NCBI GenBank assembly: GCA_944323595.1
Contig: CALUTF010000002.1
Span: 1 to 64,000, forward strand
DNA from: Candidatus Gastranaerophilales bacterium
GTDB lineage: Bacteria > Cyanobacteriota > Vampirovibrionia > Gastranaerophilales > Gastranaerophilaceae
Direction: 5' to 3'
DNA: 64,000 bases
The notes below the pieces were generated by a model. It was not told the origin of the DNA, did not search any database, and worked only from the letters and a program-made list of their open reading frames with translations. The position numbers and the translations under genes are program-made. Below are positions 1 through 64,000 of the stretch, piece after piece; the first letter of the stretch is position 1, and every line of letters begins with the position of its first letter.

Positions 1-30
1 TGTGAAAAAAGTTTGATTAGGGGAGAGCTT

Positions 31-678
31 TTGAAAAGGATAATATTTTTAATTAAATTTGTTTTTATATTTGCATTAAGCACATTGAGTGTTTCGGCAT
101 CAGATAATTTATTGAATGCCGTCACACTAGAGGGAGCAGATGACGGTTATAATATAACGCTGAAAACTGATTCGGTTGCCAGAGTAAAAAAAGTTACCGA
201 GTCTCAGGATAAAGTTACTCTTGTGCTGTCGGGTATTTCGTCTGCTCCTGAAGTTAATGTATTTTATAAAAATACTCCGGCCGCAAGCAGTTTAATAGTG
301 GAAAATACAGGCAGAAACGATGTTAAAATCCATATTAAAGCAGACAATATTATAAAATCAAACATTATTTTTGATATACCTGCTTCTGCACCTGTTTTTG
401 TGACGGATTCGGAACAGAATGAGAATGTAGCTTTCAACATATTTGCTGCTGGACTTATTGTTGCACTTGCGGTGCTTGTAAAATCTGTTGCATCTGAAAA
501 ACAGGCTGACAAAGCGCTTATTGAACGCAGTCTTAAAGAAAGAGAACTTGAGCTTTACAGAGCATATTCAAGAGACAGAAGTGTGCCTGTCAACCTTTAC
601 GGAAATAAGGATTACGGGACAAATATCATGGGTCGACACAGAACAATACGCAGCATGCAGTCGCTTGCTCGTAAATAG
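31..678 (+). CDS. Secreted/membrane-anchored AMIN-like protein
   Basis: Unknown envelope protein of 215 aa. I start it at TTG 31 because a GGGGAG ribosome site lies five bases upstream; the longer reading from TTG 13 has none. Residues 1-25 form a signal peptide (KR, hydrophobic stretch, then VSASD). Residues 30-110 are a beta-rich stretch with alternating charged and hydrophobic positions that resembles an AMIN-type cell-wall-binding domain; this is a weak inference. A second hydrophobic segment (about 130-150) is followed by a basic, Arg-rich tail, so the protein probably sits in the membrane with the tail inside. It is followed closely by a small membrane protein and an SPFH protein, likely one operon. 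Confidence 0.7.
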   Translation: MKRIIFLIKFVFIFALSTLSVSASDNLLNAVTLEGADDGYNITLKTDSVARVKKVTESQDKVTLVLSGISSAPEVNVFYKNTPAASSLIVENTGRNDVKIHIKADNIIKSNIIFDIPASAPVFVTDSEQNENVAFNIFAAGLIVALAVLVKSVASEKQADKALIERSLKERELELYRAYSRDRSVPVNLYGNKDYGTNIMGRHRTIRSMQSLARK

Positions 679-687
679 GGATTGAGA

Positions 688-879
688 ATGGCTATCAGAG
701 TTTTATTAATACTATTATCTTTATTTATACTGACAAATATAGTCATAATTGCAGTGAGTGCAATTACAGGTGTGAATTTATACAGGAAGCACGGCTCTGC
801 TATATGGAAAGGTTATCTTGTATTTATACTTTTAATTGTAGTGTTATACACTCTGTTAGCGCTTTGGGGATTAGAATAA
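688..879 (+). CDS. Small membrane protein, two transmembrane segments
   Basis: A 63-aa protein that is almost entirely hydrophobic, with two predicted membrane helices (about residues 4-26 and 41-60) joined by a short basic loop (YRKHGSAIWKG). ATG 688 is chosen over TTG 682 because the AGGG at 677-680 is well spaced from it. It lies nine bases after the AMIN-like gene and nine bases before the SPFH gene, so it is probably cotranscribed with both. I do not recognise a family. Confidence 0.6.
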   Translation: MAIRVLLILLSLFILTNIVIIAVSAITGVNLYRKHGSAIWKGYLVFILLIVVLYTLLALWGLE

Positions 880-888
880 GGAGGATTT

Positions 889-1671
889 ATGGATAGAAAA
901 TCATTAGCGACACCAATGTTAGTAGTTATATTGTTAATCTTGTTTATAATACTGTGCAATCCGATTGCTATGGTCGGTGTCGGAGAAAGAGGTGTTAAAG
1001 TTACTCTCGGGATGGTTTCTCCTACGAGTTATACAGAGGGCATTCACCTGATTACACCGTTCATTTCAAAGATTAAGACTATGGATGTTAAAACCCAAAA
1101 AGTTTATATTCAGACTCCTGTTTACACAAAAGATATTCAACAGGCAAATATTTCTTATGTAATTAACTTTAATTTACAGCCTGAAAATGTCCATAAAATG
1201 TATAGAGAAGTTGGTATGGCTTATAAAGACACTGTTTTGATGCCGGTTGTCGAGGGTACAATAAAAGATGTCATTGGTAAATGGAATGCACAGGACTTGG
1301 TTGCAAACCGTGAAATTGCTACCCGTGAAATTTTAGATAAACTGGTAAAACAACTTGCTCCTAGATATATCAATGTAACAGGGTTCCAGATGACGGAAAT
1401 TAAATACTCAGATGTATTTGAACGAGCAATTGAAAGTAAAGTTACTGCTGAGCAGGAAGCTTTAAAAGCTAAAAACAAAACTGTTCAAATACAGGAAGAA
1501 GCAAGACAAAAAGTTATATCTGCAGAGGCTGAAGCACGTTCTATGGCTATAAGAGCTAATGCATTAACACAGAATAAAGCTCTGGTTCAATATGAAGCAG
1601 TCCAAAAATGGGATGGTAAAATGCCTCAATATATGCTTGGCGGTTCAATGCCGTTCATTAATATCAAATAA
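889..1671 (+). CDS. SPFH/prohibitin-family membrane protein
   Basis: 260 aa with one N-terminal membrane helix (about 8-28), then the SPFH (band 7) domain: GERGVKVTLGMV, the prohibitin-type VEGTIKDVIGKW region, and an Ala/Glu/Lys-rich coiled coil (about 180-225, EAEARSMAIRANAL). Family members form large ring-like scaffolds at the membrane and protect or regulate membrane proteases; prohibitin is the closest type. A strong ribosome site (AGGAGG) precedes the ATG. It is the last gene of the apparent three-gene operon and is followed by a hairpin shared with the convergent wecB. Confidence 0.88.
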   Translation: MDRKSLATPMLVVILLILFIILCNPIAMVGVGERGVKVTLGMVSPTSYTEGIHLITPFISKIKTMDVKTQKVYIQTPVYTKDIQQANISYVINFNLQPENVHKMYREVGMAYKDTVLMPVVEGTIKDVIGKWNAQDLVANREIATREILDKLVKQLAPRYINVTGFQMTEIKYSDVFERAIESKVTAEQEALKAKNKTVQIQEEARQKVISAEAEARSMAIRANALTQNKALVQYEAVQKWDGKMPQYMLGGSMPFINIK

Positions 1672-1705
1672 TTACTTGACTCAAACATTAATATAGCGAT
1701 TGAAT

Positions 1706-1728
1706 ATCCGCTCAATTATTGGGCGGAT
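1706..1728. terminator. Bidirectional hairpin between SPFH gene and wecB
   Basis: ATCCGC and GCGGAT pair around an 11-base loop; T-rich sequence follows on the plus strand. It sits between convergent genes and probably ends both transcripts. Confidence 0.5.
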
Positions 1729-1749
1729 TTTATTATTTTAAACTGAATA

Positions 1750-2868
1750 TTAAATTTCATTGGCAATGATATCAATAATTTTTTTTGCAGCAGTACCGTC
1801 GCCATAAGGATTCTGTGCTTTTAATCTGGTTTCAGCTTTTGTATTATCAAGAATTGCTTCAGATTCGGATATGATTTTTTCATAATCCGCGCCTACAAGT
1901 TTTGAAACGCCTGCATCAATCCCTTCCTGACGCTCTGTTTCATATCTCATAACCAGCGTAGGGCACCCGAAAGATGGTGCTTCTTCCTGTATGCCGCCTG
2001 AATCTGTCAGAATAAGTTTTGCATTTTTCATGAGATAGACTAAGTTCGGATAATCCAGCGGTTTGAATAATTTTATATTAGTATATTTTTCAAGCCTGAA
2101 ATGAATTTTATCCTTTACATTAGGATTCGGGTGAACAGGGATAACAAAAGTGTGATTGGCATATTTAGCGGCAAGATGTTCTATGGCATCAAGTATTCTG
2201 TCTATCCTTTCGCCGTGGTTTTCGCGTCTGTGAGCAGTTATTAAAACAAGTTTATCGTCAATTTTGACTCCGTTATCCTCAAAATATTTTCCTGCATCTT
2301 CAATGGTTTCTTGTGACAGGCAGAATAGTGCATCAATTACGGTATTCCCAACTACGTGAATGGTCTTGTCGGAAATATTTTCCAGCAATAGAGCCTGTCT
2401 GTTCTTTTCTGTAGGTGCAAAGTTGAGTGCAGTAACTCTTGAAGCCATCTGGCGCATAACTTCTTCCGGAAACGGTTCGTATATATCATAAGAACGCAGA
2501 CCGGCTTCAACATGGCAGACAGGAATTTTATTATAAAAACTGGTCAGGGCACCGCAAAGAACAGTCATTGTATCTCCTTGCACTATGGTTGCATCAATTT
2601 TGTTATTTTTATAAACCCCATCAAGGGCGCTTAAAATCCGTACCTGAACTTCTGCCAGTGATTGATTTGGACGCATGCAGTCAAGGTTAATATCAGCTTT
2701 CAAACCGAAATATGCAAGCGTTTGATTTGAAAGTTCTTTTTGCTGCTCGGTATTACAGATAATAACATTGAACTTATCCGGATATTTACGTGCCTCCAAA
2801 ATAACCGGTGCCAGTTTGATAACCTCAGGTCTTGTTCCAAAAACAACTAATAAATTCTTCCTGTCCAT
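1750..2868 (-). CDS. wecB: UDP-N-acetylglucosamine 2-epimerase (non-hydrolysing)
   Basis: Interconverts UDP-GlcNAc and UDP-ManNAc for cell-wall or surface polysaccharide. The 372-aa protein opens with VVFGTRPEVIKLAPV and carries HVEAGLRS, the TAHRRENHG motif and LTDSGGIQEEAPSFGCPTL near the C-terminus, all typical of the family; length is normal. The reading can be extended upstream by 12 codons to 2904, but the family N-terminus starts at MDRKN, so 2868 is preferred. No clear ribosome site is visible; a TATAAT lies 12 bases upstream of the ATG, so a very short leader is possible. It fits the surface-polysaccharide theme with csaB. Confidence 0.93.
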   Translation of the reverse strand: MDRKNLLVVFGTRPEVIKLAPVILEARKYPDKFNVIICNTEQQKELSNQTLAYFGLKADINLDCMRPNQSLAEVQVRILSALDGVYKNNKIDATIVQGDTMTVLCGALTSFYNKIPVCHVEAGLRSYDIYEPFPEEVMRQMASRVTALNFAPTEKNRQALLLENISDKTIHVVGNTVIDALFCLSQETIEDAGKYFEDNGVKIDDKLVLITAHRRENHGERIDRILDAIEHLAAKYANHTFVIPVHPNPNVKDKIHFRLEKYTNIKLFKPLDYPNLVYLMKNAKLILTDSGGIQEEAPSFGCPTLVMRYETERQEGIDAGVSKLVGADYEKIISESEAILDNTKAETRLKAQNPYGDGTAAKKIIDIIANEI

Positions 2869-2981
2869 AGCAATTAGTCTATTATAAAAAATATCCTCAT
2901 GCAATAAATATTGAATATTATCTATTACGGTAATTTAAATATCCCGTGTACAGATATAATTTATACTATGGAGGGTAAATT

Positions 2982-3215
2982 ATGATTGAGTTATATATTT
3001 CTGAAACATGTCCATACTGCAGTAAAGTGATGGACTATTTTGATGAAAATGATATTGAGTACATAAAACATGATGTTTCAGAGCCGCGTAATATAAAACT
3101 ATTACTTGAAAAAGGCGGAAAATCTCAGGTTCCGTTTATGGTTGACGCAGAACATGATATGTCCCTGTATGAATCGGATGATATCATTGATTACGTTAAG
3201 AGATTGAACAGATAA
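2982..3215 (+). CDS. Glutaredoxin-like thiol oxidoreductase
   Basis: A 77-aa single-domain glutaredoxin. The redox motif CPYC is at residues 10-13 after a first beta strand (IELYIS), followed by the cis-proline strand QVPFMV and the glutathione-binding end (LYESDDIIDYV). It reduces disulfides or mixed glutathione disulfides in the cytoplasm. A good ribosome site (GGAGG) precedes the ATG. It lies 14 bases upstream of the hybrid-cluster-like gene, so the two are probably cotranscribed. Confidence 0.88.
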   Translation: MIELYISETCPYCSKVMDYFDENDIEYIKHDVSEPRNIKLLLEKGGKSQVPFMVDAEHDMSLYESDDIIDYVKRLNR

Positions 3216-3229
3216 ACAGGATTAGAAAA

Positions 3230-4831
3230 ATGTATTATAACTATTACCGACCATCAGAATCAGAATTTAATGACTGCACTTCAAAGGGTGCATGTTCAAT
3301 ACCGCCATCTGTTTCGGCATTCAGAGAAGTTATTATTATGCTTCTCAGACAGCTTGCATATTATATAGTCAAAGTTAACAATATTGGAGTCGAATGTGAT
3401 GAGTTAAAACTTCAACTCGTCCATTCGCTCGCTGGTATATTCACTAATGCCGAATATAGTGATGAAGAAGTCTATACAAGTATTTTGACAAATTACAATA
3501 ATCTTATTCAAACAAAAGAATTTTACACTCAGCTTTGCAAAGATAAAAATATAACTCCGCGAGATCTGAGAAGCGAAGTAAAAATATCATCTGATATGAA
3601 TCTTTCCAAACTCATGTCTCTCGGGGAAAAAATATACAAAGAGAGGAATAAAAAAATAAGCGCTAATCATAAACAGCTTTTTGAAATTCTCTTGCTTGTT
3701 ACTCAAAGTCTTTCCGGTAATATTATTTCGCTGGAAGATTACACCGATGTTGATATGAAATTTCTTGATAAGGCTGTTGAAGCCCTTGATATATTGAATT
3801 ATCCGCGTACATCAATACTTAAAATTAAAAAATATATTTCTGATATAGTTTCACTAAATTTTGAGCTTGTATCAAAACTTGGCGCAGAAATTTATGATAA
3901 ATTCGGCGAGATAAGGAAAGTTTCTGTATCTATGTCCTCTCGACCGGGGAAATCTATTCTTGTTTCAGGTTCAAACTTAAACGATTTAAACAACCTTTTA
4001 CACCGGCTTGATGGTGAGGATATAGATGTGTACACGCACTCTGATTTACTTATAGCACATGCACTGGAAAAATTAAGTAAATACAAAAATCTGTATGCTC
4101 ATTATGGAAGCGGCTCGGAAAATTTTATGCTTGATTTTGCTACATTTCCGGGTTCAATTCTTCTTACGCGCGGTGCAGTAAAAAATCTTGAATACCTCTA
4201 TCGCGGAAGATTATTCAGTACTGATAAAATTGTTCCAATAGGGGTATCGCCTGTATTAAACAATGATTTTTCCGCCTTGATAGAGTCGGCTAAAAATGCA
4301 CGCGGTTTCAAAACAGGAAAAACAAAGGACAGTATTACCGTAGGATATGATGTCTCTGCTCTTAATGATAAACTTCAATCTATTGCAAATGACTTCAATA
4401 GCAATACAATAAAAAATTTATTTATTATAGGTATGACTAGCCTGAATACACGCAATAATGATTTTTATAACGAATTACTTGCGAATGTACATGATGATAC
4501 CTTTATAATAACTTTTGGAGGAGAGAAATCCGATAAAAATATTTTGCCGCTAAATCTTTCCAATAACGTGCCGCTCTTATACCGTCTGATGAATAAATTT
4601 ATTGGTATGCTGAAATCTGAATATGATAGAATTTCATTTTTTATTTCAAGATGCGATGCAAATTCACTCAGTACAGTTATAGCTCTAAAAGAGCACGGAT
4701 TTAATAAAATATATCTCAGCAACTGTCCGCCAAATTCTATTAATCCGCAAACAATAAGAGCTTTCACAAAGCTCTACGGGATAAATATGATTGCTAATCC
4801 AAAGGAAGATATCAAATCTATTATTTCTTAA
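3230..4831 (+). CDS. Hybrid-cluster-protein (Hcp/prismane) homologue lacking cluster ligands
   Basis: 533 aa. The whole length follows hydroxylamine reductase (Hcp): N-terminal C-x5-C (Cys16, Cys22), helical region, then ILVSGSNLNDL, VYTHSDLLIAHA (about 267-278), the FPGSILLT strand, GRLFST, and a C-terminal alpha/beta domain ending IYLSNCPPNSINP. The residues that hold the hybrid Fe-S-O cluster in known Hcp are gone. The TNC cysteine is Ala316, the GGC cysteine is replaced in GMT (401-403), the CGK cysteine is Gly in FGGEK (429-433), the GQCN motif is absent, and the YEQK glutamate/lysine region reads ISRCDA. The first two proximal-cluster cysteines are replaced by YYNYY; the YTH histidine remains. 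It probably cannot do hydroxylamine/NO chemistry and may be a structural or sensory relative. Placed just after a glutaredoxin. Confidence 0.75.
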   Translation: MYYNYYRPSESEFNDCTSKGACSIPPSVSAFREVIIMLLRQLAYYIVKVNNIGVECDELKLQLVHSLAGIFTNAEYSDEEVYTSILTNYNNLIQTKEFYTQLCKDKNITPRDLRSEVKISSDMNLSKLMSLGEKIYKERNKKISANHKQLFEILLLVTQSLSGNIISLEDYTDVDMKFLDKAVEALDILNYPRTSILKIKKYISDIVSLNFELVSKLGAEIYDKFGEIRKVSVSMSSRPGKSILVSGSNLNDLNNLLHRLDGEDIDVYTHSDLLIAHALEKLSKYKNLYAHYGSGSENFMLDFATFPGSILLTRGAVKNLEYLYRGRLFSTDKIVPIGVSPVLNNDFSALIESAKNARGFKTGKTKDSITVGYDVSALNDKLQSIANDFNSNTIKNLFIIGMTSLNTRNNDFYNELLANVHDDTFIITFGGEKSDKNILPLNLSNNVPLLYRLMNKFIGMLKSEYDRISFFISRCDANSLSTVIALKEHGFNKIYLSNCPPNSINPQTIRAFTKLYGINMIANPKEDIKSIIS

Positions 4832-4836
4832 ATATT

Positions 4837-4871
4837 AAAAAAGGAACTCTCTATAAGAAAGTTCCTTTTTT
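4837..4871. terminator. Bidirectional terminator, Hcp-like gene / rpsG
   Basis: AAAAAAGGAACT pairs with AGTTCCTTTTTT around an 11-base loop, giving A- and T-runs on both sides for convergent transcripts. Confidence 0.85.
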
Positions 4872-4889
4872 GTATGAATATTAATAAAA

Positions 4890-5360
4890 TTAATATCTAT
4901 AGTGTGCAAAAGCTTTGTTAGCTTCAGCCATTTTGTGGGTATCTTCACGTTTTTTGCAAGCTGCACCCTGACCGTTTGACGCATCAATCATTTCATTTGT
5001 CAATTTTTCAATGAATGATTTGCCGTGTCTTTTCTTAGCAGCTTCTATAAGCCATGAAGAAGCAAGTGCAAATCCTCTGTCAGCTTTAACTTCGATAGGT
5101 ACTTGATAAGTAGAACCACCGATACGTCTTGCTTTTACTTCCAATAAAGGTGTTGCATTTGTTAATGCTTTTTGGAAGATCTCAAGAGCTTTTTCATTTG
5201 TTCTTTCTTCAATTTTAGCTAATGTAGCGTAGAAGATTTTTTCAGCAACAGATTTTTTGCCGCGTCTCATAATTCTGTTAATAAATTTAGAAATATCAAC
5301 TGAGTTATATACCGGATCTGCTAACGGAATTCTTTTTGCAGGTTTAGAACGTCTAGACAT
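4890..5360 (-). CDS. rpsG: 30S ribosomal protein S7
   Basis: 156 aa, full length for S7, which nucleates assembly of the 30S head and lines the E site. Diagnostic stretches include SKFINRIMRRGKKSVAEKI, GGSTYQVP and the C-terminal ANKAFAHYRY. The start codon overlaps the rpsL stop by one base (TAATG), giving translational coupling. Unlike the usual str operon, no fusA or tuf follows; the next gene is convergent. Confidence 0.98.
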   Translation of the reverse strand: MSRRSKPAKRIPLADPVYNSVDISKFINRIMRRGKKSVAEKIFYATLAKIEERTNEKALEIFQKALTNATPLLEVKARRIGGSTYQVPIEVKADRGFALASSWLIEAAKKRHGKSFIEKLTNEMIDASNGQGAACKKREDTHKMAEANKAFAHYRY

Positions 5361-5746
5361 TACTTCTTACCTCCTTTAGCATTTTTCTTAGCACCATATT
5401 TAGATCTGCTTTGTGCTCTGTTAGCAACACCAGCAGTATCAAGGGTACCTCTTACGATGTGGTAACGAACACCCGGAAGGTCTTTAACCCTGCCGCCTCT
5501 GATAAGAACAACACTGTGTTCTTGAAGGTTGTGGCCGATACCCGGAATATATGAAGTAACTTCAAATCCGTTTGTTAATCTTACACGTGCAACTTTTCTC
5601 AAAGCTGAGTTTGGTTTTTTAGGGGTTGTAGTGTAAACCCTTGTGCATACTCCGCGTCTTTGAGGGCAATCCATCAAAGCTGGAGATTTTGTTTTGTCTG
5701 TAAGCTTTTTACGCTCACTGCGTACAAGCTGATTAATTGTAGGCAT
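5360..5746 (-). CDS. rpsL: 30S ribosomal protein S12
   Basis: 128 aa. S12 sits at the decoding centre. [21 protein letters not shown], the [15 protein letters not shown] loop and [11 protein letters not shown] are intact, including both lysines of the loops where streptomycin resistance mutations fall. An AAAGGAGA ribosome site precedes the ATG. Upstream is a leader of roughly 190-200 bases with a possible small ORF and a sigma-70-like promoter at 5947-5974. Confidence 0.98.
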
Positions 5747-5855
5747 TGTTTTCTCCTTTTATTAGTAACATCATTGGCAAGATCATAAACCTGAAACCCT
5801 TACGCATTCCGGTTATGACTGGACTACGGGGCGGAATTGGTGTTTTGGTAAACAT
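5733..5855 (-). CDS. Possible 40-aa leader ORF overlapping rpsL start
   Basis: An ATG at 5855 with AGGG five bases upstream opens a 40-codon frame rich in Pro, Met and basic residues ([16 protein letters not shown]...) that reads through the rpsL ribosome site and stops at TAA 13 bases inside rpsL, in another frame. Position and ribosome site suggest a translated leader that could tune rpsL; there is no homology evidence, and chance is quite possible. Confidence 0.25.
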
Positions 5856-5946
5856 TTTATCCCTATTGCCGGATCCTTTACGTCCTGTCTTGCCTGCTTT
5901 GCCGTTATATCCAGCACGAAATTACACGGCTCAGCGTATGCTTTTA

Positions 5947-5974
5947 TTTAATATCAAGCAAGGTTCAATGTCAA
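5947..5974 (-). promoter_or_regulatory. rpsL: Candidate rpsL-rpsG promoter
   Basis: On the minus strand TTGACA (5969-5974), 16 bases, then TTAAAT (5947-5952). It lies about 200 bases before rpsL and overlaps no gene, which would leave a long leader. Confidence 0.5.
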
Positions 5975-5983
5975 GCAAAATGC

Positions 5984-6988
5984 TTATATTTTGTAATATT
6001 TCAGTGTCTGATTAATTTCTTTCGGCGGTACCGTTGAGACTACACGTGCCACTGTACGAGCTTTGCCTGAGTCAAGATAATTGAAGCCGTATGGTGTTGT
6101 TACTTTTGCACGAAGTGCATATTTTACCGCATCATTTACAGGCAGCGTTTCGTTTAACTCCGTAATTAGTCTATACATTGGCTGCGAGTAAACATTTTCG
6201 CCTATACTGTTTTTAAAAACTGACGCTCTTAATATTTTTGCTGCATCTTCAGCTGATATTTTTCTGGTTTCCATACTTGTAAAGCCGTCATTAAACATTG
6301 CTTCACTCAGCTTGTCGTTTCCTTGCAAATTAGTAAGAATTGAAGCATTTTTGATTGTTTTTACTGTGTCGATATCGTATCCGTCATAAAGTTTGTTTAC
6401 AATGAGTTTTCTTGCAAGAGGAGAAAATACATTTTTCCCGTAATATTTTAATTCAGATGCTTTTCTGAGCTCTTCTTCCGGAATATCTATTTCTGTTCTT
6501 CTTAGTTCCGGATATTTTTCGTCAATGTCAACATCCGGTGCGTAATTTATATCAACAAGCGGAGAATCCAAATCTCTCGGCGCTATATCTGTATCAGGCA
6601 TAAACCATTTGTTTTCGGAAAAAGTGTACCCTTTTGCTCTGTAAAATTTTCTGTCAACAGGATTATAAAATTGTGTAACTATAGGTTCTAAATCGTCATC
6701 ATCATAACAGTCATATCCGCTCAAATCGTGTTCAAGAGAAATGTCAAAAAGTTCGTCGTCGCGGAAAATAGCTCTGCGGGCAGCGACGTCTTCCGGTGTT
6801 TCCTGCCTGAAATACGGCTTTTTCTTCTCGATGTATAATACGTCTTTTAACACAAACGGTATCGGACAATTTTCATAATTCTGTTCATAGACATCCCTGT
6901 TTGCTGTTGTTTGTGTTTTAGGCTTTTTCGTTGAAGTGAAATAAGCTCTTTGGACAGGGCTGGTATTTGTTATACGTTGAATTTGCAT
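5984..6988 (-). CDS. Unknown protein, N-terminal FT-motif type
   Basis: 334 aa, not recognised. No signal peptide or membrane segment. It starts MQIQRITNTSPVQRAYFTST, resembling the Gln/aromatic-Phe-Thr opening of three other proteins here (18982, 21815, 22382). Residues 35-165 are acidic and rich in Asp, Tyr and Pro; the rest is helical and mentions a clear alpha-helical repeat-like end (KTIKNASILTNLQGNDKLSEAMF). Codon use matches neighbours. Possibly lineage-specific. Confidence 0.7.
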   Translation of the reverse strand: MQIQRITNTSPVQRAYFTSTKKPKTQTTANRDVYEQNYENCPIPFVLKDVLYIEKKKPYFRQETPEDVAARRAIFRDDELFDISLEHDLSGYDCYDDDDLEPIVTQFYNPVDRKFYRAKGYTFSENKWFMPDTDIAPRDLDSPLVDINYAPDVDIDEKYPELRRTEIDIPEEELRKASELKYYGKNVFSPLARKLIVNKLYDGYDIDTVKTIKNASILTNLQGNDKLSEAMFNDGFTSMETRKISAEDAAKILRASVFKNSIGENVYSQPMYRLITELNETLPVNDAVKYALRAKVTTPYGFNYLDSGKARTVARVVSTVPPKEINQTLKYYKI

Positions 6989-7062
6989 TTGGAATTTACC
7001 TCAATTAACTGTACCAATTGTTGTCTATATAAAATGTGAAAATAAAATATTTTGCTAGTATT

Positions 7063-7557
7063 TTAAGATAATTTGAAATCGCCGTATTTTTTAATATGTT
7101 CAACCAGTCCGCCGTCATTCAACAGTTTAATCATAACCGGCGGCAGGGGTTCAATCGGGATAATTGCGCCGTTTGTAAGGTCTTTAAGAATGCCTTTTTC
7201 AATATCAAGGTCTAGTTCGTCACCTGCATCAATTGCGTCAGTATCTGCTTCAATTGCAAGAAGACCGATATTTATTGCGTTACGGTAGAAAATTCTTGCA
7301 AAGGATTTTGCGATAACAGCACCAACACCTGCAATTTTAATAATCTGCGGTGCGTGCTCACGGGATGAGCCAAGCCCGAAATTTGAGCCTGCTACTACAA
7401 AATCGCCTTTTTGCATTTTTGAGGCAAATTCAGGATCAGCATCCTCCAGTACGTGTTTTGCAAACTCCGGCAGATTTGAACGCAGGTGGAACAGGCGCCC
7501 GGGTGCAATATGGTCAGTTGATATGTTGTCTCCGAATTTGAATGCTTTGCCTCTCAT
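7063..7557 (-). CDS. leuD: 3-isopropylmalate dehydratase (aconitase-type) small subunit
   Basis: 164 aa swivel domain that pairs with a LeuC-type large subunit to isomerise 2- or 3-isopropylmalate, or a related homoaconitase/aconitase substrate. Key features are GDNISTDHIAPGR at the N-terminus, GSNFGLGSSREHAPQ, and the SFARIFYRNAINIGL core. ATG 7557 is preferred since AGGAG is eight bases upstream; the reading to 7590 would run over that site. No leuC or leuB is adjacent, so substrate is not settled. An isocitrate/isopropylmalate-type dehydrogenase lies 44 kb away at 51663. Confidence 0.92.
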   Translation of the reverse strand: MRGKAFKFGDNISTDHIAPGRLFHLRSNLPEFAKHVLEDADPEFASKMQKGDFVVAGSNFGLGSSREHAPQIIKIAGVGAVIAKSFARIFYRNAINIGLLAIEADTDAIDAGDELDLDIEKGILKDLTNGAIIPIEPLPPVMIKLLNDGGLVEHIKKYGDFKLS

Positions 7558-7632
7558 GATAAAATCTCCTTTTTTCTTATGATACAACAAAAAAGGAATT
7601 GTGTGATATAATTATTGAAAAAGAGGTGGATT

Positions 7633-8256
7633 ATGTATTTTGATAGAAAATGTAAAATTACTTATATATGTAATGGCGGCACAATTTTTTCAGAGGATAA
7701 CAGATTAACTGATTCTGAAAATTACCCACCGTTGAGTGAGGCCGGTATAGAAGAAGTAGAAAGAATTTGCGATTTTTTAAAAAAACGCGGGATTAAAAAT
7801 AACAAGATTTATTCTTCTCCTGCAACCCGTGCTATGCAGACTGCACAAATGGTTGCCAAAATTTATAAACAGGATTTTGAAATTATTGAGGATTTACACC
7901 CGCGTAAATGCGGTGGGTTTAATGGAATGACATTCGAGCAACTTGAAGAAAAATGTCCGGAAGACCTTAAGCGATTAATAACACAACCTGATATAAGAAC
8001 CCCTGAGGATGCTGAAAGCATAACGGAATTTATTGACAGAGTAAAAATTGTTATTGATAAAATTGTAGCGGATAATCAAGGCTCAAGAATTATTATTGTG
8101 ACGCATAAGGATGTAATTAAAGCTGCGATATGTCTGGCTTTAAATATTCCTAACAGTTCACTTCAAAGAATCTACATCAAAACTGGTTCAGCTACTCAAA
8201 TCAGCTACTATGAACAGTGGGCAAGTTTGATGTACTCGGATTACACACCGGTTTAG
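7633..8256 (+). CDS. Histidine-phosphatase-fold protein without the catalytic RHG
   Basis: 207 aa of the phosphoglycerate-mutase superfamily. ATG 7633 has GAGGTGG just upstream. The first strand normally reads xxRHGET and gives the phosphohistidine nucleophile; here it reads ITYICNGGT, so both Arg and His are lost. The second arginine motif survives (YSSPATRAMQTA), the usual Glu of the E-x-x-G-x-W/G segment is not evident (LHPRKCGGFNG), and the distal His is kept (IIVTHKDVIKA). It probably binds phosphorylated ligands without hydrolysing them. Its 3' end overlaps the convergent gene at 8253 by four bases. Confidence 0.82.
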   Translation: MYFDRKCKITYICNGGTIFSEDNRLTDSENYPPLSEAGIEEVERICDFLKKRGIKNNKIYSSPATRAMQTAQMVAKIYKQDFEIIEDLHPRKCGGFNGMTFEQLEEKCPEDLKRLITQPDIRTPEDAESITEFIDRVKIVIDKIVADNQGSRIIIVTHKDVIKAAICLALNIPNSSLQRIYIKTGSATQISYYEQWASLMYSDYTPV

Positions 8257-9845
8257 AGTAGTTGTGACAGCAGACTATTAACTATATTACGCTCTTTTTC
8301 AGATATAGCTGACCCGCTAAGGTACATGTCCTGACTAAAGTTACGTAGGATTTGTTGCAAAGTTTCATTATCAGCTGCAATTTCTTGTGTGGTGGCATTA
8401 GCTTTTTCGCCATGCGCGCTGGTACCTTTTGATGTTAATTCAGCTTTTTCTATTTCAGGATTTTTCATGTCACCTTTATATTTGATTTTCAGTTTATTAG
8501 TACCGTTTGAATTTACTAATGTCAGTTCATTAAATGATTCGCGCTCTACTAGCGTAAATCCGCCGTTTTCTGATGAGAGTGTTGTATACTTAGGTGTTGC
8601 ATCAGTAATCTTTTTCGGTGTATAGCGTTCAATAGACTTGAAATCATCATTATAGTTTATAAACGATTTATCGCTATTGTAGGTATAATGCCCTCCCAGA
8701 ACAGATTTATCAGAGCCGAATTTTGCATTATAGACGTGAGTACAATCAGTCATTTTGGGAGTCATTTCAAAACCGTCGACAACGTAATTTCTTATTTCAC
8801 CTTGAAGAACAGTGCCTCTGGATGCAAAAGCTTTAAGTACATCTTTATAACTTTGAAGTGGTTTTTCGATATCAGGTCGCAGCCCGAAGTCATTATACAT
8901 TGTTTCACAAACTTCATTGTATCCGTCATCAATAATTTCCCGTTGATTTTTCACGACTTCACGGAATTTTTGCGAATGTATAATTTTATAGACTTCATCT
9001 TTTGATTTTCCTGTTTGCGTTGCTATATCATCAATTGTCGAATCAATATCAAGTTTATGTCGCCACCAGCCTAATAGTTTTTCACTTTTTGCCGAAGGCA
9101 TGAGTGTGTTAATTATAGGCTTGCCGCCTGACAATTCATAACAATCCAAAATATCATCTAAATCAAATTGCCTTACAATTTTTTGTGCAACTGATTTGTT
9201 CATGTCTGTAACTATGACCTCACCTGATGCCGCATCGAAACGGATTGGGCGGAAAGCGTCTATGTACAACTTATTGGTAAGCACACCATGCTTATTAACA
9301 ATCGGTGTTAAGTTGTTGTTACCTATAAATAATTCGCTAATCTGCGTAAACTCACCGTCAGACGGTCGGTGGATATTCATTACAACATCGCCGTTAGTTA
9401 CCTGCATAAAACTCATATCGTCATTAAATTTGAGTGTTCTGCGTGCATCTGCATCTGCTTTAATAATTTTTGTAAGCAAACTCTCCTGATTATTTACAAC
9501 AATTCTTTCAGGTGTCTCAAGTGTTTCCGGCTTAAATTTTGAGAAGATGCTTTCGCCGAAATTGAAATCAAATTTTTTGTTTATAATATTTTTGAAGGGG
9601 TCAAAATTTGCGATCTCTTCAGCAATGGAACTTAGCTCTGATGAGCCCTTTCCTCTTCTGAGATAATATATTCCGCCTGTGACCGTAGCTATTAAAGCTG
9701 CCGCAGCCGAAGCAGACCAGAATATTTTTGATTTTTTGTCGTGCTTTTCTGTATTTTTAGTTGCGGGTTGTGTCTTAGGCTTAGATGCATTACGATTTAA
9801 CAGAAAATCATTCTGTAAATTTAAATTTACTTTACTTTCTAACAT
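8253..9845 (-). CDS. Unknown membrane-anchored protein
   Basis: 530 aa, not recognised. A basic N-terminus (about 1-45, many Lys/Asn) is followed by one hydrophobic helix (about 46-65, AAAALIATVTGGIYYLRRG) and a long, mostly extracytoplasmic, lysine- and asparagine-rich region. A late stretch mixes beta-like segments (GTNKLKIKYKGDMKNPEIEKAE) with Ala/Gln-rich helices. Starts at ATG 9851 or TTG 9863 are also open; no ribosome site decides. It may be a lineage-specific surface protein. Convergent with the phosphatase-like gene. Confidence 0.65.
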   Translation of the reverse strand: MLESKVNLNLQNDFLLNRNASKPKTQPATKNTEKHDKKSKIFWSASAAAALIATVTGGIYYLRRGKGSSELSSIAEEIANFDPFKNIINKKFDFNFGESIFSKFKPETLETPERIVVNNQESLLTKIIKADADARRTLKFNDDMSFMQVTNGDVVMNIHRPSDGEFTQISELFIGNNNLTPIVNKHGVLTNKLYIDAFRPIRFDAASGEVIVTDMNKSVAQKIVRQFDLDDILDCYELSGGKPIINTLMPSAKSEKLLGWWRHKLDIDSTIDDIATQTGKSKDEVYKIIHSQKFREVVKNQREIIDDGYNEVCETMYNDFGLRPDIEKPLQSYKDVLKAFASRGTVLQGEIRNYVVDGFEMTPKMTDCTHVYNAKFGSDKSVLGGHYTYNSDKSFINYNDDFKSIERYTPKKITDATPKYTTLSSENGGFTLVERESFNELTLVNSNGTNKLKIKYKGDMKNPEIEKAELTSKGTSAHGEKANATTQEIAADNETLQQILRNFSQDMYLSGSAISEKERNIVNSLLSQLL

Positions 9846-9880
9846 ACACATATTAAAACACAATTAAATAAAGTTTTTTG

Positions 9881-11428
9881 CTATATTGTAACTTTTTGTA
9901 AATTGAGAAGCCGTTTATTTTCAGCAATTAAAAAGTCTTTTCCCGGCTTAATTTCTACAAAATCCCACGGGAGAACTTTGTCAAATAAATAATTATCAAG
10001 AGCGAAGAAATCGGCATCTATAGAATCCTTTGCTGCTGCCCTGAAAGCTCCTATCTTGCCACCTTTTTTGTAAACATCTATCAGAAAATCAGAAAGTGAG
10101 GAATCTCCTCTTGAGAGAACGGCTTGCCAGTAATCCCATTTTATACTGGAAAAGTGCGCCGTTATACCAAGTTTATGAAATTCTTTTTTGAGGTAATTTA
10201 CTTTGTTTTCCAAGGATTTGGTATTCTCTCTGCCGCACCACTGGAAAGGAGTATGCGCTTTTGGAACAAAACTTGAAAAACCAAATGATATATCAAACCC
10301 TTTATTTTCTTCTTTGAGCTTTCCGGCAAGCGTAAGTAAATCCTCTAAATCTTCGGCGCACTCTGTAGGTAAGCCAAGCATACCATAGAATTTGACACCT
10401 TTTAATCCATTTTCACGGCAGATTTTTACAGCCTCAAAAATCTGTTCTTCTGTTACATTTTTATTAATAACTCTACGTAAACGTTCGCTGCCTGCCTCAA
10501 TTGCCAGTGTAGTATTCTTCTGACCTGCTGCGGCAAGTGTTTTAATAACATCTGGTTTAACAGCGTCAATCCTGAGTGAAGAAAGACTCATTTCAATTTT
10601 TTCTCCTGCCTGTATTTTTTCATAAATATAGCGGCAAATATCTTCAAAATGCGGATGTGCACTGATTTGAGCACCAAGGAGCGCTATTTTATCAGTTTTA
10701 GACAAACCTAAATCAATCACTTTAATTAGTTCTTCATAAGGCATACTACGCAACGGTAGGTTCAGATAAGATGCAAGACAAAAACCGCACCTGTTAGCGC
10801 ATCCTCTTGACACTTCAACTATAAATGTATTTTTGAAAAAGGCATCCTCACTTAATATCGGAGTATAAATACATTCGGAAAGTCTTTTTGTCAGCTTTTT
10901 AACTGATTGCGGATGCAACGACGGAACATATACCCCCTCAATTTGTGAAAGCATATTCAAAATTTCCTTACGCGGTTTATCTTTGTTATCCTTGCACAGG
11001 CGTGCAACTTCAAGATTAACGTCCTCACCGTCACCGATGATTATAAAATCAAAAAATTCTCTGTATGGTTCGGGGTTGGCGCTGACTACCGGACCGCCGG
11101 CAAAGATTAAAGGGCAAGTTTCATCCCTATCACCGGCTTTTAATGGTATTTTATACTTATCAAGCATAGAGAAAATTGTTAGGAAATCCATATCAAATGA
11201 AAATGAAAATCCTATAACACCAACTTCGCTTACCTGATGATGAGTTTTATCGGTATCTGAAAAAATCATTTCGGCGTTGATATCTTCTATCTCATCTATG
11301 CCTTTGAAAACCCATAAAAAGCCAAGAGATGACATAGCAAAAGATTTTGGTCCAGGAAATGCCATCCACAAAGTGAAATCAGCATTTTTATTAGTTATAG
11401 AATTATATAAATAAGTATCTTTTGCCAT
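9881..11428 (-). CDS. B12-binding-domain radical SAM protein
   Basis: 515 aa. A cobalamin-binding-like N-terminal half (GVIGFSFSFDMDF, FAGGPVVSANPEPY, FIIIGDGED) leads to a radical SAM core with the CxxxCxxC cluster motif in SRGCANRCGFCLAS (about residue 215), then TTLAIEAGSERLR and KFYGMLGLPTE. This is the Elp3/MiaB-like fold of uncharacterised TIGR03960-type proteins, proposed to act on RNA or cofactors; the substrate is unknown. It starts three bases after the stop of the upstream AI-2E permease gene, so the two are coupled. Confidence 0.88.
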   Translation of the reverse strand: MAKDTYLYNSITNKNADFTLWMAFPGPKSFAMSSLGFLWVFKGIDEIEDINAEMIFSDTDKTHHQVSEVGVIGFSFSFDMDFLTIFSMLDKYKIPLKAGDRDETCPLIFAGGPVVSANPEPYREFFDFIIIGDGEDVNLEVARLCKDNKDKPRKEILNMLSQIEGVYVPSLHPQSVKKLTKRLSECIYTPILSEDAFFKNTFIVEVSRGCANRCGFCLASYLNLPLRSMPYEELIKVIDLGLSKTDKIALLGAQISAHPHFEDICRYIYEKIQAGEKIEMSLSSLRIDAVKPDVIKTLAAAGQKNTTLAIEAGSERLRRVINKNVTEEQIFEAVKICRENGLKGVKFYGMLGLPTECAEDLEDLLTLAGKLKEENKGFDISFGFSSFVPKAHTPFQWCGRENTKSLENKVNYLKKEFHKLGITAHFSSIKWDYWQAVLSRGDSSLSDFLIDVYKKGGKIGAFRAAAKDSIDADFFALDNYLFDKVLPWDFVEIKPGKDFLIAENKRLLNLQKVTI

Positions 11429-11431
11429 AAA

Positions 11432-12460
11432 TTACTCGTTATTACTGTTTATAGGTAATATATAAAGTTCGTCAATTAAGACACAAACTGTTGCTGCAAG
11501 TGCCGGTGCGAGAATTACCCCCCACAAGCCTAAGAATTGCTGTCCGACAAATAACGCAAAAAACATTGTAAGCGGGTGAAGTTTCATAAATTTTCCGAAC
11601 AAAAACGGTCTTACAATGTAATTTGATAACTGTTGAACAACAAGGAACAGTATAATTGCAATAATAACTTTTGTCATACCGAACTGGTAGGCTACAAGCA
11701 CAATTACTGCAAGAGCAATCGCAGGGCCCAGAATCGGTATTATATCCAGAATACCTGATATTAAGCCTAGTAGTATTGCATAATCAATTCCCATAAACCA
11801 GAGGTAAATAGCAACCATTATACCTATTGCAAGCATTGATATAATTTGTGCACGAATGTAGCTGCCAACTTTCAAGCTTATTGACTTAAGTATTGTAAGC
11901 GCCTTATCTTTTAGGTCCTGCGGAAAAAGTTCAATAAATTTTTCTCTGAGATAATTTTTGTCAACCAGCAGGTAAAATACAATCATGGTTATAGCTAAGG
12001 CAAGTATAAAAAATTCTCCCAGCGCCATTGTAAAATTCCATGATTGATTGAAAATATTCTGCGCAATATCGGTTGTTTTATTAAGCTGCATCCCTTTATC
12101 AAATATATCCTGAATACTAAAACCAAAAATGTTTAGATTAATCAGATAATTTGTCAGTAATTCAATCTTAGCAGGCAGCAGTTTGGTAAAAGTTTTTATC
12201 TCTTTAAATGCAATAAGAAATATCGGTAAAAATACAGCAACAATGCCTGCTGCACTTGCAGTAAGCACAAGAGATGCTGCTACTGCCCTGTTCATTTTTT
12301 TCTTTTGAAGTTTTTCTACATAAGGATTCAGAGCACATGCTATTACGTATGACGCAAAAAATAAAAGCAAAATACCCGATATCTTAGGGATAATAAACAA
12401 TAAAGCCACAATCAAAACAAAAAATAAAATATTTTTAACCGTTAAAAAAGACTTAAACAT
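11432..12460 (-). CDS. AI-2E family (TqsA/YhhT-type) permease
   Basis: 342 aa with about eight membrane helices and the PF01594 layout: two N-terminal helices, a Lys-rich linker, a soluble helix region (KEIKTFTKLLPAKIELL), then the conserved C-terminal bundle with GLISGILDIIPILGPAIAL and FGKFMKLHPLTMFFALFVGQQFLGLWG. Family members export signalling or small solutes, some exchange Na+ for H+. AGGGAGA precedes the ATG. First gene of a two-gene operon with the radical SAM gene. Confidence 0.9.
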   Translation of the reverse strand: MFKSFLTVKNILFFVLIVALLFIIPKISGILLLFFASYVIACALNPYVEKLQKKKMNRAVAASLVLTASAAGIVAVFLPIFLIAFKEIKTFTKLLPAKIELLTNYLINLNIFGFSIQDIFDKGMQLNKTTDIAQNIFNQSWNFTMALGEFFILALAITMIVFYLLVDKNYLREKFIELFPQDLKDKALTILKSISLKVGSYIRAQIISMLAIGIMVAIYLWFMGIDYAILLGLISGILDIIPILGPAIALAVIVLVAYQFGMTKVIIAIILFLVVQQLSNYIVRPFLFGKFMKLHPLTMFFALFVGQQFLGLWGVILAPALAATVCVLIDELYILPINSNNE

Positions 12461-12568
12461 AAGTATATCTCCCTAAGTAATTTTATTTAACAATTATATC
12501 AAAAAAAAATAAATGAGCAATTGTATATCAGACTATTAAATCGTTAGCTAGAGTGATTTTTCAACTAA

Positions 12569-12633
12569 TTGTAACAAATTGTTAACATTTTATTATATTT
12601 AGGCAATTTGATAATGAATATATACTTTATATA
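12569..12633 (+). promoter_or_regulatory. Regulon promoter A (palindrome, GCAATT, ACTTTATATA)
   Basis: TTGTAACAA at 12569-12577, GCAATT at 12603-12608, 15 bases, ACTTTATATA at 12624-12633. The palindrome starts 34 bases before GCAATT. The same layout precedes 40726, 53109 and 54152 and, on the other strand, the RNA at 60698. The distance from GCAATT to TTTATA is 17 bases, as in promoters of sigma-70-family factors, but GCAATT is not a sigma-70 -35 box. Confidence 0.75.
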
Positions 12634-12662
12634 TTTACGAGGACTAATAATAAGGACACATC

Positions 12663-13244
12663 ATGGGTTTCTTCACAGGCGCATACCTTAAAATAATGAC
12701 CGGAAAGATGAAGCGGCAGCTTCAGAACCGTCTTGTGCAAGTTACAATGCAGATGAACCGTGTAACCAAACAAATTGGGGACATGGAAAAACAACTGCAA
12801 AACCAAGAAAACTCCATGAAAAATGCAGTTAGATATAATACAAGTATCTTTATGGTTAACCAGATGAATAAAATGGGTATGGGATCTGGTTTAGAAGCAA
12901 TATTTGGTTCTGCTGTCGGTCAGGTTGATGCGGATGCAGCAGCAAAAATGAAAGCTATGAGTGATGCAGAACGTATGCAATATCAACAAATGGCATATCA
13001 ACAGGCTCAATCTATGGCACAACAACAATCTGCAATGAATCAGGAATATATAACGCAAATGATGGATATGTACAGAGAGGCACAATTGGAACCGTTAAAA
13101 AATATGGAAGACAGTTTGGCAACAGAAAAAGCAACTCTGGAAACAAGAATTCAAACACTTACGGATCAAGAAAAAGCCGCACAAGAAATGGAAAAACAAG
13201 GCGCGAAAGATATGGCTCCGGACTACACCGGTCAGGGTCAATAA
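12663..13244 (+). CDS. Met/Gln-rich coiled-coil protein of the shared-promoter set
   Basis: 193 aa, no known family. A short hydrophobic, basic start (GFFTGAYLKIMTGKMKRQ) leads to a coiled coil (about 20-60), a Gly/Met segment (NQMNKMGMGSGLEAIFGS), a long Gln/Met/Ala-rich helix (about 85-140), and a second coiled coil (about 145-180). The tail DMAPDYTGQGQ is Pro/Gly rich. No signal peptide, so any export would be by a non-Sec route. Preceded by promoter A and followed by a strong terminator, so monocistronic. Resembles secreted filament or needle-type proteins in build only; function unknown. Confidence 0.72.
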   Translation: MGFFTGAYLKIMTGKMKRQLQNRLVQVTMQMNRVTKQIGDMEKQLQNQENSMKNAVRYNTSIFMVNQMNKMGMGSGLEAIFGSAVGQVDADAAAKMKAMSDAERMQYQQMAYQQAQSMAQQQSAMNQEYITQMMDMYREAQLEPLKNMEDSLATEKATLETRIQTLTDQEKAAQEMEKQGAKDMAPDYTGQGQ

Positions 13245-13262
13245 TAAAAAAATATATAAACA

Positions 13263-13295
13263 AAGAAAACCGCTCAATCCAGAGCGGTTTTTCTT
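13263..13295. terminator. Bidirectional terminator
   Basis: AAGAAAACCGCTC pairs with GAGCGGTTTTTCTT around six bases, between convergent 12663 and the ferredoxin gene. Confidence 0.88.
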
Positions 13296-13318
13296 GTTCT
13301 AATATATTGCTTGCATAG

Positions 13319-13504
13319 TTAATAATCGTCAATCTGAATAGCATTGACAGGACAGGTAATAGCCGCATCGATGCAGTCATCTTCATTCCAGTGTACATGA
13401 TTTTGATTTACGGTAGCTTTTCGACCGTGCATTTCAAATACTTCAGGGCTAATTACAGCACAAGCACCACATCCCACACAATTATCACGAATACTTACCC
13501 ACAT
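13319..13504 (-). CDS. Small 4Fe-4S ferredoxin
   Basis: 61 aa. CVGCGAC and a later TCPVNAI supply the four ligands of one low-potential cluster; the extra cysteine in DDCIDAA probably pairs or is free. This is the single-cluster type (Thermotoga/Desulfovibrio-like) rather than 2[4Fe-4S]. Acts as soluble electron carrier in anaerobic metabolism. AAGGAG precedes the ATG. Stands alone between a terminator and thrB. Confidence 0.92.
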   Translation of the reverse strand: MWVSIRDNCVGCGACAVISPEVFEMHGRKATVNQNHVHWNEDDCIDAAITCPVNAIQIDDY

Positions 13505-13588
13505 ATTACGTTCTCCTTATGTTCTCACAAAATAAGTATGTCATACGTGGAATAAGATTTAATTACACAAAAATATCATTGTATAGGA

Positions 13589-14536
13589 TTATTCAACATT
13601 TTGAAGAATTTGAGCGCCGTTTTTTTCAACAGGCAAAGTCAAAACTTCAGCTTTCAGGTTAAGATCATTCCAGATATCTTTGACCATAGCTCGTATACGT
13701 TCCAAATCATTTTTTAATGAAATTATTAAAATTGCAGGCCCTGCACCGCTAAGAACACAACCCAAAACATTTTCTTCATGCTTAAGATTTTGCATAATTT
13801 TTTCAAGTCCCGGTACAAGCTTCATTCTGTATGGCTGATGTAGTTTATCCCTAAGCGCAAGTTTCATTAATTCTGCGTCCTTTGTATGAACAGCCTCTAC
13901 AAACATAGCCATTCTTTGCGCATTATAAACCGCATCTTTCATCGGGACTTCCGCAGGAAGCACTGAACGTGAAATATCAGTTGCAAGCTCATACTCAGGG
14001 ATACAAACCGTTAAAACCCATTCTTCAGGCCAATCAAGTTTTCTATAAACGATACTGCCGTCATCTTCTTTAGCAGAAATGACAAGTCCTCCGACTATGG
14101 CTGGGGTTATATTGTCCGGATGCCCCTCAACTTCAGTTGCAATTGAAAGAAGTGCAGCCTCATCAGCCGGTCTTCCCAACAATTCATTAGCCGCAATCAA
14201 GCCTCCGACAATTACTGATGCGCTGCTGCCAAGCCCTCTGGCTATAGGGATTTGTGAGTGTATATTAATTTTCAGTTCGCTTGGAGTTTGTCCGATTGAG
14301 TTATATAAAAGTTCAACAGCCTTGTAAATAATGCTGTTTTCATCCATAGGAATATGCTCAAGCGTAAACTCTTCTCCCACATTTTCGTCCGCCAGAACAT
14401 TGATTTCAACTCCGGTTCCCGGAAGTACTGTCTCCTCTATTGTTATTGTATTATATATGGGAAGTGCCATCCCTAAACAATCAAATCCCGGTCCTATATT
14501 TGCAGTTGTTGCCGGTACTTTTACACTTATCTTCAT
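13589..14536 (-). CDS. thrB: Homoserine kinase
   Basis: 315 aa GHMP kinase that phosphorylates homoserine on the way to threonine. N-terminal VKVPATTANIGPGFDCLGMAL, the ATP loop ARGLGSSAS (about 96-104) and the C-terminal GCVLSGAGPAILI are diagnostic. AAAGGA lies five bases before the ATG, and an extended -10 (TGGTATAAT) sits about 25 bases upstream at 14562-14570. No thrA or thrC is adjacent. Confidence 0.97.
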   Translation of the reverse strand: MKISVKVPATTANIGPGFDCLGMALPIYNTITIEETVLPGTGVEINVLADENVGEEFTLEHIPMDENSIIYKAVELLYNSIGQTPSELKINIHSQIPIARGLGSSASVIVGGLIAANELLGRPADEAALLSIATEVEGHPDNITPAIVGGLVISAKEDDGSIVYRKLDWPEEWVLTVCIPEYELATDISRSVLPAEVPMKDAVYNAQRMAMFVEAVHTKDAELMKLALRDKLHQPYRMKLVPGLEKIMQNLKHEENVLGCVLSGAGPAILIISLKNDLERIRAMVKDIWNDLNLKAEVLTLPVEKNGAQILQNVE

Positions 14537-14561
14537 ATTATCCTTTCTTTATGTCATATAT

Positions 14562-14570
14562 ATTATACCA
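14562..14570 (-). promoter_or_regulatory. thrB: Extended -10 for thrB
   Basis: Minus strand TGGTATAAT, with no clear -35, in the divergent gap with the methyltransferase gene; suits an extended -10 promoter. Confidence 0.5.
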
Positions 14571-14611
14571 GAAACATAAAAAATGACTATTTATAAGTTA
14601 TTTAAAGAATT

Positions 14612-14639
14612 TTGCACACCCGAAAGCCCCTGCTATAAT
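14612..14639 (+). promoter_or_regulatory. Promoter placing the 14646 gene in a leaderless transcript
   Basis: TTGCAC (14612-14617), 16 bases, TATAAT (14634-14639) with an upstream TG. The expected transcription start falls on or next to the ATG at 14646. Confidence 0.6.
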
Positions 14640-14645
14640 GGTATT

Positions 14646-15968
14646 ATGTATAAATTATACCCGTATTTTACAAACGACGGCTCTGTAGGTCTATTTAGTC
14701 CGGATGCCGATGATATTTACCATTCCACCTACGGCGCTCTTACAGAAGCCGTAGAAAAATTTATACTTCCAATGGATTTAAAAAAATATTTTGAACATAA
14801 TAATGAAATAAAAATTTTGGATATCTGTTTCGGCATCGGCTATAATTCAAAAACTTTTTTAGATTTTTTCTTGAAAAATATTTTATATGAAAATAACAGT
14901 ACCGTAGCGATAGGTTCTGATAACATTTTAAACAATACCAAAGGGTGTTTTTCTAATATATATATCAAAGCGATAGATACTGATAAATATTTATCGTATT
15001 TATCACCATTTTTTGTAACCGGTAAAAGGTTTTGTAAAAATAATAAGCTTACTTTTAAACAAGATAAAATAGAAAAGCTTCTGAATACCAAAACTGAAAA
15101 TAATAAACAATATAAAAATGAAAATTGTAAAACTTTTCAGAATGATAAAAACAATAACAATGCCTCAATGACGTTTATAAATTATATAAAGAATTTCTTA
15201 ATAGAAAAACCGAAATTATCAGAAGTCACTAATATAATATTTTTAAAAGAAATAATAAAAAATTCTCCTGATTTTCTCACAGATTTTGAAATCAACAGAA
15301 TTTTATCTGACAAAATTTACAGCAAATATTTTGACCGTAATATTGTCCGTTTATTCAATTTTGAAAGAAATCAGAGGTACAAATATACCCCTATAAGGCA
15401 TTTAAATTGCTTTTTACATAATATATATTATAACCATCTATCTACAAGCTATAAAAAGGCTCTCAAATGCCTTAATTTATGCAATTTTAATTTTGACCTA
15501 AAAATTGACGATGCGCGCAAGGTCATTCAGGAAGATAATAATTTATACAATTTTGTATTTTTAGATGCATTTACCCCTGCCAAATGTCCTTGCCTATGGA
15601 CACTAGACTTTTTTAAACTATTATATAAGCATTTGGATGATAATGGCATGATATTTACATATTCAAATTCTGCTTCAGTGAGAAATGCTTTTGTGCAAGC
15701 CGGCTTTGGTGTTGGGAAAATTTACAATTCATCAGCAGGCAAGTTTATGGGGACTGTTGCAGCGAAAAATAAATTACTAATAAAAAATGAACTCTCAGAA
15801 TACGATTTAGGGCTCTTAAAAACTAAAGCAGGTATTGTTTATAGGGATGAAAATTTAAGTGCCACTAATGAGGCTATTATCAATGCACACAAAATTGATG
15901 TTGATAATAGTAAACTAGAGAGCAGTTCCGGTTATATCAAAAAATCAAGGAGAACAAATAATGTATGA
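14646..15968 (+). CDS. MnmC-type methyltransferase with long Lys/Asn-rich insertion
   Basis: 440 aa. Opening YKLYPYFTNDGSVGLFSPDADDIYHSTYGA and LTEA match the methyltransferase domain of MnmC (DUF752), as do the SAM motif ILDICFGIGYNS (57-68), FLDAFTPAKCP (305-315) and TYSNSASVRNAFVQAGFGV near the C-terminus. MnmC methylates nm5(s2)U34 of tRNA. About 180 residues between the SAM motif and the FLDAF strand (roughly 95-285) are an AT-driven, Asn/Lys-rich insertion not in the family. Start 14646 is chosen because the promoter's TATAAT ends six bases earlier; the upstream ATG 14583 lies before that promoter. Overlaps the next gene by eight bases. Confidence 0.8.
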   Translation: MYKLYPYFTNDGSVGLFSPDADDIYHSTYGALTEAVEKFILPMDLKKYFEHNNEIKILDICFGIGYNSKTFLDFFLKNILYENNSTVAIGSDNILNNTKGCFSNIYIKAIDTDKYLSYLSPFFVTGKRFCKNNKLTFKQDKIEKLLNTKTENNKQYKNENCKTFQNDKNNNNASMTFINYIKNFLIEKPKLSEVTNIIFLKEIIKNSPDFLTDFEINRILSDKIYSKYFDRNIVRLFNFERNQRYKYTPIRHLNCFLHNIYYNHLSTSYKKALKCLNLCNFNFDLKIDDARKVIQEDNNLYNFVFLDAFTPAKCPCLWTLDFFKLLYKHLDDNGMIFTYSNSASVRNAFVQAGFGVGKIYNSSAGKFMGTVAAKNKLLIKNELSEYDLGLLKTKAGIVYRDENLSATNEAIINAHKIDVDNSKLESSSGYIKKSRRTNNV

Positions 15969-17274
15969 CGTTATAATAGCTGGCGGCGGTACTTCCGGAT
16001 GCGCAGCAGCTTACATTGCAGGTAAAGCGGGCTTAAAAGTTTTATTAATTGAGAAAAATATTCATCTGGGCGGGGCTATAACTTCCGGGCTTGTGATTCC
16101 TGTTATGAAATCGGGAACTAACCAGATAAATACTGATTTTTATAAGGCATTGACCAATGAGCTGGCTATGATTGGCGGTCAGGTTACATATCAGGATAAC
16201 CGCGGCTGGTTTAATCCTGAACTAGCAAAAATTGCGCTTGATAGACTCATGGAAAAAGCATCAGTTGATGTAATTCTGGGTGCAAGTATTGAATCTGTTC
16301 AAAGAGCAGGTCGTGATATTATTTCATTATCAATTAACACAAAAATATTATCTGAATATAGCGAACAGATAGATACTAATAATAATTATAGCTATTCTAA
16401 TAAAGTTTTATCAGAACCTATCGCCGCGAGGTACTTTGTTGACGCAACGGGAAATTGTGAAATTGGAAAAATTTCTGACTGCGAATTTTTGAATGAAGAA
16501 CATGAAAATCAGCCGGTTAGTCTAAGATTTATAATGGGCGGAATAAATTTGGAAGTTTTTGGTAAGTGGCTGCTTGAAGTTGACAAAAACAGAGAGGTAA
16601 CAACTGTTGAGAAAATAAACGGTAATACGCATCTGTCTACGGCTTATACGTGGGATACAGATAAGGAATGGGCATTGGCGCCATTTTTTGATGATGCGGT
16701 GAATAAAAATATTATAAAAGACTATGACCGTAATTATTTTCAGGTATTTACAGTTGCTGGAATGCCTGATTCAGTGGCTTTTAACTGTCCAAGGCTGGTT
16801 GATAGCATTAATCCGCTTAATATTCTGGATACCTCTATGGCTCTAAAATACGCACGTTCAAGCATTTTACGCCTTTCCAATTTTTGTAAGACATACTTTC
16901 CTGGCTTTGAAAATGCATATATATCAAACATTGCAGATATGCTTGGGGTACGGGTTTCACGGCGCATTAAGGGTAAATATATCTATACAATTGATGATAT
17001 AAAATCTCACAAAACATTTGACAATCCAGTTGTTATTTCAGATTATCCTGTTGATGTACATTCAGCAAGAAAGGGAGAGTCTATTTTAAATAAAACAAGC
17101 GATTATCAGCTTCCAATTGAGGCGTTAATGTCTGCGGACATTGATAACCTTTTTGTTACAGGGCGCTGTATTTCTGCTGATTTTCAAGCACAGGCCGCAC
17201 TTAGAGTGCAGGCAAGCTGTTTTTCAATGGGTGAGGGAGTTGCAAAGTATATAATTAATCTTATGAGCTATTAA
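15961..17274 (+). CDS. FAD-dependent oxidoreductase (PF12831 type)
   Basis: 437 aa. The N-terminal dinucleotide fold VIIAGGGTSGCAAAYIAG, then LIEKNIHLGGAITSGLV and the C-terminal FAD segment LFVTGRCISADFQAQAALRVQ, define a FixC/PF12831-type flavoprotein; substrate unknown. It overlaps the MnmC-like gene by eight bases, so the pair is translationally coupled. In enteric MnmC an FAD domain converts cmnm5U to nm5U before methylation, but that domain is of another (DAO) type, so an analogous split system is only a guess. Convergent overlap of 14 bases with the next gene. Confidence 0.85.
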   Translation: MYDVIIAGGGTSGCAAAYIAGKAGLKVLLIEKNIHLGGAITSGLVIPVMKSGTNQINTDFYKALTNELAMIGGQVTYQDNRGWFNPELAKIALDRLMEKASVDVILGASIESVQRAGRDIISLSINTKILSEYSEQIDTNNNYSYSNKVLSEPIAARYFVDATGNCEIGKISDCEFLNEEHENQPVSLRFIMGGINLEVFGKWLLEVDKNREVTTVEKINGNTHLSTAYTWDTDKEWALAPFFDDAVNKNIIKDYDRNYFQVFTVAGMPDSVAFNCPRLVDSINPLNILDTSMALKYARSSILRLSNFCKTYFPGFENAYISNIADMLGVRVSRRIKGKYIYTIDDIKSHKTFDNPVVISDYPVDVHSARKGESILNKTSDYQLPIEALMSADIDNLFVTGRCISADFQAQAALRVQASCFSMGEGVAKYIINLMSY

Positions 17275-18631
17275 CCTGTTCCAGTTTCGATTTGAGTATC
17301 TGTGCGGCATTTAAAAGCGGATCAATAGTTGTTGAAAATGGCGGTGAATACGTCAAATCATTACTCACAAATTCTGAAACGCTTAATTTTGCAATAAGTG
17401 CGCTTGTTAACGTATTGATACGCTTGTCAGCATCACCGCTTCCAACGGCCTGTCCCCCTAACAGCTGTCCGGTTTTAGCGTCTGCAATAATTCTCAAAGT
17501 TATATTATTAACATCAGGCATATAGCCGACTTTATCGTTTTTTGAAACTGTTGCTGTTACCGGTGAAAAACCGTTTTCGAGTGCTTTTTTTTCTGTAAAA
17601 CCTGTCATGGACATAGTGAAACCGAGGCATCTTGTGACTGCCGAACCTAAAATGCCTTCAAAATAATCTTCTTGTCCGCATAAATTCATTGCTGCGACGC
17701 GCCCTTCTTTATTTGCGGTTGAACCTAGCGGAACCCATATTTTTGAACCGTCAATCAATGACGTTTTTTCTGCACAGTCACCGCAGGCATAAATATCAGG
17801 ATTTGAAGTCTGCATCTCTTTTGTCACAAAAATTGCGCCTGTTTGACCGATTATAAGACCGGCATCAGACGCCAGCTCAATGTTTGGAATTACTCCCGCA
17901 CTTATCAGAACCATATCGGTTTCAAATTCCTGTCCGTTAGAAAGTCTGACAAGATGTACACCGTTTTCATCACCGGCAAATTCTGTAACAACACTGTTTG
18001 TAATTATTTTAAACCTGTCATTGCTTATAGAATTTAGCTGCTCAAGTATCAGAGTTGACATATCATTATCAAAAGCAGGCATAAAGTATGGCGACTGCTC
18101 AACCAGAGTGACTCGCAGATTTTGTTTAACAAATGCTTCTAGCATTTCAACGCCAATATAGCCGCTTCCAATAATTGTTGCATGTTTTGATGTCAGTACT
18201 TTTTCCTTAATTGCGATACCATCTTCTATTGTCCGCAAAGTAAAGATATTTTTTAGCGTAGAATTTTTAATTTGTGGTATTCTCGCTCTTGCCCCTGTTG
18301 CAATAACAAGTTTGTCATAATCAATCAATTCCGCATCATTATTTTTCAGGTTTTCAACGAGAATTTTATGGCTCTTGGGCAAAATTTTTGAAACCTTATT
18401 CTCCAGGTGAACAAATATATTATCTTTAGCAAATTCCTCGGGAGAGCGCACCAGTAATTGTCTGTAGTCCTGAAAATTGCCTTCAATGTAGTACGGTAGT
18501 CCGCACGCCGAATAAGAAACGTGAGTATCCTGTGTGTATAAATCGATTTCTGCATCAGGAAGCAGCCGTCGTGATTTTGCGGCACATTTTGCCCCGGCAG
18601 CGACTCCTCCTATTATAACTATTTTGGTCAT
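17261..18631 (-). CDS. CoA-disulfide reductase / NADH oxidase-type flavoprotein
   Basis: 456 aa of the Nox/CoADR branch. KIVIIGGVAAGAKCAAKSRR binds FAD; SYSACGLPYYIEG carries the single redox cysteine near residue 43; IIGSGYIGVEMLEAF binds NAD(P)H; YACGDCAEKTSLIDG closes the FAD site, and the dimerisation domain with GGQAVGSGDADKRIN follows. It either reduces CoA disulfide or O2 to water; sequence cannot separate them. The true start is ATG 18631; the track to 18670 adds an unlikely tail. No ribosome site; the start may be leaderless. Confidence 0.9.
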   Translation of the reverse strand: MTKIVIIGGVAAGAKCAAKSRRLLPDAEIDLYTQDTHVSYSACGLPYYIEGNFQDYRQLLVRSPEEFAKDNIFVHLENKVSKILPKSHKILVENLKNNDAELIDYDKLVIATGARARIPQIKNSTLKNIFTLRTIEDGIAIKEKVLTSKHATIIGSGYIGVEMLEAFVKQNLRVTLVEQSPYFMPAFDNDMSTLILEQLNSISNDRFKIITNSVVTEFAGDENGVHLVRLSNGQEFETDMVLISAGVIPNIELASDAGLIIGQTGAIFVTKEMQTSNPDIYACGDCAEKTSLIDGSKIWVPLGSTANKEGRVAAMNLCGQEDYFEGILGSAVTRCLGFTMSMTGFTEKKALENGFSPVTATVSKNDKVGYMPDVNNITLRIIADAKTGQLLGGQAVGSGDADKRINTLTSALIAKLSVSEFVSNDLTYSPPFSTTIDPLLNAAQILKSKLEQVNSS

Positions 18632-18677
18632 ATTTAAAGTATTTTTCCAACAAGGAAAAATATCAATCAACAGTCGG

Positions 18678-18833
18678 CTAATTTAAACCGGATGTTGATA
18701 AAATTACGTCTTTCATAAATGTGCAATAGGCGTCCAAATCTTCATCATAATAAATTTCATCCCCGTGAGTTGCACTGTCTAATAATAATCTTAATTCAAC
18801 AATAATTTTGTCTTTCTTTAAATCTTCAAACAT
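18678..18833 (-). CDS. Small acidic protein, unknown
   Basis: 51 aa, acidic, helical N-terminus (MFEDLKKDKIIVELRLLL) and DEIYYDEDLDAYCTFMKD. ATG 18833 has GGAGTG seven bases upstream. It lies 46 bases before the flavoprotein gene in the same orientation. No family recognised. Confidence 0.5.
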   Translation of the reverse strand: MFEDLKKDKIIVELRLLLDSATHGDEIYYDEDLDAYCTFMKDVILSTSGLN

Positions 18834-18910
18834 AAAGCACACTCCGTATATTCTAAGTACACTTAATATGTCGGAAATCATGGTGCAAAACTTTAGATAA
18901 ATTTGTATAT

Positions 18911-18962
18911 TTGTAACAAAAATTTACTAATTAGCAAAATTAAATTTTATGAATTTTATATT
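18911..18962 (+). promoter_or_regulatory. Variant regulon promoter (candidate)
   Basis: TTGTAACAA at 18911-18919 and GCAAAA at 18934-18939 are 23 bases apart, as in the other members, but TTTATATT (18955-18962) comes two bases early relative to them. Weaker candidate. Confidence 0.35.
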
Positions 18963-18981
18963 CAATGAAAGGTGGCGGCTT

Positions 18982-19371
18982 ATGCAAATAAAAAATGAAA
19001 CTAATCAAGCCTTTACGGCAAAATTTCTATACACGGACTCCCTGAAGCAAGTGGCAGATTATGCATTGCAGCACGGCAAATTTAATAAATTGAATGATGC
19101 AAGAAAGAATATTGACTCAGCACATTTATCCACACGTATAAAACTAGACGTAACCAGAACTGAAAAAGGATATCCATCTCTTACATTTACTACATACCGC
19201 CCAAAATCAACAGTAATTGTCCCTAAGACAATGGATGACATGCGAGAGGTGCGTGCTGTAACTATAGTGAAAAAGGTTTCTATGAACCCGATCCGATATG
19301 CACTTGAAAAAATAATCAAAATGGGGAATAACGCACCAAAAAACAATCTGTACAAGAGAATTGTCGGTTAA
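18982..19371 (+). CDS. Unknown protein, N-terminal FT-motif type
   Basis: 129 aa, basic, no signal peptide. It opens MQIKNETNQAFTAKFLYTD, matching the Q-x-F-T-[AG] opening of 21815 and 22382. A beta-rich middle (RIKLDVTRTEKGYPSLTFTTY) leads to a basic helical tail (NPIRYALEKIIKMGNN). GGTGGCGG is a good ribosome site for ATG 18982; the in-frame ATG at 18949 has none. The candidate promoter just upstream may place it in the shared regulon. Confidence 0.65.
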   Translation: MQIKNETNQAFTAKFLYTDSLKQVADYALQHGKFNKLNDARKNIDSAHLSTRIKLDVTRTEKGYPSLTFTTYRPKSTVIVPKTMDDMREVRAVTIVKKVSMNPIRYALEKIIKMGNNAPKNNLYKRIVG

Positions 19372-19372
19372 T

Positions 19373-20257
19373 TTACTCATTCTCGCCCAATACAAGTTTT
19401 TTACGCAGGCTCCACTGCGTAAGAGTCAGTACAAGTATAATTACAAATAAAACATAAGCTATTGCAGATGCCTTGCCAATGTTAAAATACTCAAAGGCAT
19501 TTTTGTATATAGAGTAAACAAGTACATTTGTGCTGTCCAAAGGTCCTCCCTGAGTCATCAGATATATCAAATCAAATACCTGAAACGAACTTATTGCAGT
19601 AATTATAATTACAAAAAATATAGTTGGTGAAAGCATAGGTATGGTAACATTTAAAAATGTTTGCACCTGATTTGCCCCATCAATCTTTGCTGCTTCAAAC
19701 AGGTTTTCTGGTATGGAGGCAAAACCTGAAAGAAAAATCACCAGATTGTATCCGATTAATTTCCATACCGTAACGATTATAAGTGCCGGCATTGCCCAGT
19801 GTGTATCGTATAACCAGTTAATATTCATTTGCAAAACACGATTCAATAAACCAATGTTCGGATCAAAAATCCACTCCCAGACAACGCCTATTACTATCAT
19901 TGGCGTTATAAACGGCAGAAAATATGCCGTCTTAAAAAATTCAGCCCCTTTTATTTTTGTATTCAATACAGCAGCGAGTAGTAGAGGAATTATAACTCCT
20001 AATACAGAAGTTCCCAGCGCAAAGACTACAGTATTGACAAGTATTTTATAAAATAATGGCTCCCTAAAAAGAAGTCTGTAATTTTCTAATCCTGCAAATT
20101 CTATCGGATTGAGTAAATCCCATTTTGTAAAACTAAGACAAAATGAGGCAATAACCGGTAATACAATAAATATTAATGTCCCCAACAGTGCAGGCAATAT
20201 AAAGATTAAGCCCGCAAAACTCTGATTATTAAAAATTTTTCCGGCAATATTTTTCAT
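19373..20257 (-). CDS. Sugar ABC transporter permease (MalF/UgpA type)
   Basis: 294 aa with six membrane helices and the binding-protein-dependent permease motif EAAKIDGANQVQTFLNVTIPML (EAA loop, about 195-216) that contacts the ATPase. First subunit type of carbohydrate ABC importers. The partner permease, solute-binding protein and ATPase are not adjacent, so this is an orphan in the window. Minus-strand TATAAT sequences lie 3 and 12 bases before the ATG with no ribosome site, so the transcript may be leaderless. Confidence 0.92.
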   Translation of the reverse strand: MKNIAGKIFNNQSFAGLIFILPALLGTLIFIVLPVIASFCLSFTKWDLLNPIEFAGLENYRLLFREPLFYKILVNTVVFALGTSVLGVIIPLLLAAVLNTKIKGAEFFKTAYFLPFITPMIVIGVVWEWIFDPNIGLLNRVLQMNINWLYDTHWAMPALIIVTVWKLIGYNLVIFLSGFASIPENLFEAAKIDGANQVQTFLNVTIPMLSPTIFFVIIITAISSFQVFDLIYLMTQGGPLDSTNVLVYSIYKNAFEYFNIGKASAIAYVLFVIILVLTLTQWSLRKKLVLGENE

Positions 20258-20301
20258 GGTATTATAATTATTATAGAATAAACTAAACGGGGAGTCTTAT
20301 T

Positions 20302-21762
20302 ATGAAAAAATATGAACACGCTTTCGGCAAAAATGATATACGCGGAATTTATGGTGATGATATTACAGAAGAATTATATTACAACGTTGGATTGGGCTTT
20401 GTTAAGTGGCTTGAAAACAAGTCATCAAAATCTCCGTCTGATATGTGGATTACAGTGACCAGAGATGCAAGGCTTCACTCTCCGTCACTTGCTAAAGCTT
20501 TAGAAGCCGGTTTGACGTCAACAGGAGCACACGTTGTAGATTTAGGTCTTGCGCCAACTCCTATCGGATACTATTCTGAAGTAGTAGGACTCCCTGAAAA
20601 CGTAACTGACGGCAATAAAATTATTGCAGCTATGATTATTACGGCAAGCCATAATCCGTCAGAGTACAACGGACTGAAAATGACCTATGCGCACCAGACT
20701 TTAAATGAAACTCAAATTAAAGAAGTACGTGATATTACTCTTACAAGCTGGACTGATGCTCCTGCTGAATTTATTGCTGATGTTATTGAATACGATATAA
20801 TTCCTGACTATCAGGCTGATATGCTTAAAAGATTTTCAGGTGTAGGAAAGGGCATAAAAGTTGTTGTTGACAGTGCTAACGCAACAGGAGGTGTTGTTGC
20901 ACCAAAATTATACAAAGAACTTGGATGCGAAGTTATAGAGCTATACAGCGAACCGGACGGAAGATTTCCTAATCATCACCCGAATCCGAGTGATGAAAAA
21001 ACGCTTGACGCAATTAAGAACGCCGTACTTGATAATAAGGCTGATTTAGGAATTGCTTTTGACGGTGACAGCGACAGAATAGGAGTAATTGACAGCGCAG
21101 GAAAATCACTTACCGGTGATAAACTGCTTCTTATATATGCGCTTGATTTAATTGATAACTGCAAAAAATCCGGAGAAAAATTGCCGACAGTCGTTTCAGA
21201 AGTTAAATGTTCACAGGTGCTTTACGATACAATCAATTCAACCGGCGCGCATGCTGTTATGTGTAAAACCGGACACGGTTACATTAAAGAAAAAATGAAA
21301 GAAACAGGAGCCATTCTTGCAGGAGAAATGAGCGGTCATACTTTCTTCAAAGACAGATATTACGGATTTGACGATGCTGTTTATGCGGGCTGCAGAATTA
21401 TTGAAATTCTTTCCAAAAACAGAAAATTGAATCCTGAATTTAAAATACAGGATATGCTTAAACCATTTGATACAGTCTATTCATCACATGAAGTAAGATT
21501 TCCTTGTCCAAACGAGAAGAAGAAAGAAACGTTAGAAGCATTTAAAGCTGCCGTAGAGAACAATAAAAATCTTTTCGGTGCTGATATCAAAGACATAGTG
21601 ACTATAGACGGTATGAGAATTATTTTGGACGGCGGCTTTGCACTTATCAGACAAAGTAACACTGAACCCGTATTTACTTTGCGTTTCGAAGCTAAAGACA
21701 AAGCGCAATGTGAGCAGTTTGAAAATGCTATGATTAATGAACTGGAATTATGCATTAAATAG
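20302..21762 (+). CDS. Phosphomannomutase/phosphoglucomutase
   Basis: 486 aa alpha-D-phosphohexomutase that moves phosphate between C6 and C1 of mannose or glucose, feeding sugar-nucleotide synthesis. Active-site serine loop TASHNPSEYNGLKM (about 113-126), metal loop AFDGDSDRIGVID and sugar loop GEMSGHTFF are all present; the last domain has the phosphate loop around RQSNTEP. GGGGAG precedes the ATG. The N-terminal GKNDIRGIYG is typical of the ManB/AlgC branch. Confidence 0.94.
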   Translation: MKKYEHAFGKNDIRGIYGDDITEELYYNVGLGFVKWLENKSSKSPSDMWITVTRDARLHSPSLAKALEAGLTSTGAHVVDLGLAPTPIGYYSEVVGLPENVTDGNKIIAAMIITASHNPSEYNGLKMTYAHQTLNETQIKEVRDITLTSWTDAPAEFIADVIEYDIIPDYQADMLKRFSGVGKGIKVVVDSANATGGVVAPKLYKELGCEVIELYSEPDGRFPNHHPNPSDEKTLDAIKNAVLDNKADLGIAFDGDSDRIGVIDSAGKSLTGDKLLLIYALDLIDNCKKSGEKLPTVVSEVKCSQVLYDTINSTGAHAVMCKTGHGYIKEKMKETGAILAGEMSGHTFFKDRYYGFDDAVYAGCRIIEILSKNRKLNPEFKIQDMLKPFDTVYSSHEVRFPCPNEKKKETLEAFKAAVENNKNLFGADIKDIVTIDGMRIILDGGFALIRQSNTEPVFTLRFEAKDKAQCEQFENAMINELELCIK

Positions 21763-21814
21763 CAAAAAAAAATTTGTCGCTGTTTTATAATTCCGGTATG
21801 GAGATAATATTATA

Positions 21815-22366
21815 ATGAAAATTACATCTACCCCTCAAAATCAACACTTTACAGGTTGTTTCGTGATAAAAGATACAGGTGCAACTTATGAAAGACTTCA
21901 ACGGCAGTTACTCCCAACCTTTAATATTGTTGCACCGAAAATACCGGTTATTGCATTAAAACCTGACAATATATTTAACAGCTTCTTATCAAATGCAGTA
22001 GATAAAGTTGCCGCAAAAACAGGTTATGGTGCAAACTGGCTTGTACAAAATGCATCACGCAATGGCATAAATATTAATATGGAGCCAACAAATGATATTT
22101 TCATTTTTTCTGGGAAGGAATTTGGCGAAATGTGGAAATTTATGCATAAAAAGAATTCCTTTAAGTCGAAATTTGTCAATTTTTGGAATGATTTGAAAGA
22201 ATTTAAAATTTATAGAAATTTTCCGCCACACCTGAGAGAAATTGGATTTGTTAACAAACATGTTAACATTGCAAAAGATCAATTTTATAATTTCACAGCA
22301 CAGCAAAATTGTAAAAAAGTAGATAGCTTATCTGAGCTCATGTTTCACCTAACAAATGAAATGTAA
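21815..22366 (+). CDS. Unknown protein, paralogue of 22382
   Basis: 183 aa, no known family. N-terminus MKITSTPQNQHFTGCFVIKD shares the Q-x-F-T-G opening. The central part (TGYGANWLVQNASRNGININ, EPTNDIFIFSG, about residues 68-105) is clearly homologous to the convergent neighbour, which also keeps the PHLREIGFVNKH-like and LSELMFHL-like C-terminal segments. Soluble by composition, moderately basic. The two form a convergent pair separated by 15 bases, pointing to duplication with inversion or a diverged toxin-like pair; no function can be assigned. Confidence 0.7.
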   Translation: MKITSTPQNQHFTGCFVIKDTGATYERLQRQLLPTFNIVAPKIPVIALKPDNIFNSFLSNAVDKVAAKTGYGANWLVQNASRNGININMEPTNDIFIFSGKEFGEMWKFMHKKNSFKSKFVNFWNDLKEFKIYRNFPPHLREIGFVNKHVNIAKDQFYNFTAQQNCKKVDSLSELMFHLTNEM

Positions 22367-22381
22367 TCATTATCTTTAAAT

Positions 22382-22918
22382 TTAGCCTTTATTAAGTTCT
22401 TCAAGTAGTTCTGATATATTATTCACGCTTTTTGAAGGATTGTTTTTAATAAATGCATTGAACAAATTTTCAAAATGCTCAAACTGCTTTGTCATAAATG
22501 CAACGGCTCGCAGGTGTTCAGGTTTTGATAAAGCAAAACCGAAAGCCTCAAGCCGGCTCTGCGTTTCTTCCAGCGTGGTTTCTGTAGTAGCAATTTTGAA
22601 TTTATGCAAATCATTACCGCTAAATACATAAATATCGCCGGTTTCGTGCAAATTAATATTGATACCGTGCAACTGTGCGTTTCTCACAAACCAATTGCGC
22701 CCATATCCACATTGCTCGGCTTCGCTATCTATAAAGTCATTTTGCTTTTTGTGAAAAATATAGTCCGGCATAAAAACTTCAATGTCACCACGTTTGGCTT
22801 TTGGATAAGTTTTTGGAAGCACTTCATTTGTGAGTATGCCCAGTAAATCAATATCACCTTTAAGCTTTATATTTGCAGTAAAATTTTGCTGGCTGTAATT
22901 TTGTTTAGTAATTTTCAT
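22382..22918 (-). CDS. Unknown protein, paralogue of 21815
   Basis: 178 aa. Begins MKITKQNYSQQNFTANIKLKG; core CGYGRNWFVRNAQLHGININ followed by ETGDIYVFSGNDL aligns residue by residue with 21815. ATG 22918 fits the paralogue's N-terminus; the track extends six residues upstream without support. The C-terminal half is helical (LEETQSRLEAFGFALSKPEHLRAVAF). A TATAAT lies upstream at about 22944. Function unknown. Confidence 0.7.
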   Translation of the reverse strand: MKITKQNYSQQNFTANIKLKGDIDLLGILTNEVLPKTYPKAKRGDIEVFMPDYIFHKKQNDFIDSEAEQCGYGRNWFVRNAQLHGININLHETGDIYVFSGNDLHKFKIATTETTLEETQSRLEAFGFALSKPEHLRAVAFMTKQFEHFENLFNAFIKNNPSKSVNNISELLEELNKG

Positions 22919-23144
22919 AAATTCACTTTCAATCAATAATTATAGTTTTTATAACAAAAAGTAAACATACTTTTTTTTGCTATCTATTTTTGCTTGCAAA
23001 ATAATTTTGTCCATGATAGATTTAATTTGTCAGAAAAGTTACTCACGAATATTTTTACCAATAGCTTTAACCGGCTTAATTTTTGGTGTATTCGTAAAAA
23101 TATAAAATTTAGATTCGTATTTAACAATGAAAGGTAAAACTACA

Positions 23145-23816
23145 ATGGATTTAGAAAACAAAGATGAATTGACAGTTGAAACTTCTGATGCTGTTGAAAC
23201 TACAGAAACAGAAGAAGTTACTGAAGCTGCTGAAGATGCGGTTCTTGAAGAAACTGTTGCAGCTGAAGAAACTCAAAAACCGGCAAGAAGAGGCCGCGGT
23301 AAAAAACAAAAAATTGAAACTCAGGAAGAAAAACCGCAAAGTGAATGGACTGAGCGTGTTGTTCAAATCCGCCGTGTAACAAAAGTTGTTAAGGGCGGTA
23401 AAAAATTAAGCTTCCGTGCAATTGTTATCGTTGGTAACAGAAAAGGTCAGGTAGGTATAGGATGTGCTAAAGCTTCTGAAGTTATCATTGCTATCCAAAA
23501 AGCAATTGCTGACGGCAGAAAAAATCTTATCACTGTTCCAATCTTTAAAACAACAATTCCACACCCGATTACCGGACGTTCAGGTGCAGGTTCTGTTATG
23601 TTAAGACCGGCTTCTCAAGGTACAGGTATTATTGCAGGTGGTGCAGTTCGTTTAGTTCTTGAACTTGCAGGTATTGAAAACATTCTTTCAAAATCTTTAG
23701 GTTCAAAATCACCTTTGAACGCTGCAAACGCCACTTTAAACGCTTTAAAAAGCCTTACACCGTTTGCAGAAGTTGCTAAAAAACGCGGCTTAACTATGGC
23801 TGAATTGTTAAATTAG
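23145..23816 (+). CDS. rpsE: 30S ribosomal protein S5 with acidic N-terminal extension
   Basis: 223 aa against about 166 in E. coli. The S5 core starts near residue 68 ([31 protein letters not shown]) and runs through [18 protein letters not shown] to the C-terminal [13 protein letters not shown]. The first 50 residues are almost all Glu, Thr, Val and Ala, then a basic patch ([10 protein letters not shown]). ATG 23145 has AAAGG at a workable distance; ATG 23127 does not. rplR and rplF, normally upstream, are missing, so this is the first gene of a shortened spc operon. Confidence 0.96.
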
Positions 23817-23848
23817 TAGAATAAAATAAGTTATAAGGAAATAATAAA

Positions 23849-24040
23849 ATGGCTAAAAATGATCAAAAACAAATTAAAATTAAACTTGTTAAAAGTTTAA
23901 TCGGCTCATCAGAAACGCAAAGACGTGTTGTTAGAGCGTTAGGCCTGACTAAAAAAGATCAGGTAGTTGAGCACTACAACAGCCCTGTTATCATGGGTAT
24001 GGTAAACAAAGTTTCTCACTTACTGGAAGTTGTTGAGTAA
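23849..24040 (+). CDS. rpmD: 50S ribosomal protein L30
   Basis: 63 aa. IKLVKSLIGSSETQRRVVRALGL and the NSPVIMGMVNKVSHLL end are the L30 signature. It sits 32 bases after rpsE with AAGGAA before the ATG. An 83-base gap with hairpin potential separates it from rplO. Confidence 0.96.
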   Translation: MAKNDQKQIKIKLVKSLIGSSETQRRVVRALGLTKKDQVVEHYNSPVIMGMVNKVSHLLEVVE

Positions 24041-24047
24041 GAAACTG

Positions 24048-24103
24048 ATTGCGTGTGCTGCAATTTTATATTGCAGAGTTAGTTAATAGCGAGCAATCGC
24101 ATA
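24048..24103 (+). promoter_or_regulatory. Possible structured spacer between rpmD and rplO
   Basis: CTGCAAT and ATTGCAG form a perfect seven-base hairpin, enclosed by GATTGC and GCAATC. It lies just before the rplO ribosome site. May be an operator RNA or a processing site; weak. Confidence 0.3.
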
Positions 24104-24123
24104 CAAGGAAAGAGGAAAAATAA

Positions 24124-24576
24124 ATGACAGATAAAATTACTTTAGAATCATTGAGCCCTGCTGAAGGTTCAACACATAAAACAAAAAGAGTTGGCAGAGG
24201 TCGTTCATCAGGCAGAGGTAAAACTTCATGCCGCGGTCACAACGGTGAAGGTCAACGTTCAGGAAGCAGCTCTAAAAGAGGTTTTGAAGGCGGTCAAATG
24301 CCGGCTTACAGAAGACTTCCTAAGTTGAAAGGCTTCCAGATTATTAACAAAATTAATTACGCTGCTGTTAATGTAGGCAGACTGGCTAATTACGGTATTA
24401 CCGATATTAGTTTAGAATCTTTAATAGAAGCACGCAGAATTCATCCGTCAAGCCAGGGCTTGAGAATTCTCGGCAACGGTGAAGTTAAAACAGCTTTAAA
24501 TGTTAAAGCAAACTATGTAACTCCATCAGCAAAAGAAAAAATTGAAGCAGCAGGCGGAAAGGTTGAGTTAGTATAA
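24124..24576 (+). CDS. rplO: 50S ribosomal protein L15
   Basis: 150 aa. N-terminal KRVGRGRSSGRGKTSCRGHNG and FEGGQMPAYRRLPKLKGF are typical L15. It ends AAGGKVELV. Its TAA overlaps the secY ATG by one base (TAATG), so the two are coupled as in many bacteria. Confidence 0.97.
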   Translation: MTDKITLESLSPAEGSTHKTKRVGRGRSSGRGKTSCRGHNGEGQRSGSSSKRGFEGGQMPAYRRLPKLKGFQIINKINYAAVNVGRLANYGITDISLESLIEARRIHPSSQGLRILGNGEVKTALNVKANYVTPSAKEKIEAAGGKVELV

Positions 24577-25913
24577 TGGCACAAGGAATGAGAATGCCTT
24601 CTACAGAAGATTTGATGTCAATGTGGAATGCATCCGGCTTAAAACAAAAAATAATATTTACGTTTCTAATGATTGCGGCATTCAGATTCGGAGTTCAATT
24701 ACCGTTATTTGGTATCAATAACTCTGTATTCAGTACGATTGCAGGCGGAAACAATATTATTGGATTTTTAGATTTGTTTTCTGGCGGTGCATTAGGTAAG
24801 GTATCAATATTTGCGCTTGGTATCGGACCTTACATCACGGCATCAATCATTATGCAATTGATTTCAGTAGTTGTTCCGTCACTGGAAAAATTACAGAAAG
24901 AAGAAGGTGAAGCAGGTAGAAGAAAATTGTCACAGTATACCAGAATGTTCACGGTTGTACTTGCAATGTTTCAATCTATCGTATTTATGTTGTATTTGCA
25001 CCATTTACCTGGTGCAATAGTACAAGGTATCAATCCGGGATTATTCTTTATAAGTTCGGTTGCAGTTTTAACTGCCGGCTCAGTTCTTGTAATGTGGATT
25101 TCCGAATTAATTACTGAAAAAGGTATAGGCAACGGTGGTTCTTTGATTATCTTTGTCGGTATACTTTCAGGTATTCCGATTTATGCATCAAGAACATTCC
25201 AGATGGTTGCAAATAACGGTTCTTTACAGCTGGCTCTTGGCGTATTGCTTGCGATTTTCTTTGCAGCAATGATTTTCATTGTTATTATGCAGGAAGCTGT
25301 AAGAAAAGTTATAATTGTTAACCCGAAACGTCAGGTCGGTAATAAGGTGTACGGCGGAATGAATTCTTATATTCCGTTTAAACTTAATCCGGGCGGCGTT
25401 ATGCCTATTATCTTTGCAATTGCAATCTTGCTCTTCCCTTCAACAGTTTTAAGCCTCGTTGGTCAGGCTAACTTTGCTGAAGGACCTGCAAAAGATATGG
25501 TTATGAGATTAACTCATATACTAAGTCCTGACGGTATTGTATATTATCTTTTGTATTTTGGTTTGATTGTTCTTTTGACATTCTTCTATGCATCAATCAT
25601 GCCTAATATGCAGCCAAAAGATATTGCTACAAACCTCAAAAAGTATGGTTCATCAATTCCTGGGATTAAGCCTGGCAAACCTACTGCTGATGCGCTTGAC
25701 AAAATTTTAACAAAAACTACATTTATCGGCGCTATGGGACTTGGTATTATTGCTCTTATACCGTCACTTGCAACTTATATTACTCATATAACTACTTTGC
25801 AAGGTATCGGTGCAACTTCACTCATAATCATGGTTGGTGTTGCTCTTGACTTGATTAATCAGGTCAGAACACATCTTCTGGCAAGAAATTATGAATCTTT
25901 TCTTAAAGAATAA
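24576..25913 (+). CDS. secY: Protein translocase subunit SecY
   Basis: 445 aa with ten membrane helices; the central channel of the Sec translocon. Plug and helix 2 region FSGGALGKVSIFALGIGPYITASI, the cytoplasmic loop KRQVGNKVYGG and the C-terminal loop are recognisable. Usually followed by adk, map and infA; here a terminator follows directly. Confidence 0.98.
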   Translation: MAQGMRMPSTEDLMSMWNASGLKQKIIFTFLMIAAFRFGVQLPLFGINNSVFSTIAGGNNIIGFLDLFSGGALGKVSIFALGIGPYITASIIMQLISVVVPSLEKLQKEEGEAGRRKLSQYTRMFTVVLAMFQSIVFMLYLHHLPGAIVQGINPGLFFISSVAVLTAGSVLVMWISELITEKGIGNGGSLIIFVGILSGIPIYASRTFQMVANNGSLQLALGVLLAIFFAAMIFIVIMQEAVRKVIIVNPKRQVGNKVYGGMNSYIPFKLNPGGVMPIIFAIAILLFPSTVLSLVGQANFAEGPAKDMVMRLTHILSPDGIVYYLLYFGLIVLLTFFYASIMPNMQPKDIATNLKKYGSSIPGIKPGKPTADALDKILTKTTFIGAMGLGIIALIPSLATYITHITTLQGIGATSLIIMVGVALDLINQVRTHLLARNYESFLKE

Positions 25914-25931
25914 CTAATTTCATAAACTAAT

Positions 25932-25967
25932 AAAAAATAGCTCCTAGTTATAAGGAGCTATTTTTTT
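25932..25967 (+). terminator. Terminator after secY
   Basis: AAAAAATAGCTCCT pairs with AGGAGCTATTTTTTT around seven bases. Confidence 0.9.
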
Positions 25968-26062
25968 ATTTTAATTTTTAAATAGTTTGTTTAATGAAAC
26001 AAAGGTAAAAAAAATATATTATAAGTATGTAAATCCTCAACTCTTCTGATTGCTCAGTTTTT

Positions 26063-26086
26063 GCCCCTCGGGTATGAGGGGCTTTT
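26063..26086 (+). terminator. Second terminator, possible end of a short transcript
   Basis: GCCCCTC, loop GGGTAT, GAGGGGC, then TTTT. It stands about 95 bases after the secY terminator, with no ORF between them; a TATTATAA about 45 bases before the hairpin could start a short RNA. Confidence 0.6.
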
Positions 26087-26168
26087 CTTAATTTTAGTTA
26101 AGGAATAGACACAGTAGTAAAAATCATATATAATTATAGCATGATGTAGTATTTTGAAAGGATTTGAG

Positions 26169-26759
26169 ATGAGAGAATTACTTGAAAAAGGTCAAAGAGT
26201 TGTGCTTGTTCCTCATGATTTTAAAAATGCAAATAAAGGAACAATTACCGAAGTTATGCCTGACGGGTTCACATTACAGCTTGATTATGAACCTATAGGT
26301 ATATTGAGAAGCAATTACTGTGAATTTTATACTCAAACACGTAACGGAATGCTTTTTTTCACTTCTTATATGAAAGAAATGAATGATAATACTCTTAAAA
26401 TTTCAAGTCCAGCAAAACACAAATTCTTGCAAAGACGTCAATACACACGTATCAAGTACGTGGAAGACACTGAAATTTCTGCAGATTTTATCTCCCATAA
26501 AATTAAAACGCTTGATATTTCAGCCGGCGGTATGAAGTTTATTACAAATGAAAATCTTGATATTGAAAAAACATATTATATTACATTAAATCTTTCAAAA
26601 GAACAAAGAATTGAATGTATGTACTCTTCTATCCGTGTAGAAAAAAATGATGATAAAACATATACACATTCAGGCAGATTTGAATTTAAATCAAATATTG
26701 ATAAAATGATTTTAATTCAATACTGCACAAAACGAGCAATAGAAATTAGAAACAAGTAA
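26169..26759 (+). CDS. PilZ-domain c-di-GMP-binding protein
   Basis: 196 aa. A YcgR-type N-terminal beta domain (about 1-85) is followed by PilZ with the RxxxR loop in FLQRRQYTRIKY (about 92-103) and the DxSxxG motif in LDISAGGMKF. It should bind cyclic di-GMP and alter motility, adhesion or envelope synthesis. ATG 26169 has AAAGGA seven bases upstream. TATAAT lies 30 bases before. It runs into the PLP enzyme gene after nine bases, so the two probably form an operon. Confidence 0.9.
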   Translation: MRELLEKGQRVVLVPHDFKNANKGTITEVMPDGFTLQLDYEPIGILRSNYCEFYTQTRNGMLFFTSYMKEMNDNTLKISSPAKHKFLQRRQYTRIKYVEDTEISADFISHKIKTLDISAGGMKFITNENLDIEKTYYITLNLSKEQRIECMYSSIRVEKNDDKTYTHSGRFEFKSNIDKMILIQYCTKRAIEIRNK

Positions 26760-26768
26760 GGTGTTAAA

Positions 26769-27815
26769 GTGAGCCTGATTAGCTTATTTAAAAAGAGAGG
26801 GCATACTAAATTATTTACAACACCTTCGCATGCACAGCAATTTTTCATTTACCATAAATTCAGACAATTCTATAGGTTTGATATATCTGAAACAGATGCT
26901 CATAATCCGCAGGATGCTCTTCTGAAAGCACAGGATTACGCGGCAAAAATATATGGCACAAAGGCTACATACTTTTTAACTAACGGTTCAACTTCCGGTA
27001 TCCATGCGGCAGTACTAGCGTCAATTAACACAGGTGATAAAGTTTTGCTTTGGGAAAATGCGCATAAATCACACTTAAATGCCGTAAAATTAGCCGGCGG
27101 TGTGCCTGTTTTTTATGAACATCCTTATTCTGAAGCGTGGGGCGTGCCGACAGGTGTTTCTGCAAAATTAATAGAAAGTAAACTTGCATCAGATAAAATT
27201 AAAGCAGTAATTGTCACTTCTCCTACTTATGAGGGCTTTGTTTCTGATATGGATACTATAAAAGCCGTATGTAAAAAATATGGTGCTATACTGATTGCGG
27301 ATGAAGCACATGGAGCTCTATATCCATTTTCTCAGGAATTGCCGCAATCCTCAGTGAATATAGCAGATTTTACAATTCAGTCTTTGCACAAAACAGCAGG
27401 CGGACTAAATCCAACAGCTCTTTTGCATGTAAATTGTGAATTAGATGCAGGAAATGCACTTGAGATGATTACTACGACTTCTCCATCTTACCCGCTGCTG
27501 GCTACAATTGAAGCTAATATAAGATACCTTAACAGTGTTAAAGGCAGAAAGAAAATTTCTGACCTGATCTGCAATATAAAAAACTTAAAAGCTTCGTGCA
27601 GATATTGTGAATTTGGCGGAGATGATATAACCAAAATTCTCGTAAAAGTTCCTAATCTAAGCGGTCATCAACTATCTGAACTACTATTTGATAAATTCAA
27701 TATTGAAGATGAAATTACGAACTCAATATCCACAATGCTGCTCTGCGGCTTAGGAACTGAAAAGAAAAAGCTTGTGATATTAGAACATGCATTAAAAAAG
27801 ATTTCTGAAATGTAA
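26769..27815 (+). CDS. Short Orn/Lys/Arg decarboxylase-family PLP protein
   Basis: 348 aa from a GTG start. It keeps the PLP core of the group III amino-acid decarboxylases: FLTNGSTSGIHAAVLASI, WENAHKSHLNAVKLAG, VTSPTYEGFVSDM, ADEAHGALYPF and the PLP lysine in SLHKTAGGLNPTALLH (about residue 212). Typical enzymes are about 480 aa; the C-terminal domain is largely shortened here, so substrate and even activity are unsure. Cotranscribed with the PilZ gene. Confidence 0.85.
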   Translation: MSLISLFKKRGHTKLFTTPSHAQQFFIYHKFRQFYRFDISETDAHNPQDALLKAQDYAAKIYGTKATYFLTNGSTSGIHAAVLASINTGDKVLLWENAHKSHLNAVKLAGGVPVFYEHPYSEAWGVPTGVSAKLIESKLASDKIKAVIVTSPTYEGFVSDMDTIKAVCKKYGAILIADEAHGALYPFSQELPQSSVNIADFTIQSLHKTAGGLNPTALLHVNCELDAGNALEMITTTSPSYPLLATIEANIRYLNSVKGRKKISDLICNIKNLKASCRYCEFGGDDITKILVKVPNLSGHQLSELLFDKFNIEDEITNSISTMLLCGLGTEKKKLVILEHALKKISEM

Positions 27816-27926
27816 ATAATTGTTAACAAAAATCATAAAAATATTAAAGAAAACCGGAAAATAAGCCGATAACCATAGTAAGGACAAAAAAGTTACTAAG
27901 GAACCTGAAAGGACAAATCGTCAACT

Positions 27927-29843
27927 ATGGGAATGGCGGCATCACAAGCTAGATTACTATCAATTACGACTCGTCTGTCTGACAACGAGTTGAGATCTCA
28001 GCTTATTAACAATCAGAAAATCCGTCTCGCTACCGAAAGTTCAAAGGCAAGCGAACGGTATGTTGCTGCCTTGAACAACACTAAGATGATGTATTCTGCA
28101 TATGACGTTAAAGGTAATCCTTTGAACAAAGAATTAACTTTTGCAAACTTAACTGCATACAGTTCATACAACAACCAGTACGGTTTGAGAAATCTCTCAG
28201 GACAAATTCTTGTCTCTGAAGAAACAGCTCACAACTATGAGAATGCTGTCAAAGCTGCAGAAAATAATACGGAGACAACAGCATTAGAAGAATTTTTGAA
28301 ATCATACAACCTTGAAAAGGGTACAACTTTCTTTGACGGTGTTACTACAGATATTATAGATGCCTGCTTAGGTATGCCGGAAGGTGAATCCTCTGGTTTA
28401 ACAGGAGCAGATTTAAAGGCAATGTATCTTGGCGGTGCAGATACTCAAGGTACAATTCATGAGGGCTATGACGCAATTTTATCAGGCACAGAGTATAATA
28501 AAAAGTTTGAACCATTATTTACAGAATATATGGATTCATACGATGCTTATTTAAAAGCTATGGATAAATATATTGAAGGAGACTTCCTTAATAACAGCAA
28601 TGTCAATATGGGTGGCTTAAAAGGCAGTATTGGCAGTATTACAGATTATAACAGTGCAAATAACGTAATTAATGATTGGAAATCAAAATTAACTAACCTG
28701 AAAAATAAACTTGGTATACAAGGTGACAGCTTCTTTGATGATTTTAGCGCATCATTAGATGACGCAAGAAATGAATTTACAGCTGCAAACGTTACTGTAG
28801 ACAATGGTAATTTAATTATTGATGATGTTATAAAGGTAACATCTACGGGTATTGTGAGTGTAATTTCTGGAGCAGAAGGCGCGGATAAAGTTAGTATAAG
28901 TATGCCTGCAATTCTCACAGGAGATCCTAAACGATTCAATCTTACTGTTAATGGACAATCTGGCACCATGACTGTAGCAGATCCAAGTGAATGGTCAACA
29001 AATCCTTGGGCAAGTTCGCCGTTATATTTTGACCAAGCACAAGCAATAAGCGTTTTAACAAGCTACTACAATAATTTTCTTGAAGAATTGCCCAATCACC
29101 TTGATATGAATAAGTTGGAAACTCTGGGAGGAATACCTGAAGATGTAAAAGACGCAATTACAAGATACAAGGATGCGGCACAGAAACTTAGCATATACAT
29201 GTTTGGCTCTGACATGCCAGAGCATTATCAAGAACTTAACGACCTGCAATTCATATTTGAACAACAACTTACAAATGATGAAAATGGAAATAATTTTGCA
29301 AGTGTTTTAGATGTACTAATTCTTGATGCAGTATTAAACGAGCTTGGTGATCCTAATGTAACATGGATTGACACCACAAATCCAAACGAGGATGCGACAG
29401 CTAAAGCACAATGGTATACTAATTTATTCAATAGAATGCAAACTGTCACAACAACAGAAAAAGATGACGGAACAGTAACAGAAGAAATTAAAACAAACTA
29501 TCAGGTTTTGGAAGATGGTCTTGCAACAAGTGCTGAATGGTTGCAATTTGCCTTAGAGAGCGGATTAGTTTCTATGGAACAGGTTGACGCAAATAACAAT
29601 TGGTGTTCAACACTATATTCTAACTGCAGCGATATCACAGAAACAACCGATGCTAACGAAGCAACAGTTGCAGAGGCAGAGTATAATGCAACAATGGCTA
29701 AAATTGAAGCAAAAGATAAGCAATTTGACATTCAATTAAAAAATATTGATACAGAACACGAATCTCTGCAAACAGAATATGATTCCATAAAATCAGTTCT
29801 TGATAAAAACATAGAGCGAAACTTTAAAATGTATTCAGCATAG
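27927..29843 (+). CDS. Large unknown protein with terminal coiled coils
   Basis: 638 aa, not recognised. It starts MGMAASQARLLSITTRLSDN and continues as a helical N-terminus (about 1-60). The centre is acidic, rich in Thr/Asp/Asn with beta-like stretches (about 295-360). The end is a coiled coil (IEAKDKQFDIQLKNIDTEHE to IERNFKMYSA). No signal peptide. The helical ends with a variable middle recall flagellin/hook-associated or type III-exported proteins, but no motif proves it. The ribosome site (AAAGGA) is 13 bases from ATG 27927; ATG 27933 is possible. It has neither the shared promoter boxes nor a nearby partner gene. Confidence 0.7.
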   Translation: MGMAASQARLLSITTRLSDNELRSQLINNQKIRLATESSKASERYVAALNNTKMMYSAYDVKGNPLNKELTFANLTAYSSYNNQYGLRNLSGQILVSEETAHNYENAVKAAENNTETTALEEFLKSYNLEKGTTFFDGVTTDIIDACLGMPEGESSGLTGADLKAMYLGGADTQGTIHEGYDAILSGTEYNKKFEPLFTEYMDSYDAYLKAMDKYIEGDFLNNSNVNMGGLKGSIGSITDYNSANNVINDWKSKLTNLKNKLGIQGDSFFDDFSASLDDARNEFTAANVTVDNGNLIIDDVIKVTSTGIVSVISGAEGADKVSISMPAILTGDPKRFNLTVNGQSGTMTVADPSEWSTNPWASSPLYFDQAQAISVLTSYYNNFLEELPNHLDMNKLETLGGIPEDVKDAITRYKDAAQKLSIYMFGSDMPEHYQELNDLQFIFEQQLTNDENGNNFASVLDVLILDAVLNELGDPNVTWIDTTNPNEDATAKAQWYTNLFNRMQTVTTTEKDDGTVTEEIKTNYQVLEDGLATSAEWLQFALESGLVSMEQVDANNNWCSTLYSNCSDITETTDANEATVAEAEYNATMAKIEAKDKQFDIQLKNIDTEHESLQTEYDSIKSVLDKNIERNFKMYSA

Positions 29844-29863
29844 ATTTACAGGAAATATAGGTT

Positions 29864-29890
29864 AAAACGCAGTCTGATGGCTGCGTTTTT
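29864..29890 (+). terminator. Terminator after 27927
   Basis: AAAACGCAG and CTGCGTTTTT pair around eight bases. Confidence 0.88.
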
Positions 29891-30006
29891 GCGTATTTAT
29901 TAACAAAAACCTTTATACGATATAAAGATTATGTAAGGAAATCAAACTTGAGGCATCTTTTGAATTATAATAATAACATAGAGAAAAGAAATAAATGGAG
30001 TCAGTT

Positions 30007-30291
30007 ATGGAATCAGTAAATGAAATTTTAACAAAATTAGAAAATGCAGACAATGTAACTAAAAATGAATTAGAAAATAAACTTGTAGACATCGGAACTG
30101 AAGTTCTTCCGCAATTGGTTGATGAATTGCAGGTTGTAAGAGGAATTAAACGTGGTGTTGTTGCTATGACTCTTATTAGAATTGGTGATGCTTCTGTAGA
30201 ATATCTTAAAAAAGCTGCCAAACATAACAAAGATTTTGAATGGGTTGCTGAATATTTGATTAGAGAAATCAAAGGTTCAATTGCAGCTTAA
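30007..30291 (+). CDS. Small HEAT-repeat-like protein
   Basis: 94 aa, all-helical, with two to three HEAT-like repeats (LVDIGTEVLPQLVDELQ, AMTLIRIGDASVEYLKKAA). Such repeats mediate protein contacts, in Cyanobacteria often with phycobilisome lyases, but nothing of that kind is here. ATG 30007 is preferred because GGAG lies six bases before it. A TTGCGT-17-TTTATA promoter stands about 100 bases upstream, and a strong terminator follows. Confidence 0.7.
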   Translation: MESVNEILTKLENADNVTKNELENKLVDIGTEVLPQLVDELQVVRGIKRGVVAMTLIRIGDASVEYLKKAAKHNKDFEWVAEYLIREIKGSIAA

Positions 30292-30315
30292 GTTTATATT
30301 GTAAAAGCCTTTTTG

Positions 30316-30348
30316 ACAGGATGCTATTGTAACAGCATCCTGTTTTTT
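30316..30348 (+). terminator. Terminator after HEAT-like gene
   Basis: ACAGGATGCT and AGCATCCTGT pair around eight bases, then six T. Confidence 0.92.
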
Positions 30349-30372
30349 ATATATTTATGCTAAAATTATTGT

Positions 30373-31890
30373 ATGAATATGGGGATAAAGAGAAAGCTTT
30401 TATTTTATTTCACGCTCGTTATTTTTATTCTTTCGGTCAGCGTGCTTGTTAACAACTATGATTTTGACCTGTGGGCAAGATTAATTGCCGGCATGGGCGT
30501 TGTAGAGGGACATCAGGTTTTAAAGACGGATTTTCTCTCTTATACTCCGACACATACGTGGTGGGATCACGAATGGGGGTCTGGCGTAATCTTTTACATT
30601 GTGTTGAAATTTCTGGGACCTTACAGCCTGATTTTACTTCAAGCGCTCTTGACGTGCGGTATTTTTGTTCTTATATCAAAGATTGTTAAACTTAAATACA
30701 ATATTATGCCTTATTGTCTTTTTATATACATATTCGGAATAATGGCACTTAACACGAATTTTAGCTCTCCGGTCAGATGTCACATGTTTTCGTTTTTGCT
30801 GTTTACATTATTTATATATATATTAGAGTTAGCAAGACGCGGCAAGCCAAAATTTCTAATACTTCTGCCTTTATTAACAATTTTTTGGAATAACGTACAT
30901 GGCGGTGTTGTTTCTGGACTTGGATTAATTGGCATGTTCGCATTAGGCGAATTTTTAAACAAAAAGCCCTGGAAACAGTATGTGTACACATTGATTCCAT
31001 CAATTTTATTTCTGGCAATCAATCCTTATGGATTTGAGTACATAAAATTCCTCCTGATGGCAACAACTATGAAGCGTCCGGAAGTCGCAGAATGGTGGGG
31101 AATTTTTTCAAAGCACCAGTTTCAACATCAGATTATGTTTAAAATTTTCCTGTTTTCTATTGTTGGTGTTGAAATTTACACAGTTATACAAAACATAAAA
31201 AATTCTACTTTGAAAAAATGGTATGATGAACAAGATAAAGTTAAATGGATTATCCTGATTGTAACTTTATATCTCGCTGTCAGCCACGTCAAACTTATAC
31301 CTTTCTTTGTGATTTCAGCATGCTGTTATGCCTACGATGATATTTACAATTTAGGCAAAAAATTTAATATACCGCTGTTTACTGAAAAGATTATATATGT
31401 AATGGTAATTTTATTATCAATCTTCTCTTTAACAGCCAAGGAGTATTCTGTACCACTCAATTATGCAGCATATCCGGTTAGAGAGGTAGAATTTATACGT
31501 ATAAATAATCTTAAAGGTGATATTTTAACTAATTTCGGTCTGGGAAGCTATGTTTCATACAAATTATACCCGAATAATTTAATCTACATGGACGGGCGTT
31601 ATGAAGAAGTTTATTACGATGATATGGTACCTCTTCTAAAAAAATTCTTTCTTGTAAATCAAGGTTGGGACGAAGTATTAAGTAAATATCCGCCTGAAAT
31701 ATTAATTTTAGAAAAGTATTATCCTGTATTTGACGCAATAAAAAATTCTGAAAAATGGAAACTCGTTTTTGAGGGAGAAGTTTTCGGGGTCTTTGTATTA
31801 TCAAAAGATGCAAAAGAGAGCTACACCATCCCGACAAATAATATTAAATACTATAAAGATACTCTGTTTGATACTGACATAAAGTTCTAG
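30373..31890 (+). CDS. Polytopic membrane protein, GT-C glycosyltransferase-like
   Basis: 505 aa with about ten membrane helices. Motifs NNYDFDLWARLIAGM and THTWWDHEWGSG near the N-terminus, with acidic residues on the first outside loop, and FWNNVHGGVVSGLGLIGMFALGE later, are those of GT-C-like proteins that use lipid-linked sugars. The C-terminal part (about 370-505) is soluble (GSYVSYKLYPNNLIYMDGRYE). No lipid carrier enzymes are adjacent. TAAAAT ends six bases before the ATG with no ribosome site, so it may be leaderless. It probably shares a transcript with the patatin gene. Confidence 0.72.
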   Translation: MNMGIKRKLLFYFTLVIFILSVSVLVNNYDFDLWARLIAGMGVVEGHQVLKTDFLSYTPTHTWWDHEWGSGVIFYIVLKFLGPYSLILLQALLTCGIFVLISKIVKLKYNIMPYCLFIYIFGIMALNTNFSSPVRCHMFSFLLFTLFIYILELARRGKPKFLILLPLLTIFWNNVHGGVVSGLGLIGMFALGEFLNKKPWKQYVYTLIPSILFLAINPYGFEYIKFLLMATTMKRPEVAEWWGIFSKHQFQHQIMFKIFLFSIVGVEIYTVIQNIKNSTLKKWYDEQDKVKWIILIVTLYLAVSHVKLIPFFVISACCYAYDDIYNLGKKFNIPLFTEKIIYVMVILLSIFSLTAKEYSVPLNYAAYPVREVEFIRINNLKGDILTNFGLGSYVSYKLYPNNLIYMDGRYEEVYYDDMVPLLKKFFLVNQGWDEVLSKYPPEILILEKYYPVFDAIKNSEKWKLVFEGEVFGVFVLSKDAKESYTIPTNNIKYYKDTLFDTDIKF

Positions 31891-31908
31891 GAGGATTATA
31901 ATAAATTT

Positions 31909-33111
31909 ATGATAACAAATCCGTTAAAATATACCTGTCTTTTTGGAGGAGGAGCAATAAGAGGAATAGCCCACGTAGGTGCACTGCGGGCGATGGAACG
32001 ACTCGGTATAGAAACTGATACCTATGCAGGCTCATCTGTAGGTTCAATCGTTGCAGCACTTGTAGGCGTTGGTTATAATGCTGATGAAATTGAAGATATT
32101 TTCTTAAAGGTGAATTTTAACCTTTTTAAAGATATACAATTCGGTATAAAACAACAATTTGCGCTTAGTAAAGGTGAAGTTTTCCTTGAGTGGATGCGCG
32201 AGTTGATGGAAAGCAAATTTTACGGGAATGACTACCAAAAAGGCGAGAATCCGCCTGTAACATTTAAGGATTTAAAAAAGAATGTTGTTATAATTACAAC
32301 GGATCTTTCAAATTTTGCATGCAAAGAATTTTCAAAATTTGAAACGCCTGACTATGAGATAGCGCAGGCTGTTAGAATTTCATCAAGTATGCCGGGATTG
32401 ATGTGCCCGATTGAATATGAAAATTCAATGCTGGTTGATGGTGATTTACAAAAGAGCTGGCCTATGTGGAAGCTGTCACCTAATCTTTACCCACAAAATG
32501 AAAGAATACTCGAACTTAGATTAGAGGGTGATTTTGAGGGCACAGATTTCAACCCTATTGAATATCTAAACGCTGTTTATAGCTGTATGACCGCGATGGG
32601 AACATCTTTTATAACCGAAATCTATGGCAATTGCGATAAATACGATTATCTTACTATCAACACAGGTGATGTGAATATAATTGATTTTAACCAGTCACAG
32701 GAAAAAAGACTCCACCTGTCGCAGTTGGGTTACGAGCAAACTATGCGCTATTTTAAAGAAATTTTACCGGAAAAGAAAGCTAAAATTTTCGGGTACTATA
32801 ATGATATTTATACAAAATTACTTAAAATACGCTCATATCTTGCTAAAGATAGAATACTGAATGCAAAATGCGAGTCCGCTGAAATTTTTGTTGAACTCTG
32901 CGACTGCGTGAATATTCTTGATAAAGAAGATTATGCATCCATAAAAAATTTCAGAGCAGATTTATGTGATAATATAATCTATCCGGCACTCTTTGGTAAA
33001 ATTAAGCTAAATAACAAGGATAGACTCACAGATGAACTCAATAATTTAATTAAAAATATTTCTGAAAAAATGAATGAGTTAAAATCTTATCTGACCCTTA
33101 TCAGCAAATAA
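31909..33111 (+). CDS. Patatin-like phospholipase
   Basis: 400 aa. The oxyanion-hole loop GGGAIRGIAHVGAL, the nucleophile elbow GSSVGS and the catalytic Asp in LVDGDLQKSWP form the Ser-Asp dyad of bacterial patatins (RssA/YchK type), although DG-[GA] is here DGD. It probably hydrolyses acyl lipids at the inner membrane. The C-terminal 150 residues are helical and not conserved. AGGAGG lies 13 bases before the ATG, further than usual. Confidence 0.92.
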   Translation: MITNPLKYTCLFGGGAIRGIAHVGALRAMERLGIETDTYAGSSVGSIVAALVGVGYNADEIEDIFLKVNFNLFKDIQFGIKQQFALSKGEVFLEWMRELMESKFYGNDYQKGENPPVTFKDLKKNVVIITTDLSNFACKEFSKFETPDYEIAQAVRISSSMPGLMCPIEYENSMLVDGDLQKSWPMWKLSPNLYPQNERILELRLEGDFEGTDFNPIEYLNAVYSCMTAMGTSFITEIYGNCDKYDYLTINTGDVNIIDFNQSQEKRLHLSQLGYEQTMRYFKEILPEKKAKIFGYYNDIYTKLLKIRSYLAKDRILNAKCESAEIFVELCDCVNILDKEDYASIKNFRADLCDNIIYPALFGKIKLNNKDRLTDELNNLIKNISEKMNELKSYLTLISK

Positions 33112-33144
33112 TATTTATTTGTTAATCCTCAAAATGCACATAAA

Positions 33145-33170
33145 AAAGGAGGTTATTATTAACCTCCTTT
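33145..33170. terminator. Bidirectional terminator, patatin gene / tRNA-Leu
   Basis: AAAGGAGGTTA and TAACCTCCTTT pair around TTAT, flanked by A- and T-runs on each side. Confidence 0.9.
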
Positions 33171-33176
33171 AAAAAA

Positions 33177-33263
33177 TGCCCTTGGCCAGACTTGAACTGG
33201 CACTGAGTTATACACCCAATTGGATTTTAAGTCCAACGCGTCTACCGATTCCGCCACAAGGGC
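33177..33263 (-). tRNA. tRNA-Leu(UAA)
   Basis: 87 bases with a seven-base acceptor stem (GCCCTTG/CAAGGGC), discriminator A, and D-arm GGCGGAATCGGTAGACGC. The anticodon stem TTGGA/TCCAA encloses CTTAAAA, so the anticodon is TAA. A long variable arm and the T-arm with GTTCAAGTC follow. CCA is not encoded. Upstream lie two copies of an approximately 108-base element, each ending in the first 11 bases of this tRNA. Confidence 0.95.
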
Positions 33264-33360
33264 GCGGATATTATTTAATTTTCAAACTCTGCAGGAATCG
33301 GTAGACTGCGTCTACCTCACCTCTCCTCGAACGATACTTAATCGTTCTCGTCGGCAGAGT
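33253..33360 (-). repeat. Tandem structured element, copy A (next to tRNA-Leu)
   Basis: Read on the minus strand it opens with ACTCTGC and closes a 75-base unit with GCAGAGT, enclosing hairpins GAACGAT/ATCGTTC and GTAGAC/GTCTAC. Then comes an AT-rich tail running into the tRNA 5' end. The 33 tail bases on the tRNA side are identical in copy B. Confidence 0.75.
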
Positions 33361-33470
33361 GCCACAAGGGCGCGGATATTATTTAATTTTCAAGCTCTAC
33401 ATAGAAATCGGCTGACTATATCTATCTTACCGCTCCATGGTCAATACATAATCGCCATCATTAGTAGAGT
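33361..33470 (-). repeat. Tandem structured element, copy B
   Basis: Diverged copy of the unit at 33253. The first 34 bases after the opening stem align without gaps. Closing stem ACTCTAC/GTAGAG keeps pairing by a G-C to A-T change; the hairpin shows A-T to G-C and G-C to G-T changes plus two mismatches. The tail ends GCGCCCTTGTGGC as if a tRNA should begin. Confidence 0.7.
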
Positions 33471-33524
33471 GTCCGTGGATAACCACTTGATTATATTAAC
33501 TAAAAAATAGTTTCATGTCAAACA

Positions 33525-34544
33525 TTATTTTTCAAAAAATTCACTGAATCCGCTCCAGTCAAATACCTTGTTATTGGCTTTTAAACGCAATTCGGCAGAT
33601 GATTCATAGCGCATGGCAGCAAATATTTTATCCATATCATCAGTTCCAGTCATGGATATTTTAGGTAAATTAAATTCATCAGCAAGTTTTTCAACTTTAA
33701 TATCGTAATTAATAGCGGCTGATTTTATACCAAACTTCATTGCAAGCAAAAGCGCATGGAAACGCGTCCCTACAAGATAATCCAGGGTTGATAATTTGGT
33801 CACAAGCGATTTGCCGGAAAGTCCGGATATTACTTCAATATCTGCGTTATGGTTAATTGATTTTACATATTGAGCAAATTTATTACATACCTCTAAATCA
33901 ACTGAATCCTGAAATGATAAAACTTCTATTTTAATATCAGGAAAATCTTTTACAACTTGAGAAGCAAGACTTTTAAGGAGTTTATCATTCATTGTCTTAA
34001 AAGCACGAAGTTGAATTCCGATAGAATGAGTGTTAACCGTGGAAGCCAGAGGAAATGAGTATATAGGATCACACACTAATTCTGCATTGATATTCCACTT
34101 ATTTAACAGTTTAAGACTGTTTTCATCCCTAACACTGACATAAGCACACTTTTTCAAAAGCACTCTTGTAATAAAAGCGGCAACTGGATTATTAACAGGT
34201 CCTATACCCTGCGCAAAAATAATAACCTGTTTATTATATCTTATACCGAGCCAGATGACCCATAGATAGTATAAAAGGCTTTTCAAACTTGTAACATCCT
34301 GAAGCAGGCTGCCGCCTCCAGATATAAGAATATCAGACTGTTTAATAACACCGGCAACTTTTGAAAAAGAAAAATTTTTAACGGCTTTAACGTAATAATT
34401 AATAGAAGTAAATCTTGGATTACCAGAAATTACAGTAACATCAGCATCAAATTCTTTAAGTTTTTGTATAAGCGTATATAAAATAGCCTCATCGCCAAAA
34501 TTACCGTATCCATAGTAGCCGGAAATAACAACTTTTTTACTCAT
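33525..34544 (-). CDS. csaB: Polysaccharide pyruvyl transferase
   Basis: 339 aa. Starts VVISGYYGYGNFGDEAIL, with ISGGGSLLQDVTS (about 78-90), and TRFHALLLAMKFGI near residue 262, all typical of CsaB. It adds pyruvate ketals to a cell-wall polysaccharide, which SLH domains then bind; an SLH protein is encoded at 57650. Stop and start of the next gene (kdgK) are two bases apart, suggesting an eda-kdgK-csaB operon. Confidence 0.92.
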   Translation of the reverse strand: MSKKVVISGYYGYGNFGDEAILYTLIQKLKEFDADVTVISGNPRFTSINYYVKAVKNFSFSKVAGVIKQSDILISGGGSLLQDVTSLKSLLYYLWVIWLGIRYNKQVIIFAQGIGPVNNPVAAFITRVLLKKCAYVSVRDENSLKLLNKWNINAELVCDPIYSFPLASTVNTHSIGIQLRAFKTMNDKLLKSLASQVVKDFPDIKIEVLSFQDSVDLEVCNKFAQYVKSINHNADIEVISGLSGKSLVTKLSTLDYLVGTRFHALLLAMKFGIKSAAINYDIKVEKLADEFNLPKISMTGTDDMDKIFAAMRYESSAELRLKANNKVFDWSGFSEFFEK

Positions 34545-34546
34545 GA

Positions 34547-35491
34547 TTAATTTGCACCGCCGCGAAAAATGTTATAAACTTCATCTTTATATGGAATTGA
34601 CTTAATAGCACCAATTCCCTGTGACTGCAAACCCGCAACTATTGATGCAAGCTTTGCTGCCTCGAAAGGTGTAAAACCTTTAACAAGAGCATGCAGGAAT
34701 CCACCGTTAAAAACATCACCGGCACAGGTAGTATCAATTACATCACGTGTATAAAATTCATTAAATACAATATTTCCGTTATACCCCGTGAAATAACCTC
34801 CGTCCTGCCCTGATTTAATGACAACAATGCTAACACCCATATCCCAGATTGCTTTCATAATATTTTCAACAGAGCTGATTTCCAGAATATTAACAGTATC
34901 GTGTTTTGCACTCATAAATAGCACATCAACATTTCCGATAATTTCATTAAAATATTCTCTTGCATTTTCAGGTGTTGTTATAAGTGATGAAAAATTCGGG
35001 TCATACGCGGTCATAACGGAATTATCTTTAGCGATTTGAAACGCAGTACTGACTGCCTCTTTAGCAGATAAAGAAAGTGATTGCGTAATGCCGGATGCGT
35101 ATATTGCACGGGCAGATGTAATATAATCGCTTGAAATATCCTCAATTGATAACTTTGCCGGAGCAATTTTACGTCTGTAATAAGCGAATTCTTTTTCAGT
35201 AGCACTTTCATGTGCGGTAAAATAGAACCCGTTCGGATCTGTAGCTAATTTTACCTGTGAAATATCCAGCCCCTCAGCCTGCCAGCTATCAAGAAGATAT
35301 TCTTTAAATGCATCATTTCCGACACGTGTTATAAAACCTACCTTTGATCCGAGGCGCAAGGCTGCTACTGCTGCAGCAAGAGCATCTCCGCCATAATATT
35401 TATGCAGACATTCTGCAGCACTTAACCTTGTATTACTTGATAATTCAATCAGACATTCTCCGATAGTAATAATATCAAGTTTTTGTTCCAT
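34547..35491 (-). CDS. kdgK: PfkB-family sugar kinase, probably 2-keto-3-deoxygluconate kinase
   Basis: 314 aa. N-terminal TIGECLIEL and the GGDALAAAVAALRLG segment, and the C-terminal signature DTTCAGDVFNGGF with the catalytic Asp, mark a PfkB kinase. Being directly downstream of KDPG aldolase (five-base gap), it likely phosphorylates 2-keto-3-deoxygluconate. Fructokinase or ribokinase activity cannot be ruled out by sequence alone. The upstream dehydratases are not in the window. Confidence 0.85.
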   Translation of the reverse strand: MEQKLDIITIGECLIELSSNTRLSAAECLHKYYGGDALAAAVAALRLGSKVGFITRVGNDAFKEYLLDSWQAEGLDISQVKLATDPNGFYFTAHESATEKEFAYYRRKIAPAKLSIEDISSDYITSARAIYASGITQSLSLSAKEAVSTAFQIAKDNSVMTAYDPNFSSLITTPENAREYFNEIIGNVDVLFMSAKHDTVNILEISSVENIMKAIWDMGVSIVVIKSGQDGGYFTGYNGNIVFNEFYTRDVIDTTCAGDVFNGGFLHALVKGFTPFEAAKLASIVAGLQSQGIGAIKSIPYKDEVYNIFRGGAN

Positions 35492-35496
35492 TGTAT

Positions 35497-36105
35497 TTAC
35501 CCCCTGATATCAGCCAGAACACGTTTTGCGCGTTTGGTAATTTCATTATAATTAAAGCCTTCGTAAAAATCACGCCCTACACCGACAGCAAAGGCGCCTG
35601 CTTTTATATAATCATTAACTTCATTAAGCTTAACATTTCCAAGCGGAAGAACATTTAAAAAAGGCATAGGTCTTAACAAATCTTCAATATACTGAACTCC
35701 GCCCATAGCTGTTATCGGATAAATTTTAATAACAGGAATACGGGCTTTCCAGGCTGAGTATGCCTCGTTAGCAGTTGAAGTTCCGGCAATAAAAGGAATT
35801 TTACCATTTTTAGAAATTTTAACCAGATTCATCTGAAAAATAGGAGAAGAAATACTTTTTGCACCTGACTCTATTGCAACCTTTGCCTGCAATGCCGTAA
35901 TTATACCGCCGGCGCAAACACAGGCACGTTTAGAAACTTCTTCTATAGCCTTATAAATCTTTGAATTTTGAACATTTATTTCCACAACCTTAATTCCGCC
36001 GTCAATAAGGGCATTTGCTGTGTTAATCACTGTATCAGGGTCATTCCCTCTTATAATGGGTAATATTTTTTCTTCAGCTAATATATTAATTAAATTTTCC
36101 TGCAT
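35497..36105 (-). CDS. eda: 2-keto-3-deoxy-6-phosphogluconate aldolase
   Basis: 202 aa class I aldolase that splits KDPG to pyruvate and glyceraldehyde 3-phosphate. Glu in KVVEINVQ, the phosphate-binding AGTSTANEA segment and the Schiff-base lysine in VIKIYPITAMGG (about 125) are present. AGGAT-like ribosome site before the ATG. First gene of the apparent operon with kdgK and csaB. Confidence 0.9.
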   Translation of the reverse strand: MQENLINILAEEKILPIIRGNDPDTVINTANALIDGGIKVVEINVQNSKIYKAIEEVSKRACVCAGGIITALQAKVAIESGAKSISSPIFQMNLVKISKNGKIPFIAGTSTANEAYSAWKARIPVIKIYPITAMGGVQYIEDLLRPMPFLNVLPLGNVKLNEVNDYIKAGAFAVGVGRDFYEGFNYNEITKRAKRVLADIRG

Positions 36106-36163
36106 AATCTATCCTTTTTTCAAAATTTATTATATCATAAAATAGAAAACGGGATAGAGTGTT

Positions 36164-38110
36164 ATGAAAAGACTTAAATCTAAACTATTTTATATATATG
36201 CATTTCTTATACACATATTACTATCAATAGTTATTATATTTGTGTCATGGGAGTTTTTGGAATACAAAGCCTACAATTTTATGATAAAAAATGTCACGGC
36301 AAAACCGACTGCTTCCAAAGATATTGTCATAATTTCCATTGATAACCAGTCAGTATCGCGTTACAGATGGCCGTGGAAACGTGAATTATACTCATATATA
36401 TTTGAATATCTTAACACTTATTCAAAGCCTAAAGCAATCGGATATGATGCCATTTTAAGCGTCCTGGATTCAGAAAATCCGGAGTCTGATGCAAGATTTT
36501 TTGCGCAGTTAAAGAAAACTCCCAATCTTGTAGTTGGTTTTATCCCGATGCGCGAAAATATTTCTATGGAAGAAACGGATCCGCAATTTTTAAAAGATTT
36601 TAACAAAAAATTCGGAGTAACAATCCATGACATGCGCAAAAACAAAATTCAGGGGCGCTATAACTCAATAATTCCATTCCCTGAACCTTACTTTGATTCT
36701 GTTGAAAATGCCGGTTCCGTTAAATCAACAACAGCGCTTTACGGATATTTGCAATCAGCGGACAATATAGTGAGTGTAAACGGTAAGATGTATCCGGTGC
36801 TTGCACTCAGATTATATATGATTATAAACGGTGTAAAAGAGCTTACACTTACTGACAACGAGATTATTATACCTAAAACAGGCAAAAGAATTCCGGTGAT
36901 GAATTCCGGCATCGGTTCTCAAACCCTGATTACTTATAAAAAACTGATGAAAAATAGCGATTACTCGCATATAAAATATTCAGCATCAGACATTATAGAC
37001 TCACTACATCTGATGAAAGAGGGTAAAAAGCCGATTATCGACCCGCACGAATTTGACGGGAAAATAGTATTTATCGGTGCGAATGCGCAGGCTGCTGCGA
37101 TAGGTCCTGTCGATGCTCTTTTAACCCCTATGTCAGAAAAACATCCGGGGGTTGATATTCAAGCGACCATTCTTGATAATATAATGAATTCTGACTTTAC
37201 AAAACAGTCAACAATTCTGTTTGATATCTTCTTTCTTGCACTTCTGACAGCAGGAACGATGTACTTAATCCTAAAACTAACATTTTTTAAATCTTTAATA
37301 TCAGTGATTATTCTTGGCTGTATTTACACCATATTCTCTGTCATTTGCTTCAAATATAATCTTGCTGTCAATGTAATAACCCCTCTGTTATTACAATTAA
37401 GCACACTTATATTCGGATACTCTTACAGATTTATTCTCGAGGGGAGAAACAAAGAAAAAATTAAGCAGGCAATGGGAAAATATATTTCTCAGGACGTTAT
37501 GAAAAACGTTGTGCAAAATATAGACGACATAAGATTAGGCGGGAAAAAAGCAGTTGTAACAGTCTTGTTTGCGGACATACGGGGCTTTACCAGCATGAGT
37601 GAAAGAATGACTGCAGAAGACGTTTCTAAAATCCTTAATGAATACTTTACAGAAATTGAACCGATAATTTCTAAATACAACGGAGTAATAAATAAATTTA
37701 TCGGGGATGCTGTTATGGCTGTATTCGGCGACCCGATAGAGGACTTAAACCACCCTGTTAACGCAGTAAGATGCGCAAACGAAATGCTGAAAAAAGTCGA
37801 TCAATTACAGGATAAATGGTTATTTGAGGGCAAACCCAAAATAGAAATCGGCATCGGCATAAACACCGGAGAAGCGTTTGTAGGTAATATTGGTTCAGAA
37901 AAGCGGCTTGAATACACCGTTATTGGTGATACTGTTAACCTTGCAAGCAGAATTGAAAGCTACAACAAAGTTTATAAAACAAATCTTCTGATAAGCAGTT
38001 CTACGTATTCTTACGTTAGCGGCATCGCTGATGTAATTAAGATAAGCGAAGTTACTATCAGAGGTAAATCTAAAAAAATGGACATCTATGAAGTTTTGAG
38101 GCTCTCGTAA
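36164..38110 (+). CDS. CHASE2-domain class III adenylate cyclase
   Basis: 648 aa. One N-terminal membrane helix, an external CHASE2 domain (about 40-330, DIVIISIDNQSVSRYRWPW), three membrane helices (about 345-420), then a catalytic domain (about 460-640). Metal Asp in VLFADIRGFTSMSERM, substrate residues NKFIGDAVMAVFGDP (Lys) and YTVIGDTVNLASRIE (Asp) indicate ATP, so cAMP. Very common in Cyanobacteria. recG starts at the base after its stop. Confidence 0.94.
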   Translation: MKRLKSKLFYIYAFLIHILLSIVIIFVSWEFLEYKAYNFMIKNVTAKPTASKDIVIISIDNQSVSRYRWPWKRELYSYIFEYLNTYSKPKAIGYDAILSVLDSENPESDARFFAQLKKTPNLVVGFIPMRENISMEETDPQFLKDFNKKFGVTIHDMRKNKIQGRYNSIIPFPEPYFDSVENAGSVKSTTALYGYLQSADNIVSVNGKMYPVLALRLYMIINGVKELTLTDNEIIIPKTGKRIPVMNSGIGSQTLITYKKLMKNSDYSHIKYSASDIIDSLHLMKEGKKPIIDPHEFDGKIVFIGANAQAAAIGPVDALLTPMSEKHPGVDIQATILDNIMNSDFTKQSTILFDIFFLALLTAGTMYLILKLTFFKSLISVIILGCIYTIFSVICFKYNLAVNVITPLLLQLSTLIFGYSYRFILEGRNKEKIKQAMGKYISQDVMKNVVQNIDDIRLGGKKAVVTVLFADIRGFTSMSERMTAEDVSKILNEYFTEIEPIISKYNGVINKFIGDAVMAVFGDPIEDLNHPVNAVRCANEMLKKVDQLQDKWLFEGKPKIEIGIGINTGEAFVGNIGSEKRLEYTVIGDTVNLASRIESYNKVYKTNLLISSSTYSYVSGIADVIKISEVTIRGKSKKMDIYEVLRLS

Positions 38111-40507
38111 TTGGAAAATCTCGATCAAATAAGAACTGCCATAGAACTTGAAATTAAACATAAATATATAGATATAAGAGGCAGAAAACAAACATTTTCA
38201 TCTTTCATTAAAAATGAAGCAATGAAAATGTATAAAAAAAATAATAAATCTCCCAAATGGGAAGTCATTGCGGAAATATTTGAGCACTACCCGTGTGACA
38301 GTGTTCAGGGACGCCGTCATGCAATTGAACGCCTGATTAAAGTCATCAAATCAGAAATTAAACAAAAAAATTCGGCAACAGCTACCGATGATACGGCAAA
38401 AACAACCAAACCTTTTTCAACAAATCCGTCGGAAGTTGATGTAATGTATGTCAAAGGAGTTGGGCCTAAACTTGCGTATAAACTTAATAAAATGGGCATT
38501 TATACTGCGCAGGATTTAATTATGTATTTTCCCAAAAGACATATAGATTATTCAGCGCGTACACTTATACGCGATCTTAAAGAGGGGGAAAATACAACAG
38601 TTTTCGGGTATATTAAATCAGTTTCGGCATTTAATTCTAAAAATAATCTGTCTGTTGTGAAAGTTGTCATATCTGATGAAAGCGGCAATCTTGAATTAGG
38701 CTTCTTTCAGGCTAAATCAAACAGATTTATGCTTGAAAGAATTAAAGCACAATTTCCTGTTCACGCCGGAATAATGGTTTCAGGAAAAGTTAAATTAAAC
38801 AATTACAATAAAAAACTTACTATTGATAAACCGTCATATTCGATTATGACAGGTGAATTCCTGGAAAATTCAAATTCCAATCTGAATATAGGCAGAATTG
38901 TTCCGATATATACAGTCACAGAGGATTTGAGCATAAAAACACTCAGGCGTGCAATATTCAACGCTATAGAACTTTATAATGACAAAATTCCTGATATTCT
39001 GCCTGATGACTTAATTCAAAAACACGGGCTTTTAAATAAAAATATGGCAATTCGACAGATACATTTTCCGGAATCACAAGAACTGCTTGAGCGTGCAAGA
39101 TTTAGTCTTATTTTTGAAGAACTGTTTATTGTACAGCTCAAACTGGTTAGGTTGCGCGAAAATGCAAGACACAGCGCATCTTCACTTGCTCTTGAGGTAC
39201 AGCAAAACGGACTTGTAAGACAATTTATTGACAATTTGCCTTTTGAATTAACCGGCGGACAGAAAAAAGCAGTAAACGAAATTCTTGCTGATATGACCTC
39301 GGAAGAACCTATGCAAAGGCTCTTACAGGGGGACGTTGGCAGCGGGAAAACAGTTGTCGCAACAATTATGCTTCTTGCCGCGGTCGAAAACGGGTATCAG
39401 GGAGCTATTATGGCACCTACAGAAATTCTTGCACAGCAGCACTATAATAACCTCACCCAGTGGCTAACCCCAATGGGTTTAAGTGTAGGGCTATTTCTTG
39501 GTTCTCAAGGGAAGAAAGTCAGAAGTGAAATGCTTACAAATCTGAAAAACGGTCAAATGCACATTGCAGTCGGCACACATGCATTAATTCAAGATACTGT
39601 GGATTTTGCAAATCTCGGGGCAGTAGTGGTTGATGAGCAGCACAGATTCGGAGTTAAACAGAGAAATATTCTCCGCAAAAAATCCCACAATCCCCAAATG
39701 TTAACAATGACCGCAACACCTATTCCGAGAACTCTTGCTCTCACAGTTCACGGGGATTTGGATTTAACTATTATAGATGAATTGCCAAAGGGTCGACTTC
39801 CTATTAAAACAAGCTTGACAACCTCGCATAGAGGGGTATATGACCTTATAAAACATGAGGTCGAAGCAGGAAGACAGGCTTACGTTGTCTACCCGCTTAT
39901 CGAAGAAAGTGAAACTCTTTCGGCAAAAGCTGCAACAATTGAAGCCGAAAAATTACAAAATGAAGTGTTTCCGCAATTTAAAATAGGACTTCTCCACGGA
40001 AAACTTAAAAATGATGAAAAAGAACAGGTTATGGCAGATTTCAAAAATAAAAAATATGATATTCTCGTATCCACAACGGTCGTAGAAGTCGGGGTTGATG
40101 TACCAAATGCCACAGTTATGGTCATAGAAAATGCAGAAAGATTCGGACTGTCACAGCTGCATCAGCTTCGCGGGCGCGTAGGACGGAATGACCTGCAATC
40201 ATACTGTGTTCTTGTAACCGCATCAAAATCACAGGAAACACGTGAACGCCTCAATATAATGACTCAAACAAATGACGGCTTCGTAATAGCTGAAAAAGAT
40301 TTACAACTGCGCGGTCCCGGAGAATTTCTCGGAACACGCCAGAGCGGTCTCCCCGATTTAATAATATCAGATATTGTGCGTGATGCCAAAATACTTGAAC
40401 TCGCCAGAAATGAAGCCATTGACTTTGTTAAAATGCGCGATATGAATGCTTATCCGGCATTAAATAATGCCACTTCCCTCCAATTATTCACAGGTTTAGA
40501 CGTATAA
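38111..40507 (+). CDS. recG: ATP-dependent DNA helicase RecG
   Basis: 798 aa from a TTG directly after the cyclase stop (TAATTG). Wedge/OB domain from about 120 (VKGVGPKLAYKLNKMGI), Walker A GDVGSGKT, DEQHRFG box II and TATPIPRTLALT follow, then QLHQLRGRVGR and GPGEFLGTRQSG. It remodels stalled forks. E. coli RecG is 693 aa; the extra 110 N-terminal residues (basic, helical) are like those of cyanobacterial and plastid RecG. Confidence 0.95.
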   Translation: MENLDQIRTAIELEIKHKYIDIRGRKQTFSSFIKNEAMKMYKKNNKSPKWEVIAEIFEHYPCDSVQGRRHAIERLIKVIKSEIKQKNSATATDDTAKTTKPFSTNPSEVDVMYVKGVGPKLAYKLNKMGIYTAQDLIMYFPKRHIDYSARTLIRDLKEGENTTVFGYIKSVSAFNSKNNLSVVKVVISDESGNLELGFFQAKSNRFMLERIKAQFPVHAGIMVSGKVKLNNYNKKLTIDKPSYSIMTGEFLENSNSNLNIGRIVPIYTVTEDLSIKTLRRAIFNAIELYNDKIPDILPDDLIQKHGLLNKNMAIRQIHFPESQELLERARFSLIFEELFIVQLKLVRLRENARHSASSLALEVQQNGLVRQFIDNLPFELTGGQKKAVNEILADMTSEEPMQRLLQGDVGSGKTVVATIMLLAAVENGYQGAIMAPTEILAQQHYNNLTQWLTPMGLSVGLFLGSQGKKVRSEMLTNLKNGQMHIAVGTHALIQDTVDFANLGAVVVDEQHRFGVKQRNILRKKSHNPQMLTMTATPIPRTLALTVHGDLDLTIIDELPKGRLPIKTSLTTSHRGVYDLIKHEVEAGRQAYVVYPLIEESETLSAKAATIEAEKLQNEVFPQFKIGLLHGKLKNDEKEQVMADFKNKKYDILVSTTVVEVGVDVPNATVMVIENAERFGLSQLHQLRGRVGRNDLQSYCVLVTASKSQETRERLNIMTQTNDGFVIAEKDLQLRGPGEFLGTRQSGLPDLIISDIVRDAKILELARNEAIDFVKMRDMNAYPALNNATSLQLFTGLDV

Positions 40508-40520
40508 ACGTAATGTTTTG

Positions 40521-40565
40521 TAACATTTTTTCAATAAATATACCATATTTTTATAAAAAATGTTA
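40521..40565. repeat. Perfect 11-bp inverted repeat upstream of 40726
   Basis: TAACATTTTTT (40521-40531) and AAAAAATGTTA (40555-40565). The right arm runs into an extended -10 (TGTTATAAT), so it could be an operator or a weak terminator of recG. Confidence 0.45.
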
Positions 40566-40637
40566 TAATAGTAATATAGGGAAAACCCAGATTACACGCG
40601 AACAATAATCTACTTACGAATGTGCTAATGTAAAGAA

Positions 40638-40692
40638 TTGTAACGAAATTACATTATATACGCAATTATTTAAAACGTATATACTTTATATA
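40638..40692 (+). promoter_or_regulatory. Regulon promoter B (palindrome, GCAATT, ACTTTATATA)
   Basis: TTGTAACGA at 40638-40646, GCAATT at 40662-40667, 15 bases, ACTTTATATA at 40683-40692. Palindrome to GCAATT is 24 bases. Confidence 0.75.
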
Positions 40693-40725
40693 TATAAAGC
40701 ACGAGTAAACTAAGGAGATGAGTTT

Positions 40726-42075
40726 ATGGCATTCATTCAAGCAGTTAGACCCGGAGGATGGGGTAAATTTAGCACCCCGGCGGTAATTAACAAAACCAAT
40801 ATTATTGGCAGCTTCAATAACAGCTATGGCGGCGGTTTTGGAGTCGGTATGCCGATGTATGGAGGCGGAATGATGATGGGCGGCTGCACAATGGATTACG
40901 GATGCTGTGGTGGCGGCGGCGGAATGAAACCGTTCTGGGGTGGATTTTTAGGCGGCTTCCTTGGCGGCATACTTAACTTCTTTGGCGGAGGCGGCGGCAG
41001 TCGAGTAAGCGACTCCTCATCTGTCTACGCCTACCAGCAAGGTCCTGGAGGAGGTGGCAATGACGTTGACGGACTCCAGAAACTTCTTGGCAAGGACTAT
41101 AATGTATCATTCTTGAATGGAGAATATGCTGTCAAAGATAAAGATGGTAATATTCTGACAGGTAAAACACCTCAAGATATTATTGATCAGATTAATGGCG
41201 GCGGTACAACTACAGGTGCGGCAACACGTGTTGGAGGTTCCGGAACTGGCACTACACCTACAGGCAAAGACCAACTTGCAGAGGAATGCGCAAAATTTAA
41301 TGAAAAATATACAGGTCAAGGTGCAAATCTTGAAGTAATTACAGACCCGAATGATCCTAACAAAAATGAGTATAAATTGACATATACAACTACAGATAAG
41401 GATGGCAAACCAAAACAAGAAACAGCAACAGTAAAAACAGTCATAGAAGCTGAAAATCTATTAAGCTCAAAGGGCATTAAACCGAGTGGCGGAACAGGAG
41501 CCGCAGGCGGAACCGGTAACCAAGGTGGTACAGGAGCTGCTGGAGGCACAGGCGGAGCTGGCGGAGCCGGTAACAAAGGCGGCGGAACAGGCACAGTATC
41601 ACCGGAAGCAGACTTTGAAAAATTGCTGAATAAGTCTAAGTTCCCAGATTGGTCTTACGACCCGCAAAAAGGTCTGACTATCAATGGTAAAACTTACAAA
41701 ACACCTGAAGATGCATACAAAGATCTAAAAGGATTTAATACAGTCGGCAGCAACGGGTTTGATCTGAACGCACTGAATAATCAGGCAGTTGATGTAATTG
41801 ACCACGACGATAAAGTCGGTGACATAATAGGAAAAACTGCAACTGTATCAGGAAGCACAATGACAATTAACGGTCACACCTACGAAGTTGTATCAGGCGG
41901 CGGTGATGCAAATCACATCTACTTAAAAGATACAAATCCAACTAAAACTGGCGCAGGTAATCAAGTATACATCCTTGAAAAAGGAGCTGACGGCAAATAC
42001 AGATTAAGCCAATATGAAGATACAACAAATACAGAAGGCTATGGTATAGCAGCACACCCTGGATTTAACGCATAA
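40726..42075 (+). CDS. Glycine-rich protein of the shared-promoter set
   Basis: 449 aa, unknown family. The N-terminus is MAFIQAVRPGGWGKFSTPAV. Residues 35-70 are Gly/Met rich (GGGFGVGMPMYGGGMMMGG) with three cysteines, and residues 71-86 form a glycine-spaced hydrophobic segment (WGGFLGGFLGGILNFF) able to insert into a membrane. Two similar domains (about 108-145 and 300-330; YNVSFLNGEYAVKDKDGN and WSYDPQKGLTINGKTY) look like repeated beta units. A Gly/Thr/Ala linker (about 248-288) joins them. No signal peptide. AAGGAGATG precedes the ATG; promoter B upstream; terminator downstream. Confidence 0.75.
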   Translation: MAFIQAVRPGGWGKFSTPAVINKTNIIGSFNNSYGGGFGVGMPMYGGGMMMGGCTMDYGCCGGGGGMKPFWGGFLGGFLGGILNFFGGGGGSRVSDSSSVYAYQQGPGGGGNDVDGLQKLLGKDYNVSFLNGEYAVKDKDGNILTGKTPQDIIDQINGGGTTTGAATRVGGSGTGTTPTGKDQLAEECAKFNEKYTGQGANLEVITDPNDPNKNEYKLTYTTTDKDGKPKQETATVKTVIEAENLLSSKGIKPSGGTGAAGGTGNQGGTGAAGGTGGAGGAGNKGGGTGTVSPEADFEKLLNKSKFPDWSYDPQKGLTINGKTYKTPEDAYKDLKGFNTVGSNGFDLNALNNQAVDVIDHDDKVGDIIGKTATVSGSTMTINGHTYEVVSGGGDANHIYLKDTNPTKTGAGNQVYILEKGADGKYRLSQYEDTTNTEGYGIAAHPGFNA

Positions 42076-42093
42076 ATTTAAAAATAAACATAC

Positions 42094-42125
42094 AAAGGCG
42101 GGACTTGAAAAGGTTCCGCCTTTTT
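42094..42125 (+). terminator. Terminator after 40726
   Basis: AAAGGCGGGAC pairs with GTTCCGCCTTTTT (one mismatch) around eight bases. Confidence 0.8.
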
Positions 42126-42150
42126 GGTCTTATAGAACAAAATAAAACCT

Positions 42151-42217
42151 GTCATTCTGAGGGCTTTAGCCCGAAGAATCTCTTTTATTTAGATACTTCG
42201 CTAACGCTCAGGATGAC
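42151..42217. repeat. Imperfect palindromic intergenic element
   Basis: GTCATTCTGAG and CTCAGGATGAC form the ends (one mismatch); CGAAGAATCT and AGATACTTCG form an inner stem (one mismatch); GGGCTTTAGCCC is an inner hairpin. Short palindromic elements with this GTCATTCTGAG end occur in intergenic regions of many bacteria; only one copy is seen here. Confidence 0.6.
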
Positions 42218-42335
42218 GCAATTTTGAAAATTTTGGGCGTGATTTGCTATGTAAAGCCCCGCATCTTTTATATTTACAAAATCCTGAAAAAATCGTATAA
42301 TTGATTACACACATAAAGAAAGGAGTGTTTATTAT

Positions 42336-42773
42336 ATGGAAGACTTAAGAGTAGCAATTGGCTCAGACCATGGAGGCTTTTTCTACAAACAAAAAATTAT
42401 TGAATATTTAAAATCACGCAATATACCTTATATTGATGTTGGAACACACACACGTGAAGCATGCGACTATCCTGTAATTGCCCGTGACGTTGCAGAAATG
42501 GTAATATCCGGACGTGCAAATCGCGGAATTTTAATCTGCGGTACAGGTATTGGGATGTCAATTGCAGCAAACAAAGTTCATGGCATAAGAGCTGCATTAT
42601 GCGGGGATACTTATTCTGCAAGAGTATCCAGAGCACACAACAATGCCAATATTCTGTGCTTAGGTGAACGCGTCATAGGCGAACATCTTGCACTTGACAT
42701 TGTTGATATATGGCTTAAGTCTGCCTTTGAGGGTGGGACAAGACACGCACGCAGAGTCGGTATGATTGAGTAA
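42336..42773 (+). CDS. rpiB: Ribose 5-phosphate isomerase B
   Basis: 145 aa. GSDHGGF at the N-terminus, the catalytic-Cys motif ICGTGIGMSIAANK (about 68-81) and SRAHNNANILCLGERV are typical. It interconverts ribulose- and ribose-5-phosphate. AAAGGAG precedes the ATG. rsfS follows after about nine bases and is probably cotranscribed. Confidence 0.97.
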   Translation: MEDLRVAIGSDHGGFFYKQKIIEYLKSRNIPYIDVGTHTREACDYPVIARDVAEMVISGRANRGILICGTGIGMSIAANKVHGIRAALCGDTYSARVSRAHNNANILCLGERVIGEHLALDIVDIWLKSAFEGGTRHARRVGMIE

Positions 42774-42782
42774 GGAGGAGTG

Positions 42783-43175
42783 GTGGAAGATTTAACTTCA
42801 CAAAAACTTGCCTGCATAATTGCAAGAGTACTTGATGATAAACTTGCAAAAGATATAACTATACTGAATATAAGTAATGTTTCATCTCTGGCAGATTTTT
42901 TTGTAATAGCAACTGCGGATTCTACACCGCATGTAAAAGCACTTATGGAAGAAGTTAAAGATAGAATAAAAACTCTCTTCTCAAGACTCCCTGCCCGAAT
43001 GGAAAATGATGCTAAAAATCGCTGGAATCTTCTGGATTACGGAGATGTTGTAGTTCATATTCTCCATAAAGATGAACGGGAAACCTACGCCATTGAAAAA
43101 TTTTGGAGCAATGCTTTCAGCATTTCGGAATCCGAGTGGAAAGAGGCTTCAAAAGAGTATTCACAGTATAAATAA
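42783..43175 (+). CDS. rsfS: Ribosomal silencing factor RsfS
   Basis: 130 aa from GTG. DITILNISNVSSLADFFVIATADS and the C-terminal WNLLDYGDVVVHILHKDERETYAIEKFW are the RsfS (YbeB/Iojap) pattern; it binds L14 and blocks subunit joining in slow growth. GTG 42783 sits four bases after AAGGAGG; GTG 42780 would be too close. A hairpin terminator follows. Confidence 0.95.
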   Translation: MEDLTSQKLACIIARVLDDKLAKDITILNISNVSSLADFFVIATADSTPHVKALMEEVKDRIKTLFSRLPARMENDAKNRWNLLDYGDVVVHILHKDERETYAIEKFWSNAFSISESEWKEASKEYSQYK

Positions 43176-43182
43176 CATTTTT

Positions 43183-43208
43183 ACAAGCCCTGAATTAGCA
43201 GGGCTTGT
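43183..43208 (+). terminator. Hairpin after rsfS
   Basis: ACAAGCCCTG and CAGGGCTTGT pair around six bases; the T-run is weak. Confidence 0.65.
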
Positions 43209-43224
43209 TACATTTCTAAACGAT

Positions 43225-43253
43225 TTTACAAACGGGGAAAAATAGGCTAGAAT
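43225..43253 (+). promoter_or_regulatory. Sigma-70 promoter for a leaderless TPR gene
   Basis: TTTACA (43225-43230), 17 bases, TAGAAT (43248-43253), then six bases to the ATG at 43260. Confidence 0.65.
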
Positions 43254-43259
43254 ATAAGC

Positions 43260-44333
43260 ATGGAAAATATTAATAAAGATTTAGGACAAAAAATTAACGA
43301 TGCCATCATGGCTATGGCAAAAGATCCGCAAAATGCGGAACATTATCATACACTTTCAGAGCTTTATCTTGAGCAGCAGGACTATGACAAGGTAATGTCT
43401 GTTCTGGAAAGTTTATTGACTATTCACCCGAAAGATGTTCAGGCTCTTGTCGGTATGGGTACAATGTGGTTTTATGAAAAGGATTTTAGAAAATCCCTTT
43501 CATATTACAATAAAGCTCTTGAAGTTAACCCGAAAAACTACCTTATTTATTACAACATAGGTAATGTGTTTGCGGAATGGAAAAACTTTGACAAAGCTTT
43601 GTTCTATTACAACCGTGCAATTGATTTAAATGCTACAAATCCGGAAATTTATAATGCAATTGCCCTGTTGTATTATGATTTTAACAACTATATTGAGTCA
43701 AAAGCATACTATGAAAAAGCTCTTTCTCTGGACCCTGAAAACATAACGGCTCTAGTTGATATGGGTAATGTCTGCTTTAAACTTTTTGACTATGAAACTG
43801 CACTGGAACTTTACAAAAAAGTTTTTGTGTTGAATCCTGATAACAAAATCGTTGCTATTTGCATAGGAAACACTCTGACTCTTATGAGAGACAGAGAACA
43901 TGCATATAACTACTTTGAAAAAGCTCTTACTATGGAGGGCGACAATTATAAAGCCTATATTTGCTATGCTATGGCACTATCTGAGTTTCAGGAATACGAT
44001 ATAGCAGTTGAAATGTACAAAAGAGCTATTAATGCAAATCCTAAAGAGATTAATGCTATTATTTTGCTGGCTAACCTTTATACAAACTTTAACCAGCTGG
44101 ATCAGGCGATGGAATTGTATAAGGAAGCCCTAAAGATTAAACCGACGTCTGCTGAAACGTATATGCTTCTCGGTAATGCTCACTATCTTAAAGGCGAAAT
44201 TGAACAGGCAATTGCATCTTACCGTGCTTCTATGAAAATTGAACCTGAAAACGATGAATTTAAACTCATTTACCTGCAAATCGTTGATGAATACATAGAC
44301 AAAAAACGTGCAGGAGAACTGGAGGTACACTAA
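43260..44333 (+). CDS. TPR-repeat protein
   Basis: 357 aa built from about nine TPR repeats of 34 residues, e.g. KDFRKSLSYYNKALEVNPKN and KNFDKALFYYNRAIDLNATN. No signal peptide, so a cytoplasmic or peripheral scaffold. Promoter boxes end six bases before the ATG and no ribosome site is seen. The stop overlaps the next gene's start (TAATG), so the TPR and Tic20-like proteins are made together and may interact. Confidence 0.9.
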   Translation: MENINKDLGQKINDAIMAMAKDPQNAEHYHTLSELYLEQQDYDKVMSVLESLLTIHPKDVQALVGMGTMWFYEKDFRKSLSYYNKALEVNPKNYLIYYNIGNVFAEWKNFDKALFYYNRAIDLNATNPEIYNAIALLYYDFNNYIESKAYYEKALSLDPENITALVDMGNVCFKLFDYETALELYKKVFVLNPDNKIVAICIGNTLTLMRDREHAYNYFEKALTMEGDNYKAYICYAMALSEFQEYDIAVEMYKRAINANPKEINAIILLANLYTNFNQLDQAMELYKEALKIKPTSAETYMLLGNAHYLKGEIEQAIASYRASMKIEPENDEFKLIYLQIVDEYIDKKRAGELEVH

Positions 44334-44752
44334 TGTACCCTGCTAATAGAGATTTTAATAAACCGTTTATGATTGAACGCATAATTGCATCTCTCAGTTA
44401 TTTAACTGTGGGATTTGTCGGATGCGCCTGGCTTATAATTTCGAAATTTGCAGGTCTAAGATTAACAAAATTTTTGACATTCCATGTCTTTCAATCAATA
44501 TTTTTGTCTATAGGATATGTCCTGCTTTCATTTTTAATAACTTTTATAGTTCAATTTTTGAGCATAATTCCAATAGTCAATAAGATTACTATGCAGGTGA
44601 TATTTTTGTTAAATATGCCAATTCTGGTTGGTTACTCTATAATACAAATATTCATATACGGCATAATGCTTTACTGTATAATAACATCATTCGCAGGTAA
44701 ATATACCAAAATACCTTATGTTTCAGATATAATAGGTTATAACGTCAGATAA
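44333..44752 (+). CDS. Tic20-like membrane protein
   Basis: 139 aa with four membrane helices. FMIERIIASLSYLTVGFVG, then LTKFLTFHVFQSIFLSIGY resemble Tic20/DUF4870-type proteins; in plastids Tic20 is an import-channel component, while the bacterial role is unclear. Translationally coupled to the TPR protein. Confidence 0.65.
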   Translation: MYPANRDFNKPFMIERIIASLSYLTVGFVGCAWLIISKFAGLRLTKFLTFHVFQSIFLSIGYVLLSFLITFIVQFLSIIPIVNKITMQVIFLLNMPILVGYSIIQIFIYGIMLYCIITSFAGKYTKIPYVSDIIGYNVR

Positions 44753-44783
44753 AAAAATCCGCCTTTTTGCCGGCGGATTTTTT
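44752..44783. terminator. Bidirectional terminator
   Basis: AAAAAATCCGCC and GGCGGATTTTTT pair around eight bases between convergent genes. Confidence 0.92.
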
Positions 44784-44785
44784 GT

Positions 44786-46003
44786 CTATGGGACTGTCGG
44801 ATGTTCATTTAATTTATAAAAACTTTTAACTGCTTTCAGTAGATTAGCCGGCTTTTTAATATTTTCGGGATCCTGAAATATATTTTTTACATCATCCTCA
44901 TCATAAACGTATTCTGCAAGAATTTCATTATTAAAAGAACTATAAATTTTAGTTTTAGCAAGATACTCCATCTGTGAAGCAGTGTAATCTTTATCTTCCG
45001 ATTCAACCGCATTCATAATGCGGCAGTAGTCTGCTGCAAGAGTGAATAACCTTATCTTTGAATCTTTTGTAGAACGGCTCCAATCTTTAGGATTCATATA
45101 AAATTTATAAATACCATCTTCATATTTATAGTCTGTAAATACTGTTGAAATAGCACTTCGCATCTGGTCTTTTATTGAAAGTTCGGCTTTTTCTTTTAAT
45201 ATTTGAAGATTAGCGCTGCCCTCGGGAGTTTTAGCATAAGACATAAAAAGTCCCAAAAACAGGAGAAATATAGTAATAATAAGTATTATCCAAAATGTAG
45301 GAGCTAGTAATGACCAAATAAGCCCCTGTCTTGACTGAGATTCATGAAAATCTTCCATATCCTGCCAATCACGTGCATCATAAGCCCATTTGTTGCCTTT
45401 AATACCGCAGATGACCGCAAAATACGGAAGAGTACCGGTAATAAACGCAGGAATTGCCCATAGAGTTTTCTTTGCCGGCACCTTATTCATAAGCCCCCAT
45501 ATCCATGTTCCCCAAAAAGCGCCCCAGTTAAATTTCGCCATATCTCTATTGTAATTTTTTCCGGTTATTTTACCTTTGATAGACGCGAATAGAATGAGGA
45601 GAGCGAGTTGTGCGTAACACATAAAATATGAGCCTAACTTTAACGCCTCATAGGCAATTGCAAGGTGCAAAGCAATAAATGCACAGAAAAACAAAATATA
45701 TGTAAATAACGTATTTGCTTCTCCTGTAATATCTGCAAAACGCTTAACAAAGTTTGCAAAGTTCATATAAAAGGAAAGGGGCAGTGCTATTAAATAAAGC
45801 AAAAGCGGCACAAAAGCAGATGAAGTAAACATATTGCCTACATCTCCGCTTAGTGCAGAGCCATTAAATATTGAAGTAAATATCAAAGGCAAAGTCAAAA
45901 CTGTACCGAGTATTGTTATATACATGCAGTTAACTATAAATTCTGCCCTGCCGATGATGCCGGTACATTTAAGCAAATTTCTTGTTTGGCTGTCAAAAGT
46001 CAT
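44786..46003 (-). CDS. Membrane protein with DUF805/DUF2628-like helices
   Basis: 405 aa. The first 150 residues hold four membrane helices in a DUF805-like layout (GIIGRAEFIVNCMYI, FVKRFADI). The next part has FNWGAFWGTWIWGLMNKV and the NKWAYDARDW stretch typical of DUF2628 proteins with two helices, and one more helix follows near 245. The C-terminal 140 residues are soluble and unrecognised. Function unknown. Confidence 0.7.
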   Translation of the reverse strand: MTFDSQTRNLLKCTGIIGRAEFIVNCMYITILGTVLTLPLIFTSIFNGSALSGDVGNMFTSSAFVPLLLYLIALPLSFYMNFANFVKRFADITGEANTLFTYILFFCAFIALHLAIAYEALKLGSYFMCYAQLALLILFASIKGKITGKNYNRDMAKFNWGAFWGTWIWGLMNKVPAKKTLWAIPAFITGTLPYFAVICGIKGNKWAYDARDWQDMEDFHESQSRQGLIWSLLAPTFWIILIITIFLLFLGLFMSYAKTPEGSANLQILKEKAELSIKDQMRSAISTVFTDYKYEDGIYKFYMNPKDWSRSTKDSKIRLFTLAADYCRIMNAVESEDKDYTASQMEYLAKTKIYSSFNNEILAEYVYDEDDVKNIFQDPENIKKPANLLKAVKSFYKLNEHPTVP

Positions 46004-46064
46004 AAAAAATCCTCCAATTATACATATTTGGAGGATAGCATATTATGCAACATAGTAACATCAA

Positions 46065-47318
46065 CTATTTAACTGAAAGTACGACAGCATTTGAAAGCGG
46101 AATACCGCCTGCGACTTTCGGATTATTTACAATATTACCCTTAACATACATTACTGTGGAACCGCCGCCGTCAAGATTAATAGCGTTAGTACAGCCGATA
46201 CTTTGCATAAAATTTGCGAGTTCAAAGAGAGTCAAACCGACGGATGCGCCCTCTCGTCCGTCAACAGCGACAAGAATAAGCCTGTTATCAGCTGTGTAAC
46301 CGATTGCACTGCGAGGATTACGTCCTGTGATGGAATGCAGCTTTTGCGCAGTTATATCTACAAAAACTTCACCATCTTTCAGAAGATAAGGTCCACCGCT
46401 TATGATATGCTTAACATTTTTCCACTCAGGAAGAGTCTTAACATCGAGTTTAATTTTTTTACCAACTTCAAGAGTACCTACTAGTGATTTAGGACCAACT
46501 ATGACATACCCGTCAGCTGGTATTGATGCTGTTGATGCAGAAACTGATATTATTTTATCATTGCTCACAGCCACCTGCCAGCCGTATTTAGGACTCTTTG
46601 GAGCACTGGTTCCCCAATCCGGAGTATAAAGCAATGTATGCGTTGATAGTGTTCTATGCTGATTTATATTATCAACTTTAATTATTTTACCATCAGATTT
46701 AACCTTAGCGTCAAGACTAACCCTTGCAATATCAAAACCATCCTCAAACACACCTAAAGCTACTCTATCGTACATTGGACCTGTCATCAGTTTTCCATCT
46801 ATCATTAAAGTTCCAATAGGAACACCCGTCTGGGGTTTAAAGTAAGTACCGTTTAATGCAACTATTGAAGAACTCTTCTTTGCGATATTTTTAATGGTTC
46901 GCCTGCTATTAAGTTTGTCTGAGGCAAGTTCTGGCTTTATAACAAGCCCTCCTAGTTTTAAATCTGCCTCTACAATATTAATTCTTACAGGGCGACCGCT
47001 AAAGTATTTTGTAACTTTAATATGCTTTACCCCTCGCTCGACGTCATTTATTGCAGCTTTCGGATATTTATCACGTACCGATTTATTGAACTTTTCTTCC
47101 TTTAGTTCCGGAGATAATTCCTCCATAATCTGCTGCCCGACGCTCATGTTAATTTTATGTACAGCGGCACTCGCAACTCTGACCTCGTCAGACATTGCGA
47201 GCACCCAAACTTGTGAACACGCGAGTAATCCTATTATCGAAATGTTAAATAACGTTCCGATAATATTTGCCATTTCTTTTCCGTTTAACCCGTACGGGCG
47301 TGATAATATAGTATCCAT
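46065..47318 (-). CDS. Phosphodiester glycosidase (NAGPA/DUF2233) family protein
   Basis: 417 aa. One membrane helix (about 17-42) anchors it; the NAGPA domain runs from about 100 with SSIVALNGTYFKPQTGVPIGTL, HIISGGPYLL, NPRSAIGYTADNRLILVAVDG and the hallmark TNAINLDGGGSTVMYVKG. Members remove N-acetylglucosamine or related sugars from phosphodiesters, likely in cell-wall polymers here. AGGTGG precedes the ATG, and a strong extended -10 promoter lies about 105 bases upstream. Confidence 0.92.
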   Translation of the reverse strand: MDTILSRPYGLNGKEMANIIGTLFNISIIGLLACSQVWVLAMSDEVRVASAAVHKINMSVGQQIMEELSPELKEEKFNKSVRDKYPKAAINDVERGVKHIKVTKYFSGRPVRINIVEADLKLGGLVIKPELASDKLNSRRTIKNIAKKSSSIVALNGTYFKPQTGVPIGTLMIDGKLMTGPMYDRVALGVFEDGFDIARVSLDAKVKSDGKIIKVDNINQHRTLSTHTLLYTPDWGTSAPKSPKYGWQVAVSNDKIISVSASTASIPADGYVIVGPKSLVGTLEVGKKIKLDVKTLPEWKNVKHIISGGPYLLKDGEVFVDITAQKLHSITGRNPRSAIGYTADNRLILVAVDGREGASVGLTLFELANFMQSIGCTNAINLDGGGSTVMYVKGNIVNNPKVAGGIPLSNAVVLSVK

Positions 47319-47339
47319 AGTGCCACCTGTTATTGTCTT

Positions 47340-47428
47340 GTAGTACGCGGATACCTTTTTTATTTTAGAGTGGTGCGGGGAATAACACTCATCAGAAACC
47401 TAAATAACCATTAGGGACTTCCTACTAC
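47340..47428 (-). ncRNA. Possible structured 5' leader of the NAGPA gene
   Basis: On the minus strand GUAGUA (start) and UACUAC (end) can close a loop holding hairpins CCUAA/UUAGG and GAGUG/CACUC. Three short stems in a leader of about 105 bases look riboswitch-like, but no known class matches. Confidence 0.3.
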
Positions 47429-47429
47429 T

Positions 47430-47458
47430 ATTGTAACATATTTTTAATTAAATGTCAA
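47430..47458 (-). promoter_or_regulatory. Promoter for the NAGPA gene
   Basis: TTGACA (47453-47458), 17 bases, TACAAT (47430-47435) with an upstream TG; near-consensus sigma-70. Confidence 0.8.
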
Positions 47459-47538
47459 GTACCTGAAAGATATATTTGACAATATTTTTGGGGTATTTTA
47501 TGGTGTAAATAAGACACTATATAAGGATATTAAAGGTA

Positions 47539-49830
47539 TTAGTCTAAATCGACAGGCTCACGCAAGATTTTATCAATAGCTTCCCTCGCTGTAAACACAA
47601 GCCATTCAGGCACATTGTCTATAGTAGTAAATTGACGTAAGACATCAACAGTACGCTTAAAACTGCGCACAATATCGCCCTCTCCGACATCAAGAGATTC
47701 TGCAATAGTTTCCCATTCAGCACCGTCTACCCAGAGTTCAATTAAAGAACTGAAAAACGGATTTATATACAAAGGAGCTTCAACAGAATACCTTTTTTGA
47801 ACTTTGTCAATTTTTCTTCTGATATTTCTTATAAGATTAAGAGATTTTCTGACAGGTTCAGAAAGCGGCAAACCATACATCATATCAGAACGTTGTTCTT
47901 CAGTAGTAATCGCAGAGATAACAGCCGCAAGCTGTGCCGGAGAAAGATTTTGAAGTGCATCCGAGAAAATAACCTGTGACAAATACAATTCATTCTCAGA
48001 ACGAATTTGTGATGTTGTTTTGCCCCAATCCGTCGGATAGTCATCTTTCAAATATCCAAAATCAATAAGTACGCTTCTGTGTGCAAGAAATTTATTCCAG
48101 AAAATATCACGCTGGCGATCCATTTCCTTTTGTAGCTTATTTTGCCGTGAGTAAATTCTCGCAAGCACTTCAACATTTTTAGAATGCTTTTTGTATAGTT
48201 TACAGGTGTCGCATCTAAAATTGTGCATTTGAGCAAGGAGTTCTTTATTTTGCTGACCGAATTGAATTACCTCTTCAGAAAGCGGTCTGTTTTTGTTTTT
48301 TTCCTGTTTAAGAATTTTTTTGTATGTTTGTCTGTTCTGAACATAAATATGGCGCATTTTATCGTATTCATGCAAATCAGAATCCGACAACTTGAACGGA
48401 CAGACAAACTCCCTCTGCTTAATTTCATTTTCATTGAGTTCGTATTGTTTTAAAAGCGGCTGCAATCTGGAACCGGATGAAAAGTAACCGAAGCTTTTCA
48501 ATATTAGCTCTTTAGCCTCTTCAAGACTAAAACGTTGAAGCAGGTTCAAAACCATAGAATAACTTGGTGAAAAACGGCTTTCAAGGGGATTAGCATCACT
48601 CAGAACCAGTTCAGCAACCTCCTCAGGAGTTTGGAAAGGCGTACCAACGACCACCACGTATCCTACCTCATCCATACCACGACGGCCAGCTCTTCCAGAC
48701 ATTTGCAAAAATTCGCTTGCCGTAAGCATTCTGTGTCCGCTGTCGGTACGTTTGCTTGTAGAACTTATAACTGTTGTACGCGCAGGCATGTTAATACCTG
48801 CTGCAAGGGTTTCAGTTGCAAAAACAACTTTAATCAGACCTTTTTGGAATAATTTTTCAACTAAATTTTTCCACGCCGGCAAAAGTCCAGCATGGTGGGA
48901 AGCAACTCCACACATCAGGTAATCAAGATGTTTGTTGTTATATAAATGAGGATACTCAGCAATATACTCATCAATAAATTGTTTAATTTGTGCCTGTTCA
49001 TCCCGCGTAATCAATTCAAGAGAAGCACAGCGTTCCATTTGTTCATCACACTTTTTACGGGAAAACGTAAAGTATATAGCAGGTAGCATATCATTCCGGG
49101 CAAGATTACGAATTACATCGTTGACAGGCGACTTAGGCGATTTTCTTTTTCCGCGGTGGAATTCACGTTTTTCCGGTTTAATCTTTTTATTCAATTGCCC
49201 GCTAGGGGTCAGGAGCGGAAGTAACTTATTAGGCTGTGATGAATCAAAATAGAAAAATCTCAACGGAACAGGTCTGAAATCAGTATCAACAAGCTCTGTT
49301 TTGGAGTGTACCGTATTAATCCAGTCTGTAAGTTCCTGCGCATTCGCAACTGTTGCAGACAAAGCGATAATTTGAACATTCGTAGGACAGTAGATAATAC
49401 TCTCTTCCCAAACAGTTCCGCGCTGCTCGTCATTCATATAGTGAACTTCATCAAGAACAACGTACTTTACATCTTTCATATTATCAGCAACAGCACCGAA
49501 ATTTGTTCCGTAAAGCATATTTCTGAAAACTTCCGTTGTCATTACGACAATTTGAGCGTTTCTATTAATAGAAGTATCACCCGTCAAAAGCCCGACTTTA
49601 TCCTGACCGTATTTTTCACCAAAATCGTAATATTTCTGGTTAGATAAAGCTTTCAACGGAGTAGTGTAGAAGACCCTCAATCCTTGCTCAAGCGCCCTAT
49701 GAATTGCATGCTGGGCAATAACAGTTTTACCTGCACCGGTCGGAGCACAGACAACAACACTTTCTCCACTGTCTATACAATTGCAGGCATCTTTTTGAAA
49801 ATCATCCAGTTCAAACGGAAATTCGTACAT
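47539..49830 (-). CDS. Ski2-like superfamily II helicase
   Basis: 763 aa. Walker A APTGAGKT, motif II DEVHYMND, motif III LSATVAN and motif VI QMSGRAGRRGMDEVGYV place it with Ski2/Mtr4-type RNA helicases. The C-terminal half has the helical (DSHCT-like) region (LSPAQLAAVISAITTEEQR). Such proteins occur in Cyanobacteria and plastids (ISE2-like) and are rare elsewhere in bacteria; probable role in RNA processing or decay. Confidence 0.92.
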   Translation of the reverse strand: MYEFPFELDDFQKDACNCIDSGESVVVCAPTGAGKTVIAQHAIHRALEQGLRVFYTTPLKALSNQKYYDFGEKYGQDKVGLLTGDTSINRNAQIVVMTTEVFRNMLYGTNFGAVADNMKDVKYVVLDEVHYMNDEQRGTVWEESIIYCPTNVQIIALSATVANAQELTDWINTVHSKTELVDTDFRPVPLRFFYFDSSQPNKLLPLLTPSGQLNKKIKPEKREFHRGKRKSPKSPVNDVIRNLARNDMLPAIYFTFSRKKCDEQMERCASLELITRDEQAQIKQFIDEYIAEYPHLYNNKHLDYLMCGVASHHAGLLPAWKNLVEKLFQKGLIKVVFATETLAAGINMPARTTVISSTSKRTDSGHRMLTASEFLQMSGRAGRRGMDEVGYVVVVGTPFQTPEEVAELVLSDANPLESRFSPSYSMVLNLLQRFSLEEAKELILKSFGYFSSGSRLQPLLKQYELNENEIKQREFVCPFKLSDSDLHEYDKMRHIYVQNRQTYKKILKQEKNKNRPLSEEVIQFGQQNKELLAQMHNFRCDTCKLYKKHSKNVEVLARIYSRQNKLQKEMDRQRDIFWNKFLAHRSVLIDFGYLKDDYPTDWGKTTSQIRSENELYLSQVIFSDALQNLSPAQLAAVISAITTEEQRSDMMYGLPLSEPVRKSLNLIRNIRRKIDKVQKRYSVEAPLYINPFFSSLIELWVDGAEWETIAESLDVGEGDIVRSFKRTVDVLRQFTTIDNVPEWLVFTAREAIDKILREPVDLD

Positions 49831-49906
49831 CTTAATCCTTTAAAACAGCTGTATTTGCTCTTATTATGCACTAAAAATTATCAAATGTAAAATTATTAAC
49901 TTTTCT

Positions 49907-49934
49907 AAAAAAGCCCCCTGCGCGGGAGCTTTTT
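49907..49934. terminator. Terminator between serS and the divergent-end region
   Basis: AAAAAAGC and AGCTTTTT flank a C/G stem (CCCC.../GGG). It serves serS on the minus strand. Confidence 0.6.
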
Positions 49935-49940
49935 AAAATA

Positions 49941-51206
49941 TTATATTTTATCAAATCCTGTATATTTTCTAAGCACTTCCGGAATGATAATAGTTCCGTC
50001 AGCCTGCTGGTAATTTTCAACAATAGCCGCAAAAGTTCTGCCGACAGCAAGCCCTGAACCGTTAATAGTATGAACAAACTGAACCTTACCGGTTTCTTTG
50101 TCACGGTAGCGGATATTTGCACGTCTTGCCTGATAATCACCATAATTAGAGCAGCTGGAAATTTCTTTATAAGTACCGTAAGACGGCATCCAAACTTCTA
50201 AATCCCAGCATTTGTTAGCAGAAAATCCGATATCTGCAGTACAAAGAGCTTCACGGCGATATGGAAGTTCTAAAAGCTGGAGCATTTTTTCGGCATCCTC
50301 AGTTAACTTTTCATGCTCATCTTTGCTTGATTGAGGTGTGCAAAGTTTAACCAATTCAACTTTATTAAACTGGTGGACACGGATTAAGCCTCTGGTATCT
50401 TTACCAGCAGAGCCAGCTTCACGTCTAAAACAAGGAGTATAAGCAGTCATGTACATTGGCAAATCATCTTCTGAAAGAATTTCACCGGCATATATGTTTG
50501 TAACAGGAACTTCAGCTGTCGGAATCAGATATAAATCTTCATCGACACATTTATACATATCTTCTTTGAATTTCGGAAGCTGCCCCGTTCCTGTCATTGT
50601 TGCTGCATTAGCCATAAACGGCGGTAGAATTTCTTCATAGCCCTGCTCACCCGTATGGTAATCAAGGAAGAAATTAATAATTGCACGTTCTAACTTTGCA
50701 CCTTTTCCGCGATAAAGTGTAAAACGGCTTTGTGAAAGTTTTACACCGCGCTCAAAATCAACAAGATTTTTTTCTTCACACAAATCCCAGTGTGCTTTAA
50801 ATTCAAAGTCAAATTTACGTGGTTCGCCCCACTTGTAAACTTCTACATTATCATCTTCCGATGCACCTACCGGTGTAGTTTCATCAGGAATATTAGGGAT
50901 GTGAAGAAGTATATCGCGCTGCTTAGAGTCTAATTCCGTTTGTTTTTCCTCTAATGCTTTGATTTCATCACCGATTTTACGAACATCTTCCTGAATAGTA
51001 TCCGTATTTTCGCCTTTTTTCTTCAATTCACCGATTTTTTGAGATTCAGATTTTCTCTTTGCACGTAATTCATCAGCCTGCGTCTGAATTTTGCGGCGTT
51101 CAACGTCTATTTCTATAACTTCATCAATAGATAATTCAGGATTTCTGCGTTTTAAAAGTTCATTAATCTTATCAGGATTCTCTCTAATCAATTTGATATC
51201 AAGCAT
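49941..51206 (-). CDS. serS: Seryl-tRNA synthetase
   Basis: 421 aa class II synthetase. N-terminal coiled-coil arm (about 25-100), motif 2 in [29 protein letters not shown], and motif 3 in [18 protein letters not shown]. Length is usual. No T-box leader is visible upstream. Confidence 0.98.
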
Positions 51207-51359
51207 CTGTAAAACCTCTTTCTTATATATTCTTCAAGCAAAATAATTCTAATTCAAATACAAGTATTAATCAAGAATTAAATAGCTTAAAATAAATCTT
51301 TGGATTGATAGACTTTACATCAAAATGTTTTATAATGAAAATGAAGGGATAGAGTGTGT

Positions 51360-51668
51360 ATGTTTAAAAAATTAGCATCAAGACTCAGAAAAGAGAATAA
51401 AGCAGTAAATGAGAATATTTCATGCCCAATAGAACGGAGCGGAAATGAATTTATGGACGGCTTGACTAAAAAAGCAGTGAGGCTCTACGAAAAGGAGTGT
51501 GACATAAAAAACTTTTCCAAACTTGTGCTCTCCAATCCTGAGAATATGAGCCATAACGAAATGGTTCAGGAGCTTTTTGAAGACGGCGTCGCTGATCCTT
51601 TTGTTGACGAAAAACTTTCTATGCTTGCTGATAACAAAAAGTTTTTGAGAGATTTAGGTCTGTTATAA
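51360..51668 (+). CDS. Unknown small protein
   Basis: 102 aa, helical, acidic C-terminus. The N-terminus is basic (MFKKLASRLRKENKAV). ATG 51360 lies after AGGGATAGAG; the track's GTG adds two residues. Overlaps the convergent dehydrogenase gene by six bases. No family recognised. Confidence 0.6.
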   Translation: MFKKLASRLRKENKAVNENISCPIERSGNEFMDGLTKKAVRLYEKECDIKNFSKLVLSNPENMSHNEMVQELFEDGVADPFVDEKLSMLADNKKFLRDLGLL

Positions 51669-52655
51669 ATTTGAAATTATAGCATCTGTGAATTCAGTAG
51701 TTGATGCGCGGCCACCCAGATCTGCAGTACAAATTCCTGATGCCAGGGTCTTAAAGAGTGCTTTTTCAATTTTTTCCGCATACACAAATTCATTCATATA
51801 TTTAATCATTTCTACTGCAGAAAGCAAAAGGGCAGCAGGATTTGCTTTATTGAGTCCCTTTATATCAGGTGCAGAACCATGAACCGGTTCAAATACAGCG
51901 TAATCAAGTCCGATATTTGCCCCTTGAGCAACACCAAGCCCGCCAATCAACCCCGCGCATAAATCCGAAACTATATCTCCATACAAATTAGGTAAAACAA
52001 GCACATCAAACTGCTCAGGTTTTTGAACAAGCTGCATACAAAGATTATCTACAAGGATTTCTCTCTTTTTAATTTGCGGATAATTTTCTGCAATTTTCCT
52101 GAAAGATTCAAGAAATAATCCGTCAGAAAGCTTCATTATGTTTGCCTTAGTAACCACACACACCTCATTGCGATTATTATTCACTGCATAATCAAAGGCA
52201 AATTTACAAATTCTCTCTGACGCCTTGCGTGTTATGACTTTAATACTTTCTGCAGTATCCACATCAACCTGTCGTTCAATACCGGCATACAAATCTTCCG
52301 TATTTTCTCTCACAACAACAATATCAACATTGTCAAACTTTGTTTTGACATTAGGCAAATTCTTGCATGGTCTTAAATTTGCATATAAATCCAATTCTTT
52401 GCGTAACTGCACATTGACAGAACGGAAACCTTTGCCGATAGGAGTTGTAACAGGGGCTTTTAAGGCTATTTTATTTTTTTTGATTGAATTCAAAACACGT
52501 TCCGGAAGTGGAACTCCTTCTTTTTCAATAACATCTTCTCCCGCAGTCTGCACATCCCAATTTATTTTTAATCCGCTTGCGTCAATTATTTTTACAACAG
52601 CATTTGAGATTTCCGGACCAATGCCGTCACCGTTGATTAATGTAACATTTTTCAT
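51663..52655 (-). CDS. Isocitrate/isopropylmalate dehydrogenase family enzyme (NAD-type)
   Basis: 330 aa beta-decarboxylating dehydrogenase. INGDGIGPEI at the start, substrate helix NVQLRKELDLYANLRP, VVVRENTEDLYAGIE, the catalytic Lys in VVTKANIMKLSDG, and PNLYGDIVSDLCAGLIGGLG are clear. Sequence is closest to NAD-dependent isocitrate or homoisocitrate dehydrogenases rather than LeuB (LR-x6-LR type). No citrate synthase or aconitase is adjacent. Confidence 0.9.
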   Translation of the reverse strand: MKNVTLINGDGIGPEISNAVVKIIDASGLKINWDVQTAGEDVIEKEGVPLPERVLNSIKKNKIALKAPVTTPIGKGFRSVNVQLRKELDLYANLRPCKNLPNVKTKFDNVDIVVVRENTEDLYAGIERQVDVDTAESIKVITRKASERICKFAFDYAVNNNRNEVCVVTKANIMKLSDGLFLESFRKIAENYPQIKKREILVDNLCMQLVQKPEQFDVLVLPNLYGDIVSDLCAGLIGGLGVAQGANIGLDYAVFEPVHGSAPDIKGLNKANPAALLLSAVEMIKYMNEFVYAEKIEKALFKTLASGICTADLGGRASTTEFTDAIISNL

Positions 52656-52717
52656 ATAATTTGCCCCGTAATTTATTTAATACACAAATTATACCCATAG
52701 GACAACGGTTTGTAAAG

Positions 52718-52966
52718 TCAACGTGACTCTGGTGGACCAGCTGCATCAATTTTCTCTTTCCAAGCAGCAATAATTTTGTCTTCAATAGTTTTTAAATCTG
52801 CATCGCCATATTTAGAAGAATTTCTTGGCATGTGTATGTAACTCCATGCTGCCCTAATATGTTCAGGAGTATCTATCGGATATTTTTTATTTACATTGTC
52901 TGCAAAAGTAACATTGCCGTATTAGTGCAAACCTCTGTTGCGGTAAACATCTGTTCTTTTCTTCAT
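52718..52966 (-). pseudogene. DUF6582-like small gene interrupted by TAA
   Basis: From ATG 52966 one frame of 82 codons ends at TGA 52718 but has TAA at codon 15 (52922-52924). The remainder, with YGNVTFADNVNKKYPIDTPE then HIRAAWSYIHMPRNSSKYG, matches the YPIDTPEHxRAAWSYI pattern of DUF6582-type proteins. AAA or AAG to TAA is the simplest explanation. No ribosome site is seen at the ATG. It could be a recent pseudogene, a sequencing error, or expressed from an internal start. Confidence 0.6.
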
Positions 52967-53021
52967 ATTGACATATTAACAGAATATGGGCAAAATTTTA
53001 TTCACGAAAAGTATTAAGAAA

Positions 53022-53075
53022 TATTAACAAAATCCGCAGAAAAAGCAATTTGAGGATAAAAAAAAACTTTATATA
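53022..53075 (+). promoter_or_regulatory. Regulon promoter D (palindrome variant, GCAATT, ACTTTATATA)
   Basis: TATTAACAA at 53022-53030 (two mismatches to TTGTAACAA), GCAATT at 53045-53050, 15 bases, ACTTTATATA at 53066-53075. Palindrome to GCAATT is 23 bases. Confidence 0.7.
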
Positions 53076-53108
53076 AACAGGTAAGGAAAAAAAGGTAGGT
53101 TAATAGTT

Positions 53109-54011
53109 ATGAGTGTAGGTTCAATAGGCTGGAAAGCACTTTACAATGCAGCAAGAGGTTACGCAAAACGTGCAGGACAATTGTACCCCGGTTTTGTAAC
53201 AGGGACAGCAAACGATGTAATGTCTGCAGCAATGAAAAGTCGTATTAAAAACAGAGCTGCTGCAAATGAAAGCTGGTTTAAGGCCGTAAAGGGCGGTTTT
53301 AAAGATGGGATACTTGCTGCAGAAAAATATAACAACAAAATTATTGCAAAAAATGGAGGCAGTGTCTGGAAAACATTAAAACACAACATTGCTACCATTC
53401 CATCTCAAATAGCAAAAGGCTGGCGGGTTGGCGGTGCCAGAGCAGCAGGTCTTGGCAAGAGTAAATTTTTGGGAAGTTTAAAAGGTGCAATGAAAGGCAT
53501 TGGAACAAGAATGCCTTTGATAGGTACTTTAATTCTTGCAGCAACCTCTTTGCCGGACATATTTAAAGCAACGGCAAACGAAGGCATAGTTTCAGGAGGA
53601 GCCGAAGCTGTAAAAGTAGCAGCAAGAGTAGGTGGCGGTACACTTGGTGCAGCAGTCGGAACAGCAGTATTAGGACCAATTGGAGGCTTTGTTGGTTATG
53701 CTGTTGGTGACTGGATTACCAAGAAAATAGTTGGCGCAAGCTATTCAGAACGAAAATACGAGCAAGATCAAAAAATTGCTGAAGAAGTAGAAAAACTGGC
53801 GGAAGAAAAAGCTGCGGCTGCAACAGCTGGATACCAGCAAGTACCGTTCGCTGGCGGATATAATCCGTTTCAGATGATGCAGATGCAACAATTAATGGGC
53901 AATGGAGGCAATATCTTTGAACAGGATATCTTTGGTAATCCGTTTGCGTACACAGCGGAGCAGCCACCTGTAGATAATCCGGTTAAAGATGAGGAAAAAA
54001 CAGAAAAATAA
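53109..54011 (+). CDS. Glycine-zipper protein of the shared-promoter set (1)
   Basis: 300 aa, unknown family. The first 130 residues are basic and amphipathic (ALYNAARGYAKRAG, GGARAAGLGKSKFL). A hydrophobic part follows (about 140-235), with RVGGGTLGAAVGTAVLGPI and GGFVGYAVGDWITKKI, a GxxxG glycine zipper of the kind that inserts in membranes (colicin-like or translocator-like). A charged helix follows (about 218-240), then a Phe/Gly/Met/Asn-rich end (GGYNPFQMMQMQQL, IFGNPFAYTAEQ). No Sec signal. Has its own promoter D, next to gene 54152. Confidence 0.72.
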   Translation: MSVGSIGWKALYNAARGYAKRAGQLYPGFVTGTANDVMSAAMKSRIKNRAAANESWFKAVKGGFKDGILAAEKYNNKIIAKNGGSVWKTLKHNIATIPSQIAKGWRVGGARAAGLGKSKFLGSLKGAMKGIGTRMPLIGTLILAATSLPDIFKATANEGIVSGGAEAVKVAARVGGGTLGAAVGTAVLGPIGGFVGYAVGDWITKKIVGASYSERKYEQDQKIAEEVEKLAEEKAAAATAGYQQVPFAGGYNPFQMMQMQQLMGNGGNIFEQDIFGNPFAYTAEQPPVDNPVKDEEKTEK

Positions 54012-54077
54012 AATATACATCCAATCAATTACCCCAATCCACGGCAAGTCTTGAAAAAGGTTTGCCGTTTTAACTTT

Positions 54078-54121
54078 TTGTAACAAAAGGGCAATTTTTA
54101 AATTAGTAAATACTTTATATA
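54078..54121 (+). promoter_or_regulatory. Regulon promoter C (palindrome, GCAATT, ACTTTATATA)
   Basis: TTGTAACAA at 54078-54086, GCAATT at 54091-54096, 15 bases, ACTTTATATA at 54112-54121. Palindrome to GCAATT is 13 bases. Confidence 0.78.
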
Positions 54122-54151
54122 TATAAGGGAAAATTAATTCACGGGGAAATC

Positions 54152-55792
54152 ATGTCTGGAAAAATTACAGTTGCAAAACCGCAATATAATAAAGAAAATG
54201 TTGAAAAAATAGTCAGATATGCCAACTATTCAGAAGTAAATCCAACAGAAATCGGACCGACAGACGGATTAGCATTTATGGCAGGTGCCGAGCTTATGGG
54301 AAAGGGTAAAAACTGGTGGAGCACAAATAAAGGACATAGAGTTCAATCATTTAAACAAACCATAACCCCTGATTTAAGCAAAACAAAAGATTTCGTTATT
54401 GATTTTAAGAAAAATCCTGGCAACACTATTATGACAGGATACAGACAACAAAAAGTTAACAGCATGCTGAAAATCACACCAAAGGCACCAGTCATACCTG
54501 AGGGTGCTGCTGTTACTACAAAAATGCAAAACGCACAGGTTATAGCTGATAAATATAAAGATGTAAGAAGACTTCTTGAAGAAGCACAAACTCTCAAAGG
54601 CGATGCATTAAAAACTGCAACAAAAAATATAGAAATAGCGCAGGCACAGGCTAAATATAATGTGCACCTTGCAAAGATGAATGGTGAAATAAAACCTATA
54701 AACACATTTGGAAAGGTAAAAAGATATGTAGCAAAGAAAAGCGGCGCATCAGCTATAAAAAGTAAATACCTTAAAACTGCAGCAAATTCCTCCAAATTAA
54801 GAACATTAAGCAAATGTGCTAAGGGGGGCAATGCACTTTTTGCAGTAGTTTCAGCCGGTGTTGCAGGATTGGAAGTCTACAATACTTATAAAACACTCGG
54901 TAAAGAAAGCGGCAACAAGCAACTTGTAAAAAGTACAGTAAATACTGCGGCAGATGTAGGAGGATGGATTTTAGGCGCAAAAGCCGGTGCAGTTGCCGGT
55001 GCAGCAATTGGTTCATGTATACCTGTTCCTGTAGTTGGAACAGTTGTCGGCGCAATAGTCGGAGTAGGCTGCGGACTTTTAGGAAGCTGGTTAGCAGGCA
55101 AAGCAGCAAGAGCAGTAACAGGTCCGTCAGAAATTGAACTGGCTGAAAAGAAACAAGCTGAACTTGCAATGAATGACCCTGAAGTTATGAATAATTTACT
55201 TGGAGCTGCAGCACAACGCTGCACAGATGAGTTAAGCAGCGGAGTTGTAAGTGAAGACACACAAAGTATAGCTGTTGCCTATGATGATGTCTACGAAACA
55301 TTTTTAGATCAAAATCAAGAGCTCATGGCAGATGCAGACACGCCAAGCGAAACACAAGAGTCAGCTGCAACACAAAATGTTGAAACAGATACAAGAACAG
55401 AGGAATCCTCTGCTGCTGAAACAGTTGAACACAATGAGCCAACACAAGAGGAAGACAGCACAACACATTCACAATCCTCAAGCACAAGCTTACTGGCTGA
55501 TGCAGGCTCAAAATCAACAGAAGAAGAAAGAGCAGAAGAAGCAAACGAAAAAAGTGAACAAAAATCCTCATCAGATACAAAAGTAAAAAATAAAGAATTA
55601 AGCAATATACTAGCTAGACTTAGTGCTCTTGTTGGATATAATCCATCAGTCGATGCAACATATACATCAGGATTTAATCCAATAATGCCAATGCCGTTTG
55701 GATTTGGATACAGCTCAATGCCAACAGGTTTTGGTTTTAACCCGATGATGAATAATTTTAACTTGTTTCCTCAATTTGGATATATGGCGTAA
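54152..55792 (+). CDS. Glycine-zipper protein of the shared-promoter set (2)
   Basis: 546 aa, unknown. N-terminal half basic and helical; glycine-zipper membrane segments at about 265-320 (GGWILGAKAGAVAGAAIGS, VGTVVGAIVGVGCGLLG) as in 53109. Residues 380-480 are acidic, Ser/Thr/Glu rich and disordered (EESSAAETVEHNEPTQEEDS). The end is Phe/Gly/Met/Pro rich (FGFGYSSMPTGFGFNPMM), recalling the end of 53109 and the start of 40726. GGGGA precedes the ATG; promoter C is 30 bases upstream; terminator follows. Confidence 0.74.
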   Translation: MSGKITVAKPQYNKENVEKIVRYANYSEVNPTEIGPTDGLAFMAGAELMGKGKNWWSTNKGHRVQSFKQTITPDLSKTKDFVIDFKKNPGNTIMTGYRQQKVNSMLKITPKAPVIPEGAAVTTKMQNAQVIADKYKDVRRLLEEAQTLKGDALKTATKNIEIAQAQAKYNVHLAKMNGEIKPINTFGKVKRYVAKKSGASAIKSKYLKTAANSSKLRTLSKCAKGGNALFAVVSAGVAGLEVYNTYKTLGKESGNKQLVKSTVNTAADVGGWILGAKAGAVAGAAIGSCIPVPVVGTVVGAIVGVGCGLLGSWLAGKAARAVTGPSEIELAEKKQAELAMNDPEVMNNLLGAAAQRCTDELSSGVVSEDTQSIAVAYDDVYETFLDQNQELMADADTPSETQESAATQNVETDTRTEESSAAETVEHNEPTQEEDSTTHSQSSSTSLLADAGSKSTEEERAEEANEKSEQKSSSDTKVKNKELSNILARLSALVGYNPSVDATYTSGFNPIMPMPFGFGYSSMPTGFGFNPMMNNFNLFPQFGYMA

Positions 55793-55794
55793 TT

Positions 55795-55828
55795 AAAAAA
55801 GGTCTGATTTTCATCAGACCTTTTCTTT
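55795..55828. terminator. Terminator after 54152
   Basis: AAAAAAGGTCTGAT and ATCAGACCTTTTCTTT pair around four bases; also serves the convergent 57-aa gene. Confidence 0.9.
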
Positions 55829-56000
55829 AAAATTTAGGAAGATTGAAGTCGCGCTCTGCAATTGAAGCCGTGCATTCAAGAATTTCGTCAAGAAATTTTG
55901 ATATTGCTCTTTCCATTGAAATCACTTCCTCTTTAAGCGCCTGAAAACTTTCGTCTTTCACTTCACGCAGTGCACTGTCGAATAATTTGTCGTGATACAT
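55827..56000 (-). CDS. Small acidic helical protein
   Basis: 57 aa: MYHDKLFDSALREVKDESF, then LKEEVISMERAISKFLDEI to NLPKF. Charged, one long amphipathic helix, possible small coiled-coil partner. AGGAG lies ten bases before ATG 56000. Coding-like composition and good use of the space between terminator and the next gene support it. No family recognised. Confidence 0.5.
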   Translation of the reverse strand: MYHDKLFDSALREVKDESFQALKEEVISMERAISKFLDEILECTASIAERDFNLPKF

Positions 56001-56175
56001 AACTTACATACTCCTATTTATTATTTACATACATAATATCGGCACTTTTTACAGTAAACTTTAAGTATTTAACAATATTGTTACAAAATTTATTATTTAT
56101 GAGATATTTTTTTTCTTTTAAAGTAAAATTATAGAATGATGCGTCTGATTAGCGCAGGAAGGTAAATTTATTAAT

Positions 56176-57012
56176 ATGATGACGGATTTTCAATTGACAA
56201 GCTATGACTATTACTCCAGCAGAAGGGATATGGAAGTCATTTCAAATATAGTTGATGCACTTAATAAAATTCTTGAAGAAGACAAGTGCCAAACGCAACC
56301 GCTGTTTTTGAAAATATCTGAAAATCTTATCCTGAATATTGCAAGAAAAGTTGTACTGGATAAGAAAAAGACTTTTCTCATTGGTATTACCGGTGAAAGC
56401 GCATCCGGAAAAACCGTCTTTGTAGATAATACAATCAAAGCCTGCGTTAAAGATAAAAAAGAAGGTATCTATACAGTAATCAGATGTGACGATTACTACA
56501 AAGATACTTCAAAAGAACTTCTTGAAGCAGGTAGCTATGAGGAATTATTTAAAACAGGCTTTAGCTTTGATACACCCGACGCAATCAATCTTGATTTAAT
56601 GAAAGAGCATCTGGTTTCACTTAAAAACGGTGAAACAATTAAATCTCCGAACTATAACTTTGTAACATGCGTATCAGATCCTGACGGTGAAGTCAAAAAA
56701 CCTGCCAAAGTTGTACTCACGGAAGGTCTGTATGTCTTAAATGAAGGGTTGCGTGAAATTATGGATGTAAAAGTCTATGTGTTCACACCGCTCGAAGTTC
56801 TTAAAGACAGATGGTACAGACGTGCAGCTCTCAGAGGTAAAACCGGACATGCTGCAGATTTACAATTTCAGGATGTAAACAAAACTGCGCAGCAATACAT
56901 AAGACCGGCTTATCAAATCTCAGATGCTGTGATTAACGGACTTGTAAGTCAGGAATATATACAACAAATTACAGATAAAATTCTTAATACACTTAGAGAA
57001 ATTGTTTATTAA
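56176..57012 (+). CDS. Uridine kinase-like P-loop kinase
   Basis: 278 aa. Walker A GITGESASGKT (about 70-80), VIRCDDYYKDTS, the FDTPDAINLDLMKEHL segment and VVLTEGLYVLNE follow the uridine kinase/phosphoribulokinase pattern. A 60-residue N-terminal extension is unusual. Substrate is unproven. An AGGAAGGTA ribosome-site region at about 56158-56166 is complementary over nine bases to the C/U-rich part of the RNA at 60698. Confidence 0.85.
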   Translation: MMTDFQLTSYDYYSSRRDMEVISNIVDALNKILEEDKCQTQPLFLKISENLILNIARKVVLDKKKTFLIGITGESASGKTVFVDNTIKACVKDKKEGIYTVIRCDDYYKDTSKELLEAGSYEELFKTGFSFDTPDAINLDLMKEHLVSLKNGETIKSPNYNFVTCVSDPDGEVKKPAKVVLTEGLYVLNEGLREIMDVKVYVFTPLEVLKDRWYRRAALRGKTGHAADLQFQDVNKTAQQYIRPAYQISDAVINGLVSQEYIQQITDKILNTLREIVY

Positions 57013-57039
57013 AAAATTTTATATAATAAAAAACAAAGA

Positions 57040-57064
57040 AAAGCGCCTACAACAGGCGCTTTCT
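57040..57064. terminator. Terminator after uridine kinase-like gene
   Basis: AAAGCGCCT and AGGCGCTTT pair around ACAAC. Confidence 0.8.
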
Positions 57065-57097
57065 TCTGCAATTGCCATCACTTACCGAGGCTTGTTT

Positions 57098-57454
57098 TTA
57101 GTAATTTCTTCCGCAAGGACACATAGGTTGTTCAATAATTTCATAAACTGGCATAACTACCTTATTACAAGTATTACATTCTGTTTTCTTCGGGAAAGCC
57201 CGAGTGCAAGTCGGACAAACAGGTGCAGCAGCACCGGTACAAGCATTACATTCATTTTTAACCTTTTTACACTTGTTGCAATTCTTAAAACCAGTAAACG
57301 GGTTTAGACTAAAATTCGTCTTGTTTTCACCAATACCAATGTAAGGCAATGGATTCAAATAACTTATGCCCTCTCCAACAGTCCATGCATTAGCATCCTG
57401 AGCCGGAATCATCATAAGACCAACTACCGCTAACGGCAATAAAATTTTTTTCAT
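57098..57454 (-). CDS. Secreted cysteine-rich (CxxC) protein
   Basis: 118 aa. Signal peptide (MKKILLPLAVVGLMMIPA, cut near ANA), then about 35 neutral residues, then CNKCKKVKNECNAC, CPTC, CNTC and CPCG: nine or ten cysteines, mostly as CxxC, spaced like a double zinc ribbon. Outside the membrane they may bind metal or form disulfides. Good ribosome site (AGGAG). Lies in a tail-to-tail position with the kinase gene. Confidence 0.75.
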   Translation of the reverse strand: MKKILLPLAVVGLMMIPAQDANAWTVGEGISYLNPLPYIGIGENKTNFSLNPFTGFKNCNKCKKVKNECNACTGAAAPVCPTCTRAFPKKTECNTCNKVVMPVYEIIEQPMCPCGRNY

Positions 57455-57598
57455 AATAAACTCCTAGTTTCTATTTCTAACATCCAACCGAAAATTAAAT
57501 CAGCTACATTTTCATTTTAAACTTTAAGGGAAATAATACTATGCCTGAATCGGCAATTGTTAATATACTTTTTACCGTGACTAAATTATTTATATTAA

Positions 57599-57627
57599 AA
57601 AAGGGCTGTCCAAACGGACAACCCTTT
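57599..57627 (-). terminator. Terminator after SLH gene
   Basis: Minus strand AAGGGTTGTCC, GTTT, GGACAGCCCTTTTTT (one wobble). Confidence 0.85.
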
Positions 57628-57649
57628 ACAAGTTACTGTTTAATAAAAA

Positions 57650-58921
57650 CTATTTAACACTTGCATCTTCCAGCAAGATAACATAGATTTCTTCGCCTTG
57701 TTTTGCATTATAGTTCAAACCAGGAGTTACAAGACCGGTAACTAAACCGATACCAGCACCAACCGGAAGACCAATAGCAACACCTGTACCAACTTTAACA
57801 GGTTCAGGAATGAATGCAAAACCAACACCGGCACCTGTACCGATAGCACCAAGAGTAACTGTTGATAAAGCAACTTTACCAGCTGTCATCCAAGGACCTT
57901 CTTTTAATTCATAATTTTTGTAGAAAGGTTTTGCTACCAATTTATACTGACCGCCGTTAGGGAAGATAACTCTGTCTAAATGCAGATATACTCTTGCATT
58001 TTTGTTGAACCATTTTGGAGCAACAATTTCGTCAACAGTGGCAAAGAATTTAGAACCTGCAGGTATAACAACAGTTCCTTCTTCTGTGCAGATATCTTCA
58101 TTAGCAACGAAATACAATGTATCGCCTGCAGCATGTTGTTTAGATTTGAATTTTTCATCAAAAGCAACTTCCAATACGTTACCTTTAACAATGATTTTTC
58201 TCATGTTAGTAATTTTAACTTCATTAGATTCAGCTTTTCTTGAAACATTCAAATGTTCAACTCTGACAACATCTTCAGAAACATATTGTTGTTTAACAAG
58301 ACCGATTTTAGATTTCAATCTTGAAAGTAAAACAGCAGCTTCAGCTCTTGTCAAAGCATCATCTGGTCTCAACTCATTTGCATTAGGATAGTTTACATAA
58401 ATACCGTCAGTCAAAGTTTTAGCATAAACATATTTAGCCCATCCAGGAACTTTGTTTGCATCAACAAAATTTGATAAAACGCTTGTATCTGTAACTTTGT
58501 CACGTGTGATGTGGCTTACTACAGATTGTGCTTCTGAGCGGAGAAGCACTTTTGACGGTTGGAAAGTTTTGTTTGGATAACCGTAAACCAAACCGAGTTG
58601 TTGTGAACGCAAAATAGCGCCGTAATCAGGATCAGATGATGAAACATCTTTAAATGTGTTTTGAATTTTAATGTCAAGATTGTCATTTGACAATAACTTT
58701 AATAAAGATTTAACAAATTCAACCCTTGTAACAACTTCTTCAGGGTAGAAATTTGTGGACGCATCAAGCGTCATAACATTGCTGGAAACAACATCCGCAA
58801 TTTCTTTTTGTGCCCAGTAATCTTTGCTTACGTCAGCAATACCGTCATAAGCAAATACTGGCACAGCCGTAGTTGCTAATAAACCTAAAGCAACAACACC
58901 TGTTGATAATAAATTTTTCAT
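57650..58921 (-). CDS. SLH-domain surface protein
   Basis: 423 aa. Signal peptide (about 1-24, VPVFAYD). Three SLH repeats: DVSKDYWAQKEIADVV with FYPEEVVTRVEFVKSLLKLL; FKDVSSSDPDYGAI with FQPSKVLLRSEA; FVDANKVPGWAKYVY with LRPDDALTRAEAAVLLSRL. Then a beta-rich domain (about 215-345) and a hydrophobic glycine-zipper segment (VGTGVAIGLPVGAGIGLVTG). SLH domains bind pyruvylated wall polymers made with CsaB (33525). Strong GAGGAAG ribosome site. Confidence 0.9.
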   Translation of the reverse strand: MKNLLSTGVVALGLLATTAVPVFAYDGIADVSKDYWAQKEIADVVSSNVMTLDASTNFYPEEVVTRVEFVKSLLKLLSNDNLDIKIQNTFKDVSSSDPDYGAILRSQQLGLVYGYPNKTFQPSKVLLRSEAQSVVSHITRDKVTDTSVLSNFVDANKVPGWAKYVYAKTLTDGIYVNYPNANELRPDDALTRAEAAVLLSRLKSKIGLVKQQYVSEDVVRVEHLNVSRKAESNEVKITNMRKIIVKGNVLEVAFDEKFKSKQHAAGDTLYFVANEDICTEEGTVVIPAGSKFFATVDEIVAPKWFNKNARVYLHLDRVIFPNGGQYKLVAKPFYKNYELKEGPWMTAGKVALSTVTLGAIGTGAGVGFAFIPEPVKVGTGVAIGLPVGAGIGLVTGLVTPGLNYNAKQGEEIYVILLEDASVK

Positions 58922-59088
58922 GTTTACTTCCTCATATTCTATAAACAGTAACCATCAAGTTTGACCCTAGTATAACTCATAAAAAAAGATTTGTAAACCC
59001 GCATTAAATTATAAATAAACCTTGAAAAAAATTTTTCAGCAAAATAAAATTAGGTGAAGACCCCTTACACATAAGAAAGAAGGCTGAA

Positions 59089-60525
59089 ATGAAACACTAC
59101 ACAATGACGAAGATTGTTGCGACGCTTGGTCCTGCAACAACAACAAAAGCGGACATAAAAAAATTATATGATGCCGGAGTAACCATGTTCCGTCTTAATT
59201 CATCACACGAAACTCCGGCTGTACACCTTGAAAGATTAAATTACATCAGAGAAATTGAAAAAGAAGAAAAAACTCTGATTCCTGTACTTTTAGACTTACA
59301 AGGTCCTAAAATCAGAATTGGTGAATTAAAAGAAAGTATTGAAATTAAAAAAGGTGAGATACTTAAATTCAAACACCAAGCTGAAATGGTTGACGGTATA
59401 ATCCCCGTTGATTATGAGGGTATTGCTGACGATGTTAAACCGGGAGAAAAAATTCTCATTGATGACGGTAAATTACAATTAATCGTTGAAACAGTTGAAA
59501 ACGGAGTAATCAGTGCCAGAGTTGAAACAGGCGGATTATTGAAGAAAAGAAAAGGTATTAATATCCCCGGAGCAACAGGAAGTATTGATGTTTTGACGCA
59601 ACAAGACTTTGAATACGTCAATTTTGCGATAACAAATAATATTGATTATCTTGGTCTTTCATTTGTCAGAACAGGCGACGATGTAAGAAAACTCAGAAAA
59701 ATTCTTGACAATATGAATGCACAGGTAAAAATAATTTCAAAGATAGAAAAACCGCAAGCTGTTGAAAATATCGATGAAATTATTTCTTTATCTGACGGTA
59801 TTATGGTTGCAAGAGGCGATTTAGGTATTGAAATTTCAACGGAAAAAGTACCTATCGTTCAAAAAGATATTATCAGAAAAGCAAACATGAACAGAAAAGT
59901 TGTTATCGTTGCAACACAAATGCTTGAAAGCATGATTGAAAATCCTATTCCGACCCGTGCTGAAACCTCAGACGTTGCAAACGCAATTTTTGACGGTGCG
60001 GACGCTGTTATGCTTTCAGGTGAAACCGCTGCAGGTAAATATCCGGAAGAAGCAGTTCATATTATGAAAATGATTGCCGACAACGTTGAAGCAAGCAACT
60101 TCCTTGAAAGAAACTGTTTCTCTAAAAACATGATTGAAAGTATTACAAACCAATCAATGGCAATAGGTATGGCAATTACTGATATTATAAAGAATATTGA
60201 TGTAAAAGCTATTGTAACAATTACAGCAAGCGGATATACACCTAAATTCTTATCAGAATCAAGACCGAGTGTTCCTATTTTTGCATGCTGCCCGCAAAAA
60301 GCAACTTGCAGAGGGATAAAATTATACAGAGGTATCTACCCGATTAACCTGCAAATTGAAGGGAAAATCGATAAACAAACACTTAGAAAAATCGATGATT
60401 ACTTCCTTAATCAAATGGAATACTCAAAAGGAGACATCGTTGTATTTACCGGTTCAATTCCACAACTTTTGACCGGCGGTACAAACTTTATCAAAATCCA
60501 TGAACTCGGCTCTACTGATAACTAA
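59089..60525 (+). CDS. pyk: Pyruvate kinase
   Basis: 478 aa. KIVATLGPATTTKADIKKLY at the start, LLDLQGPKIRIGEL, catalytic Lys in IISKIEKPQAVENIDEI, MVARGDLGIEIS and MLSGETAAGKYP are intact. Makes pyruvate and ATP from PEP; C-terminal allosteric domain is present. AAGG precedes the ATG. Confidence 0.98.
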   Translation: MKHYTMTKIVATLGPATTTKADIKKLYDAGVTMFRLNSSHETPAVHLERLNYIREIEKEEKTLIPVLLDLQGPKIRIGELKESIEIKKGEILKFKHQAEMVDGIIPVDYEGIADDVKPGEKILIDDGKLQLIVETVENGVISARVETGGLLKKRKGINIPGATGSIDVLTQQDFEYVNFAITNNIDYLGLSFVRTGDDVRKLRKILDNMNAQVKIISKIEKPQAVENIDEIISLSDGIMVARGDLGIEISTEKVPIVQKDIIRKANMNRKVVIVATQMLESMIENPIPTRAETSDVANAIFDGADAVMLSGETAAGKYPEEAVHIMKMIADNVEASNFLERNCFSKNMIESITNQSMAIGMAITDIIKNIDVKAIVTITASGYTPKFLSESRPSVPIFACCPQKATCRGIKLYRGIYPINLQIEGKIDKQTLRKIDDYFLNQMEYSKGDIVVFTGSIPQLLTGGTNFIKIHELGSTDN

Positions 60526-60550
60526 TCTGCCGGATTCAATTTAATACAAA

Positions 60551-60698
60551 ATAAAAAGCCCCTTTTATAGGGGCTGAATTTTTGTTTAGGAAGGTAGGAA
60601 TAGGAATTTGTCTCTCTTTTTTAAACGGAATATATTAAATCTCTCTCTTAATATCGTGTCTATTTAATCTGTTACTTCTCGCTTTGTGTTATGTCTTA
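60551..60698 (-). ncRNA. Candidate small RNA from the shared promoter
   Basis: Minus-strand promoter boxes at 60756-60703 point away from any ORF. About 140 bases on lies a terminator (AGCCCC/GGGGCT, then T-run). The only ATG in between is followed at once by TAA, so it is probably not coding. A pyrimidine stretch (UUCCUAUUCCUACCUUCCU) sits before the terminator and could pair with Shine-Dalgarno sequences; UACCUUCCU fits the 56158-56166 ribosome-site region exactly. Confidence 0.55.
60557..60575. terminator. Hairpin ending pyk and the antisense-oriented RNA
   Basis: AGCCCC, loop, GGGGCT with A-run and T-run on opposite sides. Confidence 0.85.
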
Positions 60699-60702
60699 CA
60701 TA

Positions 60703-60756
60703 TATATAAAGTATATAACGAAAGTTCAATTTCAAATTTTATAAAAGTTGTTACAA
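60703..60756 (-). promoter_or_regulatory. Regulon promoter E (minus strand)
   Basis: TTGTAACAA (60756-60748), GAAATT (60733-60728), 15 bases, ACTTTATATA (60712-60703). One mismatch to GCAATT; palindrome distance 23 as in promoter D. Confidence 0.7.
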
Positions 60757-60847
60757 AAGTTAACATAAAATTCTTAAGCAGGAGTATTGATTTTTATAAA
60801 ATTAAGTTTTAAAATAAAAAGGTAAATAGGTTTTTTGAGGGTTAGTA

Positions 60848-61132
60848 ATGTTAGTTTCTTCAATTGCTAAATTTAATGCGATGAATCAAATGAACAATGC
60901 TGCATTTGCAATGATGCAGAGTTCTAATGCTATGATGAACAATGCTAATGGTCACACATTCGGAGGAGAGCACGATTTAAGCATGCTCAATAAGATGGAC
61001 AAAAAATTAAGCTTAGATCTTGTAACAAACAAACTTTTATACAAAATATCATATTTGCAGGAAAAAATGGCTTCTAAACGCATTGAAGCTGAATCTAAAA
61101 AGAATGGCTCAACTTTTTCTGCCTTAGCATAA
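60848..61132 (+). CDS. Unknown Met/Asn-rich small protein
   Basis: 94 aa: IAKFNAMNQMNNAAFAMMQS, NGHTFGGEHDL, then a basic helical part (DKKLSLDLVTNKLLYKISYL). Low-complexity Met/Asn N-terminus recalls 12663. GAGGG precedes the ATG; a TTGATT-17-TAAAAT promoter lies upstream. It is divergent from the small RNA. Unknown. Confidence 0.6.
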   Translation: MLVSSIAKFNAMNQMNNAAFAMMQSSNAMMNNANGHTFGGEHDLSMLNKMDKKLSLDLVTNKLLYKISYLQEKMASKRIEAESKKNGSTFSALA

Positions 61133-61236
61133 CATTAATAGGGAGACACAATATAAATTTTAATCAGCGCTTATAAATTAAGCGTAATAATATTTATTTG
61201 CTGTATGCAGGTAAAATGAAGATGGAATAAAAAATC

Positions 61237-62415
61237 CTATACTTTTTCAATCTTCAGCATTCTGACAAGCGGGGAGCAAATAGCGGGGATTAGAGCAACT
61301 ATTAATAAAACTCTGGTAATTCCAAAGTTTTGAGCTGAAAAGCCTATTATTGTCATAAATATTGCAACAATACCCCATGAAAAGCCGTTAATGAACCCTG
61401 AAATAACGCTTTTATATTCAGGCAGAACATTTTGAGCGAGATACATCGTGACAGGAAAAGCCATCATCGTAAACATTCCCATAATAGCAAATATAACCAG
61501 CGATAAAACAGGCATAGTCTTATAAGTTAGTATAAATAATATCATCAAAGGCAAAGTTGAAATCATTGAAAAATAGAAAATATTGCGTGTACCGAGAATT
61601 TGTTCTGCATTCCGGCTAATAAGAGAGCCTATACCACCTGCAAAAATAAACAAAAAGAGCGCCACACCGATATAAAAAGGAGAACATCCCATATTTTTCC
61701 ACAAAAAAGGAAGCAATATAGCGCATGAATTATTAATCAAAGTTTTTAGCATAGAAATCACAATAAGAATTCTTAATTCATTATTAGAAAGTATATCTCC
61801 AACGGTTTGTGTAAATGTTGTAACCCTTGTACTTTGTGTGACAATAGAAAATTTAGGCACCATGGCAAACATCAATAAAGCCCAGCTTATGCCGAAAACC
61901 GCAAGAACAGGCATTTTTTCAAAACCCCAGTACTGCGCAACATAAGCTGACAGTATTGGACCAAATGCATACCCGAGAGTCCCAAGACTTAAAAATATCC
62001 CGAGAGATTTAGCTGCACTGTTACCTGCAAAATAGGTCACAACACCCAGCGCCTGCGGGTGAAAAAAGCTTGAACCAAGACTTCCGAAAATTATAAAAAA
62101 TATTAAAAAAGGGATATTTGGCGAACCCGGTGCAAATGATATAAACATAGAGGACATCAAAAGCCCCCAGAAAATAAAAAATCTGCGGTGGAACCTGTCA
62201 GCAAAAAAGCCGAACAGGGGCTGCATCAAATTTGAAAAGATTTGGGCAATACTCATAATAACAGTAGCAAAAGCCATTGAAAAAGCCAGCTTTGCAGCGA
62301 TAAAAGGCATTATAGGGTTTAATAGTCCCGTATAAATATCATTGACAAAATGCCCGCCAGAAAGCCATGTCAGTGCTTTTATATTTTTACTTTCAGAAGT
62401 TTTAATATTGTCCAT
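61237..62415 (-). CDS. MFS transporter, fosmidomycin-resistance (Fsr) type
   Basis: 392 aa with twelve membrane helices. SGGHFVNDIYTGLLNPIMPF at the N-terminus, FFADRFHRRFF in loop 2-3, GSLGSSFFHPQALGVVTYF and the C-terminal MGMFTMMAFPVTMYLAQ fit the Fsr branch of the MFS, which exports drugs or sugars. TATAAT ends nine bases before the ATG with no ribosome site, so leaderless is likely. Confidence 0.9.
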   Translation of the reverse strand: MDNIKTSESKNIKALTWLSGGHFVNDIYTGLLNPIMPFIAAKLAFSMAFATVIMSIAQIFSNLMQPLFGFFADRFHRRFFIFWGLLMSSMFISFAPGSPNIPFLIFFIIFGSLGSSFFHPQALGVVTYFAGNSAAKSLGIFLSLGTLGYAFGPILSAYVAQYWGFEKMPVLAVFGISWALLMFAMVPKFSIVTQSTRVTTFTQTVGDILSNNELRILIVISMLKTLINNSCAILLPFLWKNMGCSPFYIGVALFLFIFAGGIGSLISRNAEQILGTRNIFYFSMISTLPLMILFILTYKTMPVLSLVIFAIMGMFTMMAFPVTMYLAQNVLPEYKSVISGFINGFSWGIVAIFMTIIGFSAQNFGITRVLLIVALIPAICSPLVRMLKIEKV

Positions 62416-62460
62416 AACAGAAAAATTATATTCTAAACAAAATGAAATAAAAAGAAGCGG

Positions 62461-63246
62461 CTAGACAGATTTTTTATTCAGAAGAAAATAAAAAATCGCA
62501 GCAAAAAGCATTAAGACGACAGAAACAATTTGAGCTATATGCATAGACCCGAAATCAAGCGCGCTGTCAATTCTTATAGCCTCGACAAAAATCCGTACAA
62601 AGGAATATAAAAACAAATAACAACAAGCCGTAACTCCCGGAGAAGTATGTTTTTTACGAAGAATAACCAGAAGAATAATAAAAATTATAAAATCCAGTAT
62701 ACTTTCATATAAAAATGTAGGATGGAAATATTCATACTGGATAAATGCATCCGGACGCTGATTAAGAGGTATATAAAGCGCCCACGGCAAATTTGTAGGA
62801 AGCCCGAAAGCCTCAGAATTAAAGAAATTACCCCATCGTCCGATAGATTGCCCGATTGCCGCACCACAGGCAAATACATCAAAGAGTTTCCAGAAATCAA
62901 TTTTTTTTCTGTACGCAGTGTACAAAATAGCGCAAATGCCGATAAATATCATTCCATGAACGGAGAGTCCGCCCTGTCTTATATTAAAAATTTGCAGCGG
63001 GAATTGAATATAATAATCCAGATTAACCAGACAATAATATAAGCGTGCCCCTATAATACCTGAAAAAATTATAAAAGGTGAATAATCTATGACAACATCT
63101 GCCTTATCTGCAGAATAAAATTTCCTGAAAAGTGTATAAGCCGTGACACACCCGATAAGCACAGCAAAAGCCATGATAATCCCGTAGTAATAAACAGGCA
63201 AAGAAAAAATTCTAAACGCAACTTCACCCGGTGAGGTAAATATCAC
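62461..63246 (-). CDS. lgt: Prolipoprotein diacylglyceryl transferase
   Basis: 261 aa membrane enzyme that attaches diacylglycerol to the lipobox cysteine. HGMIF and the signature GRWGNFFNSEAFG (about 137-149) are intact. GTG start overlaps the stop of the upstream TPR lipoprotein gene (GTGA), so both are coupled. Confidence 0.96.
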   Translation of the reverse strand: MIFTSPGEVAFRIFSLPVYYYGIIMAFAVLIGCVTAYTLFRKFYSADKADVVIDYSPFIIFSGIIGARLYYCLVNLDYYIQFPLQIFNIRQGGLSVHGMIFIGICAILYTAYRKKIDFWKLFDVFACGAAIGQSIGRWGNFFNSEAFGLPTNLPWALYIPLNQRPDAFIQYEYFHPTFLYESILDFIIFIILLVILRKKHTSPGVTACCYLFLYSFVRIFVEAIRIDSALDFGSMHIAQIVSVVLMLFAAIFYFLLNKKSV

Positions 63247-63878
63247 TGCTGTTGTTCCTCTTGAACAGGAGCGGCATCAGCAGGCTGTCCGGACAATTTA
63301 AACTCAAGCGCCTTAACTTTGCTATTAACCTCTTCTACATCCTGCGGATTTTCTGCGGTTTCAAGATACTTATTATAATTAGCAACAGCATCAGTAAGCA
63401 GTTCATTAACAGCATTTTGCGCTGCAGGAGAAAGAGTTTTAACATCTGAAATATTTTCCTCTTCTGCAGCAACCGGCTCAAGTTCATCCTCCTGAGCTGG
63501 TTTAACAAACTGACCGTCAGCATTAACTTCAACTTCATCTGCATTAATAGCCGTTACAAGGCTTTCTTCTGCCACCGCAAGAGAATAATAACCGTCAGCA
63601 AAATCCGGCTTTAACTCAATAGCCTTTTTAAAAGCAGAAATAGCATTTACGTAATCTTCCGCATTAGTATAAGCTACAGCAAGATTATAATGAGATTCAA
63701 ACACACTGTCATCCAAATCAATACTGGACTTCAAACGCTCAATGGCGCCCTGATAATCCCCCTGCTCCATATAAGCCTTAGCCTTATTGTTAAGTTCCTG
63801 AACAGCAAAATTGTTAATACAAGCAGTAGAAAATACAGAAATAGACAGTATACTGACAAGTAATAGCGCTTTCTTCAT
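63243..63878 (-). CDS. TPR-repeat lipoprotein
   Basis: 211 aa. N-terminal KKALLLVSILSISVFSTAC is a signal peptide with a near-lipobox (STAC). Two TPR repeats follow (AKAYMEQGDYQGAIERLKSS, AYTNAEDYVNAISAFKKAIE), an acidic spacer, and a helical C-terminus ending in Glu/Gln. Overlaps lgt by four bases, the enzyme needed to lipidate it, which supports lipoprotein status despite the weak lipobox. Confidence 0.82.
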   Translation of the reverse strand: MKKALLLVSILSISVFSTACINNFAVQELNNKAKAYMEQGDYQGAIERLKSSIDLDDSVFESHYNLAVAYTNAEDYVNAISAFKKAIELKPDFADGYYSLAVAEESLVTAINADEVEVNADGQFVKPAQEDELEPVAAEEENISDVKTLSPAAQNAVNELLTDAVANYNKYLETAENPQDVEEVNSKVKALEFKLSGQPADAAPVQEEQQQ

Positions 63879-63992
63879 ATAATCTCAACCCTCTTTATAA
63901 AAAGTAATGTTAAGTGAATTATAAAATAAGCAAAAAAAATATGCAAATTTTTAAAATTTAAGTTACAATAGAATACAAAGGAGTAAAAATCC

Positions 63993-64000
63993 ATGTCTAA
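63993..64000 (+). CDS. Start of next gene (partial)
   Basis: ATG at 63993 with AAAGGAG nine bases upstream; only two codons and two bases lie in the window. Confidence 0.55.

Follow-up and report, generated by a model that had tools for sequence, protein, structure and literature searches.

A conserved small RNA gene of Gastranaerophilales and its predicted pairing with Shine–Dalgarno regions

In the window, that is, the whole 64,000-nucleotide stretch of Candidatus Gastranaerophilales DNA analysed here, a promoter and an intrinsic terminator next to pyk enclose a segment with no usable ORF. Is this a small RNA gene, and which messages could its RNA act on? The first-pass annotation had proposed a small RNA with an anti-Shine–Dalgarno stretch, and its coordinates (60551-60756) and its description of the elements proved correct, all of them being found on the minus strand (Table 1). 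We conclude that the region 60551-60700 (-) almost certainly contains a real small RNA gene.

Table 1. Positions of the small RNA gene, its elements and neighbours, and the regulon sites in the window
Feature	Position	Strand	Remarks
Small RNA gene	60551..60700	-	5' end predicted at about 60700-60693 and 3' end at about 60551; ~145 nt
TGTAAG	60700-60695	-	at the predicted 5' end of the small RNA
Promoter core TATATACTTTATATATA	60701..60717	-	4 exact sites in the genome; reversed control 0
Second promoter box TGAAAT	60729..60734	-	fixed spacing, ~13 nt before TATACT; GAAATT/GCAATT at regulon promoters
Upstream promoter element TGTTAACTTTTGTAACA	60749..60765	-	5-bp inverted repeat; contains the regulon's TGTAACAA box
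CCGTTT(AAA) block	60623..60628	-	nearly invariant in alignments; GAGAGA repeats on either side
C/U-rich stretch TTCCTATTCCTACCTTCCTAA (RNA: UUCCUAUUCCUACCUUCCUAA)	60586..60606	-	invariant alignment core; predicted target-pairing region
Intrinsic terminator AGCCCCTATAAAAGGGGCT-TTTTATTTT	60548..60575	-	hairpin 60575-60557, then U-run to ~60550
pyk (pyruvate kinase)	59089..60525	+	convergent neighbour of the small RNA
orf94	60848..61132	+	divergently placed; in some genera a candidate target
Regulon core	12619-12635	+	
Regulon core	40678-40694	+	
Related core CTTTATATA	53067	+	upstream of gene 53109
Leader of regulon gene 53109	53067..53108	+	core CTTTATATA, boxes AGGTAAGG and AAGGTAGG
Regulon core	54107-54123	+	upstream of gene 54152
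Leader of regulon gene 54152	54107-54151		

The gene and its shared promoter

Since the promoter of the small RNA departs from the textbook sigma-70 pattern, a consensus promoter scan did not pick it as such, and its support comes instead from the regulon core motif. The TGTAACAA box lies at a constant distance upstream of the core at the promoters of both the small RNA and the mRNAs in many genera, and the order-wide layout can be written as TGTAACAA-N17-(TGAAAT/GCAATT)-N13-TATACTTTATATATA. Of 192 order genomes, 173 carry the core together with TGTAAG (two mismatches at most), the reversed-pattern control giving essentially 0, and the number of promoter sites reaches 20 in a genus g25 genome. 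The TGTAACAA and GAAATT/GCAATT boxes are also present upstream of the other regulon cores of the window. The genes downstream of these cores belong to orphan families with no convincing Pfam match. Membership of the small RNA in a shared-promoter regulon, as had been proposed, is thus supported at the motif level, and the RNA with its promoter motif offers a starting point for studying a large regulon made up of orphan proteins.

Within the RNA, a GAGAGAGA block also lies between TGTAAG and the C/U stretch (-), and the terminator hairpin is bidirectional, since it also ends pyk on the opposite strand. Start codons and ORFs are depleted: in 56 related copies the longest ORF had a median of 0 aa, compared with 13 aa in shuffles. 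The consensus structure obtained with RNAalifold consisted of the terminator hairpin only, with no other conserved or covarying structure. In most examples the minimum-energy fold left the C/U stretch unpaired; in the folding ensemble it was not more open than its surroundings (0.59 unpaired, compared with 0.58 for the rest of the RNA). No match to Rfam 15 was found in the region at the gathering score, and the best sub-threshold match, SpF51 (E 0.12), resembles chance. A search for Hfq (PF17209) in the host's own genome gave 15.7 bits at best against a curated cut-off of 27, which 5 of 14 control genomes pass.

Conservation and distribution

When the small RNA region was used together with its promoter in BLASTN, matches were obtained in 48 of 59 relatives, although many covered nothing but the promoter. 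Alignment A1, made from 12 species, kept ATTCCTATTCCTACCTTCCTAA, TCCGTTT, AAGAGAGA and the position of the hairpin, and the hairpin persists although its letters change. We searched a covariance model of the small RNA (R1) against 146 genomes of the host family; it matched 76 of them, in 25 of 41 genera (E<=0.01), and 59 family genomes at the stricter E<=1.2e-4, the window's own match being 60551-60674 (E 1.3e-17). In the comparison of relatives, as suggested earlier, covarying structure appeared only in the terminator. It was also checked whether the stretch is unconserved where pyk is conserved, and this was not so: the stretch is kept over at least 25 genera. In a survey of 194 genomes of the phylum, 62 had a match and all 62 came from the host family.

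Seventy copies of the small RNA were fetched (the median length of related copies is 134 nt), and in 58 the core promoter stands directly upstream by a strict pattern, some of the others having a variant core. Convergence with pyk was seen in 32 of the 70, the other sites being elsewhere, for example in genera g2 and g8. Because the gene neighbourhoods differ, the promoter, RNA and terminator are conserved as a unit of their own; at the level of sequence, this is a conserved unit with a promoter, a terminator, a kept stretch and no ORF.

A 22-mer of the C/U stretch, TTCCTATTCCTACCTTCCTAAA, had 41 exact matches in the genomes of 84,980 species, under the titles Candidatus Gastranaerophilales and Candidatus Scatousia and in further MAGs, of which one bears the title Fusobacterium sp. 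CAG:439. The MAGs without a lineage title and the Fusobacterium-titled one presumably belong to the same order. There were 0 matches to the 22-mer in IMG/VR, and a phage or viral origin was rejected, no match being found in phages or IMG/VR. The RNA provides a lineage-wide marker for Gastranaerophilales, a common uncultured animal-gut order related to Cyanobacteria. Nothing relevant was found in the literature on small RNAs or the regulon of Gastranaerophilales, and as far as our searches show, the RNA is previously undescribed and no small RNA or regulon has been described for the order.

Genera without an R1 match have the same promoter, followed by a different G-poor, C/U-rich stretch and a terminator. 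The stretches are ACTAACTAACCTACCTAACTTCCTAACCTTCCCTTCCTA (genome G008 and others), CCCTAAATCCCTTCCTAACTAATTTTCCTAG (genus g25) and ACCTACTACCTAACCTAACTAACCTTCCC (family f7), all three with the TGTAAG 5' end kept, and ATTCCTTCCCTTCCTTCCCTTCCTAA (family f4), with the core promoter but a different 5' end. Since promoter, C/U-rich RNA and terminator recur in these genera, the design is order-wide, the C/U sequence drifting while its character stays constant. Another element, ACATTAAATAAACACGAGGATATTAAGAGAGAGAGTATAAA, found at L109, L114 and L115 (near 2001-2100), resembles the 5' half of the small RNA only; it is placed after a hairpin and has no C/U stretch, and is perhaps another transcript type with the same 5' half.

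Candidate targets and the proposed mechanism

The target named in the first-pass annotation was gene 56176. The complementary AGGAAGGTA is indeed present 5' of this gene, and AGGAAGGTR upstream of it is kept in the four members of the genus; the other genera examined carry both the small RNA and the gene, but the motif is absent upstream of the latter. In addition, its duplex score was not unusual in the own genome (z -1.1, p 0.13). The site is thus complementary within the genus only, and with the leader motif absent in those other genera and the score unremarkable, 56176 was rejected as a conserved target beyond the genus.

Judged by sequence complementarity, the leader of the regulon gene 53109, 7.5 kb away, is predicted to be the best candidate target within the window. 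Its AAGGUAGG matches CCUACCUU of the small RNA in perfect complementarity, and orthologues from many genera retain the doublet of this leader. It ranked 5 of 654 leaders in the own genome (G000, z -2.5) and 5 of 387 in an independent genus (G009, z -3.1), that is, in the top ~1% of leaders in two genera. In 5–6 of 7 genera, the genus's own small RNA paired better with the 53109 leader than with three control leaders. In genera g14 and g54 the leader retains GGUAGG, yet the small RNA has no CCUACC, and a permutation test of leader–small RNA co-evolution over 14 genera gave p 0.11.

The divergent neighbour orf94, which encodes a conserved small Met/Asn-rich protein and stands in the order pyk-sRNA-orf94-MFS transporter, was taken up as a candidate only after the fact. 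Its leader, of the GUAGGAG..UAGGAGUUAGGAAUG type in genera g7 and g18, is predicted to pair there with the small RNA at ~-16 to -24 kcal/mol, in a duplex that spans the Shine–Dalgarno sequence and the start. The homologue in G009 ranked 2 of 387 (-22.6 kcal/mol, z -3.0), and the strength was similar in G141 and G078; in the window's own genome the pairing is weak (rank 129 of 828).

Overall, duplex energies with the 654 leaders of the own genome, ~40% of which was read, as stretches, were no better than with permuted seeds, so a genome-wide target list drawn from this genome alone was discarded. The regulon genes as a class were not better paired with the small RNA either (p 0.33). Target prediction at start regions, as had been suggested, therefore yielded good single candidates, 53109 and orf94, but no overall excess.

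The mechanism that we infer, covering transcription, pairing, repression and the identity of the targets, is as follows. An independent small RNA of ~145 nt would be transcribed from the promoter common to the lineage-specific protein genes and would act in trans, independently of Hfq. Its repeated, G-free C/U stretch beside the terminator would pair with G-rich Shine–Dalgarno regions (AGGUAGG, UAGGAGUUAGGAA and similar) in a small number of mRNAs, chiefly those of regulon genes and of the neighbouring orf94, and the pairing would block ribosome binding and so brake the regulon with a delay. A hallmark of small RNAs like LhrC is the repetition of C/U motifs with complementarity to the Shine–Dalgarno sequence, for which reason anti-Shine–Dalgarno pairing is the leading explanation, and a trans-acting, Hfq-independent RNA of this kind seems to us probable. 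From the earlier proposal the independent gene and the conserved, repeated C/U stretch remain, without 56176 as a conserved target. If true, the cyanobacterial branch would have a C/U-rich anti-Shine–Dalgarno brake that works without a recognisable Hfq, and the brake would have specific candidate targets.

The C/U repeats and the GAGAGA/CCGUUU blocks might alternatively bind a protein, the RNA titrating or carrying an RNA-binding protein and base pairing not being its main mode. We consider this unlikely, though the short repeated units (UUCCUA two to four times, GAGAGA two to three times), the presence of several conserved blocks without base-paired structure, with covariation in the terminator only, and the weak overall target enrichment all speak for it. 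The C/U block, however, varies between genera (UUCCUUCCUUCC, CUAACCUACCUAACUUCC, CCCUAAAUCCCUUCC) while remaining G-free, and pairing with purine-rich sites therefore fits better than a single protein site; moreover, there are no GGA (CsrA-type) repeats and no Hfq above the cut-off. It is improbable that other regulon RNAs, and not the Shine–Dalgarno sites of mRNAs, are what the RNA pairs with, acting as their partner or sponge: a search for AGGTAGG in 828 kb of the own genome found no conserved complementary RNA besides mRNA leaders. What suggests such partners is the mRNA of a 54-aa regulon protein (G000:C2:80133), which holds a near-copy of the stretch, CCTATTCCTATATTCCTA, so that there may be several RNAs with a common seed.

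A functionless by-product, either antisense read-out or a spurious promoter beside the pyk terminator, could be imagined from the own genome, where the small RNA abuts the common terminator. It is very improbable given that the RNA is kept over 25+ genera, moves with its promoter to other sites and carries a lineage-specific 22-mer. The GAGAGA repeats are similar to the ribosome sites of regulon mRNAs, as would be expected of a micropeptide message or of an mRNA leader that ends early, yet the spacing of the blocks varies in all three frames and the strong copies have the terminator directly after; we give this the least credence, and with the ORFs depleted the peptide-coding reading was rejected.

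Relation to known small RNAs and a possible second C-rich RNA

The first-pass annotation had drawn its parallels from Gram-positive small RNAs. The host is not Gram-positive; it belongs to Gastranaerophilales, a non-photosynthetic sister lineage of Cyanobacteria. In Listeria, redundant C/U motifs of LhrC bind the Shine–Dalgarno region, and lapB is controlled without a requirement for Hfq (PMC4132741). Like LhrC1-5, the RNA described here has redundant, conserved, CU-rich and G-poor motifs in an independent gene with its own promoter and terminator, but it comes from another phylum and has no sequence relation to them. The CUCCC/UCCC motifs of LhrC lie in loops and an open stretch, whereas here the stretch precedes the terminator, and LhrC has five copies under LisRK where we find one main copy.

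The csRNAs of streptococci combine a C/U-rich anti-Shine–Dalgarno stretch with a terminator. Their genes lie within the CiaRH regulon alongside protein genes (PMC3091779, PMC4507080). The Gastranaerophilales gene likewise shares a transcriptional regulon with protein genes, although the csRNAs have several copies, a CiaR-controlled promoter, and an unrelated sequence and phylum; its promoter is of the TGTAACAA/TGAAAT/TATATACTTTATATATA type, not the CiaR type, and no csRNA match was found in Rfam.

Yfr1 of cyanobacteria has 54-69 nt, a 5' stem-loop and an ultraconserved unpaired 11-mer, ACUCCUCACAC, before its terminator (PMC2190773). The likenesses are the sister lineage, the lineage-wide occurrence and a CU-rich unpaired stretch ahead of the terminator. 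The Gastranaerophilales RNA, in contrast, is longer and has no consensus 5' stem; in place of two flanking stem-loops in 54-69 nt there is the terminator hairpin only, in a median of 134 nt, and the 11-mer ACUCCUCACAC is absent from 60551-60700 and from the related copies inspected. It is thus a new small RNA family of a known kind, which resembles the LhrC, csRNA and Yfr1 types and belongs to none of them.

The 3' UTR of the 54-aa regulon mRNA contains a further element, AATTTTTCCCCTACAAATTTTGT, before its terminator (L004:1418-1440; G000:C2:80417-80439). Its conservation spans 12 genera (15 genomes), control matches being almost absent, and by its sequence it is a possible 3'-UTR small RNA complementary to GGGGAAA leaders. 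The near-copy CCTATTCCTATATTCCTA lies in the same 3' UTR (L004:1373-1390; G000:C2:80372-80389) and is kept in the genus-mates G001 and G002. The adjacent regulon genes 53109 and 54152 have leaders with doublets of unusual ribosome sites, of the AAGGTAGG type and the GGGGAAA type, respectively, which are conserved in many genera. Tentatively, the order-wide regulon may be a matched RNA network, in which the small RNA and the 3'-UTR element AAUUUUUCCCCUACAAAUUUUGU would each pair with their own leader class (AAGGUAGG-type sites for 53109-type genes, GGGGAAA-type sites for 54152-type genes), and one transcription signal would set the mRNAs together with the RNAs that brake them; we regard this as possible but doubtful. 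In the own genome the 54152 leader ranked only 47 of 654 with the AATTTTTCCCCTACAAATTTTGT element. Across genomes, the strongest pairing of the element was with GGGGAAA leaders, those of 54152-type genes (mean z -2.6), and in 16 of 16 genomes the 54152-type leader beat that of 57650.
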